A DNA stretch of 64,000 nt from Bdellovibrio bacteriovorus (GTDB taxonomy: Bacteria > Bdellovibrionota > Bdellovibrionia > Bdellovibrionales > Bdellovibrionaceae), in the NCBI RefSeq assembly GCF_025558485.1, contig NZ_CP102930.1, forward strand, positions 806,001 to 870,000, given 5' to 3'. Positions 1 to 64,000 of this stretch are shown here, one piece after another (the first letter of the stretch is position 1; every line of letters begins with the position of its first letter). The notes under the pieces are model-generated. The model was not told the origin of the DNA, did no database searches, and saw nothing but the letters and a program-made list of their open reading frames with translations. The position numbers and the translations under genes were made by a program.

Positions 1-398
1 TTTGGCGGCATATAAAGCCCACCCAGAATAACCTTCACCTTCTGCCCCTGTGCATATTCAATGGCCTGTGCCAGATGTTTTTCACTGTCTGCGATCTTCA
101 GGCCACGCAAACCATCATTTGCTCCCAATGCCAGAATCACCGCCTCGGGCTTGGATTTAAAAACCCATTTCATCCGGCTGACTCCGGACGCTGTCGTTGA
201 CCCACTGACCCCCGCATTGATCACAGTCCATTCTTTCTTGCCGGATTCATGCAGCTTCTTTTCCAGCACCGCAGGAAAAGCCGCATCCTTGGCAACGCCA
301 TAGCCTTCGGTCAGCGAATCACCCAGCACGACTAATTTTTTTTGAGCAAATGAAAGAGAACTAAAGGCAAGAATAAGGAGAAATAAAAAAGGTCTCAT
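1..398 (-). CDS. GDSL/SGNH arylesterase-lysophospholipase, TesA-like (3' end outside window)
   Basis: The reverse-strand product begins with a signal peptide (MRPFLFLLILAFSSLSFAQ), so it is exported to the periplasm. Directly after it comes the SGNH block I sequence VVLGDSLTEGYG with the nucleophilic Ser; then an NAGVSGST block II and LGANDGL block III, the pattern of TesA-type multifunctional acyl-CoA thioesterase/arylesterases. The catalytic Asp/His block is cut off by the window edge. The start ATG (396-398) is fixed by the signal peptide but lies inside a terminator-like hairpin (389-417) and has no clear Shine-Dalgarno sequence. Family assignment is firm, the substrate is unknown. Confidence 0.85.
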   Translation of the reverse strand, partial: MRPFLFLLILAFSSLSFAQKKLVVLGDSLTEGYGVAKDAAFPAVLEKKLHESGKKEWTVINAGVSGSTTASGVSRMKWVFKSKPEAVILALGANDGLRGLKIADSEKHLAQAIEYAQGQKVKVILGGLYMPP

Positions 399-417
399 AG
401 GGTTCCTATGAGACCTT
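384..417 (-). terminator. Intrinsic terminator after the RRM gene, overlapping the esterase start
   Basis: On the minus strand, AAGGTCTCATAG pairs perfectly with CTATGAGACCTT (12 bp, loop GAACC) and is followed by TTTTATTT. It lies about 48 bases past the RRM protein stop. The ATG of the next gene sits in the descending arm. Confidence 0.8.
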
Positions 418-464
418 AGTTTTTAAGACAATGACAAGTCCAGCTTCGTCAAAGTATGGGCTAC

Positions 465-809
465 TTAGCGAGGACCACGGTTGCTAAAGCCGCCACCACG
501 AGGGCCGCCAGCGCCACGACCGCCACCGAAACCACCACGACGAGGACCACCCTCGCGAGGAGCTTGTGGACGAGCCTCAGACACATTGATAGCACGGCCA
601 TTCAATTCAATGCCGTTGCCTTTTTCAATCGCCTGATCAGCAGCAGAGTCTTCGGCCATCTCTACAAAGCCAAAGCCTTTAGAGCGACCTGTTTCTCTGT
701 CCATGATAACCTTTGCTGAATCCACCGCACCGAACTGTGCGAAGTGCTGATGAAGTGCCTCATCGTCGATGGAATAAGGCAAATTGCCTACATAAAGTTT
801 CTTAGCCAC
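465..809 (-). CDS. RRM-domain RNA-binding protein with Gly/Arg-rich tail
   Basis: A 114-residue protein with a single RNA recognition motif: RNP2 is LYVGNL (residues 5-10) and RNP1 is KGFGFVEM (about 44-51). The C-terminal 25-30 residues are an RGG-type Gly/Arg-rich tail. This is the layout of bacterial and cyanobacterial Rbp proteins, which bind single-stranded RNA and are often cold- or stress-regulated. The start is GTG (807-809), placed by the AGGAGG at 816-821 on the reverse strand. A hairpin at 832-862 lies in the presumed leader. A strong terminator follows. The RNA target cannot be told from sequence. Confidence 0.93.
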   Translation of the reverse strand: MAKKLYVGNLPYSIDDEALHQHFAQFGAVDSAKVIMDRETGRSKGFGFVEMAEDSAADQAIEKGNGIELNGRAINVSEARPQAPREGGPRRGGFGGGRGAGGPRGGGFSNRGPR

Positions 810-831
810 AAAGACCTCCTATAATGGTTGG

Positions 832-862
832 GCTGTTATACCCGAGGAAGCCTTCGAACAGC
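832..862 (-). other. Leader hairpin upstream of the RRM gene
   Basis: GCTGTT (832-837) and AACAGC (857-862) form a 6-bp stem; the loop contains the self-complementary GAAG/CTTC. It lies 23 bases upstream of the GTG start of the RRM protein. Function is unknown; a folded leader would fit post-transcriptional control. Confidence 0.35.
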
Positions 863-940
863 ATAAAATCGAGTACACTCACACGGGGACCTTAACTATC
901 AATAACGCTAGCATAGCCCAAAAAACGTGCAAGACCAATT

Positions 941-1426
941 TTATGCGCGCATATTATTAAATTGTAAGGGAACTGGGAAGTTTCCACCCCGCACCAGGCT
1001 GATGCACTCTTGAAGCTCATCAATACTTTTTGACGACACCTTCAGCTTGTCATCCGCGACCTGAGGTTGAACTTTAAGCTTGGAATCTTTAATCAATTTA
1101 ATGATATCTTTCGCAACCTCGCGGTCAATTCCCTGTACCAAAGTGACCTTTTGACGAAGCATTCTTCCGCCGGCTTCTTCAATTTTTTCAAACTTGATCG
1201 CCTTAATATCAATTCCGCGACGATGCAGTTTTGTTTGAAGAATGCTGGCCATGGCACCGACCTTGTAGTCGTCTTCTGCCGTCAGTGTGACTTCTTTTTT
1301 ATCCCACAGAACTTCAGCTTTACTGCCTTTAAAATCATAGCGCGCTTCGATTTCCTTGCGCGCCTGATTGATGGCGTTGTCCACTTCCTGAATGTCGATT
1401 TCAGATACGATATCAAAAGATGGCAT
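941..1426 (-). CDS. yajQ: YajQ family nucleotide-binding protein
   Basis: A 161-residue cytosolic protein starting MPSFDIVSEID, the invariant N-terminus of the YajQ/DUF520 family. It has the conserved NAINQARKEI helix, YDFKGS, and the second-repeat segments TLVQGIDREVAKDI and LKVQPQVADDKLKVSSKS. The length equals the family norm. Members bind nucleotides, and in Xanthomonas a homologue is a cyclic-di-GMP effector; whether this one binds c-di-GMP is inference. It lies 26 bases downstream of slyD on the same strand, so the two are probably cotranscribed. Confidence 0.95.
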   Translation of the reverse strand: MPSFDIVSEIDIQEVDNAINQARKEIEARYDFKGSKAEVLWDKKEVTLTAEDDYKVGAMASILQTKLHRRGIDIKAIKFEKIEEAGGRMLRQKVTLVQGIDREVAKDIIKLIKDSKLKVQPQVADDKLKVSSKSIDELQECISLVRGGNFPVPLQFNNMRA

Positions 1427-1452
1427 AACGTTTTCCTCTATCCAAAAACAAA

Positions 1453-1932
1453 TTAGTGGTGATGACCAGCGTCCCCGTGCAAACCGTGCGGGTGACCATG
1501 TTGAATTTCTTCTGCTGTGGCCTCACGAACCAAAACCATTTCGATAGCAAATTCAAGATCCTGACCAGCCAATGGGTGGTTGCCATCCAGAGTCACTGTT
1601 TCATCAGTGATTTTAGTCACGCGAACGATGTGAGCACCCTGACCCAGTTCCAAACGAAGATGAGCGCCAACTTCCAACTGAGGCAAATGAGCAAGCTCCT
1701 GCTTGGGAACATCCATGAACATGTTGTCTTTCACTTCACCGTAAGCATCTTTTGCGGCAAGCTTAACAGTTTTTTTATCGCCTTCTTTCAGGTCTTTGAT
1801 TTCTTCTTCCAGTTTAGGAATGATCTGGCCCGCACCTTCAAGGAATGGAAGTGGCTGATTCTGTTCAGAAGCGTCCAATACATTGCCGTCAGGCCCTTTT
1901 AGAACGTAATTAAATGCCAAGACTCTTTTCAT
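1453..1932 (-). CDS. slyD: FKBP-type peptidyl-prolyl isomerase, SlyD-like
   Basis: A 159-residue cytosolic prolyl isomerase/chaperone. The N-terminus (FNYVLKGPDGNVLDAS), PLPFLEGAGQIIPKLEEEI and the GDKKTVKLAAKDAYGE segment belong to the FKBP fold, interrupted by the insert-in-flap domain typical of SlyD (about residues 70-125). The tail is His-rich (HGHPHGLHGDAGHHH), as in SlyD proteins that bind nickel. Start ATG has AGGAGG upstream (1937-1942). First gene of the slyD-yajQ pair. Confidence 0.93.
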   Translation of the reverse strand: MKRVLAFNYVLKGPDGNVLDASEQNQPLPFLEGAGQIIPKLEEEIKDLKEGDKKTVKLAAKDAYGEVKDNMFMDVPKQELAHLPQLEVGAHLRLELGQGAHIVRVTKITDETVTLDGNHPLAGQDLEFAIEMVLVREATAEEIQHGHPHGLHGDAGHHH

Positions 1933-2030
1933 TTTAGGCCTCCTATAGCGCTAATGCCCGAGGGTATCCCATTTTGATCCCCCTCAGGCAACCGAAAAGA
2001 CCCAGTTCTTTTGAATATTTAACGAGGAAC

Positions 2031-2060
2031 TTGAAATTGAGACGCAGAGCTAGATATAAT
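2031..2060 (+). promoter_or_regulatory. Sigma-70-like promoter for the HNH-GNAT pair
   Basis: TTGAAA (2031-2036), an 18-base spacer and a perfect TATAAT (2055-2060), ending 54 bases before the HNH start codon. Confidence 0.6.
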
Positions 2061-2114
2061 TATATTTAGGACCGATCTCTGAATGGGATCTGTCCTGCAC
2101 CTGAGGGGGGAAGC

Positions 2115-2648
2115 ATGATGCACGTGTCCTCGCTGAGGTCCTTGTTGCTCAACTCCAGTTACGAGCCCATGAAGGTCGTAAGTTGGCAAAAGGCCTTGGT
2201 ATTGTGGTTTCAGGGTAAAGTAGAAATACTTGAATATCACTCAGCGTTTGCCCGATCGGTCCATCGGAGGTTTCAGCTTCCCAGTGTCTTACGACTGAAA
2301 ACCTATGTAAGACCACGGAGCGCCGGAGCCGTCCGATTCTGCCGGGAAAACGTTTATATCCGCGACAATTACACCTGCCAGTACTGCGGCACCAAACTCG
2401 CCGCCAAACAGCTCACCCTTGATCACGTCGTCCCAGCTTCTCATAACGGCCCCAAAAACTGGACCAATGTTGTTTCCGCCTGCCGGGACTGCAATCAAAG
2501 AAAAGCCAATCGCACCCCGCGCACCGCCAATATGCCTTTACTGAACGAGCCTCGTGCCCCATCATGGCTCCCGACACTGCAACTTGAAATCGGCGAAGAT
2601 CACATACCACCGGATTGGACGCCCTATTTACGACTGAGCACAGGATGA
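2115..2648 (+). CDS. HNH endonuclease family protein
   Basis: A 177-residue protein. The HNH core is in the second half: YTCQYCG (first Cys pair), LDHVVPASHNGPKNWTN (His and Asn of the motif) and CRDCN (second Cys pair), so a zinc-stabilised beta-beta-alpha-metal nuclease domain at about residues 83-135. The N-terminal 70 residues (LLNSSYEPMKVVSWQKALVLW) match the common DUF3553-less HNH family found as single chromosomal genes. It has no restriction partner nearby. Start is ATG after a GGGGGGAAG stretch; its stop overlaps the GNAT start (ATGA). Role probably DNA processing, not established. Confidence 0.85.
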   Translation: MMHVSSLRSLLLNSSYEPMKVVSWQKALVLWFQGKVEILEYHSAFARSVHRRFQLPSVLRLKTYVRPRSAGAVRFCRENVYIRDNYTCQYCGTKLAAKQLTLDHVVPASHNGPKNWTNVVSACRDCNQRKANRTPRTANMPLLNEPRAPSWLPTLQLEIGEDHIPPDWTPYLRLSTG

Positions 2649-3100
2649 CATTCGAACACGAAATCAAATTTATAAAAACCACCGACACCCTTCCGATTCG
2701 CAAACGAGTTTTAAAACCTTTTCTTTCTGAAGAAGAGTGCCTCAATCCCGGTGATGATCTGATCACCACCTATCACTATGGTCTTTTTCACGCCGACAAA
2801 CTGATCTCTGTCGCGACTTTCATCCAGGAGTCACACCCGGCACTCGCCGCGGGCTTTCCTTACCGCCTGCGCGGCATGGCCACGGATGACAATTATCGGG
2901 GGCATGGTATCGGACAAAGACTGGTGCGCTTTGCCGTCGAGGACCTTAAAAAACGCCGCTGTGATCTGGTGTGGTTCAACGCGCGTATCAAGGCCTTTCC
3001 ATTTTATGAAAGACTCGGATTTTCATTCTACGGAGACCTGTTCGACATCAAGGACATCGGCCCCCATAAAGTCATGTACAAGCATCTGATTCCCCGTTAA
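2645..3100 (+). CDS. GNAT family N-acetyltransferase
   Basis: A 151-residue acetyltransferase. Motif A for acetyl-CoA binding reads RGMATDDNYRGHGIGQRLVRFAVE, with the R-G-x-G-x-G/A loop as RGHGIG. The C-terminal FYERLGFSFYGD is the usual motif B strand-helix. I chose ATG 2645 because it overlaps the HNH stop codon in ATGA (translational coupling) and the upstream in-frame extension lies within the HNH coding sequence. Substrate unknown. Confidence 0.85.
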   Translation: MTFEHEIKFIKTTDTLPIRKRVLKPFLSEEECLNPGDDLITTYHYGLFHADKLISVATFIQESHPALAAGFPYRLRGMATDDNYRGHGIGQRLVRFAVEDLKKRRCDLVWFNARIKAFPFYERLGFSFYGDLFDIKDIGPHKVMYKHLIPR

Positions 3101-3110
3101 TCTTCCTGTA

Positions 3111-3139
3111 GGACTTAAACGATCTTAAGTCCGCGTTTT
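3111..3139 (+). terminator. Hairpin with short T-run after the GNAT gene
   Basis: GGACTTAA (3111-3118) pairs perfectly with TTAAGTCC (3125-3132), loop ACGATC, followed by GCGTTTT. It separates the GNAT gene from the deaminase, whose ribosome binding site begins about 10 bases later, so it could also act as an attenuator. Confidence 0.55.
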
Positions 3140-3154
3140 GTCAGGAGGATTCCC

Positions 3155-4798
3155 GTGAATAAGGATGTTCACAACAAGCTGACTTCAGCTCTTACCACTA
3201 TCATCAGCGAAACCAACGGAATCTCTCTTTCCGACACCATTGACCTGCTGATTTCATCGAAACTAAAAAATGAAAACGTCGAAGCCTATCAACTGGTTGT
3301 TGAGTTTCGTGAGTTGTTAAACAGCTTCCAGATCAATCAGGTCACAATCTCCTCTTTACTGAAACATCCGCTGTCTGCGGCCCTGTTTGAGTTTTTCAAA
3401 AATTTCCCGCTGAAATATCACGAGGAACATATTCACCTGACGGGCGCGATCACTGCGGAATTTATTTATCCCCGCCTGAAAAAACTTTTGGAAGGCCCCG
3501 ACAAAGCCATCTATGAACAAAAAATCGCTGAAGTTTATGGCGACAAGGCCCTGCCGATTCGCTCGGTGGAGGATGTGGACCGCCTGATCCGCCTGCAGGA
3601 AAACGAAGGCTTTTCCCGCTATCTGAAAATCCTGTATCTTCCGAAATTGATTTTTATCAATCGCGAGGTTCACAAAGAAGCCGCCTATTCCATGGCCGAA
3701 GAGCTTTATTATAAATTCAATGTCGGTCGTGTGCGTTTGAAGTTTTCCCTGTCGCGTTCCACAGCAAGTTCCTCTGAACAAATTCCCGGTATCGACAATG
3801 TGACTTCAGAAGACGTGGTACTGGGCCTGTATGACGGCTTTAGAGCTTTCCAGGAAAAGCATCCGAATTTTGACTTCATCCTGTCACCGTCCTTCAGAAA
3901 AGAAGCCAATCACTTTGATTCTGAAAAATTTGAAACCCGTCAGGAACATTTCATGGCCCAGATCAATGAGATCGTGGACATGATAGACAAATATCCATTC
4001 CTGGAACGCCACTTGCGCGATGCCGATACCGTCGGTGACGAGCGTGAACTTTACCGCAAGGAGCATTTCAACGAAATGCAATCCGGATTCCGCAAGCTGC
4101 AGTATCGCGGATTCAAAATCCGCTCGCATCACGGTGAAACCTGGCACACTCTGAAAAAAGGTATTCAGGCCGTCGATAATGCCATGAACATCTGGCATAT
4201 CGATACACTGGAACACGGAATCAGTTTGGGAATTAACCCCAACAAATACTTCCACCGCATCTATCAGGACATTCTGGCCAAGAACCAGCAGGGACAGGCC
4301 ATTACGGAAAAAGATCCTTTGTTCCGCGAACTGAATGAACTGGACTGGGGCTTTAACCGTCATGTTCTGGAAAAGCTTCTAAAGGGAACCAAGCTGACAA
4401 CAGAAGAGGACATTCTGTTTGTGAAAGCGAAATTCCACACAGCACGTGAGGTGGAACACTACCAGCACGATGTTCTAAATCGTATGATCCAAAAAGGTGT
4501 CACCCTGGTGTCTCTGCCATCTTCAAACAACAAGCTGACCGGGAAATTTGAAGATTACAAAGACCACCCGTTTTCCTGGTGGGAAAAAAAAGGTGTTCAG
4601 CTGGGCGTCGGCACCGACAATCACGTGACACTGAACACGAACTTCATCTATGAAATGTTAATTCTTCTGTACACGGATGCCGTGAACTTGAAGATCACGA
4701 AACTTTTGATGGTGACGACGGGTGAAACCCGCCGCCCTTATATCAGCCACCTTCTTTGGAAGATGAGAAAGCAACTTGGAAAGACAGCGCAGAAATGA
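3155..4798 (+). CDS. Adenosine deaminase-like amidohydrolase, long form
   Basis: A 547-residue protein, much longer than the usual 330-350 residue adenosine deaminase. All metal and catalytic blocks are present in order: HIHLTGA (zinc His 92 and 94), SHHGET (HxGE with catalytic Glu), LEHGISLG, PSSN and GTDN. The usual tandem Asp pair is Asp488-Asn489 here, so the substrate-binding Asp is changed. The first 90 residues have no recognised domain. Start GTG is set by AGGAGG (3143-3148). It probably deaminates adenosine or a related nucleoside during purine salvage; specificity is uncertain. Its stop overlaps the start of the permease gene. Confidence 0.8.
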   Translation: MNKDVHNKLTSALTTIISETNGISLSDTIDLLISSKLKNENVEAYQLVVEFRELLNSFQINQVTISSLLKHPLSAALFEFFKNFPLKYHEEHIHLTGAITAEFIYPRLKKLLEGPDKAIYEQKIAEVYGDKALPIRSVEDVDRLIRLQENEGFSRYLKILYLPKLIFINREVHKEAAYSMAEELYYKFNVGRVRLKFSLSRSTASSSEQIPGIDNVTSEDVVLGLYDGFRAFQEKHPNFDFILSPSFRKEANHFDSEKFETRQEHFMAQINEIVDMIDKYPFLERHLRDADTVGDERELYRKEHFNEMQSGFRKLQYRGFKIRSHHGETWHTLKKGIQAVDNAMNIWHIDTLEHGISLGINPNKYFHRIYQDILAKNQQGQAITEKDPLFRELNELDWGFNRHVLEKLLKGTKLTTEEDILFVKAKFHTAREVEHYQHDVLNRMIQKGVTLVSLPSSNNKLTGKFEDYKDHPFSWWEKKGVQLGVGTDNHVTLNTNFIYEMLILLYTDAVNLKITKLLMVTTGETRRPYISHLLWKMRKQLGKTAQK

Positions 4799-6138
4799 CA
4801 ACTGTTAAAAAATCACGACGTCTGAGCTGGATGGATACCATCCGCTCTTTGGCCCGCCCTAAAGTTTCCATCATGCTGGCTCTGGGCTTTTCTTCAGGAC
4901 TTCCTTTCATGTTGGTCGGAAACACCTTGGGATACTGGCTGCGCGAAAGTGGTATTGCCTTAGCCACTATTGGTTTTCTTTCCTGGGTGGGCCTGGCCTA
5001 CTCCTTAAAGTTCCTGTGGGCTCCGCTGATTGATAAAATGGATGCTCCGCTGGTCGGTGCCTGGCTGGGGCGACGTCGTGGCTGGATGATCATTTCACAA
5101 GTTCTTGTGGGACTGTGCTTACTGGGTATGTCTTATGTGAAACCTGAAGGCGGGCTGATGCTCTTTACTTTGCTGGCGGCTGTGGCTGCTTTTGCCTCTG
5201 CCACTCAGGACATCGTCGTGGATGCGTGGAGGATCGAGGTTTCTGATGCCAGCGAAGACATGGCGCTTTTGTCGTCGTCCTATCAGTTAGGGTATCGCGC
5301 TTCCCTGCTGGTCACCGACGCTTTGATTCTGATCTTAGCAGGATCTATCGGCTGGGCGATTTCTTATTCTGCAATGGGTGCTCTGATGGCAGTCGGTATT
5401 GTGGCAACACTGTTCGCTACAGAACCCAAACGCGGTCCTGCTGTTGCTGATGTGGCACCGCTATGGACTGGCCGGGGTTTATTTGATGCCGTGGCTGGCC
5501 CTTTTATTTCCTTCTTCAAACAGCACGGTCGCCGGGCCTTGCTTATTTTGGCAGCGGTCTGCCTGTATCGTCTTTCTGATTTCGTCATGGGACCGATGGC
5601 AAATCCATTCTATGCAGATCTGGGACTGACCAAAGAAACCGTGGGTGCGGTTCGCGGCTCCATCGGTTTGATTGCCTCAGTGGTGGGTGTGGCTGCGGCG
5701 GGCCTGACGGCCGTCCGCTTTGGATTTATCTCGACACTTTTAATTGGTGCAGTGATTGGTCCGGCATCCAATATAGGTTTCTCTGTTCTTGCAATGGTAG
5801 GTCCCAGCACGGAAGTATTCACAGGCGCCATGATCGTGGATAACTTTGCCACAGGCTTTGCCGGAACGGCCTTGGTTGGCTACATGTCCAGCCTGACTAC
5901 TCTGGGATATACAGCCACCCAGTATGCTCTGCTAAGTTCTTTCTATGCTCTGTTAGGAAAAGTCCTTAAGGGATTCTCTGGGCTCGTCGTGCAAAAACTT
6001 TCCGAAACACATGCCTTGATGGAATCTTATGCGATCTTCTTCCTGGGAACGGCGCTGATCGGAGTTCCGGCTCTGCTGCTTTGTATTCTGCTGGTCCGAA
6101 GTAACACCAAGCTGCCCAAGACTTCAAAGTCCCAATAA
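4795..6138 (+). CDS. AmpG-like MFS permease
   Basis: A 447-residue inner-membrane protein with about 12 hydrophobic segments. GFSSGLPFMLVGNTLGYWLRESG, the LKFLWAPLIDKMD segment, GRRRGWM and ASATQDIVVDAWRIE are hallmarks of the AmpG/PAT family, which imports GlcNAc-anhydroMurNAc peptides during cell-wall recycling. The ATG at 4795 overlaps the deaminase stop in ATGA, so the two genes are translationally coupled. Muropeptide as substrate is inferred from family; the partner gene would also fit a nucleoside-linked cargo. Confidence 0.85.
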   Translation: MTTVKKSRRLSWMDTIRSLARPKVSIMLALGFSSGLPFMLVGNTLGYWLRESGIALATIGFLSWVGLAYSLKFLWAPLIDKMDAPLVGAWLGRRRGWMIISQVLVGLCLLGMSYVKPEGGLMLFTLLAAVAAFASATQDIVVDAWRIEVSDASEDMALLSSSYQLGYRASLLVTDALILILAGSIGWAISYSAMGALMAVGIVATLFATEPKRGPAVADVAPLWTGRGLFDAVAGPFISFFKQHGRRALLILAAVCLYRLSDFVMGPMANPFYADLGLTKETVGAVRGSIGLIASVVGVAAAGLTAVRFGFISTLLIGAVIGPASNIGFSVLAMVGPSTEVFTGAMIVDNFATGFAGTALVGYMSSLTTLGYTATQYALLSSFYALLGKVLKGFSGLVVQKLSETHALMESYAIFFLGTALIGVPALLLCILLVRSNTKLPKTSKSQ

Positions 6139-6173
6139 GCAAGTCAAACGACAAAGACATAGATTCCAAATCA

Positions 6174-6204
6174 CCACAGTGTTGTTTTTCCGACAACACT
6201 ATGG
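6174..6204. repeat. Long intergenic inverted repeat upstream of ndh
   Basis: AGTGTTGT (6178-6185) and ACAACACT (6193-6200) pair perfectly around TTTTCCG; CCA/TGG extends the arms with one mismatch. No T-run follows on either strand, so it is more likely an operator or RNA structure than a terminator. Confidence 0.5.
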
Positions 6205-6303
6205 GACGGCAATACTTCAAAGCCCAGTTTATTTCGCAGATAGATAAAGGTCTTTCTATTTCTCTCTGTGAAGGAAGGTGCTAAGGTGGGCTCAGAGGTA
6301 TAT

Positions 6304-7578
6304 ATGCCAACTAAAAAAGTCGTCATCGTCGGTGGTGGTTTTGCAGGTCTTAAGGCAGCGCGTGCGCTCGGCAACAACAAAGATGTCTCTGTGACATTGA
6401 TTGACCGACGCAACTATCATCTGTTTCAGCCTTTACTCTATCAAGTGGCAACCGCCGGACTTTCACCTGCGGAAATCTCCGGCCCTATTCGCGGCATTCT
6501 TTCCAAATATCAGAACATCTCGGTGTTTTTAGATAATCTTGAATCGGTGGATTTGCAGAATAAAAAAATCCATGTTCCCGGTCGCGATATCAACTACGAC
6601 TATCTGATTCTGGCTTGCGGAGCCAAACACAGCTATTTTGCTCACCCTGAGTGGGAAGAAAATGCACCGGGTTTAAAAACACTGGAACAAGCCACAGAAA
6701 TTCGTCGTCGTGTTTTAATGGCCTTTGAACTTGCCGAAAAAGAAACTGATCCTGAACGACAAAAGCAGCAACTCAGCTTCGTGATCGTCGGCGCTGGCCC
6801 CACAGGAGTTGAACTGGCCGGGACCATTGCTGAAATCAGTCGTCATACGTTGACCCAGGATTTCCGTCATATTGACCCCTCTCGTACGCGTGTCATTCTG
6901 ATTGAAGCAGGTCCGCGCATTCTGGCCGCTTTCCATTCCGATCTGTCCCGCAAAGCGGCTCGTGATCTGGAAGACTTGGGCGTGCAAATTTGGACAAACA
7001 CCCGTGTCACTGATGTGCGTGCGGATTCCGTCGTTCTGGGCGATGAGGTGATCAAGGCCTCCACTATTTTGTGGGCCGCCGGAGTTCAACCTTCAAGCAT
7101 CAACAAAACTTTAAACGTGCCACTGGATCGTGCCGGTCGCGTGATCATCGAAAAAGATTTAAGCCTGAAAGATCACCCGGAAGTTTTTGTTCTGGGCGAT
7201 CAGGCGTGTTTCCTCACAGAGGACGGCAAATCCTTGCCTGGCCTTGCGTCCGTAGCCATGCAACAAGGCGTGCATGCAGCGAATGTCATTCTGAATGAAA
7301 TTGCCGGAAAGTCGCGGACCGAGTTCAAGTATCTCGACAAGGGACAGATGGCAACGATCGGCCGCCGAAAAGCCATCGCGCAAATTCATAACCTGAAATT
7401 CAGTGGTTTTTTTGCGTGGTTATTATGGCTCTTTATCCACGTTTACTATCTTATTGGCTTTAAGAATAAAATCTTCGTAATCTGGCAGTGGGCTTATGCT
7501 TATTTCACCTTCAAACGTGGCGCGCGTTTGATCGTCGATAAAGAATGGAGATCAAAACCCAAGCCGCCTGTTTCGTAA
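6304..7578 (+). CDS. ndh: Type II NADH:quinone oxidoreductase
   Basis: A 424-residue flavoprotein. FAD-binding Rossmann motif VVIVGGGFAGLKAARAL at residues 5-21, NADH-binding motif FVIVGAGPTGVELAGTIAE at about 163-181, and the late FAD motif VFVLGDQA. QPLLYQVATAGLSP is the conserved NDH-2 quinone-site signature. The C-terminus (AWLLWLFIHVYYLIGF) holds the amphipathic/hydrophobic membrane anchor. It passes electrons from NADH to quinone without pumping protons. I chose ATG 6304 because AGAGG lies five bases upstream and the fold starts at once; a GTG at 6268 lacks a ribosome binding site. Confidence 0.95.
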   Translation: MPTKKVVIVGGGFAGLKAARALGNNKDVSVTLIDRRNYHLFQPLLYQVATAGLSPAEISGPIRGILSKYQNISVFLDNLESVDLQNKKIHVPGRDINYDYLILACGAKHSYFAHPEWEENAPGLKTLEQATEIRRRVLMAFELAEKETDPERQKQQLSFVIVGAGPTGVELAGTIAEISRHTLTQDFRHIDPSRTRVILIEAGPRILAAFHSDLSRKAARDLEDLGVQIWTNTRVTDVRADSVVLGDEVIKASTILWAAGVQPSSINKTLNVPLDRAGRVIIEKDLSLKDHPEVFVLGDQACFLTEDGKSLPGLASVAMQQGVHAANVILNEIAGKSRTEFKYLDKGQMATIGRRKAIAQIHNLKFSGFFAWLLWLFIHVYYLIGFKNKIFVIWQWAYAYFTFKRGARLIVDKEWRSKPKPPVS

Positions 7579-7622
7579 CACTGGATCTGTTCAAGCCTTG
7601 GGGCGATCTCTAGCCTCAAGGC

Positions 7623-8732
7623 ATGTACTTAGAAAACTTTCACTCCATACAGCCGCCTTATCAAAAAAATCAACACGAATGCCTTGAATGGCTTTCCGAA
7701 GCACACAAGCTGGCGCAGAAGAAACAGGGGTTTTCTCAGGAAGAATACCTGAAGATGCTTCAGCGCGTGGGCTGCCCGGAAACGCAGATCGAAAAAAGGT
7801 ACTTTTTCATACCGGATGTCGAAAAATCCCGATGGGAGGACAAGCCCATCTATCCGGTGAAAGAAAGTTCTCACGGCGTAAGCATGCATCGGCGGCATGA
7901 GTACTATCACAAAATCGTCACAGAACTTTTTGATCGCATTTATTCAGAGCGCGCCTTTCCGGATGATCTGATTCACGTCAGTTGCACAGGCTATATCTCC
8001 CCCAGCGCTGCGCAGATGACAGCGGTAAAGTCTGCAACACCCGTAACAGTGACACATTCTTATCACATGGGTTGTTACGGCGCTTTCCCGGCCTTGCGAA
8101 TGGCCTCAGGTTTTCTGGCGAATGAAAGTATTCTGGGTAAAAAGAAGACGGTCGATCTGGTGCACACCGAACTGTGCAGCCTGCACTTAAATCCCGAAGA
8201 TCCCACGCTGGAACAAATGGTGATTCAAAGTCTTTTCGCTGATGGCTGCATTGCCTATTCCATGTCACACGATCAACCGAAGTCTGGATTTAAGGTTTTA
8301 TCTTTGTACGAAGAGCTTCTGCCCAATACCACCGGCGCGATGGAATGGATGGTTTCTGACTGGGGTATGAAGATGACCCTGTCCAAGGATGTCCCCATGA
8401 TGGTGGGCGATAAGATCCGTGATTTCACTTATCGCTGGTTAAGCGAGCGCGGTTATGATGTTGCCTCCATTATGAAAAACGGCTTGTTCGCCGTGCACCC
8501 CGGGGGACCGAAAATCATCGACCAGACTTTGAAACATCTGGAACTCACCGAACCCCAGGTCAGCCACAGTCGTCAGTTACTGCGCCAGCGCGGGAACATG
8601 TCGTCTGCGACACTGCCTCACCTGTGGGAACAGATTCTGCGTGATGATTCCGTACCATCGGGAACTCCGATTATAAGCTATGCATTCGGTCCGGGCCTCA
8701 CTGTGTGCGGAAGTTTGATGGAGAAACTATGA
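7623..8732 (+). CDS. Type III polyketide synthase (chalcone synthase-like)
   Basis: A 369-residue KAS III-fold homodimer-type synthase. The catalytic triad is intact: Cys151 in HMGCYGAFPALRM, His292 in FAVHPGGPKII and Asn325 in RGNMSSATLPH; the C-terminal AFGPGLTVCGSLM is the family GFGPG loop. Such enzymes condense malonyl-CoA onto an acyl-CoA starter, giving pyrones or alkylresorcinols; the product here is unknown. Its stop overlaps the start of a small membrane protein (ATGA), a coupling that in other bacteria joins type III PKS to a membrane-bound tailoring enzyme. Confidence 0.92.
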   Translation: MYLENFHSIQPPYQKNQHECLEWLSEAHKLAQKKQGFSQEEYLKMLQRVGCPETQIEKRYFFIPDVEKSRWEDKPIYPVKESSHGVSMHRRHEYYHKIVTELFDRIYSERAFPDDLIHVSCTGYISPSAAQMTAVKSATPVTVTHSYHMGCYGAFPALRMASGFLANESILGKKKTVDLVHTELCSLHLNPEDPTLEQMVIQSLFADGCIAYSMSHDQPKSGFKVLSLYEELLPNTTGAMEWMVSDWGMKMTLSKDVPMMVGDKIRDFTYRWLSERGYDVASIMKNGLFAVHPGGPKIIDQTLKHLELTEPQVSHSRQLLRQRGNMSSATLPHLWEQILRDDSVPSGTPIISYAFGPGLTVCGSLMEKL

Positions 8733-9229
8733 GTGCGTTTTTGATTGCCTCTGTCGTTCAAGGTGCTGCCATATTATTTGACGAGTTTGTTTTCCACCGC
8801 CGCCGAGGACTGCCGCGCTGGGAACGTATTGGGCACCCCATCGACACACTGTCGGTGATTGCCTGTTTGCTGTTTTTGACATTTGTGGACCGCACCCCCA
8901 CCACTGAAGTGGTTTATTATGTGATGGCCATAGGGTCCTGCATTCTAGTCACCAAAGACGAATGGATTCACCGCAAGTACTGTTCAGCCGAAGAAATGTG
9001 GTTGCATGCAGTTTTGTTCATCATGCATCCGTTGGTTCTTTTCACCGGCATGGCCGAATGGGAAGACAACCGCCCCCTTTTCCTAGCCGTGGCCGGAGGA
9101 GTTTTCGTATTTTTCGTCTATCAGATCGTTTATTGGAATTTTGTGGAGGCCCAAGCCCGCAAAGCCAAACAGAAAGCCCACTATGCCCGGGTTCGACAGG
9201 AAGAATTGTACGAATACTTCAGTGAGTGA
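8729..9229 (+). CDS. Four-helix membrane protein coupled to the type III PKS
   Basis: A 166-residue polytopic protein with hydrophobic segments at roughly 2-20, 38-55, 65-80, 96-112 and 120-140. Charged motifs LFDEFVFHRRRGLPRWERIGHP and TKDEWIHRKYCSAEEMWLH lie between them and contain several His and Glu residues that could bind metal. The tail is basic and helical. I do not recognise a family. ATG 8729 overlaps the PKS stop, so it is translationally coupled and probably processes or houses the PKS product; that is inference. It does not show the isoprenylcysteine methyltransferase motifs of BpsB-type partners. Confidence 0.75.
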   Translation: MSAFLIASVVQGAAILFDEFVFHRRRGLPRWERIGHPIDTLSVIACLLFLTFVDRTPTTEVVYYVMAIGSCILVTKDEWIHRKYCSAEEMWLHAVLFIMHPLVLFTGMAEWEDNRPLFLAVAGGVFVFFVYQIVYWNFVEAQARKAKQKAHYARVRQEELYEYFSE

Positions 9230-9251
9230 GGTCTTTTTTCATCAGAAGCCC

Positions 9252-9281
9252 TTGCCTTGATGCAATGCGCTATGCTATCTT
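9252..9281 (+). promoter_or_regulatory. Likely promoter of tRNA-Ser
   Basis: TTGCCT (9252-9257), 18-base spacer, TATCTT (9276-9281), ending 25 bases before the mature tRNA 5' end. Confidence 0.4.
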
Positions 9282-9306
9282 GGCTTCTCTTTACGTTCCT
9301 GTTTGC

Positions 9307-9397
9307 GGAGAGGTGGCCGAGTGGTTGAAGGCGCACGCCTGGAACGCGTGTGTAGGTCACAAGCCTACCGAGAGTTCGAATCTCTCTCTCTCCGCCA
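9307..9397 (+). tRNA. tRNA-Ser (GGA)
   Basis: Ninety-one bases including an encoded CCA end (9395-9397). Acceptor arm GGAGAGG pairs with TCTCTCC; anticodon stem CACGC/GCGTG encloses loop CTGGAAC, anticodon GGA at 9341-9343. The long variable arm (GTAGG...CCTAC) marks a class II serine tRNA. T-arm GAGAG-TTCGAAT-CTCTC. The following 270 bases hold no gene I can support and no integrase, so no integrated element is visible at this tRNA. Confidence 0.97.
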
Positions 9398-9669
9398 TTT
9401 TCAATTTTCCTATCCATTCTCGCCGCACCCACTCAGAATCTAATTTGCAAGATCCAAGATCAGGCTTTCAAGAGTATAATTGGAAACACATTCCGTCTGC
9501 CCGCCTTTATCGATACGGCCACGCTCTTGGGATGTCCACTCCACGCTATTTGTATCTCTCCCGTAAACCATCCCTTGCGGAGTGCAACCTTAGCTCTGGC
9601 ATAGGCATGTCTTTCACATTTTGAAATAAACCACCTTGATGGTCCTTTGATTTTTGAAACAGTTCGCGC

Positions 9670-10302
9670 TCACCGCTCTTTGGTCAGACAGAAGCGGCAG
9701 ATGGAACCCCCACGTGCGATGCAGCTTTCAAGCTTCACCGACATGCCAGAGGCCTTTCTTAAAAAATGGATGTCAAAACCACAAAGTTCGGGATGCTTCT
9801 GGGCGATCGCATGGTACACACAGTTGGTGGCTTCCAATACCACGCCTTTTCTGATATCGCTTTGCTTGATGGCAGTTTGATAGCCAAGATCGTTCATCAC
9901 CTCATTGATTTTAACGACCAACTCTTTGGGGGTAAGGTCTTTGAATTTTCCTTCCATGGACAAAGCCACTTTCTCACCAAGACTCTTCATCAGCCTGGCA
10001 ATACCGTCACGCTCCAGATCCTCGGCCAGAAGTTCCAGCAGTACATTGGAAAGCCATGAGTACTGCTTCGGAAAGACATCGTGCCCATCATTGGTTAATT
10101 GGTACCGTCGGCGTGGGCGCCCCACCGCTCCCCGCGTATCAGTGAACGTCAGATAACCGTAGCTTTCCAGTTTCAAGATATGCTCTTTCACCGCCGTTTT
10201 AGTAATCCCGACATGGTCAGCGATTTCATCCAGCGTGGCTCCGTCTTTATAGCCCAACAGATACTTCAGAATAAGCTGCTGATTTGAATGCAAAGTTCTC
10301 AT
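9670..10302 (-). CDS. HTH transcriptional regulator with C-terminal Cys cluster (COG2345/SufR-like)
   Basis: A 210-residue regulator. The N-terminal winged helix (LLGYKDGATLDEIADHVGITKTAVKEHILKLE, then a GRPRRRYQLT wing) resembles DeoR/ArsR-type repressors. The C-terminus has five cysteines spaced C-X12-C-X19-C-X7-C-X2-C (NCVYH ... ELCGF ... ESCIA ... ICRFC). SufR-type repressors use C-terminal cysteines to carry an iron-sulphur cluster, so a redox or iron sensor is plausible; the exact spacing differs and this is inference. Start chosen at ATG 10302 (MRTLHSN), since an upstream extension would run into the divergent promoter. It faces a membrane protein gene that it may regulate. Confidence 0.85.
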   Translation of the reverse strand: MRTLHSNQQLILKYLLGYKDGATLDEIADHVGITKTAVKEHILKLESYGYLTFTDTRGAVGRPRRRYQLTNDGHDVFPKQYSWLSNVLLELLAEDLERDGIARLMKSLGEKVALSMEGKFKDLTPKELVVKINEVMNDLGYQTAIKQSDIRKGVVLEATNCVYHAIAQKHPELCGFDIHFLRKASGMSVKLESCIARGGSICRFCLTKER

Positions 10303-10317
10303 ATCCAGCCTTTGTCT

Positions 10318-10335
10318 ATTTAAACAATTTAAACA
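10318..10335. promoter_or_regulatory. Tandem 9-bp direct repeat, candidate operator
   Basis: ATTTAAACA occurs twice head to tail (10318-10326 and 10327-10335) in the 103-bp divergent region between the Cys-cluster regulator and the membrane protein. A weak promoter for the plus gene (TTTAAA 10328-10333, 16 bases, TATTAT 10350-10355) overlaps the second copy, so a bound regulator would block it. Confidence 0.5.
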
Positions 10336-10405
10336 GTATTTACCATTTATATTATGCCAGCGAAAATAAGAAAAAGAAAGCCCACCCCTATCAAGGAGAT
10401 CAATC

Positions 10406-10930
10406 ATGCAATCATCAACCGCAGGTTCGGTTCATAAAATTCAAAATGAAACAGTCGTATCCAGGAAAACTCTTATTTCAGCCATTATAACAGGACAAAT
10501 CGCGGGACTTATCATGGCTGTCGTCGTCATGCTGGTCTTCGCTATTTTTCTGGGAAAAAGTCCTCTATACCCGGTGCAAGTGATTGGTTCAATGGTCTTT
10601 GGCCAAGCCGCCCTTGAAGGACTGCACATCGGTGCTATTCTTGCTGGTCTTATCCTGCATCAACTGGGACCTTCACTGCTGTGGGGTGTTCTTTTTGGGA
10701 TTGCCGCAACGAAGTTTTCCATCGAAACCACCAAAAAATCCCTTATCGCCGGACTGATACTTGGTGTAATTGCCATGTCAGGACCTTATGTATTGATTCC
10801 ATTCCTGATGACGACACTTCATGGCGTCGATTTCTGGAATCAGCAAGTTCCGATGTTCTGGGACTGGGCTGCTCATATCGTGTTTGGTTTATCGTTTGTC
10901 CTGTTCCCAAAGATCAAAGAAAAGATCTAA
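10406..10930 (+). CDS. Integral membrane protein, divergent from the Cys-cluster regulator
   Basis: A 174-residue protein with about four transmembrane segments (roughly 24-50, 63-83, 88-103 and 110-130) and a hydrophobic C-terminal segment. AAGGAG lies 5-10 bases upstream of the ATG. I recognise no family. The divergent regulator and the tandem repeat in the shared promoter suggest it is that regulator's target. Confidence 0.75.
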   Translation: MQSSTAGSVHKIQNETVVSRKTLISAIITGQIAGLIMAVVVMLVFAIFLGKSPLYPVQVIGSMVFGQAALEGLHIGAILAGLILHQLGPSLLWGVLFGIAATKFSIETTKKSLIAGLILGVIAMSGPYVLIPFLMTTLHGVDFWNQQVPMFWDWAAHIVFGLSFVLFPKIKEKI

Positions 10931-10957
10931 AAAAAAATTTGATGTCTCTACTACGAA

Positions 10958-10992
10958 AAAGTCCCTGCCTTGCACGGGGACTTTCATCTTTT
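10958..10992 (+). terminator. Hairpin terminator between convergent genes
   Basis: AAAGTCCC (10958-10965) pairs with GGGACTTT (10977-10984), loop of 11 bases, followed by CATCTTTT. It lies between the membrane protein and the convergent VOC gene; A-rich flanks would let it work in both directions. Confidence 0.5.
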
Positions 10993-10997
10993 AAATC

Positions 10998-11348
10998 TTA
11001 AAGATGCTCCAGAATATTCACCAGCCTCCCCAGCGGATCGCGCACAAAGAATCTGCGCACTCCCCAGGGTTCTTCCGTCAGGGGATACTCGATCTTAAAA
11101 CGCCCCTTTTTCATACGGCGCAAAGCCTCGTCCACATCATCCACCTCAATGGACAGATCCGGCACCGGTGTTTTCGAGCCGCCTTGCGAGGCAAAACTGA
11201 CCTGCACTGTCATCCTGGATGAATTTCCATAGGTCGCAATCCAACCATGGTCCATCAGGATCTCCAGCCCCAGAGCTTTTTCATAAAAGCGCTTGGCTGC
11301 GGAAATCTTTTTGGTTTCAATATTGGCGACTATTCTTTTAACTTTCAT
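10998..11348 (-). CDS. VOC (glyoxalase/bleomycin resistance) family protein
   Basis: A 116-residue single VOC domain: strand-helix IVANIETKKISAAKRFYEKALGL at the N-terminus and the closing FVRDPLGRLVNILEH at the C-terminus. The second half matches typical metal-binding positions (the Glu in NILEH). ATG 11348 is preferred over a GTG 12 bases earlier because AGGTGG lies eight bases upstream. Substrate unknown. Confidence 0.85.
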   Translation of the reverse strand: MKVKRIVANIETKKISAAKRFYEKALGLEILMDHGWIATYGNSSRMTVQVSFASQGGSKTPVPDLSIEVDDVDEALRRMKKGRFKIEYPLTEEPWGVRRFFVRDPLGRLVNILEHL

Positions 11349-11541
11349 GCTGTGCACCACCTGAAGTTTCCTTCAGTATAGCGGCAGTCTTTCACGACAG
11401 GTCAAATAAAAGACGAATGCAGAACCGTCCACCGCCCAAGTGCCCTTCTCACCAAGACCTTGGTTAGCGCGCGTGGTAAATATTTAGAAATAGCTCCGTT
11501 GTTTAAAGTATTCTACGATGGTTTCTTTCAAGGAGATCTTC

Positions 11542-11892
11542 ATGCAAAAACACCAAGGAAGCTGTCATTGCGGTAAAGTTAAATTTGAAGCCACAGGGGC
11601 TTTTAACGAAGTTATCAGCTGCAACTGTTCCATGTGCCAAAGAAAAGGCACTCTTCTGGCATTTGTTCCTGAAACTCAGTTCACATTGCTATCCGGCGCT
11701 GACTCTTTGACAGACTATCAGTTCGGCAAGAAAAAGATCCACCACACCTTCTGTTCCACCTGTGGCGTCACCTCTTTTGCCACCGGAGAAACACCAGATG
11801 GTACAAAAATGAAGGCCATCAATGTTCGCTGTCTGGAAGGCATTGACCTTAAAGCCCTGACAGTGCAGGAATGCGACGGAAGATCTTTCTAA
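11542..11892 (+). CDS. GFA family protein (glutathione-dependent formaldehyde-activating enzyme-like)
   Basis: A 116-residue zinc protein with the full set of GFA cysteines: GSCHCGKVKF (residues 7-16), CNCSMCQRKG (about 31-40) and FCSTCGV (about 70-76). The fold binds two zinc ions. The name is historical; most members have no proven formaldehyde role. ATG 11542 has AAGGAG at 11530-11535; an upstream in-frame start would place that ribosome binding site inside the coding sequence. Confidence 0.9.
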   Translation: MQKHQGSCHCGKVKFEATGAFNEVISCNCSMCQRKGTLLAFVPETQFTLLSGADSLTDYQFGKKKIHHTFCSTCGVTSFATGETPDGTKMKAINVRCLEGIDLKALTVQECDGRSF

Positions 11893-11919
11893 AAAAGCAA
11901 AAGGGCCGGTTAGGAAACG

Positions 11920-13221
11920 ATGGATTCAACAACCATCTCTGAAAAATCTGATATTTATTCTGCGATGACAATTGGCGAGGATTCCCCATGGAAACTTCGC
12001 TATTGGTCTATCTTTACCGGGCAGGCGCTTTCTCTGATTGGTTCTGCATTAACTCAGTTCGTTTTACTGTGGTGGATCACTGACACGACTAATAGTGTTT
12101 CAGCCCTGGCTCTGGCAGGACTGTTTGCCCTGCTACCACAGGCTTTGCTGGGCCCTGTCGGAGGCACCTTTGCGGATCGCTACAGTCGTCGTTTGCTGAT
12201 GATTGCTGCCGATGTCATCAGTGCTCTTTGTATGCTGGTGCTTATTACTCTGTTTGCGACACATCAGATTGAACTTTGGCACGTCTATACAATGATGTTC
12301 ATCCGCAGCGCGATGCAGGCCTTTCAACAACCTGCCGCAAACGCCAGTACGGCGATGCTGGTCCCTGCAAGCTTTATCTCCCGCGCAGCCGGACTGAATC
12401 AAACCCTGAACGGTATTATGCTGATCGCCGCCGCACCACTGGGGGCCTTGGCCATGAGCTTTATGCCCATCGGCTATGCGCTTTCCATTGATGTCACCAC
12501 CGCCCTGCTGGGAATTCTGCCGCTGTTTTTGTATCATATTCCCCAACCTTCCGTAAAAGTGGAGGAACGCAGCAGTGTCTGGAATGAGTTCCGCGCAGGC
12601 TGCCTGGTCGTATGGAAGAATCCAGGCCTGCGAATCCTTTATGCCCTGTTAGCGGCTGTCACTTTGGTGATTATGCCCTCTATGACACTGGTTCCGCTGC
12701 TGGTAAAAGAACATTTTGGCGGAGGCGCCCCGGAGGTGGCTTTCATTGAAGGTCTTGGCGGTGCCGGAATGATCATCGGTGGAGCCCTGATCACCATTTT
12801 CAATCCCAAACGAAAAGTCCTGTGGATTCTTTGGGGCTTTGCCCTTTCATGTTTTACGCTTTCACTGACAGCACTGGCCGCCAGCAACATGTTCCTGCTT
12901 GCTGCGTTCTGGTGGTCCTTCAGCAGTTTGCTGTATATTTTAGGCAATGGCCCTCTGACTGCTTTAATCCAAACAACAATTCCCAATCAGCTTCAGGGCC
13001 GCGCCTTAGCCTTACTGGGAACCTTTGCGGGATTTGCCGCTCCTGTGGGCTTAGCCATCACCTCCCCACTCGGGGAACTTATCGGCGTTCGCTGGCTCTT
13101 TATCGTTCTTGGAGGCCTGGCCGGATTCATCACTCTACTGGGCTTCCTGTCCCCCAGCCTGCGCAGACTAAGTCAGGAAAGTCCCACGACTGCGGAACAA
13201 CAGGGTCTCAGCACGAATTGA
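11920..13221 (+). CDS. MFS efflux transporter (MFS_3/MefA-like)
   Basis: A 433-residue inner-membrane transporter with 12 predicted segments. WSIFTGQALSLIGSALTQFVLLWWITD, the loop GGTFADRYSRRLLM between helices 2 and 3, and QQPAANASTAMLVP are typical of macrolide-efflux and EntS-like exporters. It follows the GFA gene by 27 bases with AGGA before the ATG. It probably exports a small hydrophobic compound; substrate unknown. Confidence 0.9.
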   Translation: MDSTTISEKSDIYSAMTIGEDSPWKLRYWSIFTGQALSLIGSALTQFVLLWWITDTTNSVSALALAGLFALLPQALLGPVGGTFADRYSRRLLMIAADVISALCMLVLITLFATHQIELWHVYTMMFIRSAMQAFQQPAANASTAMLVPASFISRAAGLNQTLNGIMLIAAAPLGALAMSFMPIGYALSIDVTTALLGILPLFLYHIPQPSVKVEERSSVWNEFRAGCLVVWKNPGLRILYALLAAVTLVIMPSMTLVPLLVKEHFGGGAPEVAFIEGLGGAGMIIGGALITIFNPKRKVLWILWGFALSCFTLSLTALAASNMFLLAAFWWSFSSLLYILGNGPLTALIQTTIPNQLQGRALALLGTFAGFAAPVGLAITSPLGELIGVRWLFIVLGGLAGFITLLGFLSPSLRRLSQESPTTAEQQGLSTN

Positions 13222-13268
13222 TGATTTTATTAGTTCTACTTTAAGCACTGCTCCTCTATGCTGTGACA

Positions 13269-14012
13269 ATGAAATTTCGGGCCTTCATTTTATTACTGCT
13301 TCTCCAGTTCAACTCCCTGCACGCCCATTCCGAAAGGTCTAACACTGAAGTTTATGGCGTGAATTCCGACTACGCCATGCCCTTGGTGGATATTCAAAGA
13401 AGCGAAACTTCGGCTTCTTTGAAAGATGGCATTTTAAAAGACCTCGGCGAAGCCCTTTCCAAAGAACTGGGAATTCCCTTAAACACTCTCTTACTGCCCA
13501 AGCAGCGTATTGCCCCGGCTTTGCTTTCCGGACGAATCAGCTTGATTTGTCACTCCAGTGAAATCTGGCAGTCTAAAATTAAAGCTCAGGTTTTTTGGAG
13601 CCACGATCTTTATACCAGCACAAATTTCGTGACCTATCTAAAAAGCAGGTCTCCGCGAAATAAGAAAGAGCTCCACGGTGAACGCATCGGCACAGTTCTG
13701 AACTTTATCTATGGCGGACTGGAAGAGGAATTTCAAAAAAACCTGATCCAGCGTGAAGACGGCCCCAATATTGGCAGCAATGTTCAAAAATTACTGAAAG
13801 GACGTGTGAACTACGTCCTGATGTCAAATTTGGAATACAATTATTTTAAGAAATCTTTCCCGGCCTTGCAGTTCTCGGATTTTGGCCAGGATTCTGTGAT
13901 CACGAAGTGTGCCCTTTCCAAAAAATCTGGAATTTCTTTATCCCAGCTGAACAGGGCTATCGACACGATTAAAAAGAACGGCACACTGGAAAAAATCTTA
14001 AAGTCTTATTAA
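13269..14012 (+). CDS. Orphan periplasmic solute-binding protein (SBP_bac_3-like)
   Basis: A 247-residue protein with signal peptide (MKFRAFILLLLLQFNSLHA). The rest matches the family 3 amino-acid-type binding fold: LKDGILKDLGEALSKELG, a GRISLICHSSE segment, LHGERIGTVLNFIYGG and the C-terminal LNRAIDTIKKNGTLEKIL. No ABC permease or ATPase is nearby, so it may be a sensor or an accessory protein. ATG 13269 starts the signal peptide directly. Its stop codon overlaps the stop of the convergent HlyIII gene. Confidence 0.8.
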   Translation: MKFRAFILLLLLQFNSLHAHSERSNTEVYGVNSDYAMPLVDIQRSETSASLKDGILKDLGEALSKELGIPLNTLLLPKQRIAPALLSGRISLICHSSEIWQSKIKAQVFWSHDLYTSTNFVTYLKSRSPRNKKELHGERIGTVLNFIYGGLEEEFQKNLIQREDGPNIGSNVQKLLKGRVNYVLMSNLEYNYFKKSFPALQFSDFGQDSVITKCALSKKSGISLSQLNRAIDTIKKNGTLEKILKSY

Positions 14013-14662
14013 AAAACGCCTGTTTTTTGCAACATCACAATCGCAATAAAGTGAAGGGCCGCGGCTACAATTGTCAGAATATGAAAGATCTCATGATAGC
14101 CAAAAATCTTTGGCCATGGATTTGGTTTTTTAACAGCATAAATAACCGCACCCAAAGTATAAACAAGTCCACCGGTCAGGATCAGAAGCAGAACCGGGAA
14201 GCCCACAGCCGCCTTGATTTCAGAAATATATGGAGAAGCCAGCCAGCCCATTGCCACATACAGAACCGCTGACAGCCATTTCGGGGCTTTCACCCAAAAC
14301 AGGGACTGAATTACTCCCAGAAAAGCGGCCACCCAGATCACAATCAGAAAATTTTGACCGTTGTCTTTAAGCGCCAGCAGTCCCACCGGAGTTCCCGTCG
14401 CCGCAATCATAATAAAGATCGCGGCATGGTCCATTCTCTTCATCCACAAACGGGAATTCTCTTTCCAGTTAATACGATGATAAAGGGAGCTGACTCCGAA
14501 CAAGGTCACAAGGCCGATGGAATAGATAATCATGGCAACAAATTCCAAAGACGTCTTGCAGCCAGCAATCAGCATCGTGCAGGCACCCAAGGCAAAATAA
14601 AAAGCCCCTTGATGGAAGTGACCTCGCAAAAATGGTTTCACTAGTGCTGGACTGGTGTTCAA
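14009..14662 (-). CDS. Hemolysin III / PAQR family membrane protein
   Basis: A 217-residue protein with seven hydrophobic segments. The three PAQR metal-site motifs are present: SSLYHR (Ser and His), MDHAAIFIMIAATGTP (Asp-His) and GYHEIFHILTI (HxxxH). The family includes hydrolase-like membrane proteins that act on lipids such as ceramide in eukaryotes; the bacterial role is unclear and hemolysis is not implied. The gene ends tail to tail with the binding-protein gene, sharing stop bases. Confidence 0.9.
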   Translation of the reverse strand: MNTSPALVKPFLRGHFHQGAFYFALGACTMLIAGCKTSLEFVAMIIYSIGLVTLFGVSSLYHRINWKENSRLWMKRMDHAAIFIMIAATGTPVGLLALKDNGQNFLIVIWVAAFLGVIQSLFWVKAPKWLSAVLYVAMGWLASPYISEIKAAVGFPVLLLILTGGLVYTLGAVIYAVKKPNPWPKIFGYHEIFHILTIVAAALHFIAIVMLQKTGVF

Positions 14663-14674
14663 AGGGTCCCCCTT

Positions 14675-15913
14675 TTACTTCTTGCGCTTCTTGGATTTCT
14701 TATATTCGTCTTCGCTGGCTAACATGGCTGCCAGACTGCGATCAATGTCATCTTCCAACGGTGCGGAAATCACAGCCTTGTAGTCATTCTTGCTGACATT
14801 GATCACTTCGACTTTCTTGGTCAGAAGTCCTTCAATTTCCGCCAACAGCTCTTTTTCATCCTGACTACAGAAAGAAACCGCAATCCCTTTGTTGAAGCCA
14901 CGACCTGTACGACCGATGCGGTGAACATAGTTTTCTGGTTTTTCCGGAAGGTCATAATTAATGACATGAGTCACATCCGGAATATCAATTCCGCGGGCAC
15001 TGAGATCCGTCGCGATCATAATTTTACAATCTCCGCTACGGAAGGCTTTCATCACCTCTGCACGATCAGTCTGATCTTTTTCCCCGTGTAACGTCAAAGA
15101 CTTGATGTCCGCACGTTCCAAAGCCTTAGCCACGCGCTCTGCACGCACACGAGTGCGCACGAAAATAATAAACTTCCCGTCCGGATTCTGGTGAACGTAC
15201 TCTGCCAGGAAGAAGCGCTTATCGTCCATTTCCACAAACATTACATAGTGGGACACGTTTTTGGAAACAGGATCTTCCGGGGAAATCTGGATACGAATTG
15301 CACTGCTGCGCACCTGTGAAAACGCCAGCTTTTTGATTTCAGGGTTGATCGTCGCAGAAAAGAATAATGTCTGATGACGGCGGGTTAATTTACGTTTGAT
15401 GGATTCAATGTCCTCAATGAATCCCAGGTCCAGCATGTGGTCAGCCTCGTCCAAAACCAGAGTTTCAATATGGCTGATATCCACAAAGCCCTGACTGATT
15501 AAATCAAACATGCGACCCGGCGTTGTGATCAGAATATCAATGCCATCCTGAAGCTTCTTGATCTGAGCATCCTGCTCCACTCCGCCGAACAGGGCAAAAG
15601 GTTTTGCTTTGGTGTGTTTGGACAGACGATTGAAGACCTCACCAATCTGCTGCGCCAGTTCCCGCGTTGGGACCATCACCAGACAACGGATACCCAATGA
15701 ACGCTTGCTGCTTTTGCTGGCGTGAATACTGTCGATAATAGGAATGGCGAAAGCGGCCGTTTTACCTGTTCCTGTTTGTGCGATGGCCAAAACATCCTCG
15801 CCCTTTAAGATGGACGGAATAGCCTTGAACTGAATGTCGGTGGTACGGAAGAATCCGTTGTCATGCAGATTGCGCAAAAGATCTTCGGACAGGTGGAATT
15901 TTTCAAACTTCAA
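14675..15913 (-). CDS. DEAD-box RNA helicase (RhlE/DbpA-like)
   Basis: A 412-residue ATP-dependent RNA helicase. Motifs in order: Q motif (TTDIQFKAIPSI), Walker A AQTGTGKT, PTRELAQQ, TPGR, LVLDEADHMLD, SAT, then domain 2 with ATDLSARGIDIP and HRIGRTGRG. The Lys-rich tail (KKSKKRKK) is a likely RNA contact. The start is TTG (15911-15913), supported by GAGG six bases upstream. Roles in ribosome assembly or mRNA decay are usual for the family. A second DEAD-box gene lies at 20.6 kb. Confidence 0.95.
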   Translation of the reverse strand: MKFEKFHLSEDLLRNLHDNGFFRTTDIQFKAIPSILKGEDVLAIAQTGTGKTAAFAIPIIDSIHASKSSKRSLGIRCLVMVPTRELAQQIGEVFNRLSKHTKAKPFALFGGVEQDAQIKKLQDGIDILITTPGRMFDLISQGFVDISHIETLVLDEADHMLDLGFIEDIESIKRKLTRRHQTLFFSATINPEIKKLAFSQVRSSAIRIQISPEDPVSKNVSHYVMFVEMDDKRFFLAEYVHQNPDGKFIIFVRTRVRAERVAKALERADIKSLTLHGEKDQTDRAEVMKAFRSGDCKIMIATDLSARGIDIPDVTHVINYDLPEKPENYVHRIGRTGRGFNKGIAVSFCSQDEKELLAEIEGLLTKKVEVINVSKNDYKAVISAPLEDDIDRSLAAMLASEDEYKKSKKRKK

Positions 15914-15989
15914 CGCAAACCTCGCTGTGGATACAGGTCAAATGGATGAATGCATTTACCACAGAAGGCGACAGGGGTGAAACCCTAAA

Positions 15990-16042
15990 GAAAAAAAGGC
16001 AGAAAGCCTGTGATTACTACACGTTATCATCACTTCCTGCCT
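15990..16042 (-). terminator. Intrinsic terminator after the DoxX gene
   Basis: On the minus strand AGGCAGGAAG and CTTTCTGCCT (one G-T wobble) form the outer stem, GTGAT/ATCAC an inner one, followed by seven T. It lies about 30 bases past the DoxX stop. Confidence 0.75.
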
Positions 16043-16072
16043 GCTAAAAACCATTAAAATCGAACCCGCAGC

Positions 16073-16465
16073 TTACTTACGACGGAACAGGCCTTTTACG
16101 ACATGAGAATAAGGATCAGCAAAGAACGCCAAATACACCGTCAGTAAACCGATAACGATAGCCAACGGCAGACCACTTGGAGCCAGGAATCCATGAACCA
16201 GCACAATATTCAAAACAATCGGAGCCAAAACCACCAAAGCCAGCGGAACAAAGAAACCACTTAGCAAAAGCAGACCACAAACTGTTTCAGTCCCTTTCAA
16301 AAGCGGGAAGAAGTAACCAGATGCCGCAAGCCCTGTATTAAATGTCATCAGACGTTCAGGTAAATCCGTTGGAGGTGGGACCAAATTCAAAAGTCCCGTC
16401 AGTCCTGCCGCAAAGAACACCAGACCCAACAAAATACGTGCTGCCAAAGTCAGTTTGGATTTCAT
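16073..16465 (-). CDS. DoxX/SURF4-like membrane protein
   Basis: A 130-residue four-helix membrane protein. ARILLGLVFFAAGLTGLL and the GTETVCGLLLLSGFFVPLALVVLAPIV segment follow the DoxX family pattern (helix 1 with a FFxxGxxx turn; helix 2 GxxExxxGLxLLxG). AAGGAG precedes the ATG by seven bases. Family members are loosely linked to redox or thiol stress; nothing here defines the role. Confidence 0.85.
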   Translation of the reverse strand: MKSKLTLAARILLGLVFFAAGLTGLLNLVPPPTDLPERLMTFNTGLAASGYFFPLLKGTETVCGLLLLSGFFVPLALVVLAPIVLNIVLVHGFLAPSGLPLAIVIGLLTVYLAFFADPYSHVVKGLFRRK

Positions 16466-16554
16466 TCAATTCTCCTTTTCTGTTCCCATGCTACATCTTC
16501 AGGCCTTGTCTGACAATTGCGGGCTGTGGGAATATAGATCCCAGGTGAAACTTC

Positions 16555-17193
16555 ATGACTGACACCCATCTTATTCTGACTTTTGGCTTTAAGGCTGTTC
16601 AAAAACTTTTGTTATTTTCCTTTGCAGCCTTTGTTGTCGGCTTCCTCCTGCATTGGGTGTCCTACGCACTTCGCAACTGGATTGCCAACAAACTGGGTGA
16701 ACGAACCTTTCTGTGGCTGTTTGCCCCGGGAATCATGATTCATGAAATCAGTCATATGCTGGCGGCGTTGGCGTTTTTGCATGAAATTGTGGGTTTTAAT
16801 CTTTTTGACCCCAACGCCCGTAATGGCAGTCACGGCCATGTGGTCAGCCGCCCTCGTCAGGTTCCCAATCTTCTTTTTATTCCGCAGATCTGGATTCTGA
16901 TAGGCGATCTTTTTATCGGAATCGCCCCCCTAATTGTCGGGCCGCTCTTGCTGGCCGGGGCCCTTTATCTGGTTCCCGGTGGTCAGGTGTTTTTAAAAAA
17001 CCCAAGCTGGTCCCTGCTTCCGGGAATGAGCTGGCAATTAGGTCTTTGGATCTATCTTTTTACCGCTACTGTTTTCCACATGGAGCTAAGTCCGGCCGAC
17101 TTAAACGGGACCTGGAAAGGATTTCTGTGGCTGGTGTTAGCCACTTTCCTTGTTGCCATCACTTATAAAAAGTTTGCACCTTACTTCCACTAA
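16555..17193 (+). CDS. Integral membrane protein with HEISH metalloprotease-like motif
   Basis: A 212-residue polytopic protein with hydrophobic segments at about 15-35, 50-75, 108-140 and 160-205. Residues 56-77 read PGIMIHEISHMLAALAF, that is HExxH within or at the edge of a membrane helix, as in intramembrane zinc proteases (M50/M48-like). The loop after it (GFNLFDPNARNGSHGHVVSR) carries more His residues. I do not see the NPDG motif of site-2 proteases, so catalysis is unproven. Weak ribosome binding site (AGGTGAAACTTC). Confidence 0.75.
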   Translation: MTDTHLILTFGFKAVQKLLLFSFAAFVVGFLLHWVSYALRNWIANKLGERTFLWLFAPGIMIHEISHMLAALAFLHEIVGFNLFDPNARNGSHGHVVSRPRQVPNLLFIPQIWILIGDLFIGIAPLIVGPLLLAGALYLVPGGQVFLKNPSWSLLPGMSWQLGLWIYLFTATVFHMELSPADLNGTWKGFLWLVLATFLVAITYKKFAPYFH

Positions 17194-17196
17194 ACC

Positions 17197-18507
17197 TCAG
17201 GCCTGAGGCACCGTAAAGACAAACCGGGTATTTTCAGACCGGGTATCCAAATAGATTTCTCCACCGTGGGCCAGCACAATTCCTTGACTGATGCTTAACC
17301 CCAGCCCTGTGCCTTTACCAACTTCCTTGGTGGTATAGAAAGGCTCAAAGATCTTCGCAATACTTGGAATATCTTTAAGGCGGCCGCTGTCGGAAACACT
17401 GAATTCGACCATATCTTCAACAGACTGCACTTTTAAACGAATCCACGGGGATTTGTCGTCCTCAACCGCGTCTTTGGCATTTTGCAGCAGATTTACCAGC
17501 ACTTGCAGGATTTGCACCTCCCGGCAAAGAATCTCTAACTTCTTACGGGGCATTTCCAAAAAGAACTGGATGTTTTTGGAGGAATACTGATCTTCAAACA
17601 ACACGCACGCATCACTGACAATCTTTTCAACCGGCACCGGCACAAAAGGATCAACTTCGTTTTTTCGTGAATAAACACTTAAGGCCCGCACGATCTTATT
17701 GATTCTTTCCGACATGGAAACAACACGAGTCAGATAATCCGTCATGGTTGACCGATCCAAAGCATCGTCACCCAACCCTTCCAACGTGACTTCGCTTAAG
17801 CCCTTGATGACGGAAAGAGGGTTGTTTATTTCATGGGCCACACTGCTGGCCATCTGCCCCAAGGCCACCATCCGTTCATTGTGAATAATTTGTCCTGCCT
17901 CTTTTTCCAAATCTGCCTGCGCCAAAGTATAAATTGTGCGCAAATAGCGGATGATGAAAAAAATCATAATGGCCGAAATTAAAAAAGACAGCTTGCGATA
18001 GTTGGCCGTACCGACCGCCTCGATGGAAGGCAAACTTAAACGGGCTTCAGGTAGAAGATACTGCCCGATCAGGAACAAAGTGATCGTATAGACCACAAAG
18101 GGTGTGGCATACCGATCCTCTTCCTCTTTATCGAACATAATGAAAGTCACACAGATCAGCATGAAATAAAAGAACTCCGCCCCGGAGCTTCTGCCCGTCA
18201 CATAAGAAATCGCAAAGATCGCCAGATTTCCCTGGATTAAAAAAACCACGCGGGTCAAGGCATTCCATTTCGGATTTCCAACAACCAACAAAAGTAGGAT
18301 GCAGCAAAGCAGGAAGAAGACATTCACTGACATCATGACGTAGTCGCCTGTCAGCAGATAAATAATGTCATAGGAAAGATATGCGGGGACAGCAGTCAGA
18401 AAGACCACATTAGAGGCGCGAATCGCTGTTTTGCGACTGGGTGTATCTTTTGCAGATATGCCCCTATTAACCAGGAATCTCCAATACGCACCAAACTTAC
18501 TGCCCAT
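17197..18507 (-). CDS. Membrane sensor histidine kinase
   Basis: A 436-residue kinase. The N-terminal half has six or seven hydrophobic segments and no large periplasmic domain, so it may sense a membrane or cytosolic signal. H-box SSVAHEINNPLSVIKG with phospho-acceptor His225; N-box LLQNAKDAV; a G1-like SDSGRLKD (the usual DxGxG is altered to DSGR); F-box FEPFYTTK and G2 GKGTGLGLSI. No response regulator is adjacent, so it is an orphan. It lies 24 bases past radD on the same strand. Confidence 0.92.
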   Translation of the reverse strand: MGSKFGAYWRFLVNRGISAKDTPSRKTAIRASNVVFLTAVPAYLSYDIIYLLTGDYVMMSVNVFFLLCCILLLLVVGNPKWNALTRVVFLIQGNLAIFAISYVTGRSSGAEFFYFMLICVTFIMFDKEEEDRYATPFVVYTITLFLIGQYLLPEARLSLPSIEAVGTANYRKLSFLISAIMIFFIIRYLRTIYTLAQADLEKEAGQIIHNERMVALGQMASSVAHEINNPLSVIKGLSEVTLEGLGDDALDRSTMTDYLTRVVSMSERINKIVRALSVYSRKNEVDPFVPVPVEKIVSDACVLFEDQYSSKNIQFFLEMPRKKLEILCREVQILQVLVNLLQNAKDAVEDDKSPWIRLKVQSVEDMVEFSVSDSGRLKDIPSIAKIFEPFYTTKEVGKGTGLGLSISQGIVLAHGGEIYLDTRSENTRFVFTVPQA

Positions 18508-18531
18508 TGTTTGTTTATAACACAGGGCCCG

Positions 18532-20259
18532 CTAGTCGTTGAAGATTTTCTCGCGAATACTCCAGAAGTATTTTTGCTTACGCGCCACCACAAACAGAGG
18601 AACCCTAAAGCGACCCTGTATCTTTAGAACTTCATCGGCATTGCGGACGAAGATCTTTTTTTCCGGCACGCGGTTGTGCATACGAATAAAGTTGAAATAA
18701 AAAGCCTGACAGTCCTCGGGACTATTTAGATAGAAGTATTCAGTCAACGGCTGTGCGTCCACATCGTAGTATTTTATCTCCAGACGTTCATTTCCTTTTT
18801 TGTCCCAACCTTTTTCAAAGGTCATGGTTTCAACCCGCATGACATGGGCATCTTTTAAGGACATCGCCTCTTTTAGCTTTTTATCATTGTCTATCAGCAA
18901 GTGACTGCAAGAACTGCAAGCCCGGGCAGAAATATCGTTTTCCTCCCCGCACTTATCACATCTTTTAAAGCGAAAACGGAAACCACAGTCTTGAATTTCT
19001 TTTGTGGTGGGGTCTTCAAAGGCCCCTTGGCAGCGACGTCCAAAGTGCTCCACAAGCTCCCCATCAGGATCAACAATCCCCCAGAAGGCATTGGTGGTCC
19101 CGCACTGCGGGCACGGAACCTCGACCGGGACAGATTCTTTCACAGGTTTGCTGTTTCCCACTTCCGGAGAAAACAAATCGTGATCCTGTCCGGTATAATC
19201 CAAAACCAGGCAGTCTGTCTTTCCATCGCTTAAACGCAGTCCGCGCCCAACGATCTGTTGATATAGACTTACTGATTCGGTCGGTCGCAGAATGGCGATA
19301 ACATCCACATGAGGTGCATCAAAGCCCGTTGTCAGAACTGAAACATTGACCAAAAACTTCAACTGCCTTGCTTTAAAGGCTTCAATCACTTCGTCACGCT
19401 CTTCACTGGGGGTATCCCCCACAACCAACGCTGAAATATACGGAGGCAGACACTTCATAATTTCAACAGCATGACTGACAGAACTGGTAAAGATCATTAC
19501 ACCCTTGCGGTCCACAGACATGTCCACAATGTTCTTGATAATCAACGGTGTGATGCGTTTTTGATCCTTTAGAATCTGTTCCACCTGGGCATGAACATAG
19601 CGCGTTCCCTGAAGCTTCAAGCTGGAAAAATCATAACAAGCCACCGGAGAGTCAATTTTCACCGGCGGTGTCAGATACTTGTTTTTAATCATGTAGCGAA
19701 TGGATAGTTCATAGATACACTTTTTAAAGAATCTTTCGGTCGAGCTGTGTCTGAGCTTTTTGGCGGCATTAAATTCATAAATCCAGCCCAGTCCCAGCCG
19801 ATAAGGCGTCGCCGTCAAACCCAGAATACAAATATCGGGGTTCAGTTCACGCAGCTTGGAAATCACCTGATTGTATTGGGTGTCCCCTTCAACTGAAACG
19901 CGATGGCATTCATCAATCACCACCAGTGAAAAATTACTGAAAAAATCCTCGGGCGCCCGGGCAATGGATTGGATACTGCCAAAAATAACTTTTTGTTCAA
20001 ATTCCTTACGATTTAATCCGGCGGAATAAATTCCCGCTTCAAGGCCGAAACTCAAATACTTGGCGTGGTTCTGTTCGATCAATTCTTTGACGTGAGCCAT
20101 GACCAGAACACGTCCACGCGCCAGCCTTGCCAATTCTGCAATGACCAGACTTTTACCCGCCCCAGTCGGCAAAACCACCACCGCCGGATCTTTACTTCCA
20201 CGAAAGTGCTTGAGCGTCGCTTGAACAGCTTCCTGCTGGTAAGGGCGAAGTTGATACAT
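18532..20259 (-). CDS. radD: SF2 helicase RadD-like
   Basis: A 575-residue ATPase. LRPYQQEAVQATL (Q-like motif), PTGAGKS Walker A, IDECH DEAH-box, LTATPYRLG, then TTGFDAPHVDVIAILRPT and QQIVGRGLR in domain 2. After it come zinc-binding clusters: CPQCG at about 360, a CGFRFRF region and CDKCG/CSSC around 420-450. This order matches YejH/RadD, which helps repair double-strand breaks with RecA and SSB. It lies three bases after arsC. Confidence 0.87.
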   Translation of the reverse strand: MYQLRPYQQEAVQATLKHFRGSKDPAVVVLPTGAGKSLVIAELARLARGRVLVMAHVKELIEQNHAKYLSFGLEAGIYSAGLNRKEFEQKVIFGSIQSIARAPEDFFSNFSLVVIDECHRVSVEGDTQYNQVISKLRELNPDICILGLTATPYRLGLGWIYEFNAAKKLRHSSTERFFKKCIYELSIRYMIKNKYLTPPVKIDSPVACYDFSSLKLQGTRYVHAQVEQILKDQKRITPLIIKNIVDMSVDRKGVMIFTSSVSHAVEIMKCLPPYISALVVGDTPSEERDEVIEAFKARQLKFLVNVSVLTTGFDAPHVDVIAILRPTESVSLYQQIVGRGLRLSDGKTDCLVLDYTGQDHDLFSPEVGNSKPVKESVPVEVPCPQCGTTNAFWGIVDPDGELVEHFGRRCQGAFEDPTTKEIQDCGFRFRFKRCDKCGEENDISARACSSCSHLLIDNDKKLKEAMSLKDAHVMRVETMTFEKGWDKKGNERLEIKYYDVDAQPLTEYFYLNSPEDCQAFYFNFIRMHNRVPEKKIFVRNADEVLKIQGRFRVPLFVVARKQKYFWSIREKIFND

Positions 20260-20262
20260 GTA

Positions 20263-20610
20263 TTAACTTAATAATTTATTTAAATTTTCAACCGGGCGAC
20301 CAATCACAGCGACAGCCCCCTTAACCACCACCGGACGCTCCATCAATCTGGGATTTGCCGCAAGCTTCTTCGCGACAAGATCCACCGAAGTAACATCAAA
20401 AGGCGCTGCCTGATAGTCATCTTCCTTCGTGCGAACCAGAGCAGAGGCCTCGGTCCCTAATTTTATTTGCAGTTCCAGCAATTCAGATTCTGACAGGGGT
20501 TCTTTCAGATATTCGATAACTTTGGCATCAATGGCTTGAGCCTGCAAAAGAACCAGAGCCTCACGGCTTTTACTGCATTTGGGATTGTGATAAATGATCC
20601 AGGAGCTCAT
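20263..20610 (-). CDS. arsC: ArsC family arsenate reductase-like protein
   Basis: A 115-residue thioredoxin-fold protein. The start IIYHNPKCSKSREAL has the catalytic Cys with the HxPxCSKSR signature; further arginines sit at LVRTKEDDY and PRLMERPVVV, matching the arsenate-binding Arg triad of glutaredoxin-linked ArsC. No other ars gene is nearby, so it may be one of the ArsC/Spx-like proteins with a general thiol role. Lies between the helicase and radD with three-base gaps, so all three are one operon. Confidence 0.88.
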   Translation of the reverse strand: MSSWIIYHNPKCSKSREALVLLQAQAIDAKVIEYLKEPLSESELLELQIKLGTEASALVRTKEDDYQAAPFDVTSVDLVAKKLAANPRLMERPVVVKGAVAVIGRPVENLNKLLS

Positions 20611-20613
20611 CGC

Positions 20614-21792
20614 TTATTTCCTTTTTTGATGTTTCTTCGTGCGATCAATGAAACTAAAGCGCGGGTCCACCTTAATTTCTTCCGCACCTGGCAGGTATCC
20701 CTTGATGCGCGCATACATCCTTGTGTCTGAAGGGGTTACAAAAGTAATGGCCTGACCGGCACGACCTGCACGAGCCGTGCGCCCGATACGGTGCAAGAAG
20801 TCTTCGGGCTGAAAGGGCAGATCAAAGTTCACCACATGGTCCACATGTGGCACGTCTAAACCACGCGCCAACAGGTCCGTGGCCACAACAATTCGCAGCT
20901 CCCCTTCCCGGAAAGCCCGCACCACGCGGTTTCTTTGTCCTTGTGACAAACCACCATGGATCAAATCTGCGGAAAAGCCGTACTCTTGAAGATAGTTCCC
21001 GACGGCCTCACAGGAATCCTGATTCCCCGTAAAGACTATCACGCCCCCACGGGCGGCATTGAGTTCATCCAACAGGCGATCATTTTTCATGGTGCGATCC
21101 AGGAACAACACTTTTTGCTTTAGGCTGGATACCGGAGCTTCAGCTTTTTCAGAACGAATCATTGTGACATCATGACGCATGAAAAGTTTTGCCATGGATT
21201 CAACATTGGAACCAAAGCTTGCCGAAAACATCATCGTCTGACGCTGTCCACGCAAAGTGTTCTGAATCGTCTTTAGCTGAGGAGCAAAGCCCATATCCAG
21301 CATACGGTCAGCTTCGTCCAGAACAATGACTTCCACATTCTGAAGCAGAAGCTTGTTTGTGGAAAGATGATCATTCATGCGACCCGGAGTCGCAATAATC
21401 AAACGGGGATTCTTTTTAAGTTGATTGGCCTGCTTGGAACCCGTGCTGCCTCCAATTGCCAGACACACTGACACTGGCATTTCCGCACATAATTCCAAAA
21501 AGACCTTATAAATCTGCTGCGCCATCTCCCGACTGGGTACCAAAATCAAAGCACGCGCCTGCGGTTTCTTATGCAGGGTTGTCAGCAACGACAGGGCAAA
21601 GGCCAAAGTTTTACCGCTGCCCGTCTGGGCAATGGCGATAAGATCCGAACCTTCCAGCCCCGTGGGAATTGCCTGACTTTGTACCGGAGTCGGTTTGGAG
21701 ATTTTCATTTTCTGCAACGCCGTCATTAAAGCCGGCGCCAGATTCATTTCCTGAAAATTCTTAACCTTGTGCGAAGATGTGTGCAGCTTCAT
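20614..21792 (-). CDS. DEAD-box RNA helicase (second copy)
   Basis: A 392-residue helicase. Q motif TPVQSQAIP, AQTGSGKT, PSREMAQQ, TPGR, VLDEADRMLDMGF, SASFGS (SAT motif changed to SAS), ATDLLARGLDVP and HRIGRTARAGRAG. Short basic tail (RTKKHQKRK). It differs from the copy at 14.7 kb at most positions, so it is a paralogue rather than a recent duplicate. First gene of the helicase-arsC-radD operon. Confidence 0.95.
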   Translation of the reverse strand: MKLHTSSHKVKNFQEMNLAPALMTALQKMKISKPTPVQSQAIPTGLEGSDLIAIAQTGSGKTLAFALSLLTTLHKKPQARALILVPSREMAQQIYKVFLELCAEMPVSVCLAIGGSTGSKQANQLKKNPRLIIATPGRMNDHLSTNKLLLQNVEVIVLDEADRMLDMGFAPQLKTIQNTLRGQRQTMMFSASFGSNVESMAKLFMRHDVTMIRSEKAEAPVSSLKQKVLFLDRTMKNDRLLDELNAARGGVIVFTGNQDSCEAVGNYLQEYGFSADLIHGGLSQGQRNRVVRAFREGELRIVVATDLLARGLDVPHVDHVVNFDLPFQPEDFLHRIGRTARAGRAGQAITFVTPSDTRMYARIKGYLPGAEEIKVDPRFSFIDRTKKHQKRK

Positions 21793-21804
21793 ACCAGAAC
21801 AGAA

Positions 21805-22302
21805 CTAGCGCAAAGATGCCAAAGCCGCTTCGTAGTTAGGCTCATCCACGATCTCTGCCACTTGTTCCACATGCAAAACTTTATTATCAGCGGACAAAGT
21901 CACCACCGCACGGGAAAGCAATCCCGCCAAAGGAGAATCCGCGATCTGCACACCCCAGTCCTTACCAAAGTCACTGCGGAAAGAGGAAATCGTTTCACAG
22001 TTTTTAATACCTTCAGCGCCGCAGAAACGGGCTTGTGCAAAAGGAAGGTCCGCAGAGATATTCAAAACAACGGTGTTATCCAGCTTTGCCGCTTCCTGAT
22101 TGAAACGTCTTACAGAAGCCGCACAGGTGCCCGTGTCAACACTTGGGAAAATATTAAGAACTTTCTTTTTACCAGCGTAAGTTGCCAGATTCACTTCGGA
22201 CAAATCATTACGCACCAATGAGAAGTCCTTTGCGACTGTACCTTTTTCAGGAAGAAAGCCGGATGTTTTTACTGGATTGCCTTGCAGAGTTATAGATGCC
22301 AT
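21805..22302 (-). CDS. tpx: Thiol peroxidase
   Basis: A 165-residue atypical 2-Cys peroxiredoxin. The peroxidatic Cys is in [16 protein letters not shown] and the resolving Cys in [14 protein letters not shown], as in Tpx. It reduces hydrogen peroxide and alkyl peroxides using thioredoxin. Strong AAGGAG upstream of the ATG. It sits 12 bases before the helicase gene on the same strand. Confidence 0.96.
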
Positions 22303-22369
22303 GAGTTCTCCTTTTTATTCTAAGAATAGAAACGAGCCCCAGCATAGCACCGTTCAATACAAGATCAAA

Positions 22370-23122
22370 CTACTTGCAGAAGGATAGATTCTGACTCCAG
22401 CTCAGGATTGACTTATAGCTGGTCTTATCTCCTGCGCGCAGCACCGACCAATATCTCGCCCCTCCGCGCCATGCCCCATCCACTTTGCCTGCGATGCGGC
22501 CATCACGTCCCAGCCAACGATCCAGAATACGAATACCACAGCTAAGATTCTGCTTCGGGTCGTGCAAATCCTTTGTCGATTTGAAACCACATCCATAGGC
22601 ATTGCCGCTTTCAATGGAAATCTGCAATAAACCGCGACTGACAACCCGGTTGCCATTGCTGTCGTTGAAGTCTTCAGTATAGGAAGTTTCTGTTTTAAAA
22701 TTACTTTCAAAACGCACCATAGCCGATAGCATGAAGGCCCAGTACTGCTTTCTCTGTGCATAGGACAGGGTCTGATACTTCGGACAGAATAGACTGCGGT
22801 CAGCAGGGATCACATCCAAAAGATTCTGCCCCAGGCGATCCAGCTCACGGTCCACATGGGTTGTCCATTCCTGAGCACCACTAACTTTGCCTTCCCATAA
22901 AGGGGTGACTTCACGCAAAGCCTCTTCTGTTGTAGGCGGCGGCACCGGGCTTGGTTCCGGTGCGGGTTCAGGATTTGGCGTCGGTGTGGGTTCCACCGCC
23001 GAAGACGAGTTATCAGAAGATCCCGGAGTTTGGGAGGTTTCTGAAGTTTTACAACCTGCCAGGATTTGAACAACGAACAAAACGGCGACAATAAAAAATA
23101 ATCTGTTTGTGGCGTTTTTCAT
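22370..23122 (-). CDS. Lipoprotein with lytic transglycosylase-like domain
   Basis: A 250-residue lipoprotein: signal peptide ending in the lipobox LAGC (Cys24), a Pro/Glu/Thr-rich linker (about residues 42-66), then a globular domain. AMVRFESNFKTET holds the ESNF-type catalytic Glu of SLT enzymes, and SRGLLQIS is the usual second motif (GLxQ). Cysteines in FCPKYQ, YGCGF and LSCGI may form disulphides. It probably cleaves peptidoglycan from the outer-membrane side; activity is inferred from motifs. Confidence 0.8.
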   Translation of the reverse strand: MKNATNRLFFIVAVLFVVQILAGCKTSETSQTPGSSDNSSSAVEPTPTPNPEPAPEPSPVPPPTTEEALREVTPLWEGKVSGAQEWTTHVDRELDRLGQNLLDVIPADRSLFCPKYQTLSYAQRKQYWAFMLSAMVRFESNFKTETSYTEDFNDSNGNRVVSRGLLQISIESGNAYGCGFKSTKDLHDPKQNLSCGIRILDRWLGRDGRIAGKVDGAWRGGARYWSVLRAGDKTSYKSILSWSQNLSFCK

Positions 23123-23221
23123 AAGTAACAGATCGGCACAACGGTACCAATCTTTACTGTTGAAAAAAGTGTCGAAATTATAGCGAAATAACTGGGCTAA
23201 ATTCCCGTAAATACAGAATGA

Positions 23222-24010
23222 TTATTTACGCTTTTGACAGTATTCAGAGACCTTGGTTTTGATTTCTTCACAGACGCCACGCGCGCCCAGAGAAAATCCG
23301 GCACAAGGGTCATAGTTCTTTGGGCAGTATGCGTAAGCCGGAATCCAGCTTTCCATGGTCTTATCCGCCAGAATGGATTTTCCCACGGCCACCAGGTCGT
23401 CTTCGCCCAGCCGGCCACTGACAAATTCCCGAAACGCAATATCAAAAGCTGTCACAAAGGTCTTTGCGTGGGGCGAAGATTTACCTTCCACAGTTTGGCG
23501 CAGATAAATCTCTGCCACTCTTGCCGGGTGCAGGGCCTTTAGCAGCTCCGCCAGTTCAACACTGGCGGTGGAATTATCCAGTACCACCACCAACTGGCTG
23601 TCGGGATTTACTTTAAGGATTTCCTCCAGATGGTGCATTTTAAATTTTGTGATGGACCATTCCGTCACCCAGTCACGCATATAAACCGAGCGCGGCGGAT
23701 ACTGATAGTCCTTCATAAATTTGTCCACGCGGGACTCCAGCCAGTTGGTCATGGCCGTGATGACATAGAACTGCCCGGTGCCACTGCTGGCAAGTATCCG
23801 GCGATACAGTTCCGGCATGCCCGCATAGGACAGATCCTTGTCCATCAGCTTCAAACCCGCGGAAATAATATTGGTATTGTGCGCCTGACGAAGAACATCG
23901 TCGAAGCCGCTGACCAGGACCACCTTCTTCTGATCCTGAGCCCTGGAAACAGAGGAAGCCAAAACAAACCAAATGATCAACAGAGAGTAAAAAAGTACCG
24001 ATTTTCTCAT
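23222..24010 (-). CDS. Secreted APP1-domain (DUF2183) protein, phosphatidate phosphatase-like
   Basis: A 262-residue exported protein (signal peptide MRKSVLFYSLLIIWFVLASSVSRAQ). VVLVSGFDDVLRQAHNTN resembles the DxDxT loop of the APP1 catalytic domain, although the second acidic residue is altered in position; VITAMTNWLESRVDKFMKD and PPRSVYMRDW follow the family motif order. Four cysteines cluster at the C-terminus (YCPKNYDPC, VCEE, YCQK). ATG 24010 starts the signal peptide. In yeast APP1 dephosphorylates phosphatidic acid; here a lipid or membrane role is inference. Confidence 0.7.
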   Translation of the reverse strand: MRKSVLFYSLLIIWFVLASSVSRAQDQKKVVLVSGFDDVLRQAHNTNIISAGLKLMDKDLSYAGMPELYRRILASSGTGQFYVITAMTNWLESRVDKFMKDYQYPPRSVYMRDWVTEWSITKFKMHHLEEILKVNPDSQLVVVLDNSTASVELAELLKALHPARVAEIYLRQTVEGKSSPHAKTFVTAFDIAFREFVSGRLGEDDLVAVGKSILADKTMESWIPAYAYCPKNYDPCAGFSLGARGVCEEIKTKVSEYCQKRK

Positions 24011-24113
24011 ACACAAATATTGGCTTAGTCCCCCGCACTTGGCAACCGCACTCCGCCTTAGGTCGGCCTCTGAAAGACCTTCCCTTTTTGTCCGGAACTC
24101 TTTAAAACAAGAT

Positions 24114-24725
24114 ATGTATTTTGAAAAACGCATTCCCGTATTTTTACAACTGGGTTTTAACGAAGCCGCCCTGCCGAAGCTGAAGGCCTATCTGGACCTG
24201 CTTTGGAGCTCCAATGAAGAGCTGAATCTGATCAGCCGTAAGATGACTTACGAAGAGCTTATCGACAATCACGTCATTGACTGTCTGTTGCCTATTAAAA
24301 GCTTCCCGAAAGACGTTAAAGTAGCGGCTGATTTCGGTTCTGGCGGTGGACTTCCCGGCGTCATCTATGCCATTCAGTTCCCGGATGTGGAATATCACCT
24401 GTTTGAAAAAAGCAAATTGAAGCAGGATTTCCTGAAGCGTTGTGTGGCTATTGCCCCTAACCTACGTATTCATGGTGAAATCCCGCCGAAACTGGAAAAG
24501 GTCGAAGTCGTTACCTCCCGGGCTTTTAAACCCGTGGATGTTATTCTGGAATTCAGTCGCGATTACTATAAAAAAGGCGGTAAATACTTCCTGCTTAAAG
24601 CACGCAAGGAAAAGATCGACGAGGAAGTCGGTCTGGCTCGCAAAAAATTCAAAGACCTTAAAGTCATCATTGAACCTCTGGCTTCCCCTGTGCTGGAAGT
24701 CGAGCGTCACTTGGTTCTTATTTAG
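24114..24725 (+). CDS. rsmG: 16S rRNA (guanine527-N7)-methyltransferase
   Basis: A 203-residue SAM-dependent methyltransferase. LNLISRKMTYEELIDNHVIDCLLPI is the RsmG substrate signature, followed by the SAM loop AADFGSGGGLPGV (residues about 71-83), HLFEKSKLKQDFL and VVTSRAFKPVD. It methylates G527 of 16S rRNA, the site linked to streptomycin sensitivity. ATG 24114 (MYFEKRI) is chosen as the only Met near the family N-terminus. It is not next to mnmG or parAB as in many genomes. Confidence 0.93.
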   Translation: MYFEKRIPVFLQLGFNEAALPKLKAYLDLLWSSNEELNLISRKMTYEELIDNHVIDCLLPIKSFPKDVKVAADFGSGGGLPGVIYAIQFPDVEYHLFEKSKLKQDFLKRCVAIAPNLRIHGEIPPKLEKVEVVTSRAFKPVDVILEFSRDYYKKGGKYFLLKARKEKIDEEVGLARKKFKDLKVIIEPLASPVLEVERHLVLI

Positions 24726-24773
24726 ATTTCCTTGCGTATCGACAAAGTATTGCAATTTAATTTGTCACTCTGA

Positions 24774-24811
24774 GGCTTCTTCTTAAAATCATCTTTTCTT
24801 AAGAAGGAGCC
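24774..24811 (+). promoter_or_regulatory. Hairpin sequestering the Shine-Dalgarno sequence of the STAS-like gene
   Basis: GGCTTCTTCTTAA (24774-24786) pairs with TTAAGAAGGAGCC (24799-24811) over 13 bp with a single T-G wobble; loop AATCATCTTTTC. The ribosome binding site AAGGAG (24804-24809) lies wholly inside the 3' arm, four bases from the ATG region. No T-run follows, so it is not an intrinsic terminator. Confidence 0.7.
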
Positions 24812-24814
24812 CCC

Positions 24815-25201
24815 ATGCTGAAAGTGACAGCCGAACACCCCAAATTCAGATATATCGAAATTCTGGTCGATGGAGACATCAACGCAGATTCCGTCACCAC
24901 TCTTTTGAATCTGATCCAAAAACGCATCGAAGAATGGGGTGAGGTCAATATTCTGGAAGAAGTACGCGACATCGGCAAAGTGGAACTTGCGGCCTTCTGG
25001 AAGGACCTGCGCTTCGGAATTAAAAATCTGAATAAGTTCCCCAAGGCCGCTATTGTCACCGATATTCACTGGGTGAAAAATATCAGTAATTTCCTGGACC
25101 CCATTGTCGAAATGGACATCGAAGTCTTCACCACGAAAGAACGCGACATTGCCCGTGCGTGGCTGGCCCAAGGGGACATGGAAGAATCCCTGTATCCTTA
25201 G
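24815..25201 (+). CDS. STAS/SpoIIAA-like protein
   Basis: A 128-residue cytosolic protein. The pattern (FRYIEILVDGDINADSVTTLLNLIQKRI, then FWKDLRFGIKNLNKFPKAAIVTD and VEVFTTKERDIARAWL) fits the SpoIIAA-like (DUF3478) family with a SEC14/CRAL-TRIO-like fold. Function unknown in most bacteria. Its ribosome binding site is buried in a 13-bp hairpin, so translation is likely conditional. The gene ends tail to tail with the DUF899 gene, stop codons overlapping. Confidence 0.8.
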   Translation: MLKVTAEHPKFRYIEILVDGDINADSVTTLLNLIQKRIEEWGEVNILEEVRDIGKVELAAFWKDLRFGIKNLNKFPKAAIVTDIHWVKNISNFLDPIVEMDIEVFTTKERDIARAWLAQGDMEESLYP

Positions 25202-25812
25202 AGCGACAGATTATTTCCGCCGTCGTCCAGCCGTTCCGGGCGACGCCAATAGGAATACTGGGGTGTCCATTCCTCCAGACCAACTCCGGCAAGACTCAGA
25301 ATGTTCCATATCGAACAAAAGTCATCTCCGGGACCAAAGACGCTGCTGTTTTTTCTAAAGATCCGCTCGCCTCTTTTTTCATAGCACACAATACCCGGCA
25401 TATTGCTCTGTCCGGCCAAAACACTTTGTTCCCGAATGTAAAGTCCACCTCCGTGAGAAATCATATTAAACCGCCAGCCGCGCGAATTGGCGAAACGTCT
25501 CTGCACGTCCGGCGTATCCTTGGACAACATCACCACTGCAAACTGATCCTCCAACGCAGGCAAAAAGCCGTTGATCCCGTCCCCCCATAAAGTACAGGAT
25601 CGACAACCCTGTCCCATATTGTGAATGGCAAGCAGACGACTTTTATCAGCAAATAGATCTCTTAAGGTGACTTCTGCATTCATACTGTGAAAGATATAAT
25701 TCTTCACCTCCACCGCCGGTGACTCTTTTCTTAAGGACTCCAAGCGACGATGCAGGCGATAAATTTCGTTTTCCACTTTCTGAATTTCATTTAAGGGATG
25801 TTCATTCAGCAT
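25198..25812 (-). CDS. DUF899 thioredoxin-fold protein
   Basis: A 204-residue protein. FADKSRLLAIHNMGQGCRSCTLWGDGING carries the CxxC motif of the DUF899 family, followed by FAVVMLSKDTPDVQRRFANSRGW and SVFGPGDDFCSIWNIL, with WTPQYSYWRRP near the end. These are thioredoxin-like but usually described as dithiol-disulphide isomerase-like proteins of unknown substrate. AGGAGG upstream of the ATG. N-terminal 45 residues are helical and charged. Confidence 0.85.
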   Translation of the reverse strand: MLNEHPLNEIQKVENEIYRLHRRLESLRKESPAVEVKNYIFHSMNAEVTLRDLFADKSRLLAIHNMGQGCRSCTLWGDGINGFLPALEDQFAVVMLSKDTPDVQRRFANSRGWRFNMISHGGGLYIREQSVLAGQSNMPGIVCYEKRGERIFRKNSSVFGPGDDFCSIWNILSLAGVGLEEWTPQYSYWRRPERLDDGGNNLSL

Positions 25813-25918
25813 AAAGCCTCCTGATAGGACCTATTTTAAAGTGTTCACATCAGGAAGTCTGAAAAATCCTCGAGCCTCTGTCAGATCTCAAAAGGGAGGC
25901 TGGCCGCCATTCGACATA

Positions 25919-26818
25919 TTAGCTAAGCTTCTGCCCCAGTATCCAGATAATCCGCAGCAGATTTTCCGGAATCTCCTGCCGATCCTCCACACTCCAGGCT
26001 GCTGATAACATGGAATAGCAAAAACACCAGGACAGAATTCTTTGTCCATCCCAGGGAAGTTCCTCTGACAGAATTTGCAGTCTGGTTTCCAGTATCCCCT
26101 GCATGTCCCCTTGCGGATAGAAATCCAACGGATTGTTGATCATGGCGCCGACCTCAAATGCCGGATCACCGACATAGCCATGAGGATCAATCACAGTCCA
26201 TGAATCCCCGGAAGACAGAATATTGTCATGATGAAGATCCCCATGCAGCAGCACATCCTGTGGAGCCGTCATACAGAGGTCCTGAAAAAGAAACGCCGAC
26301 AAGTGCACAAGTTCTGTCGGAACCTTGCCATGAAGCTTCTCCAGCGTCGGAATAAATTCACGCACATGTCGAAATGGCTTCGGCACAGCATCCACAGGCT
26401 TTCCCAATCGCAATATGACTTTGGCCAGAACACGTGTGGCTTCCGCATCTTTTCCCTGACGTACCAAAGACTTCAGCGAATCTCCGGGTCTCACTTTCTC
26501 CATTAGAAATGCTTTAATACGCGAATCATGTCCCAAAATTTCAGGCGTCACGTCCGGATAAAACTGAAACCATTGCAGTTCTTTTTCCAACACTCCATCG
26601 GGGCAAAGAATTTTAATGACAACTTCTTTGTCATCCTGATTTCTTTTTCCAAAGCCGACGAAGTTATAAGACAGATCCTGTGCCGGAATCAGAAACTGCC
26701 AGTTCCATTTTCTTTCCAATTCGGAAATTAAAGACGGCAGACTTTGCAACCACACTTCGCCACTGGTGCCAAAAGTATCCTGAATGTTCCTGGTGAATGC
26801 GTCTGAGTACTTCATCAT
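25919..26818 (-). CDS. Aminoglycoside/hydroxyurea phosphotransferase family kinase
   Basis: A 299-residue kinase-fold protein. Brenner motif VLLHGDLHHDNILSS (catalytic Asp) and the metal-binding VIDPHGYVGDPAFEVGAMINNP are those of APH(6)/APH_6_hur kinases; KEVVIKILCPDG holds the ATP-binding Lys. Streptomycin 6-phosphotransferases share these motifs, but most chromosomal members have unknown substrates, so resistance is not implied. Divergent from the M14 carboxypeptidase gene. Confidence 0.85.
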   Translation of the reverse strand: MMKYSDAFTRNIQDTFGTSGEVWLQSLPSLISELERKWNWQFLIPAQDLSYNFVGFGKRNQDDKEVVIKILCPDGVLEKELQWFQFYPDVTPEILGHDSRIKAFLMEKVRPGDSLKSLVRQGKDAEATRVLAKVILRLGKPVDAVPKPFRHVREFIPTLEKLHGKVPTELVHLSAFLFQDLCMTAPQDVLLHGDLHHDNILSSGDSWTVIDPHGYVGDPAFEVGAMINNPLDFYPQGDMQGILETRLQILSEELPWDGQRILSWCFCYSMLSAAWSVEDRQEIPENLLRIIWILGQKLS

Positions 26819-26897
26819 CTAAGACCTTAATCCAGTTTGTCGAAGTGGTCCAGAAGCGTATTTTGACTTCGTGCCAGAACACATTGAGCCTAGTTCC

Positions 26898-27764
26898 ATG
26901 CTAGAAATGATTTTGTCCCTTTTCCTAATGACGAAAGCTGCTCCTGCAAGCAATTACACCAGTGTTCAAGACACTCTTCGTAGAATTTCTCAGGAGAACC
27001 CCACAACAACTCAATGGATTGACATCGGTCTTTCTGATTCCGGCCAGATGATTTCCGGCCTGAAAATCGGAAACGGCGAAGTTTCCGACCTGATCGTCGC
27101 CACTCATCATGGCAACGAATACGGATCTACCGCAGTCGCCCTGGGCGCAGCGGAATCCTTTGCCCGCAATCCAATCCCGGGTCATACCGTTTATGTGATT
27201 CCTGTGTTGAACATCTCCGGTTACAACTCACGCAATCGCTACGAACGAACTTCGGGCGGCTCGATTGACCAAAACCGTGATTATCCGGGACCTTGCGTTT
27301 CAGGTGTTTCCCACAAATCCAAAGCGACGAAAGCTTTGGCGGAATTCCTGGAACAGGCCAACATTGTCAGCTCGGCAACCCTGCACACGCACTGGCCCGC
27401 AGTTTTGTACCCTTGGGGTTTTTCCACTCGTGACACTCAAACGGAATATGACAGCACCTTTATCGGTCTTTCCAAAGATGCCGTCGTGGAAAGTGGCTAT
27501 CAGGTAGGAAACTCCAAAGAGCTTCTTTATGCCGCTGATGGAGCTTTTGAAGACTATGCCTACTGGAAACACGGTGTCTGGTCTTTGCTGTTTGAGATGG
27601 GAACAACTCATTCCCCTTCCCAATCACAGATGAAACAGATGATCGACGTCAACGTGCCGGGTCTTCGCCGCTTCTTTGAAAACGCGCCAAAACAGCGCGC
27701 GGTAAATCATGCCTTTACCGGCAAATGTGACAAGAGTTCCCGTCAAAGAGAACACTTGGAATAA
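26898..27764 (+). CDS. Secreted M14-family zinc carboxypeptidase
   Basis: A 288-residue exported protein (signal peptide MLEMILSLFLMTKAAPA). Zinc ligands HxxE in ATHHGNEYGS and the third His in LHTHWPA; catalytic Glu in LFEMGTTHSP; RYERTSGGSIDQNRDYPG matches the substrate-binding Asn-Arg segment. This is the layout of M14 metallocarboxypeptidases acting on peptide or peptidoglycan stem ends. ATG 26898 starts the signal peptide; a GTG 27 bases earlier would break it. Predatory bacteria carry many such enzymes, which fits the setting. Confidence 0.88.
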   Translation: MLEMILSLFLMTKAAPASNYTSVQDTLRRISQENPTTTQWIDIGLSDSGQMISGLKIGNGEVSDLIVATHHGNEYGSTAVALGAAESFARNPIPGHTVYVIPVLNISGYNSRNRYERTSGGSIDQNRDYPGPCVSGVSHKSKATKALAEFLEQANIVSSATLHTHWPAVLYPWGFSTRDTQTEYDSTFIGLSKDAVVESGYQVGNSKELLYAADGAFEDYAYWKHGVWSLLFEMGTTHSPSQSQMKQMIDVNVPGLRRFFENAPKQRAVNHAFTGKCDKSSRQREHLE

Positions 27765-27770
27765 TCAAGC

Positions 27771-28731
27771 TTATCTGACCTGAAGAACAATCTTGCCCGT
27801 GTGCTGACTGGATTCCATAAGCACATGGGCTTCGGATGCCTGACCCAACGGCAAGACCTTAAAGATCACCGGCTTCATCTGCCCCTGATTTAACATCGGC
27901 CAAATATTTTTCTCCAACGCCTGGGCAATACGGGTTTTTTCCGTCACCGGACGTGCACGCAATGTCGATCCGGTCACCGTCAGTCTTTTGAACATGACTT
28001 TGCGAAGATCCAGCTCCACCTTGGCGCCCTGTAAAGTGGCGATTTGCACAAGTCGCCCCTGCATGGCCAACGCCTCAAGGTTTCGGGCAAAGTAATCACC
28101 ACCCACCATATCCAGAATGACATCCACGCCACGGTCATTCGTTTCCTTCTTCACAACGCTGACGAAGTCCTCTTCTTTGTACAGGATGACTTTTTCCGCC
28201 CCCAGTTCCTGACAGATAGAAACGGATTCCTTCTTACCCACAGTGGTAAAGACCCTTGCGCCCATCGCCGCAGCCATTTGAATCGCAGTCGTACCGATGC
28301 CACCGGCCCCGCCATGGATCAGAATACTTTCACCTTTTTTTAGCGCCCCGCTTTCAAATACATTTGTCCAAACCGTAAAAAATGTTTCCGGTAAAGCTGC
28401 CGCTTCGATCATGCTCATTCCCGCCGGAATCGGAAGACACTGCCCTTCTGGTGCAGGGACATATTGCGCATAACCTCCACCAGTCACCAGAGCACACACT
28501 TCGTCATGCAGTTTCCAGCGCGTGACATCCTTCCCGACAGCCACAATACTTCCGGCCACTTCAAGGCCTGGAATATCCGATGCACCCGGAGGAGGTGGAT
28601 AAACCCCCTGCCTTTGGGCGCAGTCGGGACGATTCACACTCCACCATGCCGGCTCAGGCGCAGGACGTGGATCTGGCAGACAAACGATGGAAATCCTGAT
28701 CAGTAATAAGAATACGAGGTTCTGTGGTCAT
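27771..28731 (-). pseudogene. Zinc-type NAD(P)H:quinone oxidoreductase with frameshifted 5' end
   Basis: From 28637 to 27771 an open frame encodes the body of an MDR-superfamily quinone oxidoreductase: GASDIPGLEVAGSIVAVG, LPETFFTVWTNVFESG, HGGAGGIGTTAIQMA (NADP-binding), then the C-terminal closing strand. The normal N-terminal 45 residues are missing from this frame. A strong start exists upstream (AGGAGG 28737-28742, ATG 28729-28731) but its frame ends in TGA at 28654-28656 after 25 codons. The other frame between them still reads LPDPRPAPEP, the conserved family linker, and is five residues short before VNRPDCAQRQG. So the gene has lost bases near 28650-28720, or the sequence has errors there. 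A GTG at 28637 could give a shortened protein. Confidence 0.75.
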
Positions 28732-28823
28732 AAATTCCTCCTAAAGAGAGAATGATGTTATGTGTGTATTTTGATTTTTTTAAAAAAGATGTTCAGAGAA
28801 CAAATAAGATAGAACTAGGCCTT

Positions 28824-28842
28824 CAGCAGATCTTCTCTGCTG
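28824..28842. repeat. Short perfect hairpin in intergenic region
   Basis: CAGCAGA-TCTTC-TCTGCTG, 7-bp stem, in the 221-base region between the damaged oxidoreductase and the PhnD-like gene. No T-run follows; the rest of that region shows nothing else I can support. Confidence 0.4.
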
Positions 28843-28952
28843 CAACAAAATCTTAGAATAAGATTCATGAATGTTGAACGGCGCATGGGTTCATTAGACC
28901 CCAAATTTAGGTTTTTTTCAAGGTCAGGCGCGAAATGCCCCTAAGTTGCTGA

Positions 28953-29846
28953 TTACTTTACAAGATCCTGAACCTTCTGGCCCAGATCCAAGAGCATTTG
29001 GCGGGCGCTGTCATAATCTTTATCAGAGCAATCTTTGAATCCCGTCAGATGATAAAGCTTTTTTAACGCCTTTCCCCCTTCCGGAGTGGAAGAAAAACTT
29101 TTTAGTGCCTGACTGATTTTCTTTTCCAATTCGGGTGGGAAGTTCTTGCGATAGACCACAGGCTCACTGGGAATCGGCCCGGTCTTGGCCAGAATACGCA
29201 CCTTTTCATAGACATCCGGAAACTGCATGGTCACCAGACGACGCGCATCCTGAGGCACGCCATTTTCAGCAGGGGTGTTGTAGGTCGCCCCCGCATCCAC
29301 TCGGCCCTGATAAACCATGGTGACCACACTGTCGTGCTTTCCGGCGAAGATGGTTTCACCAAGTTTGATTTTTTCATCCTGTAAAAGCTTCGCCGCCAGC
29401 ACATATCCCGAAGTTGATACAGGATCAACAAAGGCAAACTTCTTTCCTTTCAAATCCTGCAAATTTTTAATCTTGGGATTGGCTGTGATGATCTGCCCCC
29501 AGTATTCGGAGTACTCGCCATTAACCCCCATCAGTCTGGCGGTTGCCCCGTACTTTTCGTGAGCCAGAATGTATCCAAAAGGATTTAATATCGCCACATC
29601 GACACGTTCTGATCCCATGGCCTCCACCACAGCCACGAAGCTGACCGGCACCTGCACACGAACATGAACGCCGCTTTGCTGCAGAATCCATTTCTCAAGA
29701 ATTTTTCCATTTTCCATCAGCACCGCAGAGTCCTGCCCCGGCACCAGTGCAAGACGAACCGGCTTGTCCGAAGAACCCAACTCCTTTTGTGACGTGCATG
29801 TAATCATAAAGGCTGAACATGCAATGACGAGTACTTTCTTCAACAC
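28953..29846 (-). CDS. PhnD-like phosphate/phosphonate binding lipoprotein
   Basis: A 297-residue lipoprotein: signal peptide with lipobox MITC, then a PhnD/SsuA-type binding fold (RLALVPGQDSAVLMENGKILEKWI, VDVAILNPFGYILAHEKYG, GKKFAFVDPVSTSGYVLA and GAGATYNT-type VDAGATYNTPAEN). The start is GTG 29846 with AGGAG nine bases upstream. No PhnC/PhnE transport genes lie nearby; the gene is divergent from a phosphorelay operon whose sensor has a large periplasmic domain. It may feed that sensor, which is inference. Confidence 0.88.
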   Translation of the reverse strand: MLKKVLVIACSAFMITCTSQKELGSSDKPVRLALVPGQDSAVLMENGKILEKWILQQSGVHVRVQVPVSFVAVVEAMGSERVDVAILNPFGYILAHEKYGATARLMGVNGEYSEYWGQIITANPKIKNLQDLKGKKFAFVDPVSTSGYVLAAKLLQDEKIKLGETIFAGKHDSVVTMVYQGRVDAGATYNTPAENGVPQDARRLVTMQFPDVYEKVRILAKTGPIPSEPVVYRKNFPPELEKKISQALKSFSSTPEGGKALKKLYHLTGFKDCSDKDYDSARQMLLDLGQKVQDLVK

Positions 29847-29971
29847 AAGCGCTTCTCCTGAAATTTATTTTTCCAATCTACTCTCGGTATTAAATGTATG
29901 CAATAAACACTGTCATAAACTAATATGAATTGAAAATCTGAGCCATTATCGAGGATAAGGAGGGCATGGAA

Positions 29972-30277
29972 ATGTCTAAAGTGAAGGTTGAAATTGATGC
30001 TGATCTACAGGATCTGGTTCCGCAATTTGTCGAGAACCGCAAGAAGGACATCGAGTCCCTGACTGCCCTCATAGAGAAAAACGATCTCACGGCCATTGCT
30101 CAGATGGCTCATAAAATCAAGGGCGCAGCTGCCGGATATGGTTTCGTGGAACTAAGTGAACTGGCTGCTCAGATGGAAGTTGCCGCGAAGAAAAACGATC
30201 CCACTCCTCTGCCAGAGCTTCTAAAGAAAATGAAAATTCACTTTCTTAACATCGATATCCATTACGTTCCAATGTAG
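29972..30277 (+). CDS. Histidine phosphotransfer (Hpt) protein
   Basis: A 101-residue single Hpt domain. MAHKIKGAAAGYGFVELSELAAQME is the phospho-acceptor helix; His47 is the predicted phosphorylated residue. It would relay phosphate between the receiver of the downstream hybrid kinase and a response regulator. I chose ATG 29972 because GGAGG (29959-29963) lies eight bases before it; an ATG six bases earlier is too close. Six bases separate it from the kinase gene. Confidence 0.92.
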   Translation: MSKVKVEIDADLQDLVPQFVENRKKDIESLTALIEKNDLTAIAQMAHKIKGAAAGYGFVELSELAAQMEVAAKKNDPTPLPELLKKMKIHFLNIDIHYVPM

Positions 30278-30283
30278 GAGTCT

Positions 30284-33200
30284 ATGAGCCACAAAAACCG
30301 CCTGTTTCTTTTCACCTCAGTTTTGGTGCTGGGCACGCTCCTGGTCGCCGGAACTGTGGGTTATAAGATGGGCAGTTCTTCGTTGGAACAAAGCACTCGT
30401 GAACGTCTGGTGCAAATTCGTCAGTCCAAGGCTGAAGAACTGCAAAGTGAATTCGCCTATCTTAAAAACACTCTGGTTCTGACCTCGGAATATTCGCCAG
30501 CCTTAAGATTTCTGGAACGATTTCCACAGGAACTTCAACAAATTCAGGACTGGCTGCGCCGCCATCCCAGCCAGAACCAATGGCGCAAGGGGCTGGCTGA
30601 AAACTCGCAACTGACCCAGGTTTCCGACCTTGAAAAAGTTCTGAACCAAATGACAGCCCTGCCTTTGTTCCTGCAGTATCAGTTCTTACAAAGCTCAAAA
30701 AATATCGGGCGCCCCCTGTCTCAAGTTGCCACCGTGCCGGGATTTCCGGATTTGGCTTACTTCAAAAGCTACGAAGCCTTGCATGGCAAGTTATTCGAGG
30801 TTTTGGAACGCGCACATCTTGGCGACATTCTGCTGGTGGACCCGCAGGGTATCGTGGCTTATTCCGCGTTGAAGGGTTTGGACTTTGGCGAAAATCTGAT
30901 GGTCGGAACTTTTGCAAACTCCCGCCTGTCGCAGGCCTATCGCTGGTCCCTGAATGCTCCTAAAGGAGCCACCAAATTTTTCGACTTCACCTCTTTAAGT
31001 CATTTCTGGCACATACCAGTGGGTTTGATGGTAATGCCTCTGTTTGATCAGAACAAATTTGTGGGCAGTTTGATTTTCCAGATTCCTTTAGAAAGAATCG
31101 ACCGCATTCTTTCCAACAATAAAAACTGGAAGGATCTGGGGCTGGCGGAAACAGGTGAAATCGTGGCCTTCGGACCGGATGGCTTTATTCGCAACAATCC
31201 CCGTCTGTTCCTGCAATCACCGGAAGCTTTTCTTAAAAAAGTTCGCAATCAGGATGACTCGCTGGTGGTTCTGGATAGCATTCGCCGCTCGCACAATGCC
31301 GCTTTGTCGGTGGTTCTTCCCAGTAATCAGGTCAAACGCTACATGGACAAGGCCACCTTGTTTGAATCCTCTGATGATTATCTGGAAACTCCCAGCCTGC
31401 AATCCATCGGGCGCGTGAATATCCTGGATAGCAATGATTGGATTCTTATCAGCAAAACCAGCCTGAATGAAATTCTGGCGCCACTGTCATTTAAAATCCC
31501 GTGGTTCTTCGTTGGCGGTTTCCTGATCTGGAGTCTGGCCCTGGCCGGAGCCTGGCTGCTGTATCGCCGAATCTTTTTCCCCACGGCAGTTCTGGCTGAC
31601 GGGTTGGAAAAGCTAAAAGAACATCAATTCACCGAAACCCTGCCGCTGAATCAGGAAGACGAGTTTCAGGATATCTACAAAAAGTTCAATGAGGTTTCCG
31701 AAGAATTCCGCAAAACCCAAGTCGCCCGCGATTTTTTGGAAAACGTGGTTCATTCACTGAACGAGGTCTTCTTTGTTGTCGAAGTAGAGGAAACCACACC
31801 AGGCAAAAATGTTTTCCGCATTCGTGGCTTCAATCCGGCGGCGCAGAATCTTCTGGGTGCAAGTGCCGTGGCTCTTAAAAGCACGGACCTGCGCAACTGG
31901 ATCGATACGGACTATAAAAAGATTGAAGACTCCCTTCACCGCAATATCAGCATCAAAAATCCTCACAGTTCTGAAGCTATTCTGAAAAAAGTGACGGGCG
32001 ATAAAGTCCCTCTGGAGCTTTCTTGGGCTCGCATCCGCAGTGACCGTTCCAGTAAGGTCATTCTGGCCCTGATCGGCGCCGACATGACCTGGAAAAAAGA
32101 TATCGAAAAAGAGCTGCGCCTTAAAGAAGAGCTTCTTAAGGAATCCCAAGCATTGTCCAAAACCGGATCTTTCCGTTGGGACATTAAAACCGGACGCTGC
32201 CTGTGGTCTGAAGAGGAATTCCAACTTCTTGGCCTGACACCGGAAAATGTGGTCCCCAGCTATGACCTGTTCCGTTCCCTGATCCATTCAGAAGACCTGC
32301 CATCCTTTGATAAAGCCATCGCCGAAGCTCACAAGAACATTCTGCCATTCCATGTGGACCTGCGTATGAAAAAGGACACCAATGAACTGATCTGGGTTCG
32401 CTGCAAAGGACGCACAGAATACGACGACTATGGCAATGCCCTTTATATGTATGTGACCACTCAGGACATCACGGAACTTCGCCGTGCAGAACAGTCCTTG
32501 ATTGCCACTAAGAATGAAGCTTTAAAGTCCTCGCAGGCAAAATCCGAGTTTCTTGCACAAATGAGTCACGAGATCCGCACACCGATGAATGCCATCATGG
32601 GTATGGCCGAGCTTTTAAAAGAAACGAAACTGGACGCAGATCAGAAATACTACGTGACGATCTTCTGCAAGGCCGGAGAGGTTCTGATGTCGCTTATTAA
32701 CGACATTCTGGATTTGTCAAAAATTGAAGCCGGTGAAGTGTCCATCGAAAACATTCCGTTCGATCTTAAAAAGATTTTGACCGATCTTGAGGACATGATT
32801 AAGCCGCGTGCCCTGGAAAAGGGACTGCAATGCACTTGTGAAATTGCTCCGGGAATTTCGCCTTATCTGATGGGTGACCCGACAAAACTGCGACAGGTGC
32901 TGATCAATCTGATTGGAAACTCCATTAAGTTCACCAACAAGGGACATGTGCGGATTCTGATCGGTAAAAACCCTTCTAAAAAGGACACCCTGCTGATCAG
33001 CGTGACAGACACTGGAATCGGAATCCCTGAAGAAAAACAGAATGTTATCTTTCAGAAGTTCTCTCAGGCGGACAATTCCATCACCCGTAAATATGGGGGT
33101 ACGGGATTGGGGCTGGCTATTTCCAAAAGTCTGGTCGAACTTATGGGTGGACAAATCTGGTTTAAAAGTAAACCCGGCGCCGGGACAACTTTCTTTTTCA

Positions 33201-33679
33201 CCATTCCTTATCGCGAACAGATCTATAATCCTGTGACGCATCAGCCACTTTCCCTGAAGGCGCCGGAGCTGGACTTTATTCAACCCAAAGTGCGTGATCC
33301 AAATAAAAAGATCCGCATTCTTATTGCCGATGACACTGAAGACAATAGAACCCTGTTCACACATTATTTGAAGAACGAACCTTACGAAATAATTGAAGCA
33401 GAGAATGGACTTCAGGCCATAGATCAGATAAAGTCAGGTGAGTTTGACATCGTCTTTATGGACGTGCAAATGCCTGAGATGGATGGCTATGCGGCCACAG
33501 ATCGAATCCGGGAGTGGGAACGAGACGAGCATAAAAGCCCGGTTCCCATCATAGCCTTAACGGCTCATGCCCTTTCGGAAGATCGACAGAAATCTCTGAA
33601 GGCTGGATGCAATGACCACATTGCCAAGCCCTTTAAGAAGGACACCCTGTTGGGAGTCATTAATAAATACTCTTTGTAG
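30284..33679 (+). CDS. Hybrid sensor histidine kinase with periplasmic sensor, HAMP, two PAS and a receiver
   Basis: A 1131-residue inner-membrane kinase. Transmembrane helix about 6-28, large periplasmic region to about 404 (double-Cache-like pattern, LLVDPQGIVAYSALKG), second helix 405-428, HAMP to about 480, PAS 485-600, PAS_3-type 620-735 (LSKTGSFRWDIKTG), HisKA with AQMSHEIRTPMNAIMG and His762, HATPase with LINLIGNSIKFTNKG, DTGIGIPEE, GTGLGLAISK, and a C-terminal receiver (ILIADDTEDNR) with predicted acceptor Asp1060 in FMDVQMPEMDGY. Lies between hpt and a response regulator in one operon. Confidence 0.95.
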   Translation: MSHKNRLFLFTSVLVLGTLLVAGTVGYKMGSSSLEQSTRERLVQIRQSKAEELQSEFAYLKNTLVLTSEYSPALRFLERFPQELQQIQDWLRRHPSQNQWRKGLAENSQLTQVSDLEKVLNQMTALPLFLQYQFLQSSKNIGRPLSQVATVPGFPDLAYFKSYEALHGKLFEVLERAHLGDILLVDPQGIVAYSALKGLDFGENLMVGTFANSRLSQAYRWSLNAPKGATKFFDFTSLSHFWHIPVGLMVMPLFDQNKFVGSLIFQIPLERIDRILSNNKNWKDLGLAETGEIVAFGPDGFIRNNPRLFLQSPEAFLKKVRNQDDSLVVLDSIRRSHNAALSVVLPSNQVKRYMDKATLFESSDDYLETPSLQSIGRVNILDSNDWILISKTSLNEILAPLSFKIPWFFVGGFLIWSLALAGAWLLYRRIFFPTAVLADGLEKLKEHQFTETLPLNQEDEFQDIYKKFNEVSEEFRKTQVARDFLENVVHSLNEVFFVVEVEETTPGKNVFRIRGFNPAAQNLLGASAVALKSTDLRNWIDTDYKKIEDSLHRNISIKNPHSSEAILKKVTGDKVPLELSWARIRSDRSSKVILALIGADMTWKKDIEKELRLKEELLKESQALSKTGSFRWDIKTGRCLWSEEEFQLLGLTPENVVPSYDLFRSLIHSEDLPSFDKAIAEAHKNILPFHVDLRMKKDTNELIWVRCKGRTEYDDYGNALYMYVTTQDITELRRAEQSLIATKNEALKSSQAKSEFLAQMSHEIRTPMNAIMGMAELLKETKLDADQKYYVTIFCKAGEVLMSLINDILDLSKIEAGEVSIENIPFDLKKILTDLEDMIKPRALEKGLQCTCEIAPGISPYLMGDPTKLRQVLINLIGNSIKFTNKGHVRILIGKNPSKKDTLLISVTDTGIGIPEEKQNVIFQKFSQADNSITRKYGGTGLGLAISKSLVELMGGQIWFKSKPGAGTTFFFTIPYREQIYNPVTHQPLSLKAPELDFIQPKVRDPNKKIRILIADDTEDNRTLFTHYLKNEPYEIIEAENGLQAIDQIKSGEFDIVFMDVQMPEMDGYAATDRIREWERDEHKSPVPIIALTAHALSEDRQKSLKAGCNDHIAKPFKKDTLLGVINKYSL

Positions 33680-33691
33680 GGAGAATTCAGA

Positions 33692-34192
33692 ATGACGGGA
33701 CAAGAAGAGAAAAGTCGTTTACTGATAGTAGAAGACGATTCTGATATCCGTGAACTTCTGAAGCACTTTCTGAAAGAGTTTGTTGATGAAATCGTGGAGG
33801 CCGAAGATGGCTCTGCTGCCCTTCAGTTCGTCAAGGCACAGGAATTTGACACAATCCTTTCCGATATTGAAATGCCCCATATGAACGGTCTTAAGTTTTT
33901 GGCGTATGTCCGCTCTTTGGGACAGATGACTCCGTTCGTGGTTCTGACCGCCCACGGCGATCATTCCCGGGCTCTGGAGGCCCTGTCTTTGGGTGCCTTT
34001 GATTTCATTACCAAGGATTCCAAACGCAAAGTTGTGATCGAAAGCGTCTGTGCAGCTCTGAAGTTCGGGCGCGAGATGAAAACGTCCAAAAACGACCCTG
34101 TGAGATCCACTCATCTTCGCAAAATTTATGCAGACATGTCCAAGTCCTCTGAAATGCGCCTGCGTAAAATTATCGAAGAGATGTCCTCTTAG
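33692..34192 (+). CDS. Single-domain-type response regulator
   Basis: A 166-residue protein with a receiver domain (residues 9-125): acidic pair in LLIVEDDSDIRELL, acceptor Asp58 in TILSDIEMPHMNGL, Thr/Ser in VVLTAHGDH and the Lys in FITKDSK. The last 40 residues are helical and charged with no recognised DNA-binding or enzymatic output. It sits 12 bases after the hybrid kinase and is probably its Hpt-linked target. Confidence 0.92.
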   Translation: MTGQEEKSRLLIVEDDSDIRELLKHFLKEFVDEIVEAEDGSAALQFVKAQEFDTILSDIEMPHMNGLKFLAYVRSLGQMTPFVVLTAHGDHSRALEALSLGAFDFITKDSKRKVVIESVCAALKFGREMKTSKNDPVRSTHLRKIYADMSKSSEMRLRKIIEEMSS

Positions 34193-34218
34193 ATCTGTCC
34201 CCATATTGGAGCTACCTC

Positions 34219-34626
34219 ATGGTTAAAATGTCTGCAGTTTATCAAGGTGAAAAACATTGTGAAATCACGCACGCCCCGTCTTCAGCGCGCATTGAAACAG
34301 ATGCTCCGCGCGACAACAACGGCAAGGGCGAAGCCTTTTCTCCGACGGATCTTTTGGGTGCCGCTATAGGTTCCTGCATGATGACGGTCATGGCTATCGC
34401 CGCAGAAAAAGATGGCGTTGAACTAAAAGGCACACGCGTCGAAGTTGAAAAAGAAATGGGCACAAATCCCCGTCGTATCGTAAAGCTGAACGTGGTTTTG
34501 CACATGCCTCAGAATATTCCGCACGACTATCGCAAAAAACTGGAACAAATCGCCAATACCTGCCCGGTGAAACAAAGCGTGCATCCTGATATGCAGATCC
34601 CCGTTTTATTCCACTACGACATTTAA
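34219..34626 (+). CDS. OsmC/Ohr-family peroxiredoxin-like protein
   Basis: A 135-residue OsmC-fold protein. The two redox cysteines are in AAIGSCMMTVMAIAAE and ANTCPVKQSVH; PTDLLGAAIGSC is the family turn. Such proteins reduce organic hydroperoxides. The gene abuts the convergent pbpC gene with no base between the stop codons. Confidence 0.92.
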   Translation: MVKMSAVYQGEKHCEITHAPSSARIETDAPRDNNGKGEAFSPTDLLGAAIGSCMMTVMAIAAEKDGVELKGTRVEVEKEMGTNPRRIVKLNVVLHMPQNIPHDYRKKLEQIANTCPVKQSVHPDMQIPVLFHYDI

Positions 34627-36651
34627 TTACTTAACCAGCACTGACACTTCGCCCAGCTTTTTTTCCCCCTCAAAAAGGGAAAAACGATGGCGGCCCACGG
34701 AAGGCGACCACAGATAGGAATCGGTCGCCTTTATCTTTTCATTTTCATTAATCTGCCAGTACAAATCACGGTGCTGAGAATTTTCAACCAGCAAAGGCAT
34801 TTTCTGATTTGCTGCCGGAATTCCAGGGTCTAAAGCCAGAATCATTCCATCCTGTGGATATAAAATCCGTGCCCCTGGATAGGTTTGTGGCTTTGAAACA
34901 CTTGTGTGATTGCTTTCAGCCAGTTTGATTTCTTCCGAGGGATAGTGTTCCTGCAACCACATCATGGTTTTCTTCCAGATGGGAGCCGCCCCCGTAACAC
35001 CCATCACATTCCACATCGGTTCCCCGCCAAAGTTACCCACCCAAACGCCGACAGTGAAACGCTCGTTCATGCCAACACACCAGTTATCACGCATGTCTTT
35101 GCTGGTTCCCGTTTTCACGGCAGCCCCGGATAAAGCCAAAGCGGAATCAAGACCAAACCCCAAAGCCCGATTTTGATTTTCAGAAAGGATCTTACGCACT
35201 TCTTTGGCACTTTCAGGTGTAAACACAGATTGTGCGGAAGACAAAACTTCATCCGCCTGCCATTTCATTGGACCAAAATACCCATCACGCGCAAGACTGC
35301 GATATGCCAGAGTCAGATCTTCCAGGGTCACATCCGCCACACCCAGTGCCAAAGCCGGGCCGTAGTGCTCCGGGTCTTCCAGGTTTTTGAAGTTCAGATT
35401 CTTAAGCTTGCTCCAGAAGGAGTCATCATTCAGCAGTTTAAATACTTTCACCGCCGGGACATTCAACGAAGAACCCAGCGCGGTCTTCACCATCACCCAG
35501 CCATAAAACTGGCGATCATGGTTTTGCGGCTTATAAACACCGCGATCAAAAACAATGTCCACTGCGGAATCCTCGATCCACGATTCGGCATGCAGCAGAT
35601 TCTTTTCAAAGGCTGTGGCATACAAAAAAGGCTTCAAAGTAGAGCCGGCCTGTCGCAAAGCCTGCACCCCATCCACATACGGCGCTGACGAAAGATCCCC
35701 ACCGGAACCACCCACGTAAGCCCAGACTTCACCCGTGGCATTTTCAATCACCAGAACGGCGGCATCGTTCACGTTCTGCTCTTTGAGCTTTCGGATCTGC
35801 CCCGTAATCTGTTCCTGAATATAGTTTTGCAGTTCCCTATCCAGCGTTGTCTGCACAAGACCCCGCTGTCCTTCGCGGGAAATCCTTTGCGCCAAATGCA
35901 GAGCCTCATTGCTGGTGTTCATTTTTAAATTATTTGCATGACGAATGCGCGATTCAAAGGCCGCACATAAATCCGGTGCCTGCCAGCAGGCCCGCTGTGC
36001 CCACTGCTTGGCATCCGCATTCGGGGAGCGAATTAGAACCGCCAACAGAGTTGCATCCAGCCTTGAAACATCCCTAGGGGTCTGACCGTACATATTCCAA
36101 ACCGCCGCACTGACCCCACGGGCTTCCCCACGAAAGCCGACTAAATTTAAGTACGCCTCCAGAATTTGTTCTTTGCTCCAGCGGCTTTCCAGAAACGATA
36201 CCGCCACAATCTGCCGGATTTTTCCAGAAACTCCCTGCCACAGGTCCTTGCGTGGATGCAACAGTTTAAGCAGCTGCATGGAAATCGTACTGCCACCACG
36301 AGATGAATCCTTAAAGCTGCGCTGATAAGCCGAAGCAGCCAGAGCTTTCCAGTCCACCCCATGATGGCTTTGGAAATTTCTGTCTTCCGAAAGCAGCACC
36401 GCTGAAATCAATTCCGGTGAAATATCCTTATACTTCACCCAAAGAAAAGACCGCTTGGACATATCCTGTCGCCATTGCTGCAATGGCTGACCTTTACGAT
36501 CCACAAGGAAAAGATCCGAACTCTTATAAGAAGCCTCCACTTTTACAAAGTCCGGCACATCAGGTGCCGTATTGACATAATACCCCAGCCCTGTGGCAAG
36601 CCCCACAGCGCAAGTTCCGGCGACAATACACGCAATCAGTTTCTTCTTCAC
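34627..36651 (-). CDS. pbpC: Penicillin-binding protein 1C
   Basis: A 674-residue bifunctional peptidoglycan synthase anchored by one N-terminal helix (KKLIACIVAGTCAVGLATGLGYYV). Glycosyltransferase GT51 motifs SEDRNFQSHHGVDWKA and GGSTISMQLLKLLHP; transpeptidase motifs STLK (in QAGSTLKPF), SLN (SSLNVPA) and KTGTS; C-terminal BiPBP_C domain. GTG 36651 is chosen because it overlaps the alpha-2-macroglobulin stop (GTGA). This alpha-2-macroglobulin/PbpC pair is a classical operon in Gram-negative bacteria, thought to defend the periplasm and repair wall. Confidence 0.93.
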   Translation of the reverse strand: MKKKLIACIVAGTCAVGLATGLGYYVNTAPDVPDFVKVEASYKSSDLFLVDRKGQPLQQWRQDMSKRSFLWVKYKDISPELISAVLLSEDRNFQSHHGVDWKALAASAYQRSFKDSSRGGSTISMQLLKLLHPRKDLWQGVSGKIRQIVAVSFLESRWSKEQILEAYLNLVGFRGEARGVSAAVWNMYGQTPRDVSRLDATLLAVLIRSPNADAKQWAQRACWQAPDLCAAFESRIRHANNLKMNTSNEALHLAQRISREGQRGLVQTTLDRELQNYIQEQITGQIRKLKEQNVNDAAVLVIENATGEVWAYVGGSGGDLSSAPYVDGVQALRQAGSTLKPFLYATAFEKNLLHAESWIEDSAVDIVFDRGVYKPQNHDRQFYGWVMVKTALGSSLNVPAVKVFKLLNDDSFWSKLKNLNFKNLEDPEHYGPALALGVADVTLEDLTLAYRSLARDGYFGPMKWQADEVLSSAQSVFTPESAKEVRKILSENQNRALGFGLDSALALSGAAVKTGTSKDMRDNWCVGMNERFTVGVWVGNFGGEPMWNVMGVTGAAPIWKKTMMWLQEHYPSEEIKLAESNHTSVSKPQTYPGARILYPQDGMILALDPGIPAANQKMPLLVENSQHRDLYWQINENEKIKATDSYLWSPSVGRHRFSLFEGEKKLGEVSVLVK

Positions 36652-39600
36652 TCTTGAACCTTCCACACTGATTCCGGCAACTCTGCAAACAGATCCGGAC
36701 TGTACATGGCTTCAATTCGTGTGACCGGAAGCTGATAAGTTCCAACCTGATTAAAGCGCAAGGTATATTCAATCACCTGTTCCTCCTGAGGGAACCAGGA
36801 ATGATAGAAACGAACCAGTTCCGGCCTTCTTTCAACAGAAGTCGCATATGATGTCTGTAAAATACTGGCGCCCGTCGGAATTGGGTCTTCCACCACCACC
36901 CAGGTTTGCGCAGCTTTGGCTCTGATCTTCAGCTGAACTTTGGCAGTATCACCAACACTCCACACACCTTTCTTTTTCTGTTCGATGGCCATAATGGTCT
37001 TTTCCACATTAAAGCCTGCAAAAACCGGCTTGCTGACCGGAATCGCAGCTTTGGCAGAAACAGTAATCCACGGATTGCCGGCACCATTTTGTTCCAGTAT
37101 CAGATCGCCCGCTGAAGTCGTCCATGGCAGGTTTAGGATTCCATTTCCGCCTTTTACCCAGTTCCATGTCTGCGAGTTCTTATTTAAAGTCGCGGCAAAA
37201 GTACCTTTCACTTTTTCAGGATATATTTCCTGAAGCTTTCTCGCGGTTAAAGAGCCCCACGCATTGGCCGCTGTCAAACTCCAGGCCCCGTGATCCTGAC
37301 GAGCCAGAGCGCCCTGGAACAATCTTGGAGCATCCTGTTTCCACTGTGGCAAAGTCACCGTGGTCAGAATCAGTCTTAGGATGGAGCTTTCTGAATCTCG
37401 CATCAGCCACGGCATAGCTTCAAGACCCTCTTCCCTCAGTTGCAGTTTTTTAGCCGAGAAATAGAAACGATTTCTAAGCACAGGCTCGATTTCCGCCAGC
37501 TTCTTTTCCCGTCCAGGAAGATCCTTTTCCCACAGATGGATTTGGTACCATTCCACCAAACTGTACAAAGGCCATTGATTCGGCTGATAATCCACACCCG
37601 AAAGCAGATCCACGTTCAGGCGGCGATAGCGGGAAAGCGCTTCAAAAACAGAAATTTTCTTTAAAACTGTATCGGCGCGATTAAATTCCCCACCGTCATT
37701 CAGGCGCCCTTCGGCGAAGGCATTCATGGCATCCAGTAAACGCGCTTCATGATCATCGCTGAATGTAAATCCAGCTTCATGGGCCACACTTAGAATGTAC
37801 GCCGTTAAATTCACACTGCCTGGCGAATTTCCCGGGAAGTAACGAAGCAGTCCGTTGCTGTCGATATAGGCATCTAACTTTTCCTCCAGCTTCTGCCAGG
37901 ATTTCTTATCATTCAAAGACACCGTGCGGGACACTTGTTGTTCAAGGCAGGTGAACATGTAGTTCTTCCAGAAATCCTGAATCCCTGCGCTCGAAGCACC
38001 CAAGGAACTTGCAACTTCCACTTGAACCGAGCTTTTTGCCGGATCAGCCCCCTGAGGCTGCTGCAACGAAAGTTTCTTCAAATCCGGCCATGCTCCCCAT
38101 TGGCTTTGATAGATTCTTGCCACCCGCAAAGGCAGGATGGTTTGTACTTTCTTGATTTCATCCATCATCTGTCCTTGAGAATCTTTGGCGGTCAGAACGT
38201 AAGTCAAAGTCCCGGCCTCTGAAGCTTTGATATTCCAGAAGAGCTCTTTCGCTTCGCCCGGATTCAAACGCAGTTCCTGCGCTTTCAAACCCGCTTGTTG
38301 CGGTGTCACTGTCAGGGTCAGGTTCACACTTTGTGCTGATGACGAGGCATTGCGCACGGTAAAGCCCGCGCGGAAATCATCACCTTCGCGGACAACCGCA
38401 GAAAGCCCCGGCAGAATCATTAGATCCTGAGAGGATTGAATCGAGGTCCACCCTGTTCCAAACTGATCCTTACCCTGCAAAGCAATCGCCACAATCCTGA
38501 AGCTGGTGGTTGAATCATTCAGAGCCACATTCACTCTGGCTTCGCCCTGTGAATTAAGTTTTACAGAAGGATTCCAATACAACAGGGTATCAAACAGTTC
38601 CCGGCGCAAACCACCGCCCCCGTCACCACCAATCGGAAGAGCTTTCAGACCGAAGTGACGTTTCCCCACCACCTGAGTTTGTGAAGTGGCCGTTTGCACG
38701 GAATGAGGACGCAAGCGCATCATCGATGACAACAGATCCCACGAATCGTTATCACGCAAGGCCAGCAGACCTTCATCCACTGCCACCAGCGCCACCTCGG
38801 CCTGAGTGGCCGGACGTCCCAGATGATCTTTCACGCTAACAGTGACCTGCGCCTTCTGGCGGGCCTTATAAGTTTTCTTATCTGTCGCAACAGAAACTTT
38901 CAGCGTATTTTCTTTCCACCCCACTTTAATCTGGGCAAGCCCCAGTTTGTAAGCAGGTTTTGCCAAATCCACCAACGCCGTCGGTTTTGGATCAGCCAGA
39001 CGACCGCGTATGGCAAAAGCCGATACCACCACATTAGGCGCATATTCTTTTTTAATTGGAATCTTGATTGTTGGTTTTTCTCCGGACACGTCCAGTACTT
39101 CAGAAGACAGGATACCATCGCGTTCCACCGTCACCAAAACCTTGGCCTGTGGGAAAGGAGTGCGCAGTTGGAACTCTGCCACTTCGCCAGGTTCGTAGCT
39201 TTTCTTAAATGGAATCAAATCTGCACGATCATTGTCATCGGCCCCAAACCACTGAGTTTCACCACGTTTTAGAATCCACTGTGAAACATTGGCGTAACTG
39301 ACACGGCCTTGAGAGTCTTTGGTAGAAACCACCGCAATCACATTACCAGCCACCTGGGATTTTCCTCGACACAGGAACTGCCCTTTTGCATCGGTGGAGC
39401 CTTTGCACAGCTCTGCGACTTTCTTGTATTCCTGAAAGTCCTCGTAAGCATAGAATCCTCCGACCAGACGCTTTCGGTGTGAATAATATCTGCTGGTGAA
39501 AAGATCGACCTGCACGGATTGATTCTTCAGGGCTTTTTGCTGCAGATCCAAAGCCACCACGTCAAATTCGACGGAATCCTGTGTGGCGGACCAGCCACGG

Positions 39601-42104
39601 GCCTTAATCCCCAGAACCGTTGACGATGGCCACAAAGGGAATGTGCGGCTGACGCTTTGAATTTCTCCATTAGGGTCTTTAAATTCCACTTCCGCGCGCA
39701 GATTCTGAGGACCGGCCGCATACTTGACTCCGCTAACGGTTTCTTCAGCCACTCCCTGTTTATTCAGATGGAAATCCTTAACACCACTTTGGGGAATATA
39801 ACGATTGCTGTCACTTTCCCCATGACGGAACAAACCTTCTTTTACAGCCCCATTGGCAAAAGTGTAGTCACTGAAATCATCATCCTGCGGAGAGAAATAG
39901 CCGGGCTCCACGCTCCAGCGCATTTTAGCTGGTAAATCCCCTGTCGGGCCGCCAGAGAAGTACGTGCCGGAAACCTGCACGGGAATATCCTTTTGCAAGA
40001 CATACGAAGGCTGGCGACCATCGACACGAACCTGAATTAAAGGAACACGGAAACTTTCCACCGACACATCGCCCACGGAAATTTGCATCGCCGGTTTTTC
40101 ACGTTCCAAAGTCAGTGACCAGCTGCCAAGCTTCGCTCCAGCAGGAACAGCCCAACTGAACTGAGCCACCCCAGTTTTCTGATTCCACTTCAAGGGCAGC
40201 TTAAAGGACTGCAATCCAGAGGCATGGATCAGGGAAATTTTCGTCGGCCACTCTGTCGCAGAAGGAAGCCCCAGCCCGTCAGGAGTCGTTTTACGAAGTA
40301 CGATTTTAGCAGAAAGTTTTTCTTCAGGTTTTAAGAGTGTGCGGTCCAAAATGGCGTGTCCCAGAAAGGGGCTTTCACTGTCTCCGCCACGAATCTGGAA
40401 TCTCCAGGATTCAATTCCCTTATCCCAGGATGTGTGGGTGAAGCTGAAATCATCACCCTTTTCCGCCACAGCGAAAAACCCACTGTAAAAGCTGCCGGCT
40501 TCATCCCTTTTCCAGTCAGAAATTGGTTTTGCAAATTTGAACGAAGCCCAGCCTTTGGCATCTGTCGTCGCTATTGCCATGACATTTCCGGCGTTATCAA
40601 AGATCTGCACCTTTGCACCTGCCACCGTCTTTGCCGACTTTAGTTCTGTGACCCAGACCCAGGCTTCCTGTTGCGTGTATTTCACATGCACCGAAAGATT
40701 CGTCACCAGCCCGGCGGAACGCACATAAAATGGCTTCTTTTTATCCAGCAGACTTTCCCCCAACAGAGGGCTTTTCATTTCCACAACGTAAAAGCCGTTG
40801 CCTTTCAAGGGCACTCCGACCACTTCTGTTTCCGCGGGATTGGCCGGCTTTTTAATCTGGATCTTTTGTGATGGCTTGTTTTTCCATTTCAAAGGTTCTT
40901 CACCATAGGGACGTTGTTGCACTTCACTGAGCATCGTCATAATGGATTTAAAATCGGCCGCTTTAAACTGTCCTGTCCATCCGGCGAACTGCGTGTCCAC
41001 AGTCTTTTCCACACGGCGCAAAGTCACAGCCATGGCGGCATCCGGGCCCGCCTCGATCACACCAAAACTTGCGGCAAATTTTAACAAAGCTGGATCGTCA
41101 CCCGTTTTCACCTTTAAAGGGAACTGCGCCTGATTTGCAAGTAAACGGCCATCTTCATCTTTCAAGCCTTTGGGTATCACCACTGTGAATAAAGACTTTT
41201 GTGCAAAAGGTCCCTTGAACTCCAGATAGCTAATACGCTCCTTGGGGCTTTGATCATCCAAACCTGTGGGTTTGATAGTTTTCTTATCGGAAGTTTCAAT
41301 ATAAATTTGGCGGGCATCCTGCAAACTGATTGAGGAGCTAAAAGACAGACGCATCCCTAACAATGGCACGCAAGGCTTCCCCGCGCCTTCACGCTCACAG
41401 CCAAACTCGGCCTTGAAGGGTTCTCTTACCTGAAACTCAAAAGTTTCGTCTTCTTTTGAAGTGTGCCCCGATGGCGATTGAATCCACTTGGACCAAACCA
41501 GACTGATGCGACTGCCGGCGGGGAAAGGACGCTGCGATTTCAGGACAACATAGTCACCTTTGAATTCATCTTTTTCATACTGGTATTCGTTCTTGGCAGC
41601 CTGAAGAATTTTTTCGGCTTCTGCACCAGTCACTTCCACCACAGGCAAACGATCCCCCAGGCCTTCCGCTACAAAATACGCTTCCGTTTTCAGGGATTCT
41701 TTTTTAACTGGTGAATCCAGTACAATGACAAAGTTCTGTTCCGGTTCCATAGGGCGATACATCTGCGGGAAAATCTGTTTCACATGAGGTCCGCCGGTAT
41801 TAAAGCGATACTCTTGCCCATGCACAGTGACCACACAGGAAATGCCGCCCGCCAGAGGTTCTTTATAATCAAACACCCAGTTGCGCGTGTCGATCCAGCG
41901 CCCTTGCCCTTTTTTTAAGTCGAAGCAGGCACTTTGCGCAGGACTTGCCAAATTGAGCTCACCGAATTTAACCATCGGCTTGGCAAATTCGATACGAACC
42001 TGTTCTACAGACTTAACGTATCCTTGAGGTGTAAATGTGCTTACCTGAGTTTTTTCCTGAGCAAATCCCAAAGAGAAAAGAAGAGAGATAAAGACGTTGA
42101 ACAT
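36648..42104 (-). CDS. Bacterial alpha-2-macroglobulin with thioester motif
   Basis: An 1818-residue secreted protease inhibitor. Signal peptide MFNVFISLLFSLGFA followed by Gln, so it is a soluble or loosely held periplasmic protein, not the lipoprotein form of E. coli YfhM. MG-type domains fill the N-terminal half (QPSYVLQKDIPVQVSGTYF, SYEPGEVAEFQL); the complement-like thioester is intact at Cys1386 (FTCLEQQVSR), followed by terpenoid-like toroid repeats and a receptor-type C-terminal domain. It traps proteases by covalent bonding. Leader hairpin at 42106-42127 holds its ribosome binding site. Operon with pbpC. Confidence 0.95.
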   Translation of the reverse strand: MFNVFISLLFSLGFAQEKTQVSTFTPQGYVKSVEQVRIEFAKPMVKFGELNLASPAQSACFDLKKGQGRWIDTRNWVFDYKEPLAGGISCVVTVHGQEYRFNTGGPHVKQIFPQMYRPMEPEQNFVIVLDSPVKKESLKTEAYFVAEGLGDRLPVVEVTGAEAEKILQAAKNEYQYEKDEFKGDYVVLKSQRPFPAGSRISLVWSKWIQSPSGHTSKEDETFEFQVREPFKAEFGCEREGAGKPCVPLLGMRLSFSSSISLQDARQIYIETSDKKTIKPTGLDDQSPKERISYLEFKGPFAQKSLFTVVIPKGLKDEDGRLLANQAQFPLKVKTGDDPALLKFAASFGVIEAGPDAAMAVTLRRVEKTVDTQFAGWTGQFKAADFKSIMTMLSEVQQRPYGEEPLKWKNKPSQKIQIKKPANPAETEVVGVPLKGNGFYVVEMKSPLLGESLLDKKKPFYVRSAGLVTNLSVHVKYTQQEAWVWVTELKSAKTVAGAKVQIFDNAGNVMAIATTDAKGWASFKFAKPISDWKRDEAGSFYSGFFAVAEKGDDFSFTHTSWDKGIESWRFQIRGGDSESPFLGHAILDRTLLKPEEKLSAKIVLRKTTPDGLGLPSATEWPTKISLIHASGLQSFKLPLKWNQKTGVAQFSWAVPAGAKLGSWSLTLEREKPAMQISVGDVSVESFRVPLIQVRVDGRQPSYVLQKDIPVQVSGTYFSGGPTGDLPAKMRWSVEPGYFSPQDDDFSDYTFANGAVKEGLFRHGESDSNRYIPQSGVKDFHLNKQGVAEETVSGVKYAAGPQNLRAEVEFKDPNGEIQSVSRTFPLWPSSTVLGIKARGWSATQDSVEFDVVALDLQQKALKNQSVQVDLFTSRYYSHRKRLVGGFYAYEDFQEYKKVAELCKGSTDAKGQFLCRGKSQVAGNVIAVVSTKDSQGRVSYANVSQWILKRGETQWFGADDNDRADLIPFKKSYEPGEVAEFQLRTPFPQAKVLVTVERDGILSSEVLDVSGEKPTIKIPIKKEYAPNVVVSAFAIRGRLADPKPTALVDLAKPAYKLGLAQIKVGWKENTLKVSVATDKKTYKARQKAQVTVSVKDHLGRPATQAEVALVAVDEGLLALRDNDSWDLLSSMMRLRPHSVQTATSQTQVVGKRHFGLKALPIGGDGGGGLRRELFDTLLYWNPSVKLNSQGEARVNVALNDSTTSFRIVAIALQGKDQFGTGWTSIQSSQDLMILPGLSAVVREGDDFRAGFTVRNASSSAQSVNLTLTVTPQQAGLKAQELRLNPGEAKELFWNIKASEAGTLTYVLTAKDSQGQMMDEIKKVQTILPLRVARIYQSQWGAWPDLKKLSLQQPQGADPAKSSVQVEVASSLGASSAGIQDFWKNYMFTCLEQQVSRTVSLNDKKSWQKLEEKLDAYIDSNGLLRYFPGNSPGSVNLTAYILSVAHEAGFTFSDDHEARLLDAMNAFAEGRLNDGGEFNRADTVLKKISVFEALSRYRRLNVDLLSGVDYQPNQWPLYSLVEWYQIHLWEKDLPGREKKLAEIEPVLRNRFYFSAKKLQLREEGLEAMPWLMRDSESSILRLILTTVTLPQWKQDAPRLFQGALARQDHGAWSLTAANAWGSLTARKLQEIYPEKVKGTFAATLNKNSQTWNWVKGGNGILNLPWTTSAGDLILEQNGAGNPWITVSAKAAIPVSKPVFAGFNVEKTIMAIEQKKKGVWSVGDTAKVQLKIRAKAAQTWVVVEDPIPTGASILQTSYATSVERRPELVRFYHSWFPQEEQVIEYTLRFNQVGTYQLPVTRIEAMYSPDLFAELPESVWKVQE

Positions 42105-42105
42105 A

Positions 42106-42127
42106 AGAAGAACTCCTTCAGTCTTCT
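42106..42127 (-). promoter_or_regulatory. Leader hairpin around the A2M ribosome binding site
   Basis: On the minus strand AGAAGACT pairs with AGTTCTTCT (one bulged base); the loop GAAGG and the first bases of the 3' arm are the Shine-Dalgarno sequence GAAGGAG. The ATG follows at 42104, two bases after the stem. Confidence 0.5.
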
Positions 42128-42319
42128 AAGCTTGTCTGTGTGTCCCTAAATGGTCACTGGTTGATGCCCTATGACGATGCCCTCGAAGTGCAGTTCAGAT
42201 AAAAACTAGACCAGTCTGGACGCGCGACCTGAAGGTTTTCTCTATAGGGATCTTAGCTTTTATCTATTGGAGACGTTGCTTCAAAACATGAGATAATACA
42301 AAGAAGTAAAGGAGGCCTT

Positions 42320-42442
42320 ATGACGACTCTTGAAACCAGAGCCAGATTGGCTCCTAAAATCCGCTTGGGCCGCGTGGTCATCTACTTTTACCTGAGTGTT
42401 TTCATCCTGGTCGGTATTGTCGCTTATTTTGCGAATGGGTAA
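42320..42442 (+). CDS. Small single-helix membrane protein, 40 residues
   Basis: ATG 42320 follows a strong GGAGG five bases upstream. The product begins MTTLETRARLAPKIRLGRV and continues as a single hydrophobic helix (VIYFYLSVFILVGIVAYFA) to TAA at 42440. The positive-inside Arg/Lys before the helix and the strong ribosome binding site argue that it is real. A GATAAT box (42292-42297) could be its -10. No family is recognised; it lies 63 bases before sodC and may be in the same transcript. Confidence 0.6.
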   Translation: MTTLETRARLAPKIRLGRVVIYFYLSVFILVGIVAYFANG

Positions 42443-42505
42443 TGACATGGACAAGTTCTGATGAGTAAACTGTTTTGCATATAAATCACTGAAAGGGGAT
42501 CTCAT

Positions 42506-43069
42506 ATGAAAAACATGTTACTCATCGGGCTTGTATCTCTTTCCATGGCAGCTTGTGCGCAAAAGGAAAAAGCCGCCGAAACACATAACCACGATCATCA
42601 CAATCACGAAGCCGCAGCTCCTGCCCCGCAGAAAGCTCAGGCTGTTCTGAAAACTGTCAAAGGCTCCAAACTAAAAGGCATCATCCACTTTACTGAAGAA
42701 GGTGGAAAAATGAAAATCGAAACCATGATTGAAGGCATCAAGCCGGGACCTCACGGATTCCACATCCATGAAAATGGCGATTGCTCTGCGGCGGACTTTT
42801 CTTCAGCTGGCGGTCACTTCAATCCGTCCAAAGGCAATCACGCAGGTCACGATGTAACTGGCCGTCATGTGGGCGATCTGGGCAATCTGGTGGCAGACAA
42901 CAAAAGCAAGGCCAACACGACTTTGACAATCGAAGGCATGACCATGAAAGGTCCGGAAAGCATCATTGGTAAAGCTGTGGTCATTCACAAAGACAAAGAC
43001 GACTTGAAATCCCAGCCTGCGGGCAACTCCGGCGCACGCATCGCGTGTGGAGTGATCGAGGCTCTCTAG
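42506..43069 (+). CDS. sodC: Cu/Zn superoxide dismutase lipoprotein
   Basis: A 187-residue lipoprotein: lipobox MAAC (Cys17) then a His-rich segment (HNHDHHNHE) that may collect copper. Metal ligands are in GFHIHENGDCS, GGHFNPS and NHAGHDVTGRHVGDLG, with AVVIHKDKDD and the disulphide partner GARIACGVI at the C-terminus. It removes superoxide in the periplasm. The His-rich linker is unusual in length; terminator follows at once. Confidence 0.96.
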   Translation: MKNMLLIGLVSLSMAACAQKEKAAETHNHDHHNHEAAAPAPQKAQAVLKTVKGSKLKGIIHFTEEGGKMKIETMIEGIKPGPHGFHIHENGDCSAADFSSAGGHFNPSKGNHAGHDVTGRHVGDLGNLVADNKSKANTTLTIEGMTMKGPESIIGKAVVIHKDKDDLKSQPAGNSGARIACGVIEAL

Positions 43070-43090
43070 TTTTAGAGAACCTCTTAAAAA

Positions 43091-43120
43091 GGGTGAAGGC
43101 TTAAACAGCCTTCACCTTTT
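43091..43120. terminator. Bidirectional terminator shared by sodC and the FAH-family gene
   Basis: GGTGAAGGC (43092-43100) and GCCTTCACC (43108-43116) form a 9-bp stem, loop TTAAACA, with TTTT after it on plus and CTTTTTAA on minus. The stop codon of the convergent gene lies in the loop, and its last codons form one arm. Confidence 0.8.
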
Positions 43121-44081
43121 GGAAGATTCTTCCGAAGATACTTTCACCTTTTTCATTCAGCATCTGCATCTCGACCGTATCACCGGACTTCATAAACGGA
43201 GTTTTAATAGCTCCTGCTTCAATCTGTTCGATCATGCGTTTTTCTGCCAGACAACTTGAACCATTCCCGTGTTCTTCATTGGAAACCGTGCCACTGCCAA
43301 TTACTGTGCCTGCCGCCAGATTACGGGTTTTTGCCGCATGGGCAATCAACTGGCCGAAATGGAAGTGCATTGCACCGGCGTTGGCTTTACCGAAGAATTC
43401 CCCGTTATATTTTACATGTAACGGAAGATGGATGCGACCGTCTTTCAAAGCAGCACCCAGTTCATCCGCCGTCACCGCAAACGGAGACAACGCTGATGCC
43501 GGCTTACTTTGGAAGAAACCAAAGCCCTGCGCCAGTTCTTCAGGGATCAGACCGCGCAAAGACACGTCGTTAATCAGCACATACAAACGGATGTACTTCA
43601 AAGCCTCTTCCGGAGTGACACCCATTGGAACATTATCAGTGATAACGCCCACTTCACCCTCGAAATCCGTGCCGTGAGAAAAATCACGTTGTGGAATATC
43701 CTCTGTCGGAGCCAGGAACTGGCCACACTCGCCCTGATACATCAAAGGAACAGTCGCCAAAGTTTCCGGCAAAGCCGCCTTACGTGCCATGCGAACAAGT
43801 TTGATATGATAGATGAAGGCAGAGCCATCGGCAAAAAGCCACGTGCGGGGCAATGCGGAATGGAAGTCCTCTTCTTTCACAGCAAAAGCCCCGGAAGCTT
43901 TGCCTTCATTCAGGTCCGTATAGAGCTTCTGCAAAGCAGACTCTTTTTCAGACCATTTTTCCATCACCTCACGCAGACTGGCAGCAACATGAGTGGCCTT
44001 TACAGCCGTCTTAAGATCACGGCTGACCACGCACAATTGTCCATCTTTGCTTTCAGAAGATTTCAAGGAACCTAGTTTCAC
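43101..44081 (-). CDS. Fumarylacetoacetate hydrolase family protein
   Basis: A 326-residue FAH-superfamily hydrolase. Metal and catalytic residues are in DFEGEVGVITD, VSLRGLIPEE and GSGTVSNEEHGNGSSCLAE, with LFADGSAFIYHI upstream. The long form with an N-terminal SH3-like region (residues 1-90) fits fumarylacetoacetases of tyrosine breakdown. The start is GTG with AAGGA upstream. A maleylacetoacetate isomerase gene lies 1.5 kb away on the other strand, supporting the last steps of homogentisate degradation; the other enzymes are not in this window. Confidence 0.88.
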   Translation of the reverse strand: MKLGSLKSSESKDGQLCVVSRDLKTAVKATHVAASLREVMEKWSEKESALQKLYTDLNEGKASGAFAVKEEDFHSALPRTWLFADGSAFIYHIKLVRMARKAALPETLATVPLMYQGECGQFLAPTEDIPQRDFSHGTDFEGEVGVITDNVPMGVTPEEALKYIRLYVLINDVSLRGLIPEELAQGFGFFQSKPASALSPFAVTADELGAALKDGRIHLPLHVKYNGEFFGKANAGAMHFHFGQLIAHAAKTRNLAAGTVIGSGTVSNEEHGNGSSCLAEKRMIEQIEAGAIKTPFMKSGDTVEMQMLNEKGESIFGRIFQKVKAV

Positions 44082-44092
44082 GTCACAAATCC

Positions 44093-44656
44093 TTAGTCAA
44101 AAGTGATCATCAAGTTAGCACCCACGGCACGGTAGTCTTTTAGACCTTTCGCCGCTTCACCACTTGCTGATTCATAATACAAAGTCGCACCCAACTGCGG
44201 AGCAAACTTAAAGCTTGCACCGATCAACAATGGAATCAGAGGAGATTTAACATCTGTCACCTTACAGCCGGTCGCATCACAAGAGCTGTCCAGATTCATA
44301 CCCAAAGAAACCCCGGCAAAAACACCTGCGTACTCTTCAAATTTGTACATAAGCGCCACTGGGATATCCAGATAGTTCATGCTGATTTTTGCCTCATCGC
44401 CGGAATTGTCATCCTTTGCAATCAAAGGTCTTTGCGTGAACAGCATCCCTGTGCGCAGATGCAAAGGACCAGAAATCGGGAAATGTGCCGTCGCGCCAAA
44501 CTGGAAACCCATCTGAGATTTAGCAGAAGAAGTCGCCGCATCCACTTCACCGGACTGCTGACGAATACCCACTTCCAAACCATAATCAATATCAGCCAAA
44601 GCAACCGAAGACATCATCCCCAAAGCCGCAACAACCAAAACCGCTAACTTCTTCAT
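44093..44656 (-). CDS. Outer-membrane beta-barrel protein
   Basis: A 187-residue protein with a cleaved signal peptide (MKKLAVLVVAALGMMSSVALA). The mature part is alternating amphipathic strands (DYGLEVGIRQ, HLRTGMLFTQRP, IPVALMYKF, LGATLYYESA) ending ANLMITFD with a C-terminal Phe next to last, typical of small OmpA-like or PorT-like barrels. One likely disulphide (SCDATGC). AGGAGG sets the start at 44656. Function unknown. Confidence 0.8.
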   Translation of the reverse strand: MKKLAVLVVAALGMMSSVALADIDYGLEVGIRQQSGEVDAATSSAKSQMGFQFGATAHFPISGPLHLRTGMLFTQRPLIAKDDNSGDEAKISMNYLDIPVALMYKFEEYAGVFAGVSLGMNLDSSCDATGCKVTDVKSPLIPLLIGASFKFAPQLGATLYYESASGEAAKGLKDYRAVGANLMITFD

Positions 44657-44719
44657 TACATCCTCCTGAAAAAACCGATTGAGACTATTCAATAGTTCCC
44701 GTAAATACTACCAACACCA

Positions 44720-44820
44720 GTACGCCGAAGCATTAGTTTTTACAAGGCGCAAGGAGAAAGGCGTACTCCCAGTACACCGCCGACGAAGCAACGCAGCTAA
44801 AAACTAATGATCCGGTGTAC
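44720..44820. repeat. Nested palindromic element, 101 bp
   Basis: Outer arms of 23 bases (44720-44742 and 44798-44820) match at 20 positions in inverted orientation, each ending CATTAGTTTTTA; an inner hairpin GTACT-CCC-AGTAC lies at 44763-44775 with GGC/GCC flanks. It begins three bases after the stop codon of the truncated membrane gene and lies before the beta-barrel gene. It looks like a small non-autonomous or REP-type element; no T-run makes it a simple terminator. Confidence 0.7.
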
Positions 44821-44823
44821 GAC

Positions 44824-45549
44824 TTATTTGTCGAGGCACCAGGGGGCATTTAATGCCATCTCATTGATAACCTTATCCAAAGAGACTTCACTGTGCTCCA
44901 AAGCAAGGTGATGGGCTTCCACTGTGCCACGCGCCGCAAGAACGATAATAACCAATGGCAGCAGGATTCTTAACAGAATTTCAATCTTACCACCCGGCTG
45001 GGGTGAGTATTCATCCTTCCAGTCGCCGAACTTCAGGCTTTTCACCAGCATGTATCCAAGACTGAATAGCAATACGGTGATCACTGTGAATATCCACGAT
45101 TGATTAGCCGGCATAGTTTGGAATTGCTGCAACCACGGATCAAAGCTCCACTGACTGTATTCAGCCCAACGCATACGCTGACCAAACTTTGCAAAGTGGA
45201 AGAAGTCCACATAAGTCAAAATACAGATCAGAAACCAAACCACCACAAAATAGAGCTTATAAAATACAAACAAAGCTTTCGGCCACTTTTGCGAAAACGC
45301 CTGAAGGATCACCAGGAAATAAATCGGCAAAAAGATAAATCCGAAAATCAGCAGATCAAATCTGAAACCGGCAAAAAAGGATTGGGCAATTTCAACAAAC
45401 GCCGCATTCGGTGTCGCATGAAAAACTGAAAGGAAATACAAGTTCATGCGGAACAACGTCATGAATGCGATCAACGCCACTGCCAGAAAACCCAGCTTAA
45501 AGAACACTTTCGTTGAAAAACGCAGGGAAAAGATAAAACGATTGGGCAT
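44824..45549 (-). pseudogene. LTA-synthase/sulfatase-type membrane protein lacking its catalytic domain
   Basis: A 241-residue product with five transmembrane helices (roughly 15-38, 60-80, 85-105, 115-140, 180-200). The loop FHFAKFGQRMRWAEYSQWSFD and the exit AARGTVEAHHLALEHSEVSLDKVINEMALNAP are the conserved membrane part of YejM/LtaS-like alkaline phosphatase superfamily proteins, whose 350-residue catalytic domain normally follows at once. Here a stop comes seven residues later, right before a 101-bp palindromic element. So it is probably a truncated gene; it might still be expressed as a membrane stub. Start ATG 45549 (MPNRFIF). Confidence 0.7.
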
Positions 45550-45612
45550 CGAAAAGTCCTTTGACTGGGTATCGAAAGCACACCGACAATAAAAATCAAT
45601 AGGAGTCAGTAT

Positions 45613-46272
45613 ATGGCCTCGATGGTACTTTACAACTATTTTCGCAGCTCCACCTCTTACCGTGTTCGTCTGGCTTTGCATTACAAGGAACTGCAATTTG
45701 AGTACAAGCCGATCAACCTGCTGAAAGGCGAACAACTTTCTGCTGACTATAAAAAGATCAATCCTCTAGGCGGCGTCCCCACTCTGGTCCACAACGGAAA
45801 AATCATTCCGGAATCCTTTGCGATTATGGAATATCTGGACGAGGTCTTCCCCGAAAAACCGCTGTTCCCAAACGATGCATACACCAAGGCCCGCATCCGT
45901 CAGGTGTGCGAGGTGATCAATTCCTTCATGCATCCAATGGCTAACTTGAAAACCCTGAAATACATGGAAGCCAAACACGGCTATGACCAGAATCAAAAAG
46001 ACGAATGGGCTCAACACTGGGTCAAACAGGGCCTTGAGGTTTTGGAAACAACCCTGAAAGAGTTTTCAGGCACTTATAGTTTCGGCAATGAGATCACCAT
46101 GGCGGATCTGTTCCTGATCCCACAACTTTTGACATCACAAAGATATAAAGTCGATATCTCTCAATATCCGACACTGGTAAAGATCAACGAAAACTGCCTA
46201 AAACTGGAAAGCTTCCAGAAGGCCCACCCCTTCGCACAAATCGACACCCCAGAAGAATTCAAAAAGAAATAG
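45613..46272 (+). CDS. maiA: Maleylacetoacetate isomerase (zeta-class glutathione transferase)
   Basis: A 219-residue GST-fold enzyme. The zeta-class catalytic motif SSTSYRVRLAL is at residues 12-22; glutathione-site NPLGGVPTLVHNGKIIPESFAIMEYLDE follows, then the helical domain with ITMADLFLIPQL. It isomerises maleylacetoacetate to fumarylacetoacetate, feeding the FAH-type enzyme encoded nearby. ATAGGAG upstream. Confidence 0.95.
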   Translation: MASMVLYNYFRSSTSYRVRLALHYKELQFEYKPINLLKGEQLSADYKKINPLGGVPTLVHNGKIIPESFAIMEYLDEVFPEKPLFPNDAYTKARIRQVCEVINSFMHPMANLKTLKYMEAKHGYDQNQKDEWAQHWVKQGLEVLETTLKEFSGTYSFGNEITMADLFLIPQLLTSQRYKVDISQYPTLVKINENCLKLESFQKAHPFAQIDTPEEFKKK

Positions 46273-46324
46273 AAGCGCCGCCAAAATGCCAGCCAAAAAC
46301 ACGCGCCAAAGTAAGTCCAGCCGC

Positions 46325-47203
46325 CTAGTTGTGACTAATGAATAAGAAGTTCCATTTGTCGATGACTGGGATGACTAAGAACACCAGCATCGAAACGTTC
46401 AGCCACATGAAGAAAGCCAGCCAGCGTTCTGTGCCGTTGGACTTATAGTAGCGATAGAATTCTTGCAGAACTTTGAAACAGAATGGGAATGTCAGAAGGA
46501 CGAACATCCAACTGGCATGAACAAACATTGGCGCCGCCAAAGCCACACCCACATACACAAAAGTATAAAGCCCCACTTGGAACAAAGTACGATCCATCCC
46601 TAAAGCCACTGGCAATGTCGGGACACCGCCCTTGGCGTAGTCATCTTTATAGCGAATCGCCAGAACCCAGAAGTGTGGCATCTGCCATAAGAACATGATC
46701 AGGAACAAATACAGGGATTCAGAATTCCAGATATCGGGATTTGCAACTGCGTAGCCGATGGTCACCGGCAAAGCCCCAGGGATCGCCCCCGGAACAGCGG
46801 CAAAAGCCCAACGACGCTTCCACCACAAAGTGTAAGGACCGTTATAAAGAAACACACAGAACAACCCCACCCAACCTGCAACAGGTTCCAGGGTGAAAAG
46901 GAAGTTCAAACCAACAACCAGCAGACAGACGGACAAAATACCCGCCGCGGCCGGTTTGATCTTACCAGACGGAATCGGACGCTTGGCCGTGCGAGGCATC
47001 TTGGCATCCATCTTCCAGTCCTGCACCTGGTTAAGTGCAAGAGAACCCGAGCTAAGGAAATAAATCCCCGCCAGAGTCTCTAAAAAGATTTTCCAATCAA
47101 ATGTGTTTTCGATCTGAAAACCGGTGGCATAGCCGGCCAATCCCGCAAGGACTGAAAAAACGACTATGCCAAACTTGGTAAGATCCGCGTATGTACGTAA
47201 CAC
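46325..47203 (-). CDS. ctaB: Protoheme IX farnesyltransferase (heme O synthase)
   Basis: A 292-residue UbiA-family prenyltransferase with about nine membrane segments. LNQVQDWKMDAKMPRTAKRPIPSGKI is the first Asp-rich catalytic loop and the FWVLAIRYKDDYAKGGVPTLP segment the second. It makes heme O for the terminal oxidase. The start is taken as GTG 47203; an ATG further upstream would overlap ctaF deeply, and no good ribosome binding site is visible, so coupling to ctaF (5 bases before) is likely. Last gene of the oxidase operon. Confidence 0.93.
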   Translation of the reverse strand: MLRTYADLTKFGIVVFSVLAGLAGYATGFQIENTFDWKIFLETLAGIYFLSSGSLALNQVQDWKMDAKMPRTAKRPIPSGKIKPAAAGILSVCLLVVGLNFLFTLEPVAGWVGLFCVFLYNGPYTLWWKRRWAFAAVPGAIPGALPVTIGYAVANPDIWNSESLYLFLIMFLWQMPHFWVLAIRYKDDYAKGGVPTLPVALGMDRTLFQVGLYTFVYVGVALAAPMFVHASWMFVLLTFPFCFKVLQEFYRYYKSNGTERWLAFFMWLNVSMLVFLVIPVIDKWNFLFISHN

Positions 47204-47207
47204 GATC

Positions 47208-47543
47208 TTATAGTGGGCTGAACTCAGGAACACGAGTTGCGAAATCAATTGCACAGATCCCGAACAACAACGCCAGGAAGACGAAGCCGATAGCAAAGAT
47301 GAAACGATTCATTTTCGTGTCATCTTTCAAGTGCATGAACCAAAGGATTACAAGAGACGCCTTGATCAAAGCAATCAAGAATGCCACTGGAGCCGCCCAA
47401 GAACCCATTTGGTGATGGAATTGATGCGCAAATACTGTCAGGAAAGTCAGACCAAACAAGGCCAAAGCAACTTTGAAGTAAGTTGCCATTGGTGTGATGT
47501 GTGGATGAAGAACATTCGCGTTGTTGTCATTATTTTGAGCCAT
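47208..47543 (-). CDS. ctaF: Cytochrome c oxidase subunit IV, caa3-type
   Basis: A 111-residue membrane protein with three hydrophobic helices. HPHITPMATYFKVALALFGLTFLTV, FLIALIKASLVILWFMHLKDDTKMNRFIF (the Lys/Trp/His motif) and the final helix match the small fourth subunit of caa3/bo3-type oxidases. Follows ctaE by three bases. Confidence 0.92.
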   Translation of the reverse strand: MAQNNDNNANVLHPHITPMATYFKVALALFGLTFLTVFAHQFHHQMGSWAAPVAFLIALIKASLVILWFMHLKDDTKMNRFIFAIGFVFLALLFGICAIDFATRVPEFSPL

Positions 47544-47546
47544 GTA

Positions 47547-48212
47547 TTACCCCACCAAATATAAAAGAGGGAACAGGAAGATCCAGATCAAATCGACGAT
47601 GTGCCAGAACAAACCAACACCCTCAACCGGAATCCAGTACTGACTGTGGAAGTCGCCACGAACCGTGCGCAGCAAGCACCAAGTGATCAGTCCGATACCG
47701 ATCATAACGTGGATACCGTGCAGGCCTGTCATTGTGTAGTAGAAGCCGAAGTACAAACCAAGGTTTGCATGTTCCGCACCCACTTTTGCAGCATCCAGGA
47801 ATTTCCCTGGGTACAGACCCAAGTGGAATTTATGCTGGTATTCAAAGTACTTGATCACCATAAAGATCGCAGCACACAGAATGGTGGTGGCCAAAGCCAA
47901 CACAGCTTTCTTCTGCTGGTTCTTTTGGATGAAGGAAATCGAGATCGCCATTGTGAAAGAAGAGAAGATCAGCACAAGGGTGTTCACGAAGCCCATTTTC
48001 CAATCCAAAGACTTCGCGCCTTCCGCGAACATCTCCGGGTACTGGTTATGGTAGTAGAAGTAACCAACAAAGATCGCACCGAACATCAGGATCTCTGTCA
48101 GCATGAACAGCCAGATACCTTCCTTACCGGAAGAGTATTGCTGGTCAGCAGTTTTAAAATGGTGAGCGACGTGCGCTGTATGTGCGCCGTGTGCGTGATT
48201 ATCTGTACTCAT
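47547..48212 (-). CDS. ctaE: Cytochrome c oxidase subunit III
   Basis: A 221-residue protein with five to six helices: EGIWLFMLTEILMFGAIF, LVLIFSSFTMAISI, then YFGFYYTMTGLHGIHVMIGIGL and the closing HIVDLIWIFLFPLLYLVG. The length and the missing first two helices are typical of caa3-type subunit III. It overlaps ctaD by 14 bases. Confidence 0.95.
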   Translation of the reverse strand: MSTDNHAHGAHTAHVAHHFKTADQQYSSGKEGIWLFMLTEILMFGAIFVGYFYYHNQYPEMFAEGAKSLDWKMGFVNTLVLIFSSFTMAISISFIQKNQQKKAVLALATTILCAAIFMVIKYFEYQHKFHLGLYPGKFLDAAKVGAEHANLGLYFGFYYTMTGLHGIHVMIGIGLITWCLLRTVRGDFHSQYWIPVEGVGLFWHIVDLIWIFLFPLLYLVG

Positions 48213-49806
48213 AAGGCCCCGCTGTTACTACTGGTTCAACACTGAAGTTGTCGTGAGGAGGAGGAGACGGCGTCTGCCATTCCAACGTTTTAGAGCCCCA
48301 AGGATTCATCGGAGCTTTCTCACCTTTCAATAGACCGTGAACGATTGTGTATAGACCGAACAAGAAGCCGATACCGATCAGCCAAGAGCCAACAGTGGAG
48401 ATCTTGTTCAGAGTTTCATAAGCCGGGATGTAGTCGAAGTAACGACGAGGCATACCCATTGCGCCCAGGATGAACTGAGGGAAGAAGGTCACGTTAAAGC
48501 CGATGAAGATGAACACGAAGGACATGCGAGCTGTGGATTCGCTGTACATCTTGCCGAACATTTTTGGGAACCAGTAGTAGTAACCACCCATCAAGGACAT
48601 CAATGTACCACCCACCATCACGTAGTGGAAGTGCGCCACCACGAAGTAAGTATCGTGGAAGTGAACGTCGATTGGAAGAGTAGCCAGCATGATACCCGTC
48701 ACACCACCGATGGCGAACAGGAACATGAAGCCCAGTGCGTACAACATTGGAGTGCGGAATTCGACGGAACCTTTATAGAACGTCGCCACCCAGTTGAACA
48801 TCTTGATCGCCGTCGGAACCCCTACCAGCATTGTCAGGAAGGAGAAGATGATACCAGTCGTTTCAGACTGACCGGACACGAACATATGGTGACCCCAAAC
48901 GAAGAAGGACACCGCCGCAATACCCAATGAAGAGTATGCAATTGCCGTGTAACCGAAGATCACTTTCTTGGAGAAAGTCGTGATCAGTTCAGACACGATA
49001 CCCATTGCCGGGATAACCATGATGTAAACCGCAGGGTGAGAGTAGAACCAGAAGAAGTGCTGGAACAATACCGGGTCACCGCCCAGTTTAGGATCGAAGA
49101 TACCGATACCCAGGAATCTTTCCACTGCCAAAAGAAGCAATGTGATACCCAAAACCGGAGTCGCCAGCATCTGAAGGATCGCTGTTGCATACAAAGACCA
49201 TACGAACAAAGGCATTCTGTGCATTGTCATGCCCGGTGCTCTTAGTTTGTGAACAGTCACGATGAAGTTCAAACCTGTCAAGATGGAGGACATCCCCATG
49301 ATGAAGGCGGCAAGAACCATCAACGCTGTGGCAGTACCCGTTCTGATGGAGTATGGAGTGTAGAAAGTCCAACCCGTGTCGATCTTAGTTGTGAAGAACG
49401 TTGCAATCGCCAGGATCGCACCGGCCATGAAGCAGTACCAGCTTAGAAGATTGATCTTAGGGAAGGCCACGTCCTTTGCACCGATGTGCAATGGCAGGAA
49501 GAAGTTACCCAGGATCGCCGGAATACCAGGAACGATAACCATGAAGACCATGATCGCCCCGTGATATGTCATCACCTGATTGTAAACATCACCGTTAGCA
49601 AGAATCTGACCTACGTTTGGTGCCGTATTTGGAGCAAAAAGTTCCAAACGAAGCAACAGGGCCATAACCCCACCGATGAAGAAGAAGAACATAACAGTGA
49701 TGAAATACATCAAACCGATACGTTTGTGGTCCACCGTGGTCAACCAGGACCATAGACCTTTTTCATAATTAATATAGTTGTCGCCGTGAGCTGTCGTTTT
49801 CGCCAT
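48199..49806 (-). CDS. ctaD: Cytochrome c oxidase subunit I
   Basis: A 535-residue heme-copper oxidase core with 12 helices. Low-spin heme His is in TYHGAIMVF, CuB ligands in WFYSHPAVYIMVIP (the His-Pro-x-x-Tyr of the cross-linked Tyr) and WGHHMF; high-spin heme ligand in HFHYVMVGG. Type A1 K- and D-channel residues appear intact. ATG 49806 is favoured by GGAG six bases upstream. It reduces oxygen to water and pumps protons. Confidence 0.97.
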   Translation of the reverse strand: MAKTTAHGDNYINYEKGLWSWLTTVDHKRIGLMYFITVMFFFFIGGVMALLLRLELFAPNTAPNVGQILANGDVYNQVMTYHGAIMVFMVIVPGIPAILGNFFLPLHIGAKDVAFPKINLLSWYCFMAGAILAIATFFTTKIDTGWTFYTPYSIRTGTATALMVLAAFIMGMSSILTGLNFIVTVHKLRAPGMTMHRMPLFVWSLYATAILQMLATPVLGITLLLLAVERFLGIGIFDPKLGGDPVLFQHFFWFYSHPAVYIMVIPAMGIVSELITTFSKKVIFGYTAIAYSSLGIAAVSFFVWGHHMFVSGQSETTGIIFSFLTMLVGVPTAIKMFNWVATFYKGSVEFRTPMLYALGFMFLFAIGGVTGIMLATLPIDVHFHDTYFVVAHFHYVMVGGTLMSLMGGYYYWFPKMFGKMYSESTARMSFVFIFIGFNVTFFPQFILGAMGMPRRYFDYIPAYETLNKISTVGSWLIGIGFLFGLYTIVHGLLKGEKAPMNPWGSKTLEWQTPSPPPHDNFSVEPVVTAGPYEYR

Positions 49807-49816
49807 GCCCAACTCC

Positions 49817-50773
49817 TTACTTCAGATTCTTGATGTACTCGACAAGAGCACCAAGTTCGTTTTCGTTCAACTGACCCTGGAAGGTAGGCATAACACCTTT
49901 AGGGAAACCTTTAACGATATGTTTGTTCGGCTCAAGAATGGATTCGCGAATGTAGTTTTCGTCGAACATGATCTTAGTTCCGTCATCCATTGTTTCTTCG
50001 TGACCAAACTTCTGGAACAAAGAAGGACCGACCATTGTTGCCGGGCTGTCCACAGCGTGGCAGGACGCACAGGCCTTAACCGCAAACAATTTCTTACCTT
50101 TTTCACCCAGCGGAAGATTTCTTTCTTCCTGACCTTGTTCCATGTACTTGTCGAAGTCCTCGCGAGACACGACTTTCAATTTACCGATCATCCCAGAGTG
50201 GGAAGTTCCGCAGTACTCAGTACAGAACAAGTGGAAATCACCCAGTTTGTCCGCTTTGAACCACAAAGCCGTGTAACGACCCGGAACCGCATCCTGCTTG
50301 ATACGGAAAGACGGAACGAAGAAGGAGTGGATCACATCAGAAGAAGTCAGAAGAATCTTAACGTCCTGATTGATTGGAACCACGATTTCATTCACGGTCT
50401 TGTAACCGTTCTTGTATTCAACTTCCCATGCCCACTGTTTGCCCAGGACGTTGATTTCCAACGCATTCTTAGGCATCGCACGCATTTGATGGTAGATGTA
50501 CCAGCCCCAACCGAACACACCCAGGAAGATAACCAGTGGGATGAATGACCACAGGAACTCCAAAGCGGTGTTGTGAGAGATATATGCTGTTTTATCATTA
50601 GGAGTCTTACGTCTGTACTTCCAGACGAAGTAGATCATCCCACCGATGACAAGCACGCAGGCAATAAAACTTGTTACAAGCAAGAATCCATAAAGATTGT
50701 CGACCTGCTTCGCAATCTCGGTTCCTTGCGTGGGCATGAAGGATTGGGCCTTCGCAATATTAAACCACATCAT
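49817..50773 (-). CDS. ctaC: Cytochrome c oxidase subunit II with fused cytochrome c
   Basis: A 318-residue protein. Two N-terminal transmembrane helices, a CuA domain (VIHSFFVPSFRIKQDAVPGR, then CTEYCGTSHSGM with both Cys, His and Met ligands), and a C-terminal cytochrome c domain with heme motif CASCH and axial Met in GVMPTFQGQ. The fusion defines the caa3 type. No long cleavable signal is seen; the N-terminus is only 30 residues before helix one. Confidence 0.96.
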   Translation of the reverse strand: MMWFNIAKAQSFMPTQGTEIAKQVDNLYGFLLVTSFIACVLVIGGMIYFVWKYRRKTPNDKTAYISHNTALEFLWSFIPLVIFLGVFGWGWYIYHQMRAMPKNALEINVLGKQWAWEVEYKNGYKTVNEIVVPINQDVKILLTSSDVIHSFFVPSFRIKQDAVPGRYTALWFKADKLGDFHLFCTEYCGTSHSGMIGKLKVVSREDFDKYMEQGQEERNLPLGEKGKKLFAVKACASCHAVDSPATMVGPSLFQKFGHEETMDDGTKIMFDENYIRESILEPNKHIVKGFPKGVMPTFQGQLNENELGALVEYIKNLK

Positions 50774-50779
50774 GTACCT

Positions 50780-51658
50780 TTATCTCCCCGCCGTATTGTC
50801 CTGCTCTCTGCGAGCACGAATCCATACAGGCAATAACCAAATTACCATCACCAAAACCATTACCGCCCCACCCATCTTCATTACGTTGAAGGCAACGAGC
50901 GTGTACTTGCTTTGATGTGGGTCATACTTAAAACAATAAAGCACCAAGCTATCGACGAAGGTTCCGATTTTCCCATCGGTGGCTTCGTTCAATGCAATCT
51001 TGATGTCCTGAGGATTAAACATAATCCCCGGCAGATAACGCGAGATCGTTCCGTCCGGCGTAATCACAATCGCTGCCGAAGCGTGCGCCCATTCCTGAGC
51101 TTTCTCGTCCCATCTGAACTTGAATCCCAAAGCCTGCGTTAACGCCTGCACTGTGGATTCATCCGCTGTGATGAAGTGCCAGTCTTTTTCAGTTCCTGCA
51201 CGATCATACAGTTTCATGTAAGTCTGTTTTTTGTGTGCCGCCAAGTCGGGAGTCTCTTTTGAGTCAAAACTCACAGACAGCAACTTAAACTTCTTACCTA
51301 CGGTCCATTCTTTATCCATCAACTTGAGCGCGTCGGTCAGACCGTTCAAGTGGAAGTTACAAAGACCCGGACAGGAAAAATACACCGGCGAAATAATCAC
51401 CGGATGCTTGCCATCGAAGAAAGATCCCAACGCCACTTCCTGGCCATTATCGTCTTTCACTTTCAGAGTCAGGTCGATTTTAGAACCCAACTTTTCGTCG
51501 ATGCCGACCCCTTCAAGCTCCTGGGGCTTTTCACTGGCCACCATCGGAGCAGGCTTACCATCGTAAGCAAAGGCCTGAGCCGAAAACAAAACGAGAACGG
51601 ACGCTACCAGCGCCGCTCTCATTGCTTTTGTTTTCAATACAAGCTCACCGGCAAGCAT
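50780..51658 (-). CDS. SCO1/SenC family copper chaperone
   Basis: A 292-residue protein: N-terminal signal anchor (MRAALVASVLVLFSAQAFA region), a thioredoxin-like domain with copper-binding YFSCPGLCNFH (CxxxC) and a downstream His in WAHASAAIVITP, and an extra C-terminal transmembrane helix (AVMVLVMVIWLLPVWIRA). It delivers copper to the CuA site of CtaC, directly downstream (7 bases). AAGGA lies eight bases before the ATG. The C-terminal anchor is unusual among SCO proteins. Confidence 0.92.
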   Translation of the reverse strand: MLAGELVLKTKAMRAALVASVLVLFSAQAFAYDGKPAPMVASEKPQELEGVGIDEKLGSKIDLTLKVKDDNGQEVALGSFFDGKHPVIISPVYFSCPGLCNFHLNGLTDALKLMDKEWTVGKKFKLLSVSFDSKETPDLAAHKKQTYMKLYDRAGTEKDWHFITADESTVQALTQALGFKFRWDEKAQEWAHASAAIVITPDGTISRYLPGIMFNPQDIKIALNEATDGKIGTFVDSLVLYCFKYDPHQSKYTLVAFNVMKMGGAVMVLVMVIWLLPVWIRARREQDNTAGR

Positions 51659-51672
51659 GAATAAATCCTTAA

Positions 51673-52209
51673 TTATTGTGCTGTTTTTGCAAACTCAGCA
51701 ACTTTAGCAGGATCGTCTTTAGATTTGTTTTCAGTGATAGAATCGATGAAATGGATCACAGCCCAGCGGTCAGCTGGTTTGAAGTGAGCATACGCCGCCA
51801 TGGACGAGCCCTTGATACCATTTTGCAGAACTTTATAGTGAGCGATAACGCCTTCACCTTGAGTCCACTTACCAGCAACCAAGTCACGAGGCTTCGGATT
51901 CAAACCAGCACCCGCAGCACCGTCGCCTTTACCTTCGTTACCGTGGCACATAGCACAGTTGGTTGCGAAGAACTTCTTACCGTAAGCAACCATTTCAGGA
52001 GTGGAAACCCATGGCTCTTGTACTTTCGTGATGTCGAAAACAGGAACCGCACCCTCAACAACAGGTGCATTTGGATCTACAACGTTTTCGCCCAGATCAA
52101 CACCTTTATTGATCACGACGATGTAAACGAAGAACGCACAGACGAATACCATTGAAAAGGCAAACGCCAGCAGACCACTACGATTATATTCATCTCTAGC
52201 TTCAGACAT
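51673..52209 (-). CDS. Membrane-anchored cytochrome c
   Basis: A 178-residue protein with one N-terminal helix (LLAFAFSMVFVCAFFVYIVVI) and a periplasmic class I cytochrome c domain: heme motif CAMCH at about residue 85, GDGAAGAGLNPKPRDL and a distal Met in GSSMAAYAHF. It leads the oxidase operon, so it probably passes electrons to CtaC. Confidence 0.93.
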   Translation of the reverse strand: MSEARDEYNRSGLLAFAFSMVFVCAFFVYIVVINKGVDLGENVVDPNAPVVEGAVPVFDITKVQEPWVSTPEMVAYGKKFFATNCAMCHGNEGKGDGAAGAGLNPKPRDLVAGKWTQGEGVIAHYKVLQNGIKGSSMAAYAHFKPADRWAVIHFIDSITENKSKDDPAKVAEFAKTAQ

Positions 52210-52354
52210 AGGTTGGCACTCCCTAGGGGACGCAAAGTAGTTTTGTCACAGTATTGTAATGTATTAAACGATAACTAACCGAAAACAGACCGATGGGCAA
52301 CCTATTAAGCCGCCCCGGACTAGATGATATTATGCGCCGCAAAAGAGTGTGCCT

Positions 52355-53134
52355 TTAAGAAAACAGGTAACTCTGAGTGATGTTCACAAACTTCTCGGGA
52401 TTTTCGATGTTTGGACAATGCCCCTGACCTGGAATTTGCGCGAACTTGCCGTTCATAAACAGGCCCGCCAGCGCCTGAGAATCACCCTCAGGAAGAAGCT
52501 TGTCATGTTCCCCATGCAGAACCAGAACTTCGTTGCGCACGGACCTTAAATCACCCCGAACATCAAGCCCATCAAGGGCCTCAAGCACCCAGTGACCCAC
52601 GGACTTCACCGCCTTGAAGGCATCCTCCACCACCACCTGACGGAAGAAATCACTGTCCGGATTATTATTATGAATCGTGGAGCCGATAACCGCCGCCGTC
52701 AGATCCTTGTCCAACTTCATCTTTTCAAAAGCGCTGATCATGGAGGAATCAAACATCACACCTTGTGCTCCGACAGGGTCCAGCAATACCGCCTTGCGGA
52801 ACAAGGTGGGCTCTTTTGCCAACATCAATGCCGCAATTAGTCCCCCGGTGGAATGTCCAACGACATGATAAGGCCCCGAGCCCAAAGATTTTAGCAACGC
52901 GATGAAATCCTCGGCAAACAAGTGCAGATCCACTTCATCACTGCTTTGCGGAGCCGTGCTTTTCCCACAACCGCGAAACTCACCATAAATCAAAGATCCC
53001 GGCAAAGTTTTTCCAGCCGCCTGCTTTTTCCAAACTTCCTCTGCCGGATACCACCAGCGATTGGAGGCCAGATTGCCGTGAATAAAAAAGACATTTTCAG
53101 GAACAACGCCGGAAACAACCTCGTGGTGAATCAT
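52355..53134 (-). CDS. Cytosolic alpha/beta hydrolase
   Basis: A 259-residue alpha/beta hydrolase. Oxyanion/His-Gly motif FFIHGNLAS, nucleophile elbow GHSTGG (Ser in YHVVGHSTGG), acid region VLHGEHDKLLPEGD and catalytic His in IPGQGHCPNIENPE. No signal peptide. Its ATG overlaps the stop of the upstream hydrolase by four bases (ATGA). Function probably in the lipid-type locus shared with the FabG-like reductase. Confidence 0.88.
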   Translation of the reverse strand: MIHHEVVSGVVPENVFFIHGNLASNRWWYPAEEVWKKQAAGKTLPGSLIYGEFRGCGKSTAPQSSDEVDLHLFAEDFIALLKSLGSGPYHVVGHSTGGLIAALMLAKEPTLFRKAVLLDPVGAQGVMFDSSMISAFEKMKLDKDLTAAVIGSTIHNNNPDSDFFRQVVVEDAFKAVKSVGHWVLEALDGLDVRGDLRSVRNEVLVLHGEHDKLLPEGDSQALAGLFMNGKFAQIPGQGHCPNIENPEKFVNITQSYLFS

Positions 53135-54132
53135 TCGCGACCCACCGTCACCTGATCCTGACCACTGCGAGCTTCGCCGCGGAATGGATAGCCCTCGAAA
53201 TCACGACCGAAAGAAAGAAGCTTATTACCTGTCAGGATTTCATAAACCCAGGAGGCCGTGAAATACGGAACCGCTTCAACCATTTTGTGTTCAGAACCAT
53301 TAATATACAAACGACTGGCGCGCGCCGCCGCCGGAACCGCATCCCAGTATTCATCCAGCACACTGGTTTCGATATACTGATCCTGACGAGCCACCATCAA
53401 ATGCAATGACCTGGCCGGGATCATGTTGGTCAAATCCACCGGACGGAATTTACGAATTCCCTGCACCAGACGGAAAGTGGCTTCAAGCTTGAAAGGATTT
53501 TCCAGAACCACAGGCTCTGCCTGCGGATAAGTTGCATAAATGATCTGATGCAAATAGTGATCGTACAGCTCATCATCCGTCATTTTGTTGTACGGGAAAA
53601 TCTGACGAGTCGCCCAGATTTGGGATTTGATCCAGCGATCCTGACCTTCCAATGGACGCGTGAACGGCGCCATCATGATCAGATTTTTCACCAGAGATGG
53701 ATAAGCGGCGGTGAAGCCCGCAGCCACACCACCGCCATAAGACAGTCCAGCAATATTAAATGGACCTTTTAATTTCATTTTCTCAAGAAGGACTTTCAGA
53801 TCCTGCACCTGATCCTGAACGGGAACGGGCGCCACCATCGGTGCATACTTCAACAAAGTCTGCCCCTGTCCGATCGGGTCATAACGAAGAACACCCACAC
53901 CTCTGGCCACCAGGACGTCAACAAAGCGATCCCATTGACGGGTGCTGTAGGTCAGACCATTCACCAAAATAACCGTGGGCTGCTTTTCTTTCGCAGGCAC
54001 ATAATCCACAAAAAGCTCTTTTTGCGGAGTGATTTGCACAAATCCCTTCACCGCTTCAGCATTCGCCAAAGATTCCCAGGACACAAAGAAACCTGATACC
54101 AAGACAAACAAAGCCAAGAACAGAGATCTCAT
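53131..54132 (-). CDS. Exported alpha/beta hydrolase
   Basis: A 333-residue protein with signal peptide (MRSLFLALFVLVSGFFVSWESLANA). Elbow GLSYGGGVAAGF carries the Ser; VILVNGLTYSTRQWDRF holds the oxyanion segment; ASRLYINGSEHKMVEAVPYF contains the catalytic His. Probably an esterase or acyl hydrolase of the envelope. ATG 54132 is set by GGAG eight bases away. Central gene of the fabG-like/hydrolase/hydrolase operon. Confidence 0.85.
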   Translation of the reverse strand: MRSLFLALFVLVSGFFVSWESLANAEAVKGFVQITPQKELFVDYVPAKEKQPTVILVNGLTYSTRQWDRFVDVLVARGVGVLRYDPIGQGQTLLKYAPMVAPVPVQDQVQDLKVLLEKMKLKGPFNIAGLSYGGGVAAGFTAAYPSLVKNLIMMAPFTRPLEGQDRWIKSQIWATRQIFPYNKMTDDELYDHYLHQIIYATYPQAEPVVLENPFKLEATFRLVQGIRKFRPVDLTNMIPARSLHLMVARQDQYIETSVLDEYWDAVPAAARASRLYINGSEHKMVEAVPYFTASWVYEILTGNKLLSFGRDFEGYPFRGEARSGQDQVTVGRE

Positions 54133-54163
54133 CGAAGTCACTCCTTCAAAAAGTTTTTAATGA

Positions 54164-54913
54164 TTACAGAACAATACCGCCGTCAACACTTAGAACAGTG
54201 CCATTGATATAGCTGGCCTGCTCACTGGCAAGGAACAAACACGCATTTGCAATATCTTCCACCTCACCCAGACGGGTCACCGGAACTTTCGCTGCCATGC
54301 CCTCCAGAACTTCTTTGGGCATCGCTTTGGTCATCGCCGTTGCAATAAAGCCCGGAGCAATCGCATTGGATGTAAAGCCCTTGCGACCCAATTCTTTCCC
54401 CCAGGTTTTAGCCATCCCGATAACACCCGCTTTCGCCGCAGCGTAATTGGTCTGACCAAAGTTGCCATACAAACCCACCACAGAAGAAATGCTGATAATG
54501 CGCTTGTGTGCGGATTGCGGATTAAATTTTTCCAACAAAGTCTTTGTGACATTGAACAAACCCGTCAGATTTGTAGAGATCACGGCGTCCCAGTCTTCCG
54601 GCATCATCTTGGCGAAAGATTTATCGCGCGTGATACCGGCATTGTTCACAAGAATATCCACAGCCCATGGCAAAGATGCTGCGGCCTTGGCTACAGAATC
54701 ACGATTGCCAACATCCACTTGCGCCAGATGAAGTTGCGCTGAATATTGGGAAAGTTCAGCCTTCACATTTTGCAGTGCCTGCTCGGAATAGTCCCAGATG
54801 GAAACATTTCCACCAGCTTCAAGAAAGCTGCGAGTGATTTGAAAACCGATGCCGGAAGCACCACCAGTAACAACTGCATTTTTATTTTTGAAATCAAAAG
54901 TAATATTGTTCAT
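54164..54913 (-). CDS. FabG-like short-chain dehydrogenase
   Basis: A 249-residue SDR. Cofactor motif TGGASGIG (residues 16-23), NNAG at about 90, catalytic Ser in ISISSVVG and Tyr-Lys in TNYAAAKAG, closing IAPGFIATAMTKAMP and GTVLSVDGG. This is the classical FabG/PhaB pattern, reducing 3-oxoacyl-ACP or -CoA. The OleD type of head-to-head hydrocarbon clusters is a longer extended SDR, so this is not one. Divergent from the KAS III-like gene. Confidence 0.9.
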   Translation of the reverse strand: MNNITFDFKNKNAVVTGGASGIGFQITRSFLEAGGNVSIWDYSEQALQNVKAELSQYSAQLHLAQVDVGNRDSVAKAAASLPWAVDILVNNAGITRDKSFAKMMPEDWDAVISTNLTGLFNVTKTLLEKFNPQSAHKRIISISSVVGLYGNFGQTNYAAAKAGVIGMAKTWGKELGRKGFTSNAIAPGFIATAMTKAMPKEVLEGMAAKVPVTRLGEVEDIANACLFLASEQASYINGTVLSVDGGIVL

Positions 54914-55005
54914 ACGTCACGAGTACCCCGAATCTCCCCCCTCCCGTCAAAGGAAAAAGCACTTTTTCGCTCGGAGTATAGAGTTAAAGCTCTAAAAAAG
55001 TTTTC

Positions 55006-55034
55006 TTGCCAAAGTCGCAAAACTGATTTGTAGA
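55006..55034 (+). promoter_or_regulatory. Candidate promoter of the KAS III-like gene
   Basis: TTGCCA (55006-55011), 17-base spacer, TGTAGA (55029-55034), 27 bases before the ATG. The -10 match is only moderate. Confidence 0.35.
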
Positions 55035-55060
55035 TAAGCGAAATCGCAAAGGAATAAACA

Positions 55061-56068
55061 ATGAACACGACAAGAAAAGCGACCATTGTAGGAACCGGTA
55101 TGTACGCGCCTGAACGCGTGGTTACCAATCAATACTTTAATGATCTTTACAAAAAGGACATCGGAACTTTCTTAAGTGAACAAAGGAATATCCGCGAACG
55201 TCGCTGGATGAACCCTGAACAGCGCACTTCTGACCTGATTCTACCCGCTGCGGAAGAAGCCATGAAGGTTGCCGGCATCACAGCCAAAGATTTGGATCTT
55301 ATTATTGTTTCGACCGATACACCTGACTATCTTTCTCCCTCCACCGCCTCGGTGGTGGCGTATCGTCTGGGTGCGGTGAATGCAGGAACTTATGACATCA
55401 ACACGGCGTGCGCCGGGTTTGTGGTTGGCTGTGACATTGCCTCTAAATACATTGCCGCTGACAGCAAGTACAAAAACATCCTGGTCGTCGGCGCCTATGG
55501 CATGAGCAAGTATCTGAACTTTGACGACTACAAAATTGCTTCTCTATTTGCCGATGGCGCAGGGGCCGTGGTTCTGCAACCATCCAAAGACAGTTCGGGC
55601 TTTATCGACAGCCAGATGTACACCGATGGTCAGTATCACGACTATATGGGAATCTATGCCGGAGGCACCGCTCAACCCGTCAGTCATCAAGTCATTGAAA
55701 ACAAAGGTCACCTGCTGGCTTTCCCAAAACGCATCCCACCTGAAACCAACGGGATTCACTGGCCACGCCTGACTCATCAGATCCTGGATCGCATTAAAAA
55801 GAATCCTTCTGACATTCAGCATTTCTTCATCACACAGTTCAATGTGCAGAGCATTTACGAAACCATGGATCAATTGTCCCTGCCTCGTGAACGCGCCCAT
55901 TACGTCATGGATCGCTATGGTTATACCGGATCAGCCTCCATCGGCATGGCGGTGGCGGATGCGGCTTACCAAAAGAAAATGAAAAAAGGCGACTTGGTCT
56001 TTATGTTGGGTTCAGGCGGTGGTATGAGTATGGCGGCCTTGGCCTTGGAGTGGGGATACGACACTTAG
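55061..56068 (+). CDS. KAS III/FabH-like beta-ketoacyl synthase with altered catalytic residues
   Basis: A 335-residue thiolase-fold protein. Nucleophile Cys117 is present in DINTACAGF, and GAGAVVLQ, LGSGGGMSMAALALEW close the fold. The canonical FabH His segment PHQAN is FITQFN here (Thr258 in place of His), and the Asn segment GNTSAAS is GYTGSAS (Tyr288 in place of Asn). So the decarboxylation dyad is absent, while acyl transfer via Cys remains possible. This suggests a non-decarboxylating acyltransferase or a diverged function. First gene of an operon with an acyl-CoA synthetase (21-base gap). Confidence 0.9.
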   Translation: MNTTRKATIVGTGMYAPERVVTNQYFNDLYKKDIGTFLSEQRNIRERRWMNPEQRTSDLILPAAEEAMKVAGITAKDLDLIIVSTDTPDYLSPSTASVVAYRLGAVNAGTYDINTACAGFVVGCDIASKYIAADSKYKNILVVGAYGMSKYLNFDDYKIASLFADGAGAVVLQPSKDSSGFIDSQMYTDGQYHDYMGIYAGGTAQPVSHQVIENKGHLLAFPKRIPPETNGIHWPRLTHQILDRIKKNPSDIQHFFITQFNVQSIYETMDQLSLPRERAHYVMDRYGYTGSASIGMAVADAAYQKKMKKGDLVFMLGSGGGMSMAALALEWGYDT

Positions 56069-56089
56069 TCGTCTAAACAAGAGGGACAC

Positions 56090-57595
56090 ATGGAACTGGA
56101 TTGGCTGAAAAGATGGAATCTGTATTCACCGCAAAATATTGCCATTCAAGATGGCGATACCGGGCGTGAATTTTCCTATGCTCGCTTGTTTGAACTTGCA
56201 AACAAAGGGGCCAGACTTTTTAAACAGCAATTCCAAATTGGCAAAGGCGACCGCGTCGCCGTGCTGGCCACGAATGAACTGGAATATGTGTTCCTGTTTT
56301 TTGCCTTGCAACGACTGGGCGCCATCATGGTGCCAATCAATTTCCGCCTGACTCAAAGGGAAGTTCGTCACATTCTGACTGACTCTGCCCCGAAGCTCGT
56401 AGTTCTTCAGGAAAATTTAAATTCGCTGCTGGAGGGACTTTCCAGCGACGAAGTTCCGCAAAAACTTTTCCTGCAAGGGGCAAACAGTTTTGCCTCTGCA
56501 CTGGAAGCCACGCACGACCCTGCGGAAGTCGTTTTTACTCCTGTTGAAAATGATCCCGTTATGATCCTTTACACTTCCGGCACAACCGGCAATCCCAAAG
56601 GGGCTGTGCTGACGTACCGGATGCTGTTCTGGAATTCCATCAACACCACCTTGCGTCTGAATATTTCGCAAACTGACTGTACGGTGATCTTCCTGCCATT
56701 CTTCCACACTGGCGGCTGGAATGTGTTAACGACTCCGTTCATTCATCGCGGAGCCAAAGTGGTCTTCCTGAAAAAGTTTGATGCCGATCAGATTCTGCGC
56801 CTTAGCGAAGAACAGAAGGCGACACTCTTGTTTGGTGTGCCAACCACCATGGATATGATGGCGCAGTCCCCGCGCTTTTCGTCCACTGATCTTAGCCGCA
56901 TTCGTTATGCCATTGTCGGCGGTGAACCCATGCCGCTGGAACTTATTAAGACCTGGGATAAAAAGGGGGTTCCGATTCGTCAGGGCTACGGCCTGACCGA
57001 ATTTGGGCCAAATGTGTTTTCCCTGAATGAAGAGGATGCTCTTCGCAAAATAGGATCCATCGGTTTTCCGAATTTTTATATCGACGCCAAAGTGGTTGAT
57101 AACGACGGCAGCGAACTGGGCAGCAATCAAGTGGGTGAACTGGTTCTGCGCGGGCCGATGATTATGCAGGGCTATTGGAAAAATGAAAAGGCCACTCAGG
57201 AAACCATCAAGGATGGCTGGCTTCACACCGGCGATCTGGTTCGTCGCGATGAAGAAGGCTATTTCTATGTGGTCGGACGCAAAAAGGACATGTTCATTTC
57301 CGGCGGGGAAAATGTGTATCCCCCGGAAGTCGAACAAATCCTAAGATCGCATCCATCCGTCATGGAAGCCGCTGTCATCGGCGTTCCTGACAACAAATGG
57401 GGCGAGGTGGGTAAGGCCTTTATCGTGCGTCAAACATCCGATTTGACCGCAGATGAACTTCTTAACCACTGCGCCAAGAATCTGGCAAAATTCAAAATTC
57501 CCAAGCATTTCGTGTTTCTAGCCGCCCTTCCGAAAGGCGATAGCGGAAAAATTCTGAAACGCCAGCTTGCGGCATCTGCTGGCGACCACACATAA
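56090..57595 (+). CDS. Acyl-CoA synthetase (AMP-binding ligase)
   Basis: A 501-residue ANL-superfamily enzyme. P-loop ILYTSGTTGNPKGAVLTY (about residues 158-175), adenine motif GYGLTEFGPNV, hinge WLHTGDLVRRDEEGYFYVVGRKKDMF and C-terminal catalytic Lys in PKGDSGKILKRQL. It activates a fatty acid to acyl-AMP and then CoA, supplying the KAS III-like partner. Long- or medium-chain preference cannot be told. Confidence 0.93.
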   Translation: MELDWLKRWNLYSPQNIAIQDGDTGREFSYARLFELANKGARLFKQQFQIGKGDRVAVLATNELEYVFLFFALQRLGAIMVPINFRLTQREVRHILTDSAPKLVVLQENLNSLLEGLSSDEVPQKLFLQGANSFASALEATHDPAEVVFTPVENDPVMILYTSGTTGNPKGAVLTYRMLFWNSINTTLRLNISQTDCTVIFLPFFHTGGWNVLTTPFIHRGAKVVFLKKFDADQILRLSEEQKATLLFGVPTTMDMMAQSPRFSSTDLSRIRYAIVGGEPMPLELIKTWDKKGVPIRQGYGLTEFGPNVFSLNEEDALRKIGSIGFPNFYIDAKVVDNDGSELGSNQVGELVLRGPMIMQGYWKNEKATQETIKDGWLHTGDLVRRDEEGYFYVVGRKKDMFISGGENVYPPEVEQILRSHPSVMEAAVIGVPDNKWGEVGKAFIVRQTSDLTADELLNHCAKNLAKFKIPKHFVFLAALPKGDSGKILKRQLAASAGDHT

Positions 57596-57604
57596 GCATT
57601 TTAA

Positions 57605-57636
57605 GTTATACAACGGCCGTTACTAGGGTTATACAA
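57605..57636 (+). promoter_or_regulatory. Direct repeat GTTATACAA upstream of a secreted-protein gene
   Basis: GTTATACAA is found at 57605-57613 and 57628-57636, centres 23 bases apart, in the 65-base gap before the gene at 57661. Spacing near two helical turns fits an operator for a dimeric regulator; no known regulator is assigned. Confidence 0.35.
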
Positions 57637-57660
57637 ACTCCTCGAACCGGAGATTGTACT

Positions 57661-58185
57661 ATGAAAAAGTTTGTATTAAGCCTGCTTGCAGCCACAAGTT
57701 TGATTTCTCTGAACGCCTTTGCTGACAAGCAATTCGTGGGCGCCGACAAATTCTATGATTTGATTCAAGAATACAAAGAAGTTTGCGGTGTTGCTGAATG
57801 CGTAAAGCCTTATCGTGAAATGTCCATCTATCAAGACGGCGTTCGCTCCATCTTTCTTTCTGAAGTGCAGTTCAAAAAATTGAACCAAATTGCACACAAA
57901 CAATCCTACATCTGGATGGACACAGTTCTTCAGGGCGACCTTCACTCTGACGGTCAAACTGTTCTGGAAGAAGTTGTGGCGATCTTCCGTTCCAACACAC
58001 TGGTTGCTTACAAAATTGATTACAGCGAAAAGGCTTGGTACGTGGGTGCCTGCAAGTGGGATGGTGAAAACGAATCCACACTCAGAGGCTGCCCAGAAGG
58101 TAAGATCCACGAATCTTCCTTTGTTTCACCGGACTTCAAAACCTTTATCCGTAATACCGACGACATCGCCAAATTCTATAACTAA
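57661..58185 (+). CDS. Secreted protein of unknown function
   Basis: A 174-residue exported protein with a clear signal peptide (MKKFVLSLLAATSLISLNAFA). The mature part is soluble and mixed alpha/beta, with four cysteines (VCGVAEC, GACKW and RGCPEG) likely paired as disulphides. No family recognised. The direct repeat in its promoter region suggests specific regulation. Confidence 0.75.
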   Translation: MKKFVLSLLAATSLISLNAFADKQFVGADKFYDLIQEYKEVCGVAECVKPYREMSIYQDGVRSIFLSEVQFKKLNQIAHKQSYIWMDTVLQGDLHSDGQTVLEEVVAIFRSNTLVAYKIDYSEKAWYVGACKWDGENESTLRGCPEGKIHESSFVSPDFKTFIRNTDDIAKFYN

Positions 58186-58213
58186 AAGCAGCTCGTCAAA
58201 GGTCGAGTAATCA

Positions 58214-58260
58214 ATACTTGTCAGGATGTCCGAAGGAATCTCGTGTAAACTGACAAGTAT
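58214..58260 (+). repeat. Perfect 11-bp inverted repeat containing the protease start codon
   Basis: ATACTTGTCAG (58214-58224) and CTGACAAGTAT (58250-58260) are exact complements with a 25-base loop; the ATG of the matrixin-like gene begins inside the right arm. No standard ribosome binding site lies between the arm and the ATG; AAGGAA is in the loop. Confidence 0.55.
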
Positions 58261-58903
58261 GTTGAAATTTCTCGTTTTGCCTCTGACATTGCTAGCTCTG
58301 TGCTCATGCCAGAAAGGGCCTACACTTGGGCCCGGCGACGAGGATCTTTTAGCCAGTGCCGCAGAAAATGACTGCGGTTTTGTGCAAAACTCTTACGGCC
58401 AACGCGTTTCCTGGAAGGGAAACATCCCTGTCCGCCTGAAACTTCACAAAGACTTTCCCGCACAATATGAAGAAGCCCTGAACCAAGCTGCCGCCCACTG
58501 GAACGAAGCAGCCGGGATGACTCTTTTTTATTTCGAGCACACCAGCGACCCTTTGCCTGATGCCGCCACCAAGGACAGTAAAAATACAATTCACTGGCAT
58601 CAGACCTGGCCCAATAAAAACGTCAACTATCAGGGACTGACATCCCTTTACTGGAAAACCAACAAGCTTTACGAAGCTGACGTCGCAATCAACAATGAAT
58701 ACTTCAGCTACTTCACAGGAACGACCCCAACAACTGTCAAAGACGTGCATCTGGAAAGTTTGCTGGTGCATGAATTGGGTCACGTGCTGGGTCTCAAACA
58801 CCGCAGCACCGTTCCCAGTGTAATGTGGGCTGTATTAAACGGCGGTTCCGTTCGTGACACTCTCACGGATGCGGACCGCACGACTATAAAGTGCGAGTAC
58901 TAG
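58259..58903 (+). CDS. Matrixin-like metalloprotease lipoprotein
   Basis: A 214-residue lipoprotein: signal peptide ending LCSC (lipobox; Cys18-20 region). Zinc-binding motif HELGHVLGLKH near residue 170 and the Met-turn SVMWAVL define a metzincin of the matrixin/M10 type. The preceding DVAINNEYFSYF and NTIHWHQTWP match the family strand and cleft. ATG 58259 starts the lipoprotein signal; an ATG at 58226 would add 11 polar residues. It probably cleaves proteins from the outer membrane. Confidence 0.87.
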   Translation: MLKFLVLPLTLLALCSCQKGPTLGPGDEDLLASAAENDCGFVQNSYGQRVSWKGNIPVRLKLHKDFPAQYEEALNQAAAHWNEAAGMTLFYFEHTSDPLPDAATKDSKNTIHWHQTWPNKNVNYQGLTSLYWKTNKLYEADVAINNEYFSYFTGTTPTTVKDVHLESLLVHELGHVLGLKHRSTVPSVMWAVLNGGSVRDTLTDADRTTIKCEY

Positions 58904-58904
58904 T

Positions 58905-59597
58905 ATGAAGAAAAACCGGACGCCCCTACAAAAGATGTCCCGAATGCTAAGCCTGATTTTGCTGATGGCCGCTCTTCCGTTTGCTCTGCATGTTCTGGAC
59001 AAAAAGTTTTTGCCAAAAAGAAATATCGCCTCTGACGGAGGCCTTAGCACTGTGGGCAGCCAAAGCGATAACTTTGATCTTTCCGAAGCCTCTCCGGAAG
59101 AGTTCCGCAAAGCCTTCAAATATCAGGTCCTTAAAAACGTCGAACTGGATTCTTTTGCAAGTGGCCCGGGCATCAAACTGGGTTTGTTCCTGATGAAAAG
59201 TCCCGCGGGGTCACGCGTATTTGTCTGCGACCGCTATCCCACTTTGGATTTGTATTTTGCAGCTGAAGGTATTGCAATTTCCGGGGAAATTCCCAAAATG
59301 GTTGTGCGAGTTCCCTGCACCGTCAGCGAAGATCAAAATCATATCGCCGCATTCCCGATTCCCTTTCAACAGATTTTCCAAAGCCCGGTCAGCCAGTTTG
59401 AATTCACGACTTCAGCTCCGGGCATTCGCGAAGCAGGTAAGATTTATTTCCGTAATGTTGTGGATGAATGGCCTCAGGAATGGACATGGACAGGCGTGAA
59501 GTTCTACGGTCAGGACGCGTCTGACACTTTGGAAATCAGTGGTTATGAAGTGATTTCGGTATTGGGAGAACCCTTAGTGCTCCCTGCTGCAGATTAA
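58905..59597 (+). CDS. Membrane-anchored protein of unknown function
   Basis: A 230-residue protein with a hydrophobic N-terminal helix (MLSLILLMAALPFALHVL, residues 14-31) and a mostly beta-rich periplasmic part (LGLFLMKSPAGSRVFVC, YEVISVLGEPLVLPA). Two cysteines (RVFVCDRYP and VRVPCTVS). It starts one base after the protease stop, so the two are one operon. No family recognised. It meets a convergent gene with no gap between stops. Confidence 0.72.
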   Translation: MKKNRTPLQKMSRMLSLILLMAALPFALHVLDKKFLPKRNIASDGGLSTVGSQSDNFDLSEASPEEFRKAFKYQVLKNVELDSFASGPGIKLGLFLMKSPAGSRVFVCDRYPTLDLYFAAEGIAISGEIPKMVVRVPCTVSEDQNHIAAFPIPFQQIFQSPVSQFEFTTSAPGIREAGKIYFRNVVDEWPQEWTWTGVKFYGQDASDTLEISGYEVISVLGEPLVLPAAD

Positions 59598-60041
59598 CTA
59601 ACGGACAGGCTCAAAGGTCGGCACATAGCGGACCTTGTCTTCCCCTTTGGCCTTCTTTTCATAGTCCTCGTAAGCCTTGCGATGACTTTCAACCTCACGG
59701 GCCAGCATCTCATCAATCTCACGATTCTTTTGATCATTGCGCGTATCCATGGCTATAGCAGTGCGGTCGGCCGCTGGCTGCCAGGTGTCGCCGATATACA
59801 CAGCATTACCTTCAAAGAATTGCACTTCTTTTTCAAAACGGATGCGTTTGTCATAAAAAACATAGGTCCAGCGGTCTTTGCCATGAAAGCGCTGGGTGCG
59901 GGTGGGGCTTCCCATCAGATTCAGAACGTCATCTTTTTCCATTCCCGGAGTGATTTCGTTAAACTGCTTTAGCATGGATGTCTGGCAGGCTGTCGTCAGC
60001 AAGCTCAGCGAAATCAATGGAATAGCGAAATATCGGAGCAT
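59598..60041 (-). CDS. BamE/SmpA-like lipoprotein
   Basis: A 147-residue lipoprotein (lipobox TTAC). The middle (ITPGMEKDDVLNLMGSPTRTQRFHGKDRWTYVFYDK) is the BamE pattern GMxxxxVxxxLGxP...WxYxF. BamE is a small subunit of the barrel-assembly machinery; this may be it or one of several paralogues, since Bam members elsewhere are not seen. The last 50 residues are a charged helix, longer than in BamE of E. coli. Confidence 0.75.
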   Translation of the reverse strand: MLRYFAIPLISLSLLTTACQTSMLKQFNEITPGMEKDDVLNLMGSPTRTQRFHGKDRWTYVFYDKRIRFEKEVQFFEGNAVYIGDTWQPAADRTAIAMDTRNDQKNREIDEMLAREVESHRKAYEDYEKKAKGEDKVRYVPTFEPVR

Positions 60042-60127
60042 ACTTCCCCCACTCTTCTAAGGTATCAGCTTCCACCGATCTCTCAAAGTGAGCAACTTTC
60101 TTTTGTCTCATTTTGATGCGCGGAAAA

Positions 60128-60406
60128 TTATTTTTTCAAAATGACAGGATCCACAAGGCCGGGTGCCGGTATTGTCGTTGCTTTGCCAGCCTCGCCGTGA
60201 GCTTCAGCGGCATTGTGCTTTTGTCTTTCCTCGGGTGTGCTGTACTGGCTGCGCACCTTTTTCAATGTTCTTTTCACAGAGGATCCCAGGCTCATCTGAT
60301 TTTCCATTTCTTCAATGGACTTCAAATCAATGCGCTCATATTCCCTTTTGGCCGCCACCCCTTTTTCCGGGTAACGATACTTTAGCAACATCTCATGAAG
60401 TAGCAT
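60128..60406 (-). CDS. Small charged protein of unknown function
   Basis: A 92-residue hydrophilic protein rich in Lys and Glu (IDLKSIEEMENQM, RTLKKVRSQYSTPEERQKHN). It starts at ATG 60406, with AGG eight bases upstream, and is divergent from the lipoprotein gene. No domain recognised. Composition and codon use look like a real gene, but the start is weak. Confidence 0.55.
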   Translation of the reverse strand: MLLHEMLLKYRYPEKGVAAKREYERIDLKSIEEMENQMSLGSSVKRTLKKVRSQYSTPEERQKHNAAEAHGEAGKATTIPAPGLVDPVILKK

Positions 60407-60442
60407 TTGCCTGAAGCCGGTTTTAAACTTAGCATTGATTAT

Positions 60443-60907
60443 ATGAAATCAATGTCTTTGCTTCTTGGAGTCTGCTTCTTGCTTTCGGCATGTGCCACCA
60501 ACCAAAAAAGTCGTTTTGCGGCCACGGGCATCGGTATCGGTGTGGGCGCTGTGATCGGCGCAGCCACAGCGCCCGAGGATGAACGCCCCGAGCTTCACGC
60601 CATGTACTGGGGCGGTATTATTGGTGTGGTTTCTGCGGTGGCCGCGAACTTTTACTTCAGTGATGAAAAAGACATGGAAGTCATGCGCCTGGAAACAGAA
60701 AAGATGAAAGCACAGCTGGATTTCTTCCAGAACGGTCCGGCAACTTTGCTAAAAGAAACCACGGGTAAAGCGGATAAGAAGTACTTCCAAAGCGGCAAGG
60801 CCAAAATCAAACTCTACAAAATCGATCAGTGGGTGGATGAAGGCCCGAATAAAAAATACCACCGCGATCAGATGATCGAGATCCTTCCTCTGGACAAGGC
60901 TGAATAA
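60443..60907 (+). CDS. Lipoprotein with glycine-zipper segment
   Basis: A 154-residue lipoprotein: signal peptide to lipobox LSAC, then a Gly-zipper (GIGIGVGAVIGAAT) and a second hydrophobic stretch, a coiled-coil-like segment and a basic C-terminus (AKIKLYKIDQWVDEGPNKKYH). Its TAA overlaps the ATG of the TraE-like gene (TAATG). The lipoprotein plus TraE-like order resembles traV and traE of F-type type IV secretion loci, but I cannot confirm homology. Confidence 0.75.
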   Translation: MKSMSLLLGVCFLLSACATNQKSRFAATGIGIGVGAVIGAATAPEDERPELHAMYWGGIIGVVSAVAANFYFSDEKDMEVMRLETEKMKAQLDFFQNGPATLLKETTGKADKKYFQSGKAKIKLYKIDQWVDEGPNKKYHRDQMIEILPLDKAE

Positions 60908-61809
60908 TGAAAACGCGTGTTTTGGTGATTTTGCTGGCAGGCAGCCTTGTTTGGGCCGGAAGTGTCACTTACTTGTACTGGCAGCTTAAAAACAATCCCC
61001 GCGTTGTGGCCATCACCATGGATGCCGGCAAAGAGTCCCTGCAAAACATGCAACTGGGTGAAATGGAAAAAATGACTTTCCTGCGCCAGTATCTGGAGCG
61101 CTATTTCAACTACGACTCCAACAACTTCTGGCAGTCGCAAACCTCTTTGGCTTTTTTGATGTCGCCAAAACTCAGCGAAGAACGTATCCGCGAAGTCAGC
61201 CGCCTGCGCGAAAAGGTTCAGCAAAAAAATCTATCACAGGCAGGCCGTCTGCTGGGCCTAAAACAGCTACCTGATGGCTCCTATCAAGCACAACTGCATC
61301 TGCGTATCACTGAAAATGCCCAGAAAAATGATCTGTACATAAAAACTCAGATCCGTCTAAGCAACACCGAGCGCACGCTGGAAAATCCGTGGGGACTGGT
61401 GGTCAGCAGCATGCAACTGTCCTCGGCGCCGACGGCTCCGGACTTTATGGCGGTAGCGCATGCCAGAGCTCAAAGCCCCGTTTTGCTGACCTTTCCCTGT
61501 GCGATTGAAAATATCGAAAATCCGCGTGAAAATGATCTGAAAATTAAAATCACCACTTTAAATATCAGCGAATTGCAAATCACACCGGCAAAAACATTTA
61601 CCGGATCAGTGTCACTGCTGGCGTCCTGCAAGGAGCTGGAATTTAAATTTGATCTGACCAGTGAAGGAAAAGAAAAAGATCTGTTCGTGGCCTTCCCTGA
61701 ATCCGCCGGAACCATTCGCCGCAAAGAAGTGGTCCCCGGAAAAATTCACAAAAAAGACATTTACGAAAAAACCATCGAAAATGTTTTGGGTATAGAACTG
61801 GATCAATAA
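60907..61809 (+). CDS. Membrane-anchored protein resembling TraE/VirB8 plus a TraK-like half
   Basis: A 300-residue protein. Residues 1-25 form a single anchor helix. Residues 30-180 follow the TraE (VirB8-like) layout: an FLRQYLERYFNYDSNN helix, a SEERIREVSRLREKVQQ helix, then strands (YQAQLHLRITEN, VSSMQLS). Residues 190-300 are beta-rich (VLLTFPCAIENI, LNISELQITPAKTF, FVAFPESAGTIRRK) and resemble TraK. This order would be a TraE-TraK fusion. Homology is suggested by pattern only. Meets the next convergent gene without a base between stops. Confidence 0.65.
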   Translation: MKTRVLVILLAGSLVWAGSVTYLYWQLKNNPRVVAITMDAGKESLQNMQLGEMEKMTFLRQYLERYFNYDSNNFWQSQTSLAFLMSPKLSEERIREVSRLREKVQQKNLSQAGRLLGLKQLPDGSYQAQLHLRITENAQKNDLYIKTQIRLSNTERTLENPWGLVVSSMQLSSAPTAPDFMAVAHARAQSPVLLTFPCAIENIENPRENDLKIKITTLNISELQITPAKTFTGSVSLLASCKELEFKFDLTSEGKEKDLFVAFPESAGTIRRKEVVPGKIHKKDIYEKTIENVLGIELDQ

Positions 61810-62472
61810 CTACAGCTTCATCCGGTTGCGCTTTAACGCCTCAGAAATAAGATCGTGATCTATTCCGACAAGAATGGCTATTTCGGGATTCATGGCCGGA
61901 CACAGAAAATGGGCGGGCACCGGCAAGGTCGCTCGCTTGCCTTTCATATCATACCAATCATCCCCTTTACGCAGCTGCTGATCCTGCGCTTTGGTTGTAA
62001 AAGGCCAGATGTAAGAATCAAAAAATTCGCTCACGAACAGTGACTCCCCACCAGGGCCCTGCGCCTCGCCCTGCACATGATATCGCGACAGCTTGCGATT
62101 ATCCCCGGCGACATAAGAAAAATCCTTCAAGGTTCCCGGCACAAAAACAAAGTCTTCAGGATGCAGCAAAAAATTGCGTAAAACATCCGTCTTGCGGGCG
62201 CGATGAAACACCCGTGCCGCAAAAACAAAAGCCGCTGCCATAATCAACATCATCACCGCAGATCCAGAACCCGACCACAGGGGCATTTCATCTTTTCGTA
62301 CCAGATAAATAAAGAACCCACTGACCAGCAGACTGGCCAAAGCACAGACGGAAAAAACCCCAATTAGCAACCAGCCCGGCGTGCCCCGGTGGCGCGCCAG
62401 CTTCTGCAAGCGCGTCGGATCTTTTAATTCCTGTTCATTTTTTACAGCCAGATATTTCCATGTCTTATGCAT
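61810..62472 (-). CDS. Two-helix membrane protein of unknown function
   Basis: A 220-residue protein with two hydrophobic helices (LLIGVFSVCALASLLVSGFFIYLV and AVMMLIMAAAFVFAARVF), a cytoplasmic N-terminus and a C-terminal soluble domain that is rich in Asp/Gly. YHVQGEAQGPGGESLFVSEFF looks like a beta-sandwich. No family recognised. The gene ends at the stop of the convergent TraE-like gene and follows the histidine kinase gene by three bases, so may be its operon partner. Confidence 0.72.
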   Translation of the reverse strand: MHKTWKYLAVKNEQELKDPTRLQKLARHRGTPGWLLIGVFSVCALASLLVSGFFIYLVRKDEMPLWSGSGSAVMMLIMAAAFVFAARVFHRARKTDVLRNFLLHPEDFVFVPGTLKDFSYVAGDNRKLSRYHVQGEAQGPGGESLFVSEFFDSYIWPFTTKAQDQQLRKGDDWYDMKGKRATLPVPAHFLCPAMNPEIAILVGIDHDLISEALKRNRMKL

Positions 62473-62475
62473 GGA

Positions 62476-63669
62476 TTAAGAATGAGCAGCCCCCAGATCA
62501 GGGTCAAGCGCAGATTCAGGAGCTTTGGGAATACTTAAAATAACCTGGGTGCCAACCCCCACCCGGGAACGAATTTGCAAATCCCCGCCCACGGCTTCCA
62601 AGGATTTTTTGGCATCATACAAGCCCAGTCCATTGCCTTTTTCTTTTCCGTAACTGACCCCTTCCTGTGTCAACTGCGGCAAAACCTCTTCCGGAATACC
62701 GCAACCATTATCCATAATTTGCAGCAACCAATGATCCTGACGTTCCATCAAGGTCATATTAATCGAGGCCTCCTTTTCCGGCAGAGCCTCCAAGGAGTTG
62801 TTTAACAGATTACTGACAACCCTTTGCAGTTTCACTGAATCCAGCAGAACTTTCACTGATGCGGAATGAATGTGCTTGTGCCATGTGAAGTCCACTTGCG
62901 GATTGGAAAAGCGATATTCTTTTAAAAGTGATTCCAGCAAAGCCGTCAAATCCTGCTGCTTGGCAACTGTTACGGCAGACTCTGGCGAAACTGACTTACG
63001 ACTGCGGCTTAACAGGTCTTCGGCGATACCTTTGATACGGGATACGGCATGGTCGAAGAGTTCTTTTTTCTCTGAGCTCATTTCATGTGAAAGCTGACTT
63101 AGGGTCGTCAGGGCCATCAAAGGTCCGCGAATATCATGGGCCACCTGACGGGAGATTTCAGAAATTTCCCGAGACAGTGCCAGTTCGGACTCCAGTTTTT
63201 GTTCATGCAAGCGGGCCATAAATTCACGACGATAAGACCAACCAAGGAACACCAACCCCAACACCAGACCCAGCATAAATAATGGCGAGGTCACAGCCTT
63301 CACTGCCAGCTCGGATGTTCCGAAACACACAGCAATACTTCCCGCAGGCAAAGAGTTCAATGTGATCGGCACTTGCGTTGAAAACAGACATTGCAGGGAT
63401 TCAGGCTTCTGCACTTCGCTTTTTACCACCGCAGTGTGGACTTCTTTAAGCTGGCTCAGGATTTTATTCTGCAAACCAGGGTCACCCTGAAACAGTTTTG
63501 CCCGGGCAATGTCATCCTCCCAGATGCCGACATACTGCTGAACCGAGCTGCGGGCGCGCTGGACTTCAAAAGTAAAACTCAAAACAGCCACGGCCAGACT
63601 TACCAGCACAAAGACCGTAAGCCATTTTCCCGAAATCCCATTTTGAGACGACACTTTTGTATTACCCAT
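62476..63669 (-). CDS. Sensor histidine kinase with periplasmic loop
   Basis: A 397-residue kinase with two transmembrane helices (about 17-36 and 130-148) flanking a periplasmic loop that has two cysteines (LQCLFS and AVCFGT). H-box ISRQVAHDIRGPLMAL with predicted His178, N-box VVSNLLNNSLEAL, G1 DNGCGIPEE and G2 GKEKGNGLGLYDAKK. No response regulator is adjacent. Start taken as ATG 63669; a TTG six bases earlier is possible. Confidence 0.9.
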   Translation of the reverse strand: MGNTKVSSQNGISGKWLTVFVLVSLAVAVLSFTFEVQRARSSVQQYVGIWEDDIARAKLFQGDPGLQNKILSQLKEVHTAVVKSEVQKPESLQCLFSTQVPITLNSLPAGSIAVCFGTSELAVKAVTSPLFMLGLVLGLVFLGWSYRREFMARLHEQKLESELALSREISEISRQVAHDIRGPLMALTTLSQLSHEMSSEKKELFDHAVSRIKGIAEDLLSRSRKSVSPESAVTVAKQQDLTALLESLLKEYRFSNPQVDFTWHKHIHSASVKVLLDSVKLQRVVSNLLNNSLEALPEKEASINMTLMERQDHWLLQIMDNGCGIPEEVLPQLTQEGVSYGKEKGNGLGLYDAKKSLEAVGGDLQIRSRVGVGTQVILSIPKAPESALDPDLGAAHS

Positions 63670-63830
63670 ACCCAAAGTTCAAGCAAACCCCGAACCGCCC
63701 TGCCCGGGCCCCTGAACAGTTTCCGGGTGTCTATGAAGTTGACAGGAGACGTCTGTGGTCCTCATTACTTTTTTGATTTTTCTCGGGCAAAATCGTTAAC
63801 TTTTCAGCAGGCTAAACCGTTTTAGTAGAT

Positions 63831-64000
63831 ATGAAGTTACTATGGGTGGGGGGCCTTGTTGCCACCGTCAGTCTATTTGCAGCATGTACCGGACCGCAAC
63901 GCGCTCCGAGCTCTATCATGTACGATGATGAACGCGCCAATCGTATCCAGGAAATTGATGTCGAGCTTTCCCACTATTGGAACAAGGACTGGGAATACAA
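63831..64000 (+). CDS. Lipoprotein, 3' end outside window
   Basis: ATG 63831 begins MKLLWVGGLVATVSLFAAC, a signal peptide with lipobox FAAC. The next residues (TGPQRAPSSIMYDDERANRIQEIDVELSHYWNKDWEY) are polar and helical and end at the window edge. No family can be given from this fragment. TTGACA at 63739-63744 lies in its upstream region but has no good -10 partner. Confidence 0.7.
   Translation, partial: MKLLWVGGLVATVSLFAACTGPQRAPSSIMYDDERANRIQEIDVELSHYWNKDWEY

Follow-up and report, generated by a model that had tools for sequence, protein, structure and literature searches.

The window analysed here is a stretch of 64,000 nucleotides (bases 806001-870000 of the 3.34-Mb genome of Bdellovibrio bacteriovorus), and the features under study lie on its minus strand. 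An intact gene for a 241-amino-acid membrane-only relative of the LtaS/YejM-type proteins (coding region 44827-45549, stop codon TAA at 44824-44826), so classified from its orthologues in 17 of 18 congeners, from profile alignment and from a structural model, is followed directly beyond the stop codon by a palindromic element of 106 nucleotides (44718-44823), whose sense strand is that of the gene. Next comes the gene for an outer-membrane beta-barrel protein (44093-44653, also minus; Pfam OMP_b-brl_2, E 4e-11, and synteny). The earlier note on this DNA rightly described the end of the reading frame as adjoining a nested palindrome.

The element was matched at 91.7 bits (E 2.1e-20) by a covariance model that we built from 18 copies, and its layout is a conserved core of about 53 nucleotides between arms of about 26 bp. 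Read on the gene's strand (minus), the window copy begins directly 3' of the stop codon with a 5' arm (44797-44823) that makes 21 Watson-Crick pairs with the complementary 3' arm (44718-44743). The core between them (44744-44796; CTGCGTTGCTTCGTCGGCGGTGTACTGGGAGTACGCCTTTCTCCTTGCGCCTTG) is common to the copies here and in other genomes and carries an inner hairpin, GGTGTACT-GGG-AGTACGCC. The sense core of the window copy contains CCUUUCUCCUU, in place of which most copies have CCUUCCUCCUU; the string recalls the anti-Shine-Dalgarno end of 16S rRNA, a likeness that may be accidental. In two copies (L047:1466-1584 and L050:1481-1579) the core forms a three-way junction, its 3' half having a further hairpin whose stem varies in sequence.

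The suggestion that the palindrome is a dispersed, REP/MITE-like repeat was borne out, as it belongs to a multi-copy family with insertion-polymorphic sites. The genome-wide search proposed in the earlier note returned nine copies with the covariance model, which also detected the element in 19 of 24 congeners (1 to 26 copies each), in 54 of the 141 genomes of the order and, at E below 1e-6, in 63 of the 369 genomes of the phylum. No match was obtained in Rfam at the gathering score (four loci searched) or in collections of phage, plasmid and viral contigs, a scan of GTDB genome contigs for exact occurrences of the core returned a Bdellovibrio record as the sole match, and no description of the element was found in the open-licence literature. 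We read the element as a dispersed, inserted palindromic repeat of the Bdellovibrionota, a family previously unlisted. In one genome, which has 15 copies and gave no match for a Y1 transposase, three copies follow one another within about 300 bp at two places (G013:C1, about 2255600-2255950 and 2398670-2398980; L118 and L066), some of their arms being poorly paired.

The placement of the copies is a sharp and testable puzzle. The base of the stem lies at the stop of a co-oriented frame in 47 of 95 distinct copies, and on the mirrored side in 1 of 95, counting frames of at least 120 codons that end anywhere from 26 bases within the stem to 7 bases beyond its base, in most cases no more than 5 from it, with mechanical gene calls around the copies. 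In seven of the genomes examined, all of the genus (L099, L107, L115, L116, L117, L141 and L147), a copy also directly adjoins the 5' side of tRNA-Trp, and three of them have a second copy beside tRNA-Thr(ggt); these copies are antisense to the tRNA genes.

Comparison of sister species revealed both occupied and empty sites. At L156, genome G001 has 107 bp where its sister species G018 has 3; at L125 the figures are 91 bp in G012 and 1 bp in G032. The L100 copy of G002 is missing in both G006 and G000, and G030 retains a decayed remnant of it. From these three comparisons, a unit of about 90 to 107 bp, made up of the core and the greater part of the arms, enters as a whole, and copies can pass vertically and can decay. 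The three cases yielded no rule of target duplication, and the only target remnants seen are short palindromes (GTAC; CAGCAC-GA-GTGCTG); the latter is the empty L125 site of G032, so the outermost bases of the arms can derive from the target. The single arm at the apparently empty L100 site of G030 might have suggested that the element duplicates its target in inverted form, a reading that was rejected because G030 retains the first bases of the core and thus holds a decayed copy.

Neither an enzyme that mobilises the element nor a parent transposon was found. Y1 transposase genes occur in 21 of the 24 genomes, their number being only weakly correlated with that of the element (rho 0.46); no Y1 gene is present in one genome that holds 15 copies. 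The three Y1 loci examined (L173, L174 and L182) carry a different palindrome, GGGGTATCGGTCA / TGACCGATACCCC, which is probably the own REP of RAYT-type Y1 genes. Both the weak correlation and this separate palindrome speak against Y1 transposases as the movers of the element. The element model does match weakly just downstream of Y1 genes (L186:1462-1588, L182:1326-1451 and L174:1260-1362), where the core has a third hairpin. The inserting enzyme would act from outside the element and would prefer short palindromes or the 3' ends of genes.

The arms of the element evolve in concert. Their sequences vary from copy to copy, but every 5' arm is complementary to its own 3' arm: over 95 copies the median pairing score is 19.8 with the own partner versus 4.2 with the arm of another copy, so that the palindrome stands far above chance. 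In this and the following comparisons the copies are not all independent, and p-values are indicative only. Changes on both sides are seen in 25 of the 26 arm pairs of the alignment, moving the pairing along by a single column cuts the share of paired cells by half, and the inner stem of the core covaries too. The arms are not random, as subfamilies share inner-arm motifs (e.g. CAGATAAGTTTTCTC, CAGCTGAC..GCATCTGG and ATTAGTTTYTA). In the orthologous copies (22 pairs), both sides had changed with Watson-Crick pairing kept at 29 stem positions, and one side at 27; two-sided changes would be rare under independent point mutation, hence the concerted evolution, and they are clustered, with nine in L040/L095 and five in L142/L145. 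Sense-strand G-U is not in excess among the unpaired states, with 86 G-U versus 137 A-C overall and 4 versus 11 in orthologous copies. Such a lack of sense-strand G-U preference argues for a process at the DNA level, e.g. template switching between the arms, and the pairing bias, if it says anything, favours folding of the antisense over that of the sense strand. Template switching is reported to homogenise the arms of inverted repeats (PMC8604942, PMC7202029), and it is probably what homogenises the arms here. The hairpin would be a hotspot of replication template switching (a quasi-palindrome), where a change in one arm would be copied into the other, so that the arms would stay complementary while their sequence drifts.

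Selection on the stem of a functional structured RNA, or of an RNA-processing site, could also make the arms covary. The conserved core with its covarying inner stem, the constant size of the element, its anchoring at stop codons and the retention of copies beside tRNA-Trp in seven genomes speak for such an RNA. One copy (L094, L103 and L108) is moreover 99-100% identical across three species over flanks that are 84-87% identical, unlike other copies, which diverge faster than their own flanks, and this suggests that some copies have a function. For the family as a whole, however, we consider a structured RNA unlikely, as sense-strand G-U is outnumbered by A-C, which reads as G-U on the opposite strand, the two-sided changes are clustered, and the distribution is sporadic, with empty sites.

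A role as transcription terminator of the upstream gene would agree with the position of about half of the copies right past stop codons, in a fixed orientation, but it is improbable. No U tract follows the stem (among 83 copies, T reaches at most 0.47 at single positions and forms no run), ordinary terminators stand before the element at L102, L109, L113 and L106 and after it at L037 and L043, and the copies beside tRNA genes are oppositely oriented. Much the same placement, a stem base at a stop codon in fixed orientation with a variable stem sequence and wobble pairs biased to the antisense strand, recalls the attC recombination sites of mobile gene cassettes. This resemblance very probably misleads, since the stem lacks a conserved heptamer (R boxes) in positions 1-9, the copies are dispersed rather than arrayed, and the upstream gene in the window is syntenic and conserved, and thus no cassette.

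This gene had been described in the earlier note as truncated, ending abruptly, perhaps through a deletion or insertion mediated by the element, with a true membrane-only variant as the alternative. It is the alternative that holds. A search of 18 further genomes of the genus turned up an orthologue of the 241-amino-acid protein in 17, with 46-79% identity; the C-termini of all 17 fall at the same residues, ...NEMALNAVWCFDK or small variations of it, and are followed by a TAA, TAG or TGA stop codon. The residues that are invariant near the C-terminus include H213, H214, E218, N229, E230, W237, C238, D240 and K241. A constant end point with varying stop codons indicates, as far as such an alignment can tell, that the C-terminus of the protein is under selection. 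At the orthologous loci an outer-membrane barrel gene of like type follows closely downstream. In the congeners, where the short protein likewise lacks the catalytic domain, the next open reading frame, which starts like the gene of the barrel protein, begins 6-61 bp past the stop codon, which leaves no room for the element, and no palindrome was found between the two in those read downstream. Relatives with an equally short protein that lacks the domain are what the earlier note had named as refuting its main reading. The element thus sits directly past the stop of an intact gene here, at a site that holds no copy in the congeners, and its presence has not altered the end point of the protein. 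That the element deleted the catalytic domain or inserted into the gene, leaving a stump, is hardly credible despite the contact of stop codon and palindrome, given the identical protein end in congeners without the element and the result of the search for the lost domain, which found none downstream, the other sulfatase-domain matches of this genome lying far away in frames of 615-721 amino acids.

The earlier note was right that the protein ends where the catalytic part should begin. By hhalign, its residues 16-241 align with residues 17-242 of a 653-amino-acid sulfatase-family protein of the same genome (probability 89%, E 2e-6), and it stops where this paralogue continues into the catalytic part; two further full-length relatives gave profile matches over parts. 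Sequence searches of Pfam, NCBIfam and the PDB with the 241-amino-acid protein gave no match above the cut-off, and the Pfam scan did not find the catalytic sulfatase domain PF00884 in it. The best VIA-align match of its AlphaFold2 model (mean pLDDT 77) was PbgA/YejM (6xlp, Z 8.7 over 200 residues), with YejM/LapB (7t6d, Z 8.4), 6v8q (Z 8.0) and MCR-1 (7.2) among the others; Foldseek gave no match below E 0.001, its top rows being mostly helical receptors. As the Foldseek result is not significant and a Z near 8 is modest for helical bundles, the five-helix membrane fold of YejM is likely but not proven. A scan for the LapB zinc ribbon (PF18073) yielded one match per genome, in a frame of about 467 amino acids, and also a match in B. 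subtilis, so that, from the sequences, RadA is a more likely identity than LapB.

The gene is thus an old, intact, membrane-only relative of LtaS/YejM/MCR, kept throughout the genus. It is probable, and we hold this with fair assurance, that gene and palindrome at 44718-45549 are two independent things that happen to adjoin, the one a conserved membrane-protein gene, the other an inserted repeat with arms homogenised as proposed above. Counting against this explanation are the failure to find a mobilising enzyme or a rule of target duplication, the one copy that is better conserved than its flanks, the lack of a significant Foldseek match for the protein and the strong bias in the placement and orientation of the copies, which simple mobility does not account for. 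One might speculate that the elements are anchored at stop codons throughout the phylum because their core is recognised on a folded strand by cellular or transposition machinery, the stem drifting by continual copying from arm to arm; we regard this as possible, though doubtful. The gene, which annotation would take for a broken one, is now cleared, and in its product a naturally membrane-only YejM/LtaS-like protein becomes available for study. The family of repeats, for its part, provides many natural replicates of a palindrome with jointly changing arms, through which the proposed template-switch homogenisation of inverted-repeat arms could be measured in bacterial genomes.

Among known systems, PbgA/YejM is the nearest to the protein. 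Salmonella needs the membrane domain of PbgA/YejM (residues 1-190) to live but can do without the periplasmic domain (PMC6921655); as the membrane domain suffices there for viability, a membrane-only member of the family is plausible, and by analogy with that role the 241-amino-acid protein probably works without a catalytic domain. Its model aligns with residues 1-212 of PbgA (the match with Z 8.7), but it has no periplasmic globular domain, and the identity in the structural alignment is about 10%.

For the palindrome, the nearest classes are the REP elements and the MITEs. REP elements are GTAG- and CGTC-tagged palindromic repeats, some of which form dimers inside longer palindromes (PMC3733652). 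Like them, our element is a short, dispersed, intergenic palindrome without coding capacity, and its core has a CGTC string ahead of the inner stem. However, CGTC occurs inside the core only, with no conserved tag at the base of the stem (positions 1-4), and the stem of about 26 bp exceeds the 5-13 bp of the CGTC/GTAG REPs. With an additional inner stem of 7-8 bp, the whole reaches about 105 nucleotides, against 20-40 bp for those REPs. The long outer stem of free sequence, an inner stem without initial A-T pairs or a CCA tail, the precise anchoring to stop codons and the occurrence in Bdellovibrionota (Bdellovibrio is not named in PMC3733652) set it further apart. As in MITEs, the copies are non-autonomous inserted units with terminal inverted repeats and show insertion polymorphism at orthologous sites of relatives. 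Unlike those of MITEs, their terminal repeats are not common to the copies, each arm pairing with its own partner only, and no parent transposon was found. In anatomy the element thus resembles a REP or a MITE, but by definition it is neither a GTAG/CGTC REP nor, as its terminal repeats differ from copy to copy, a typical MITE.
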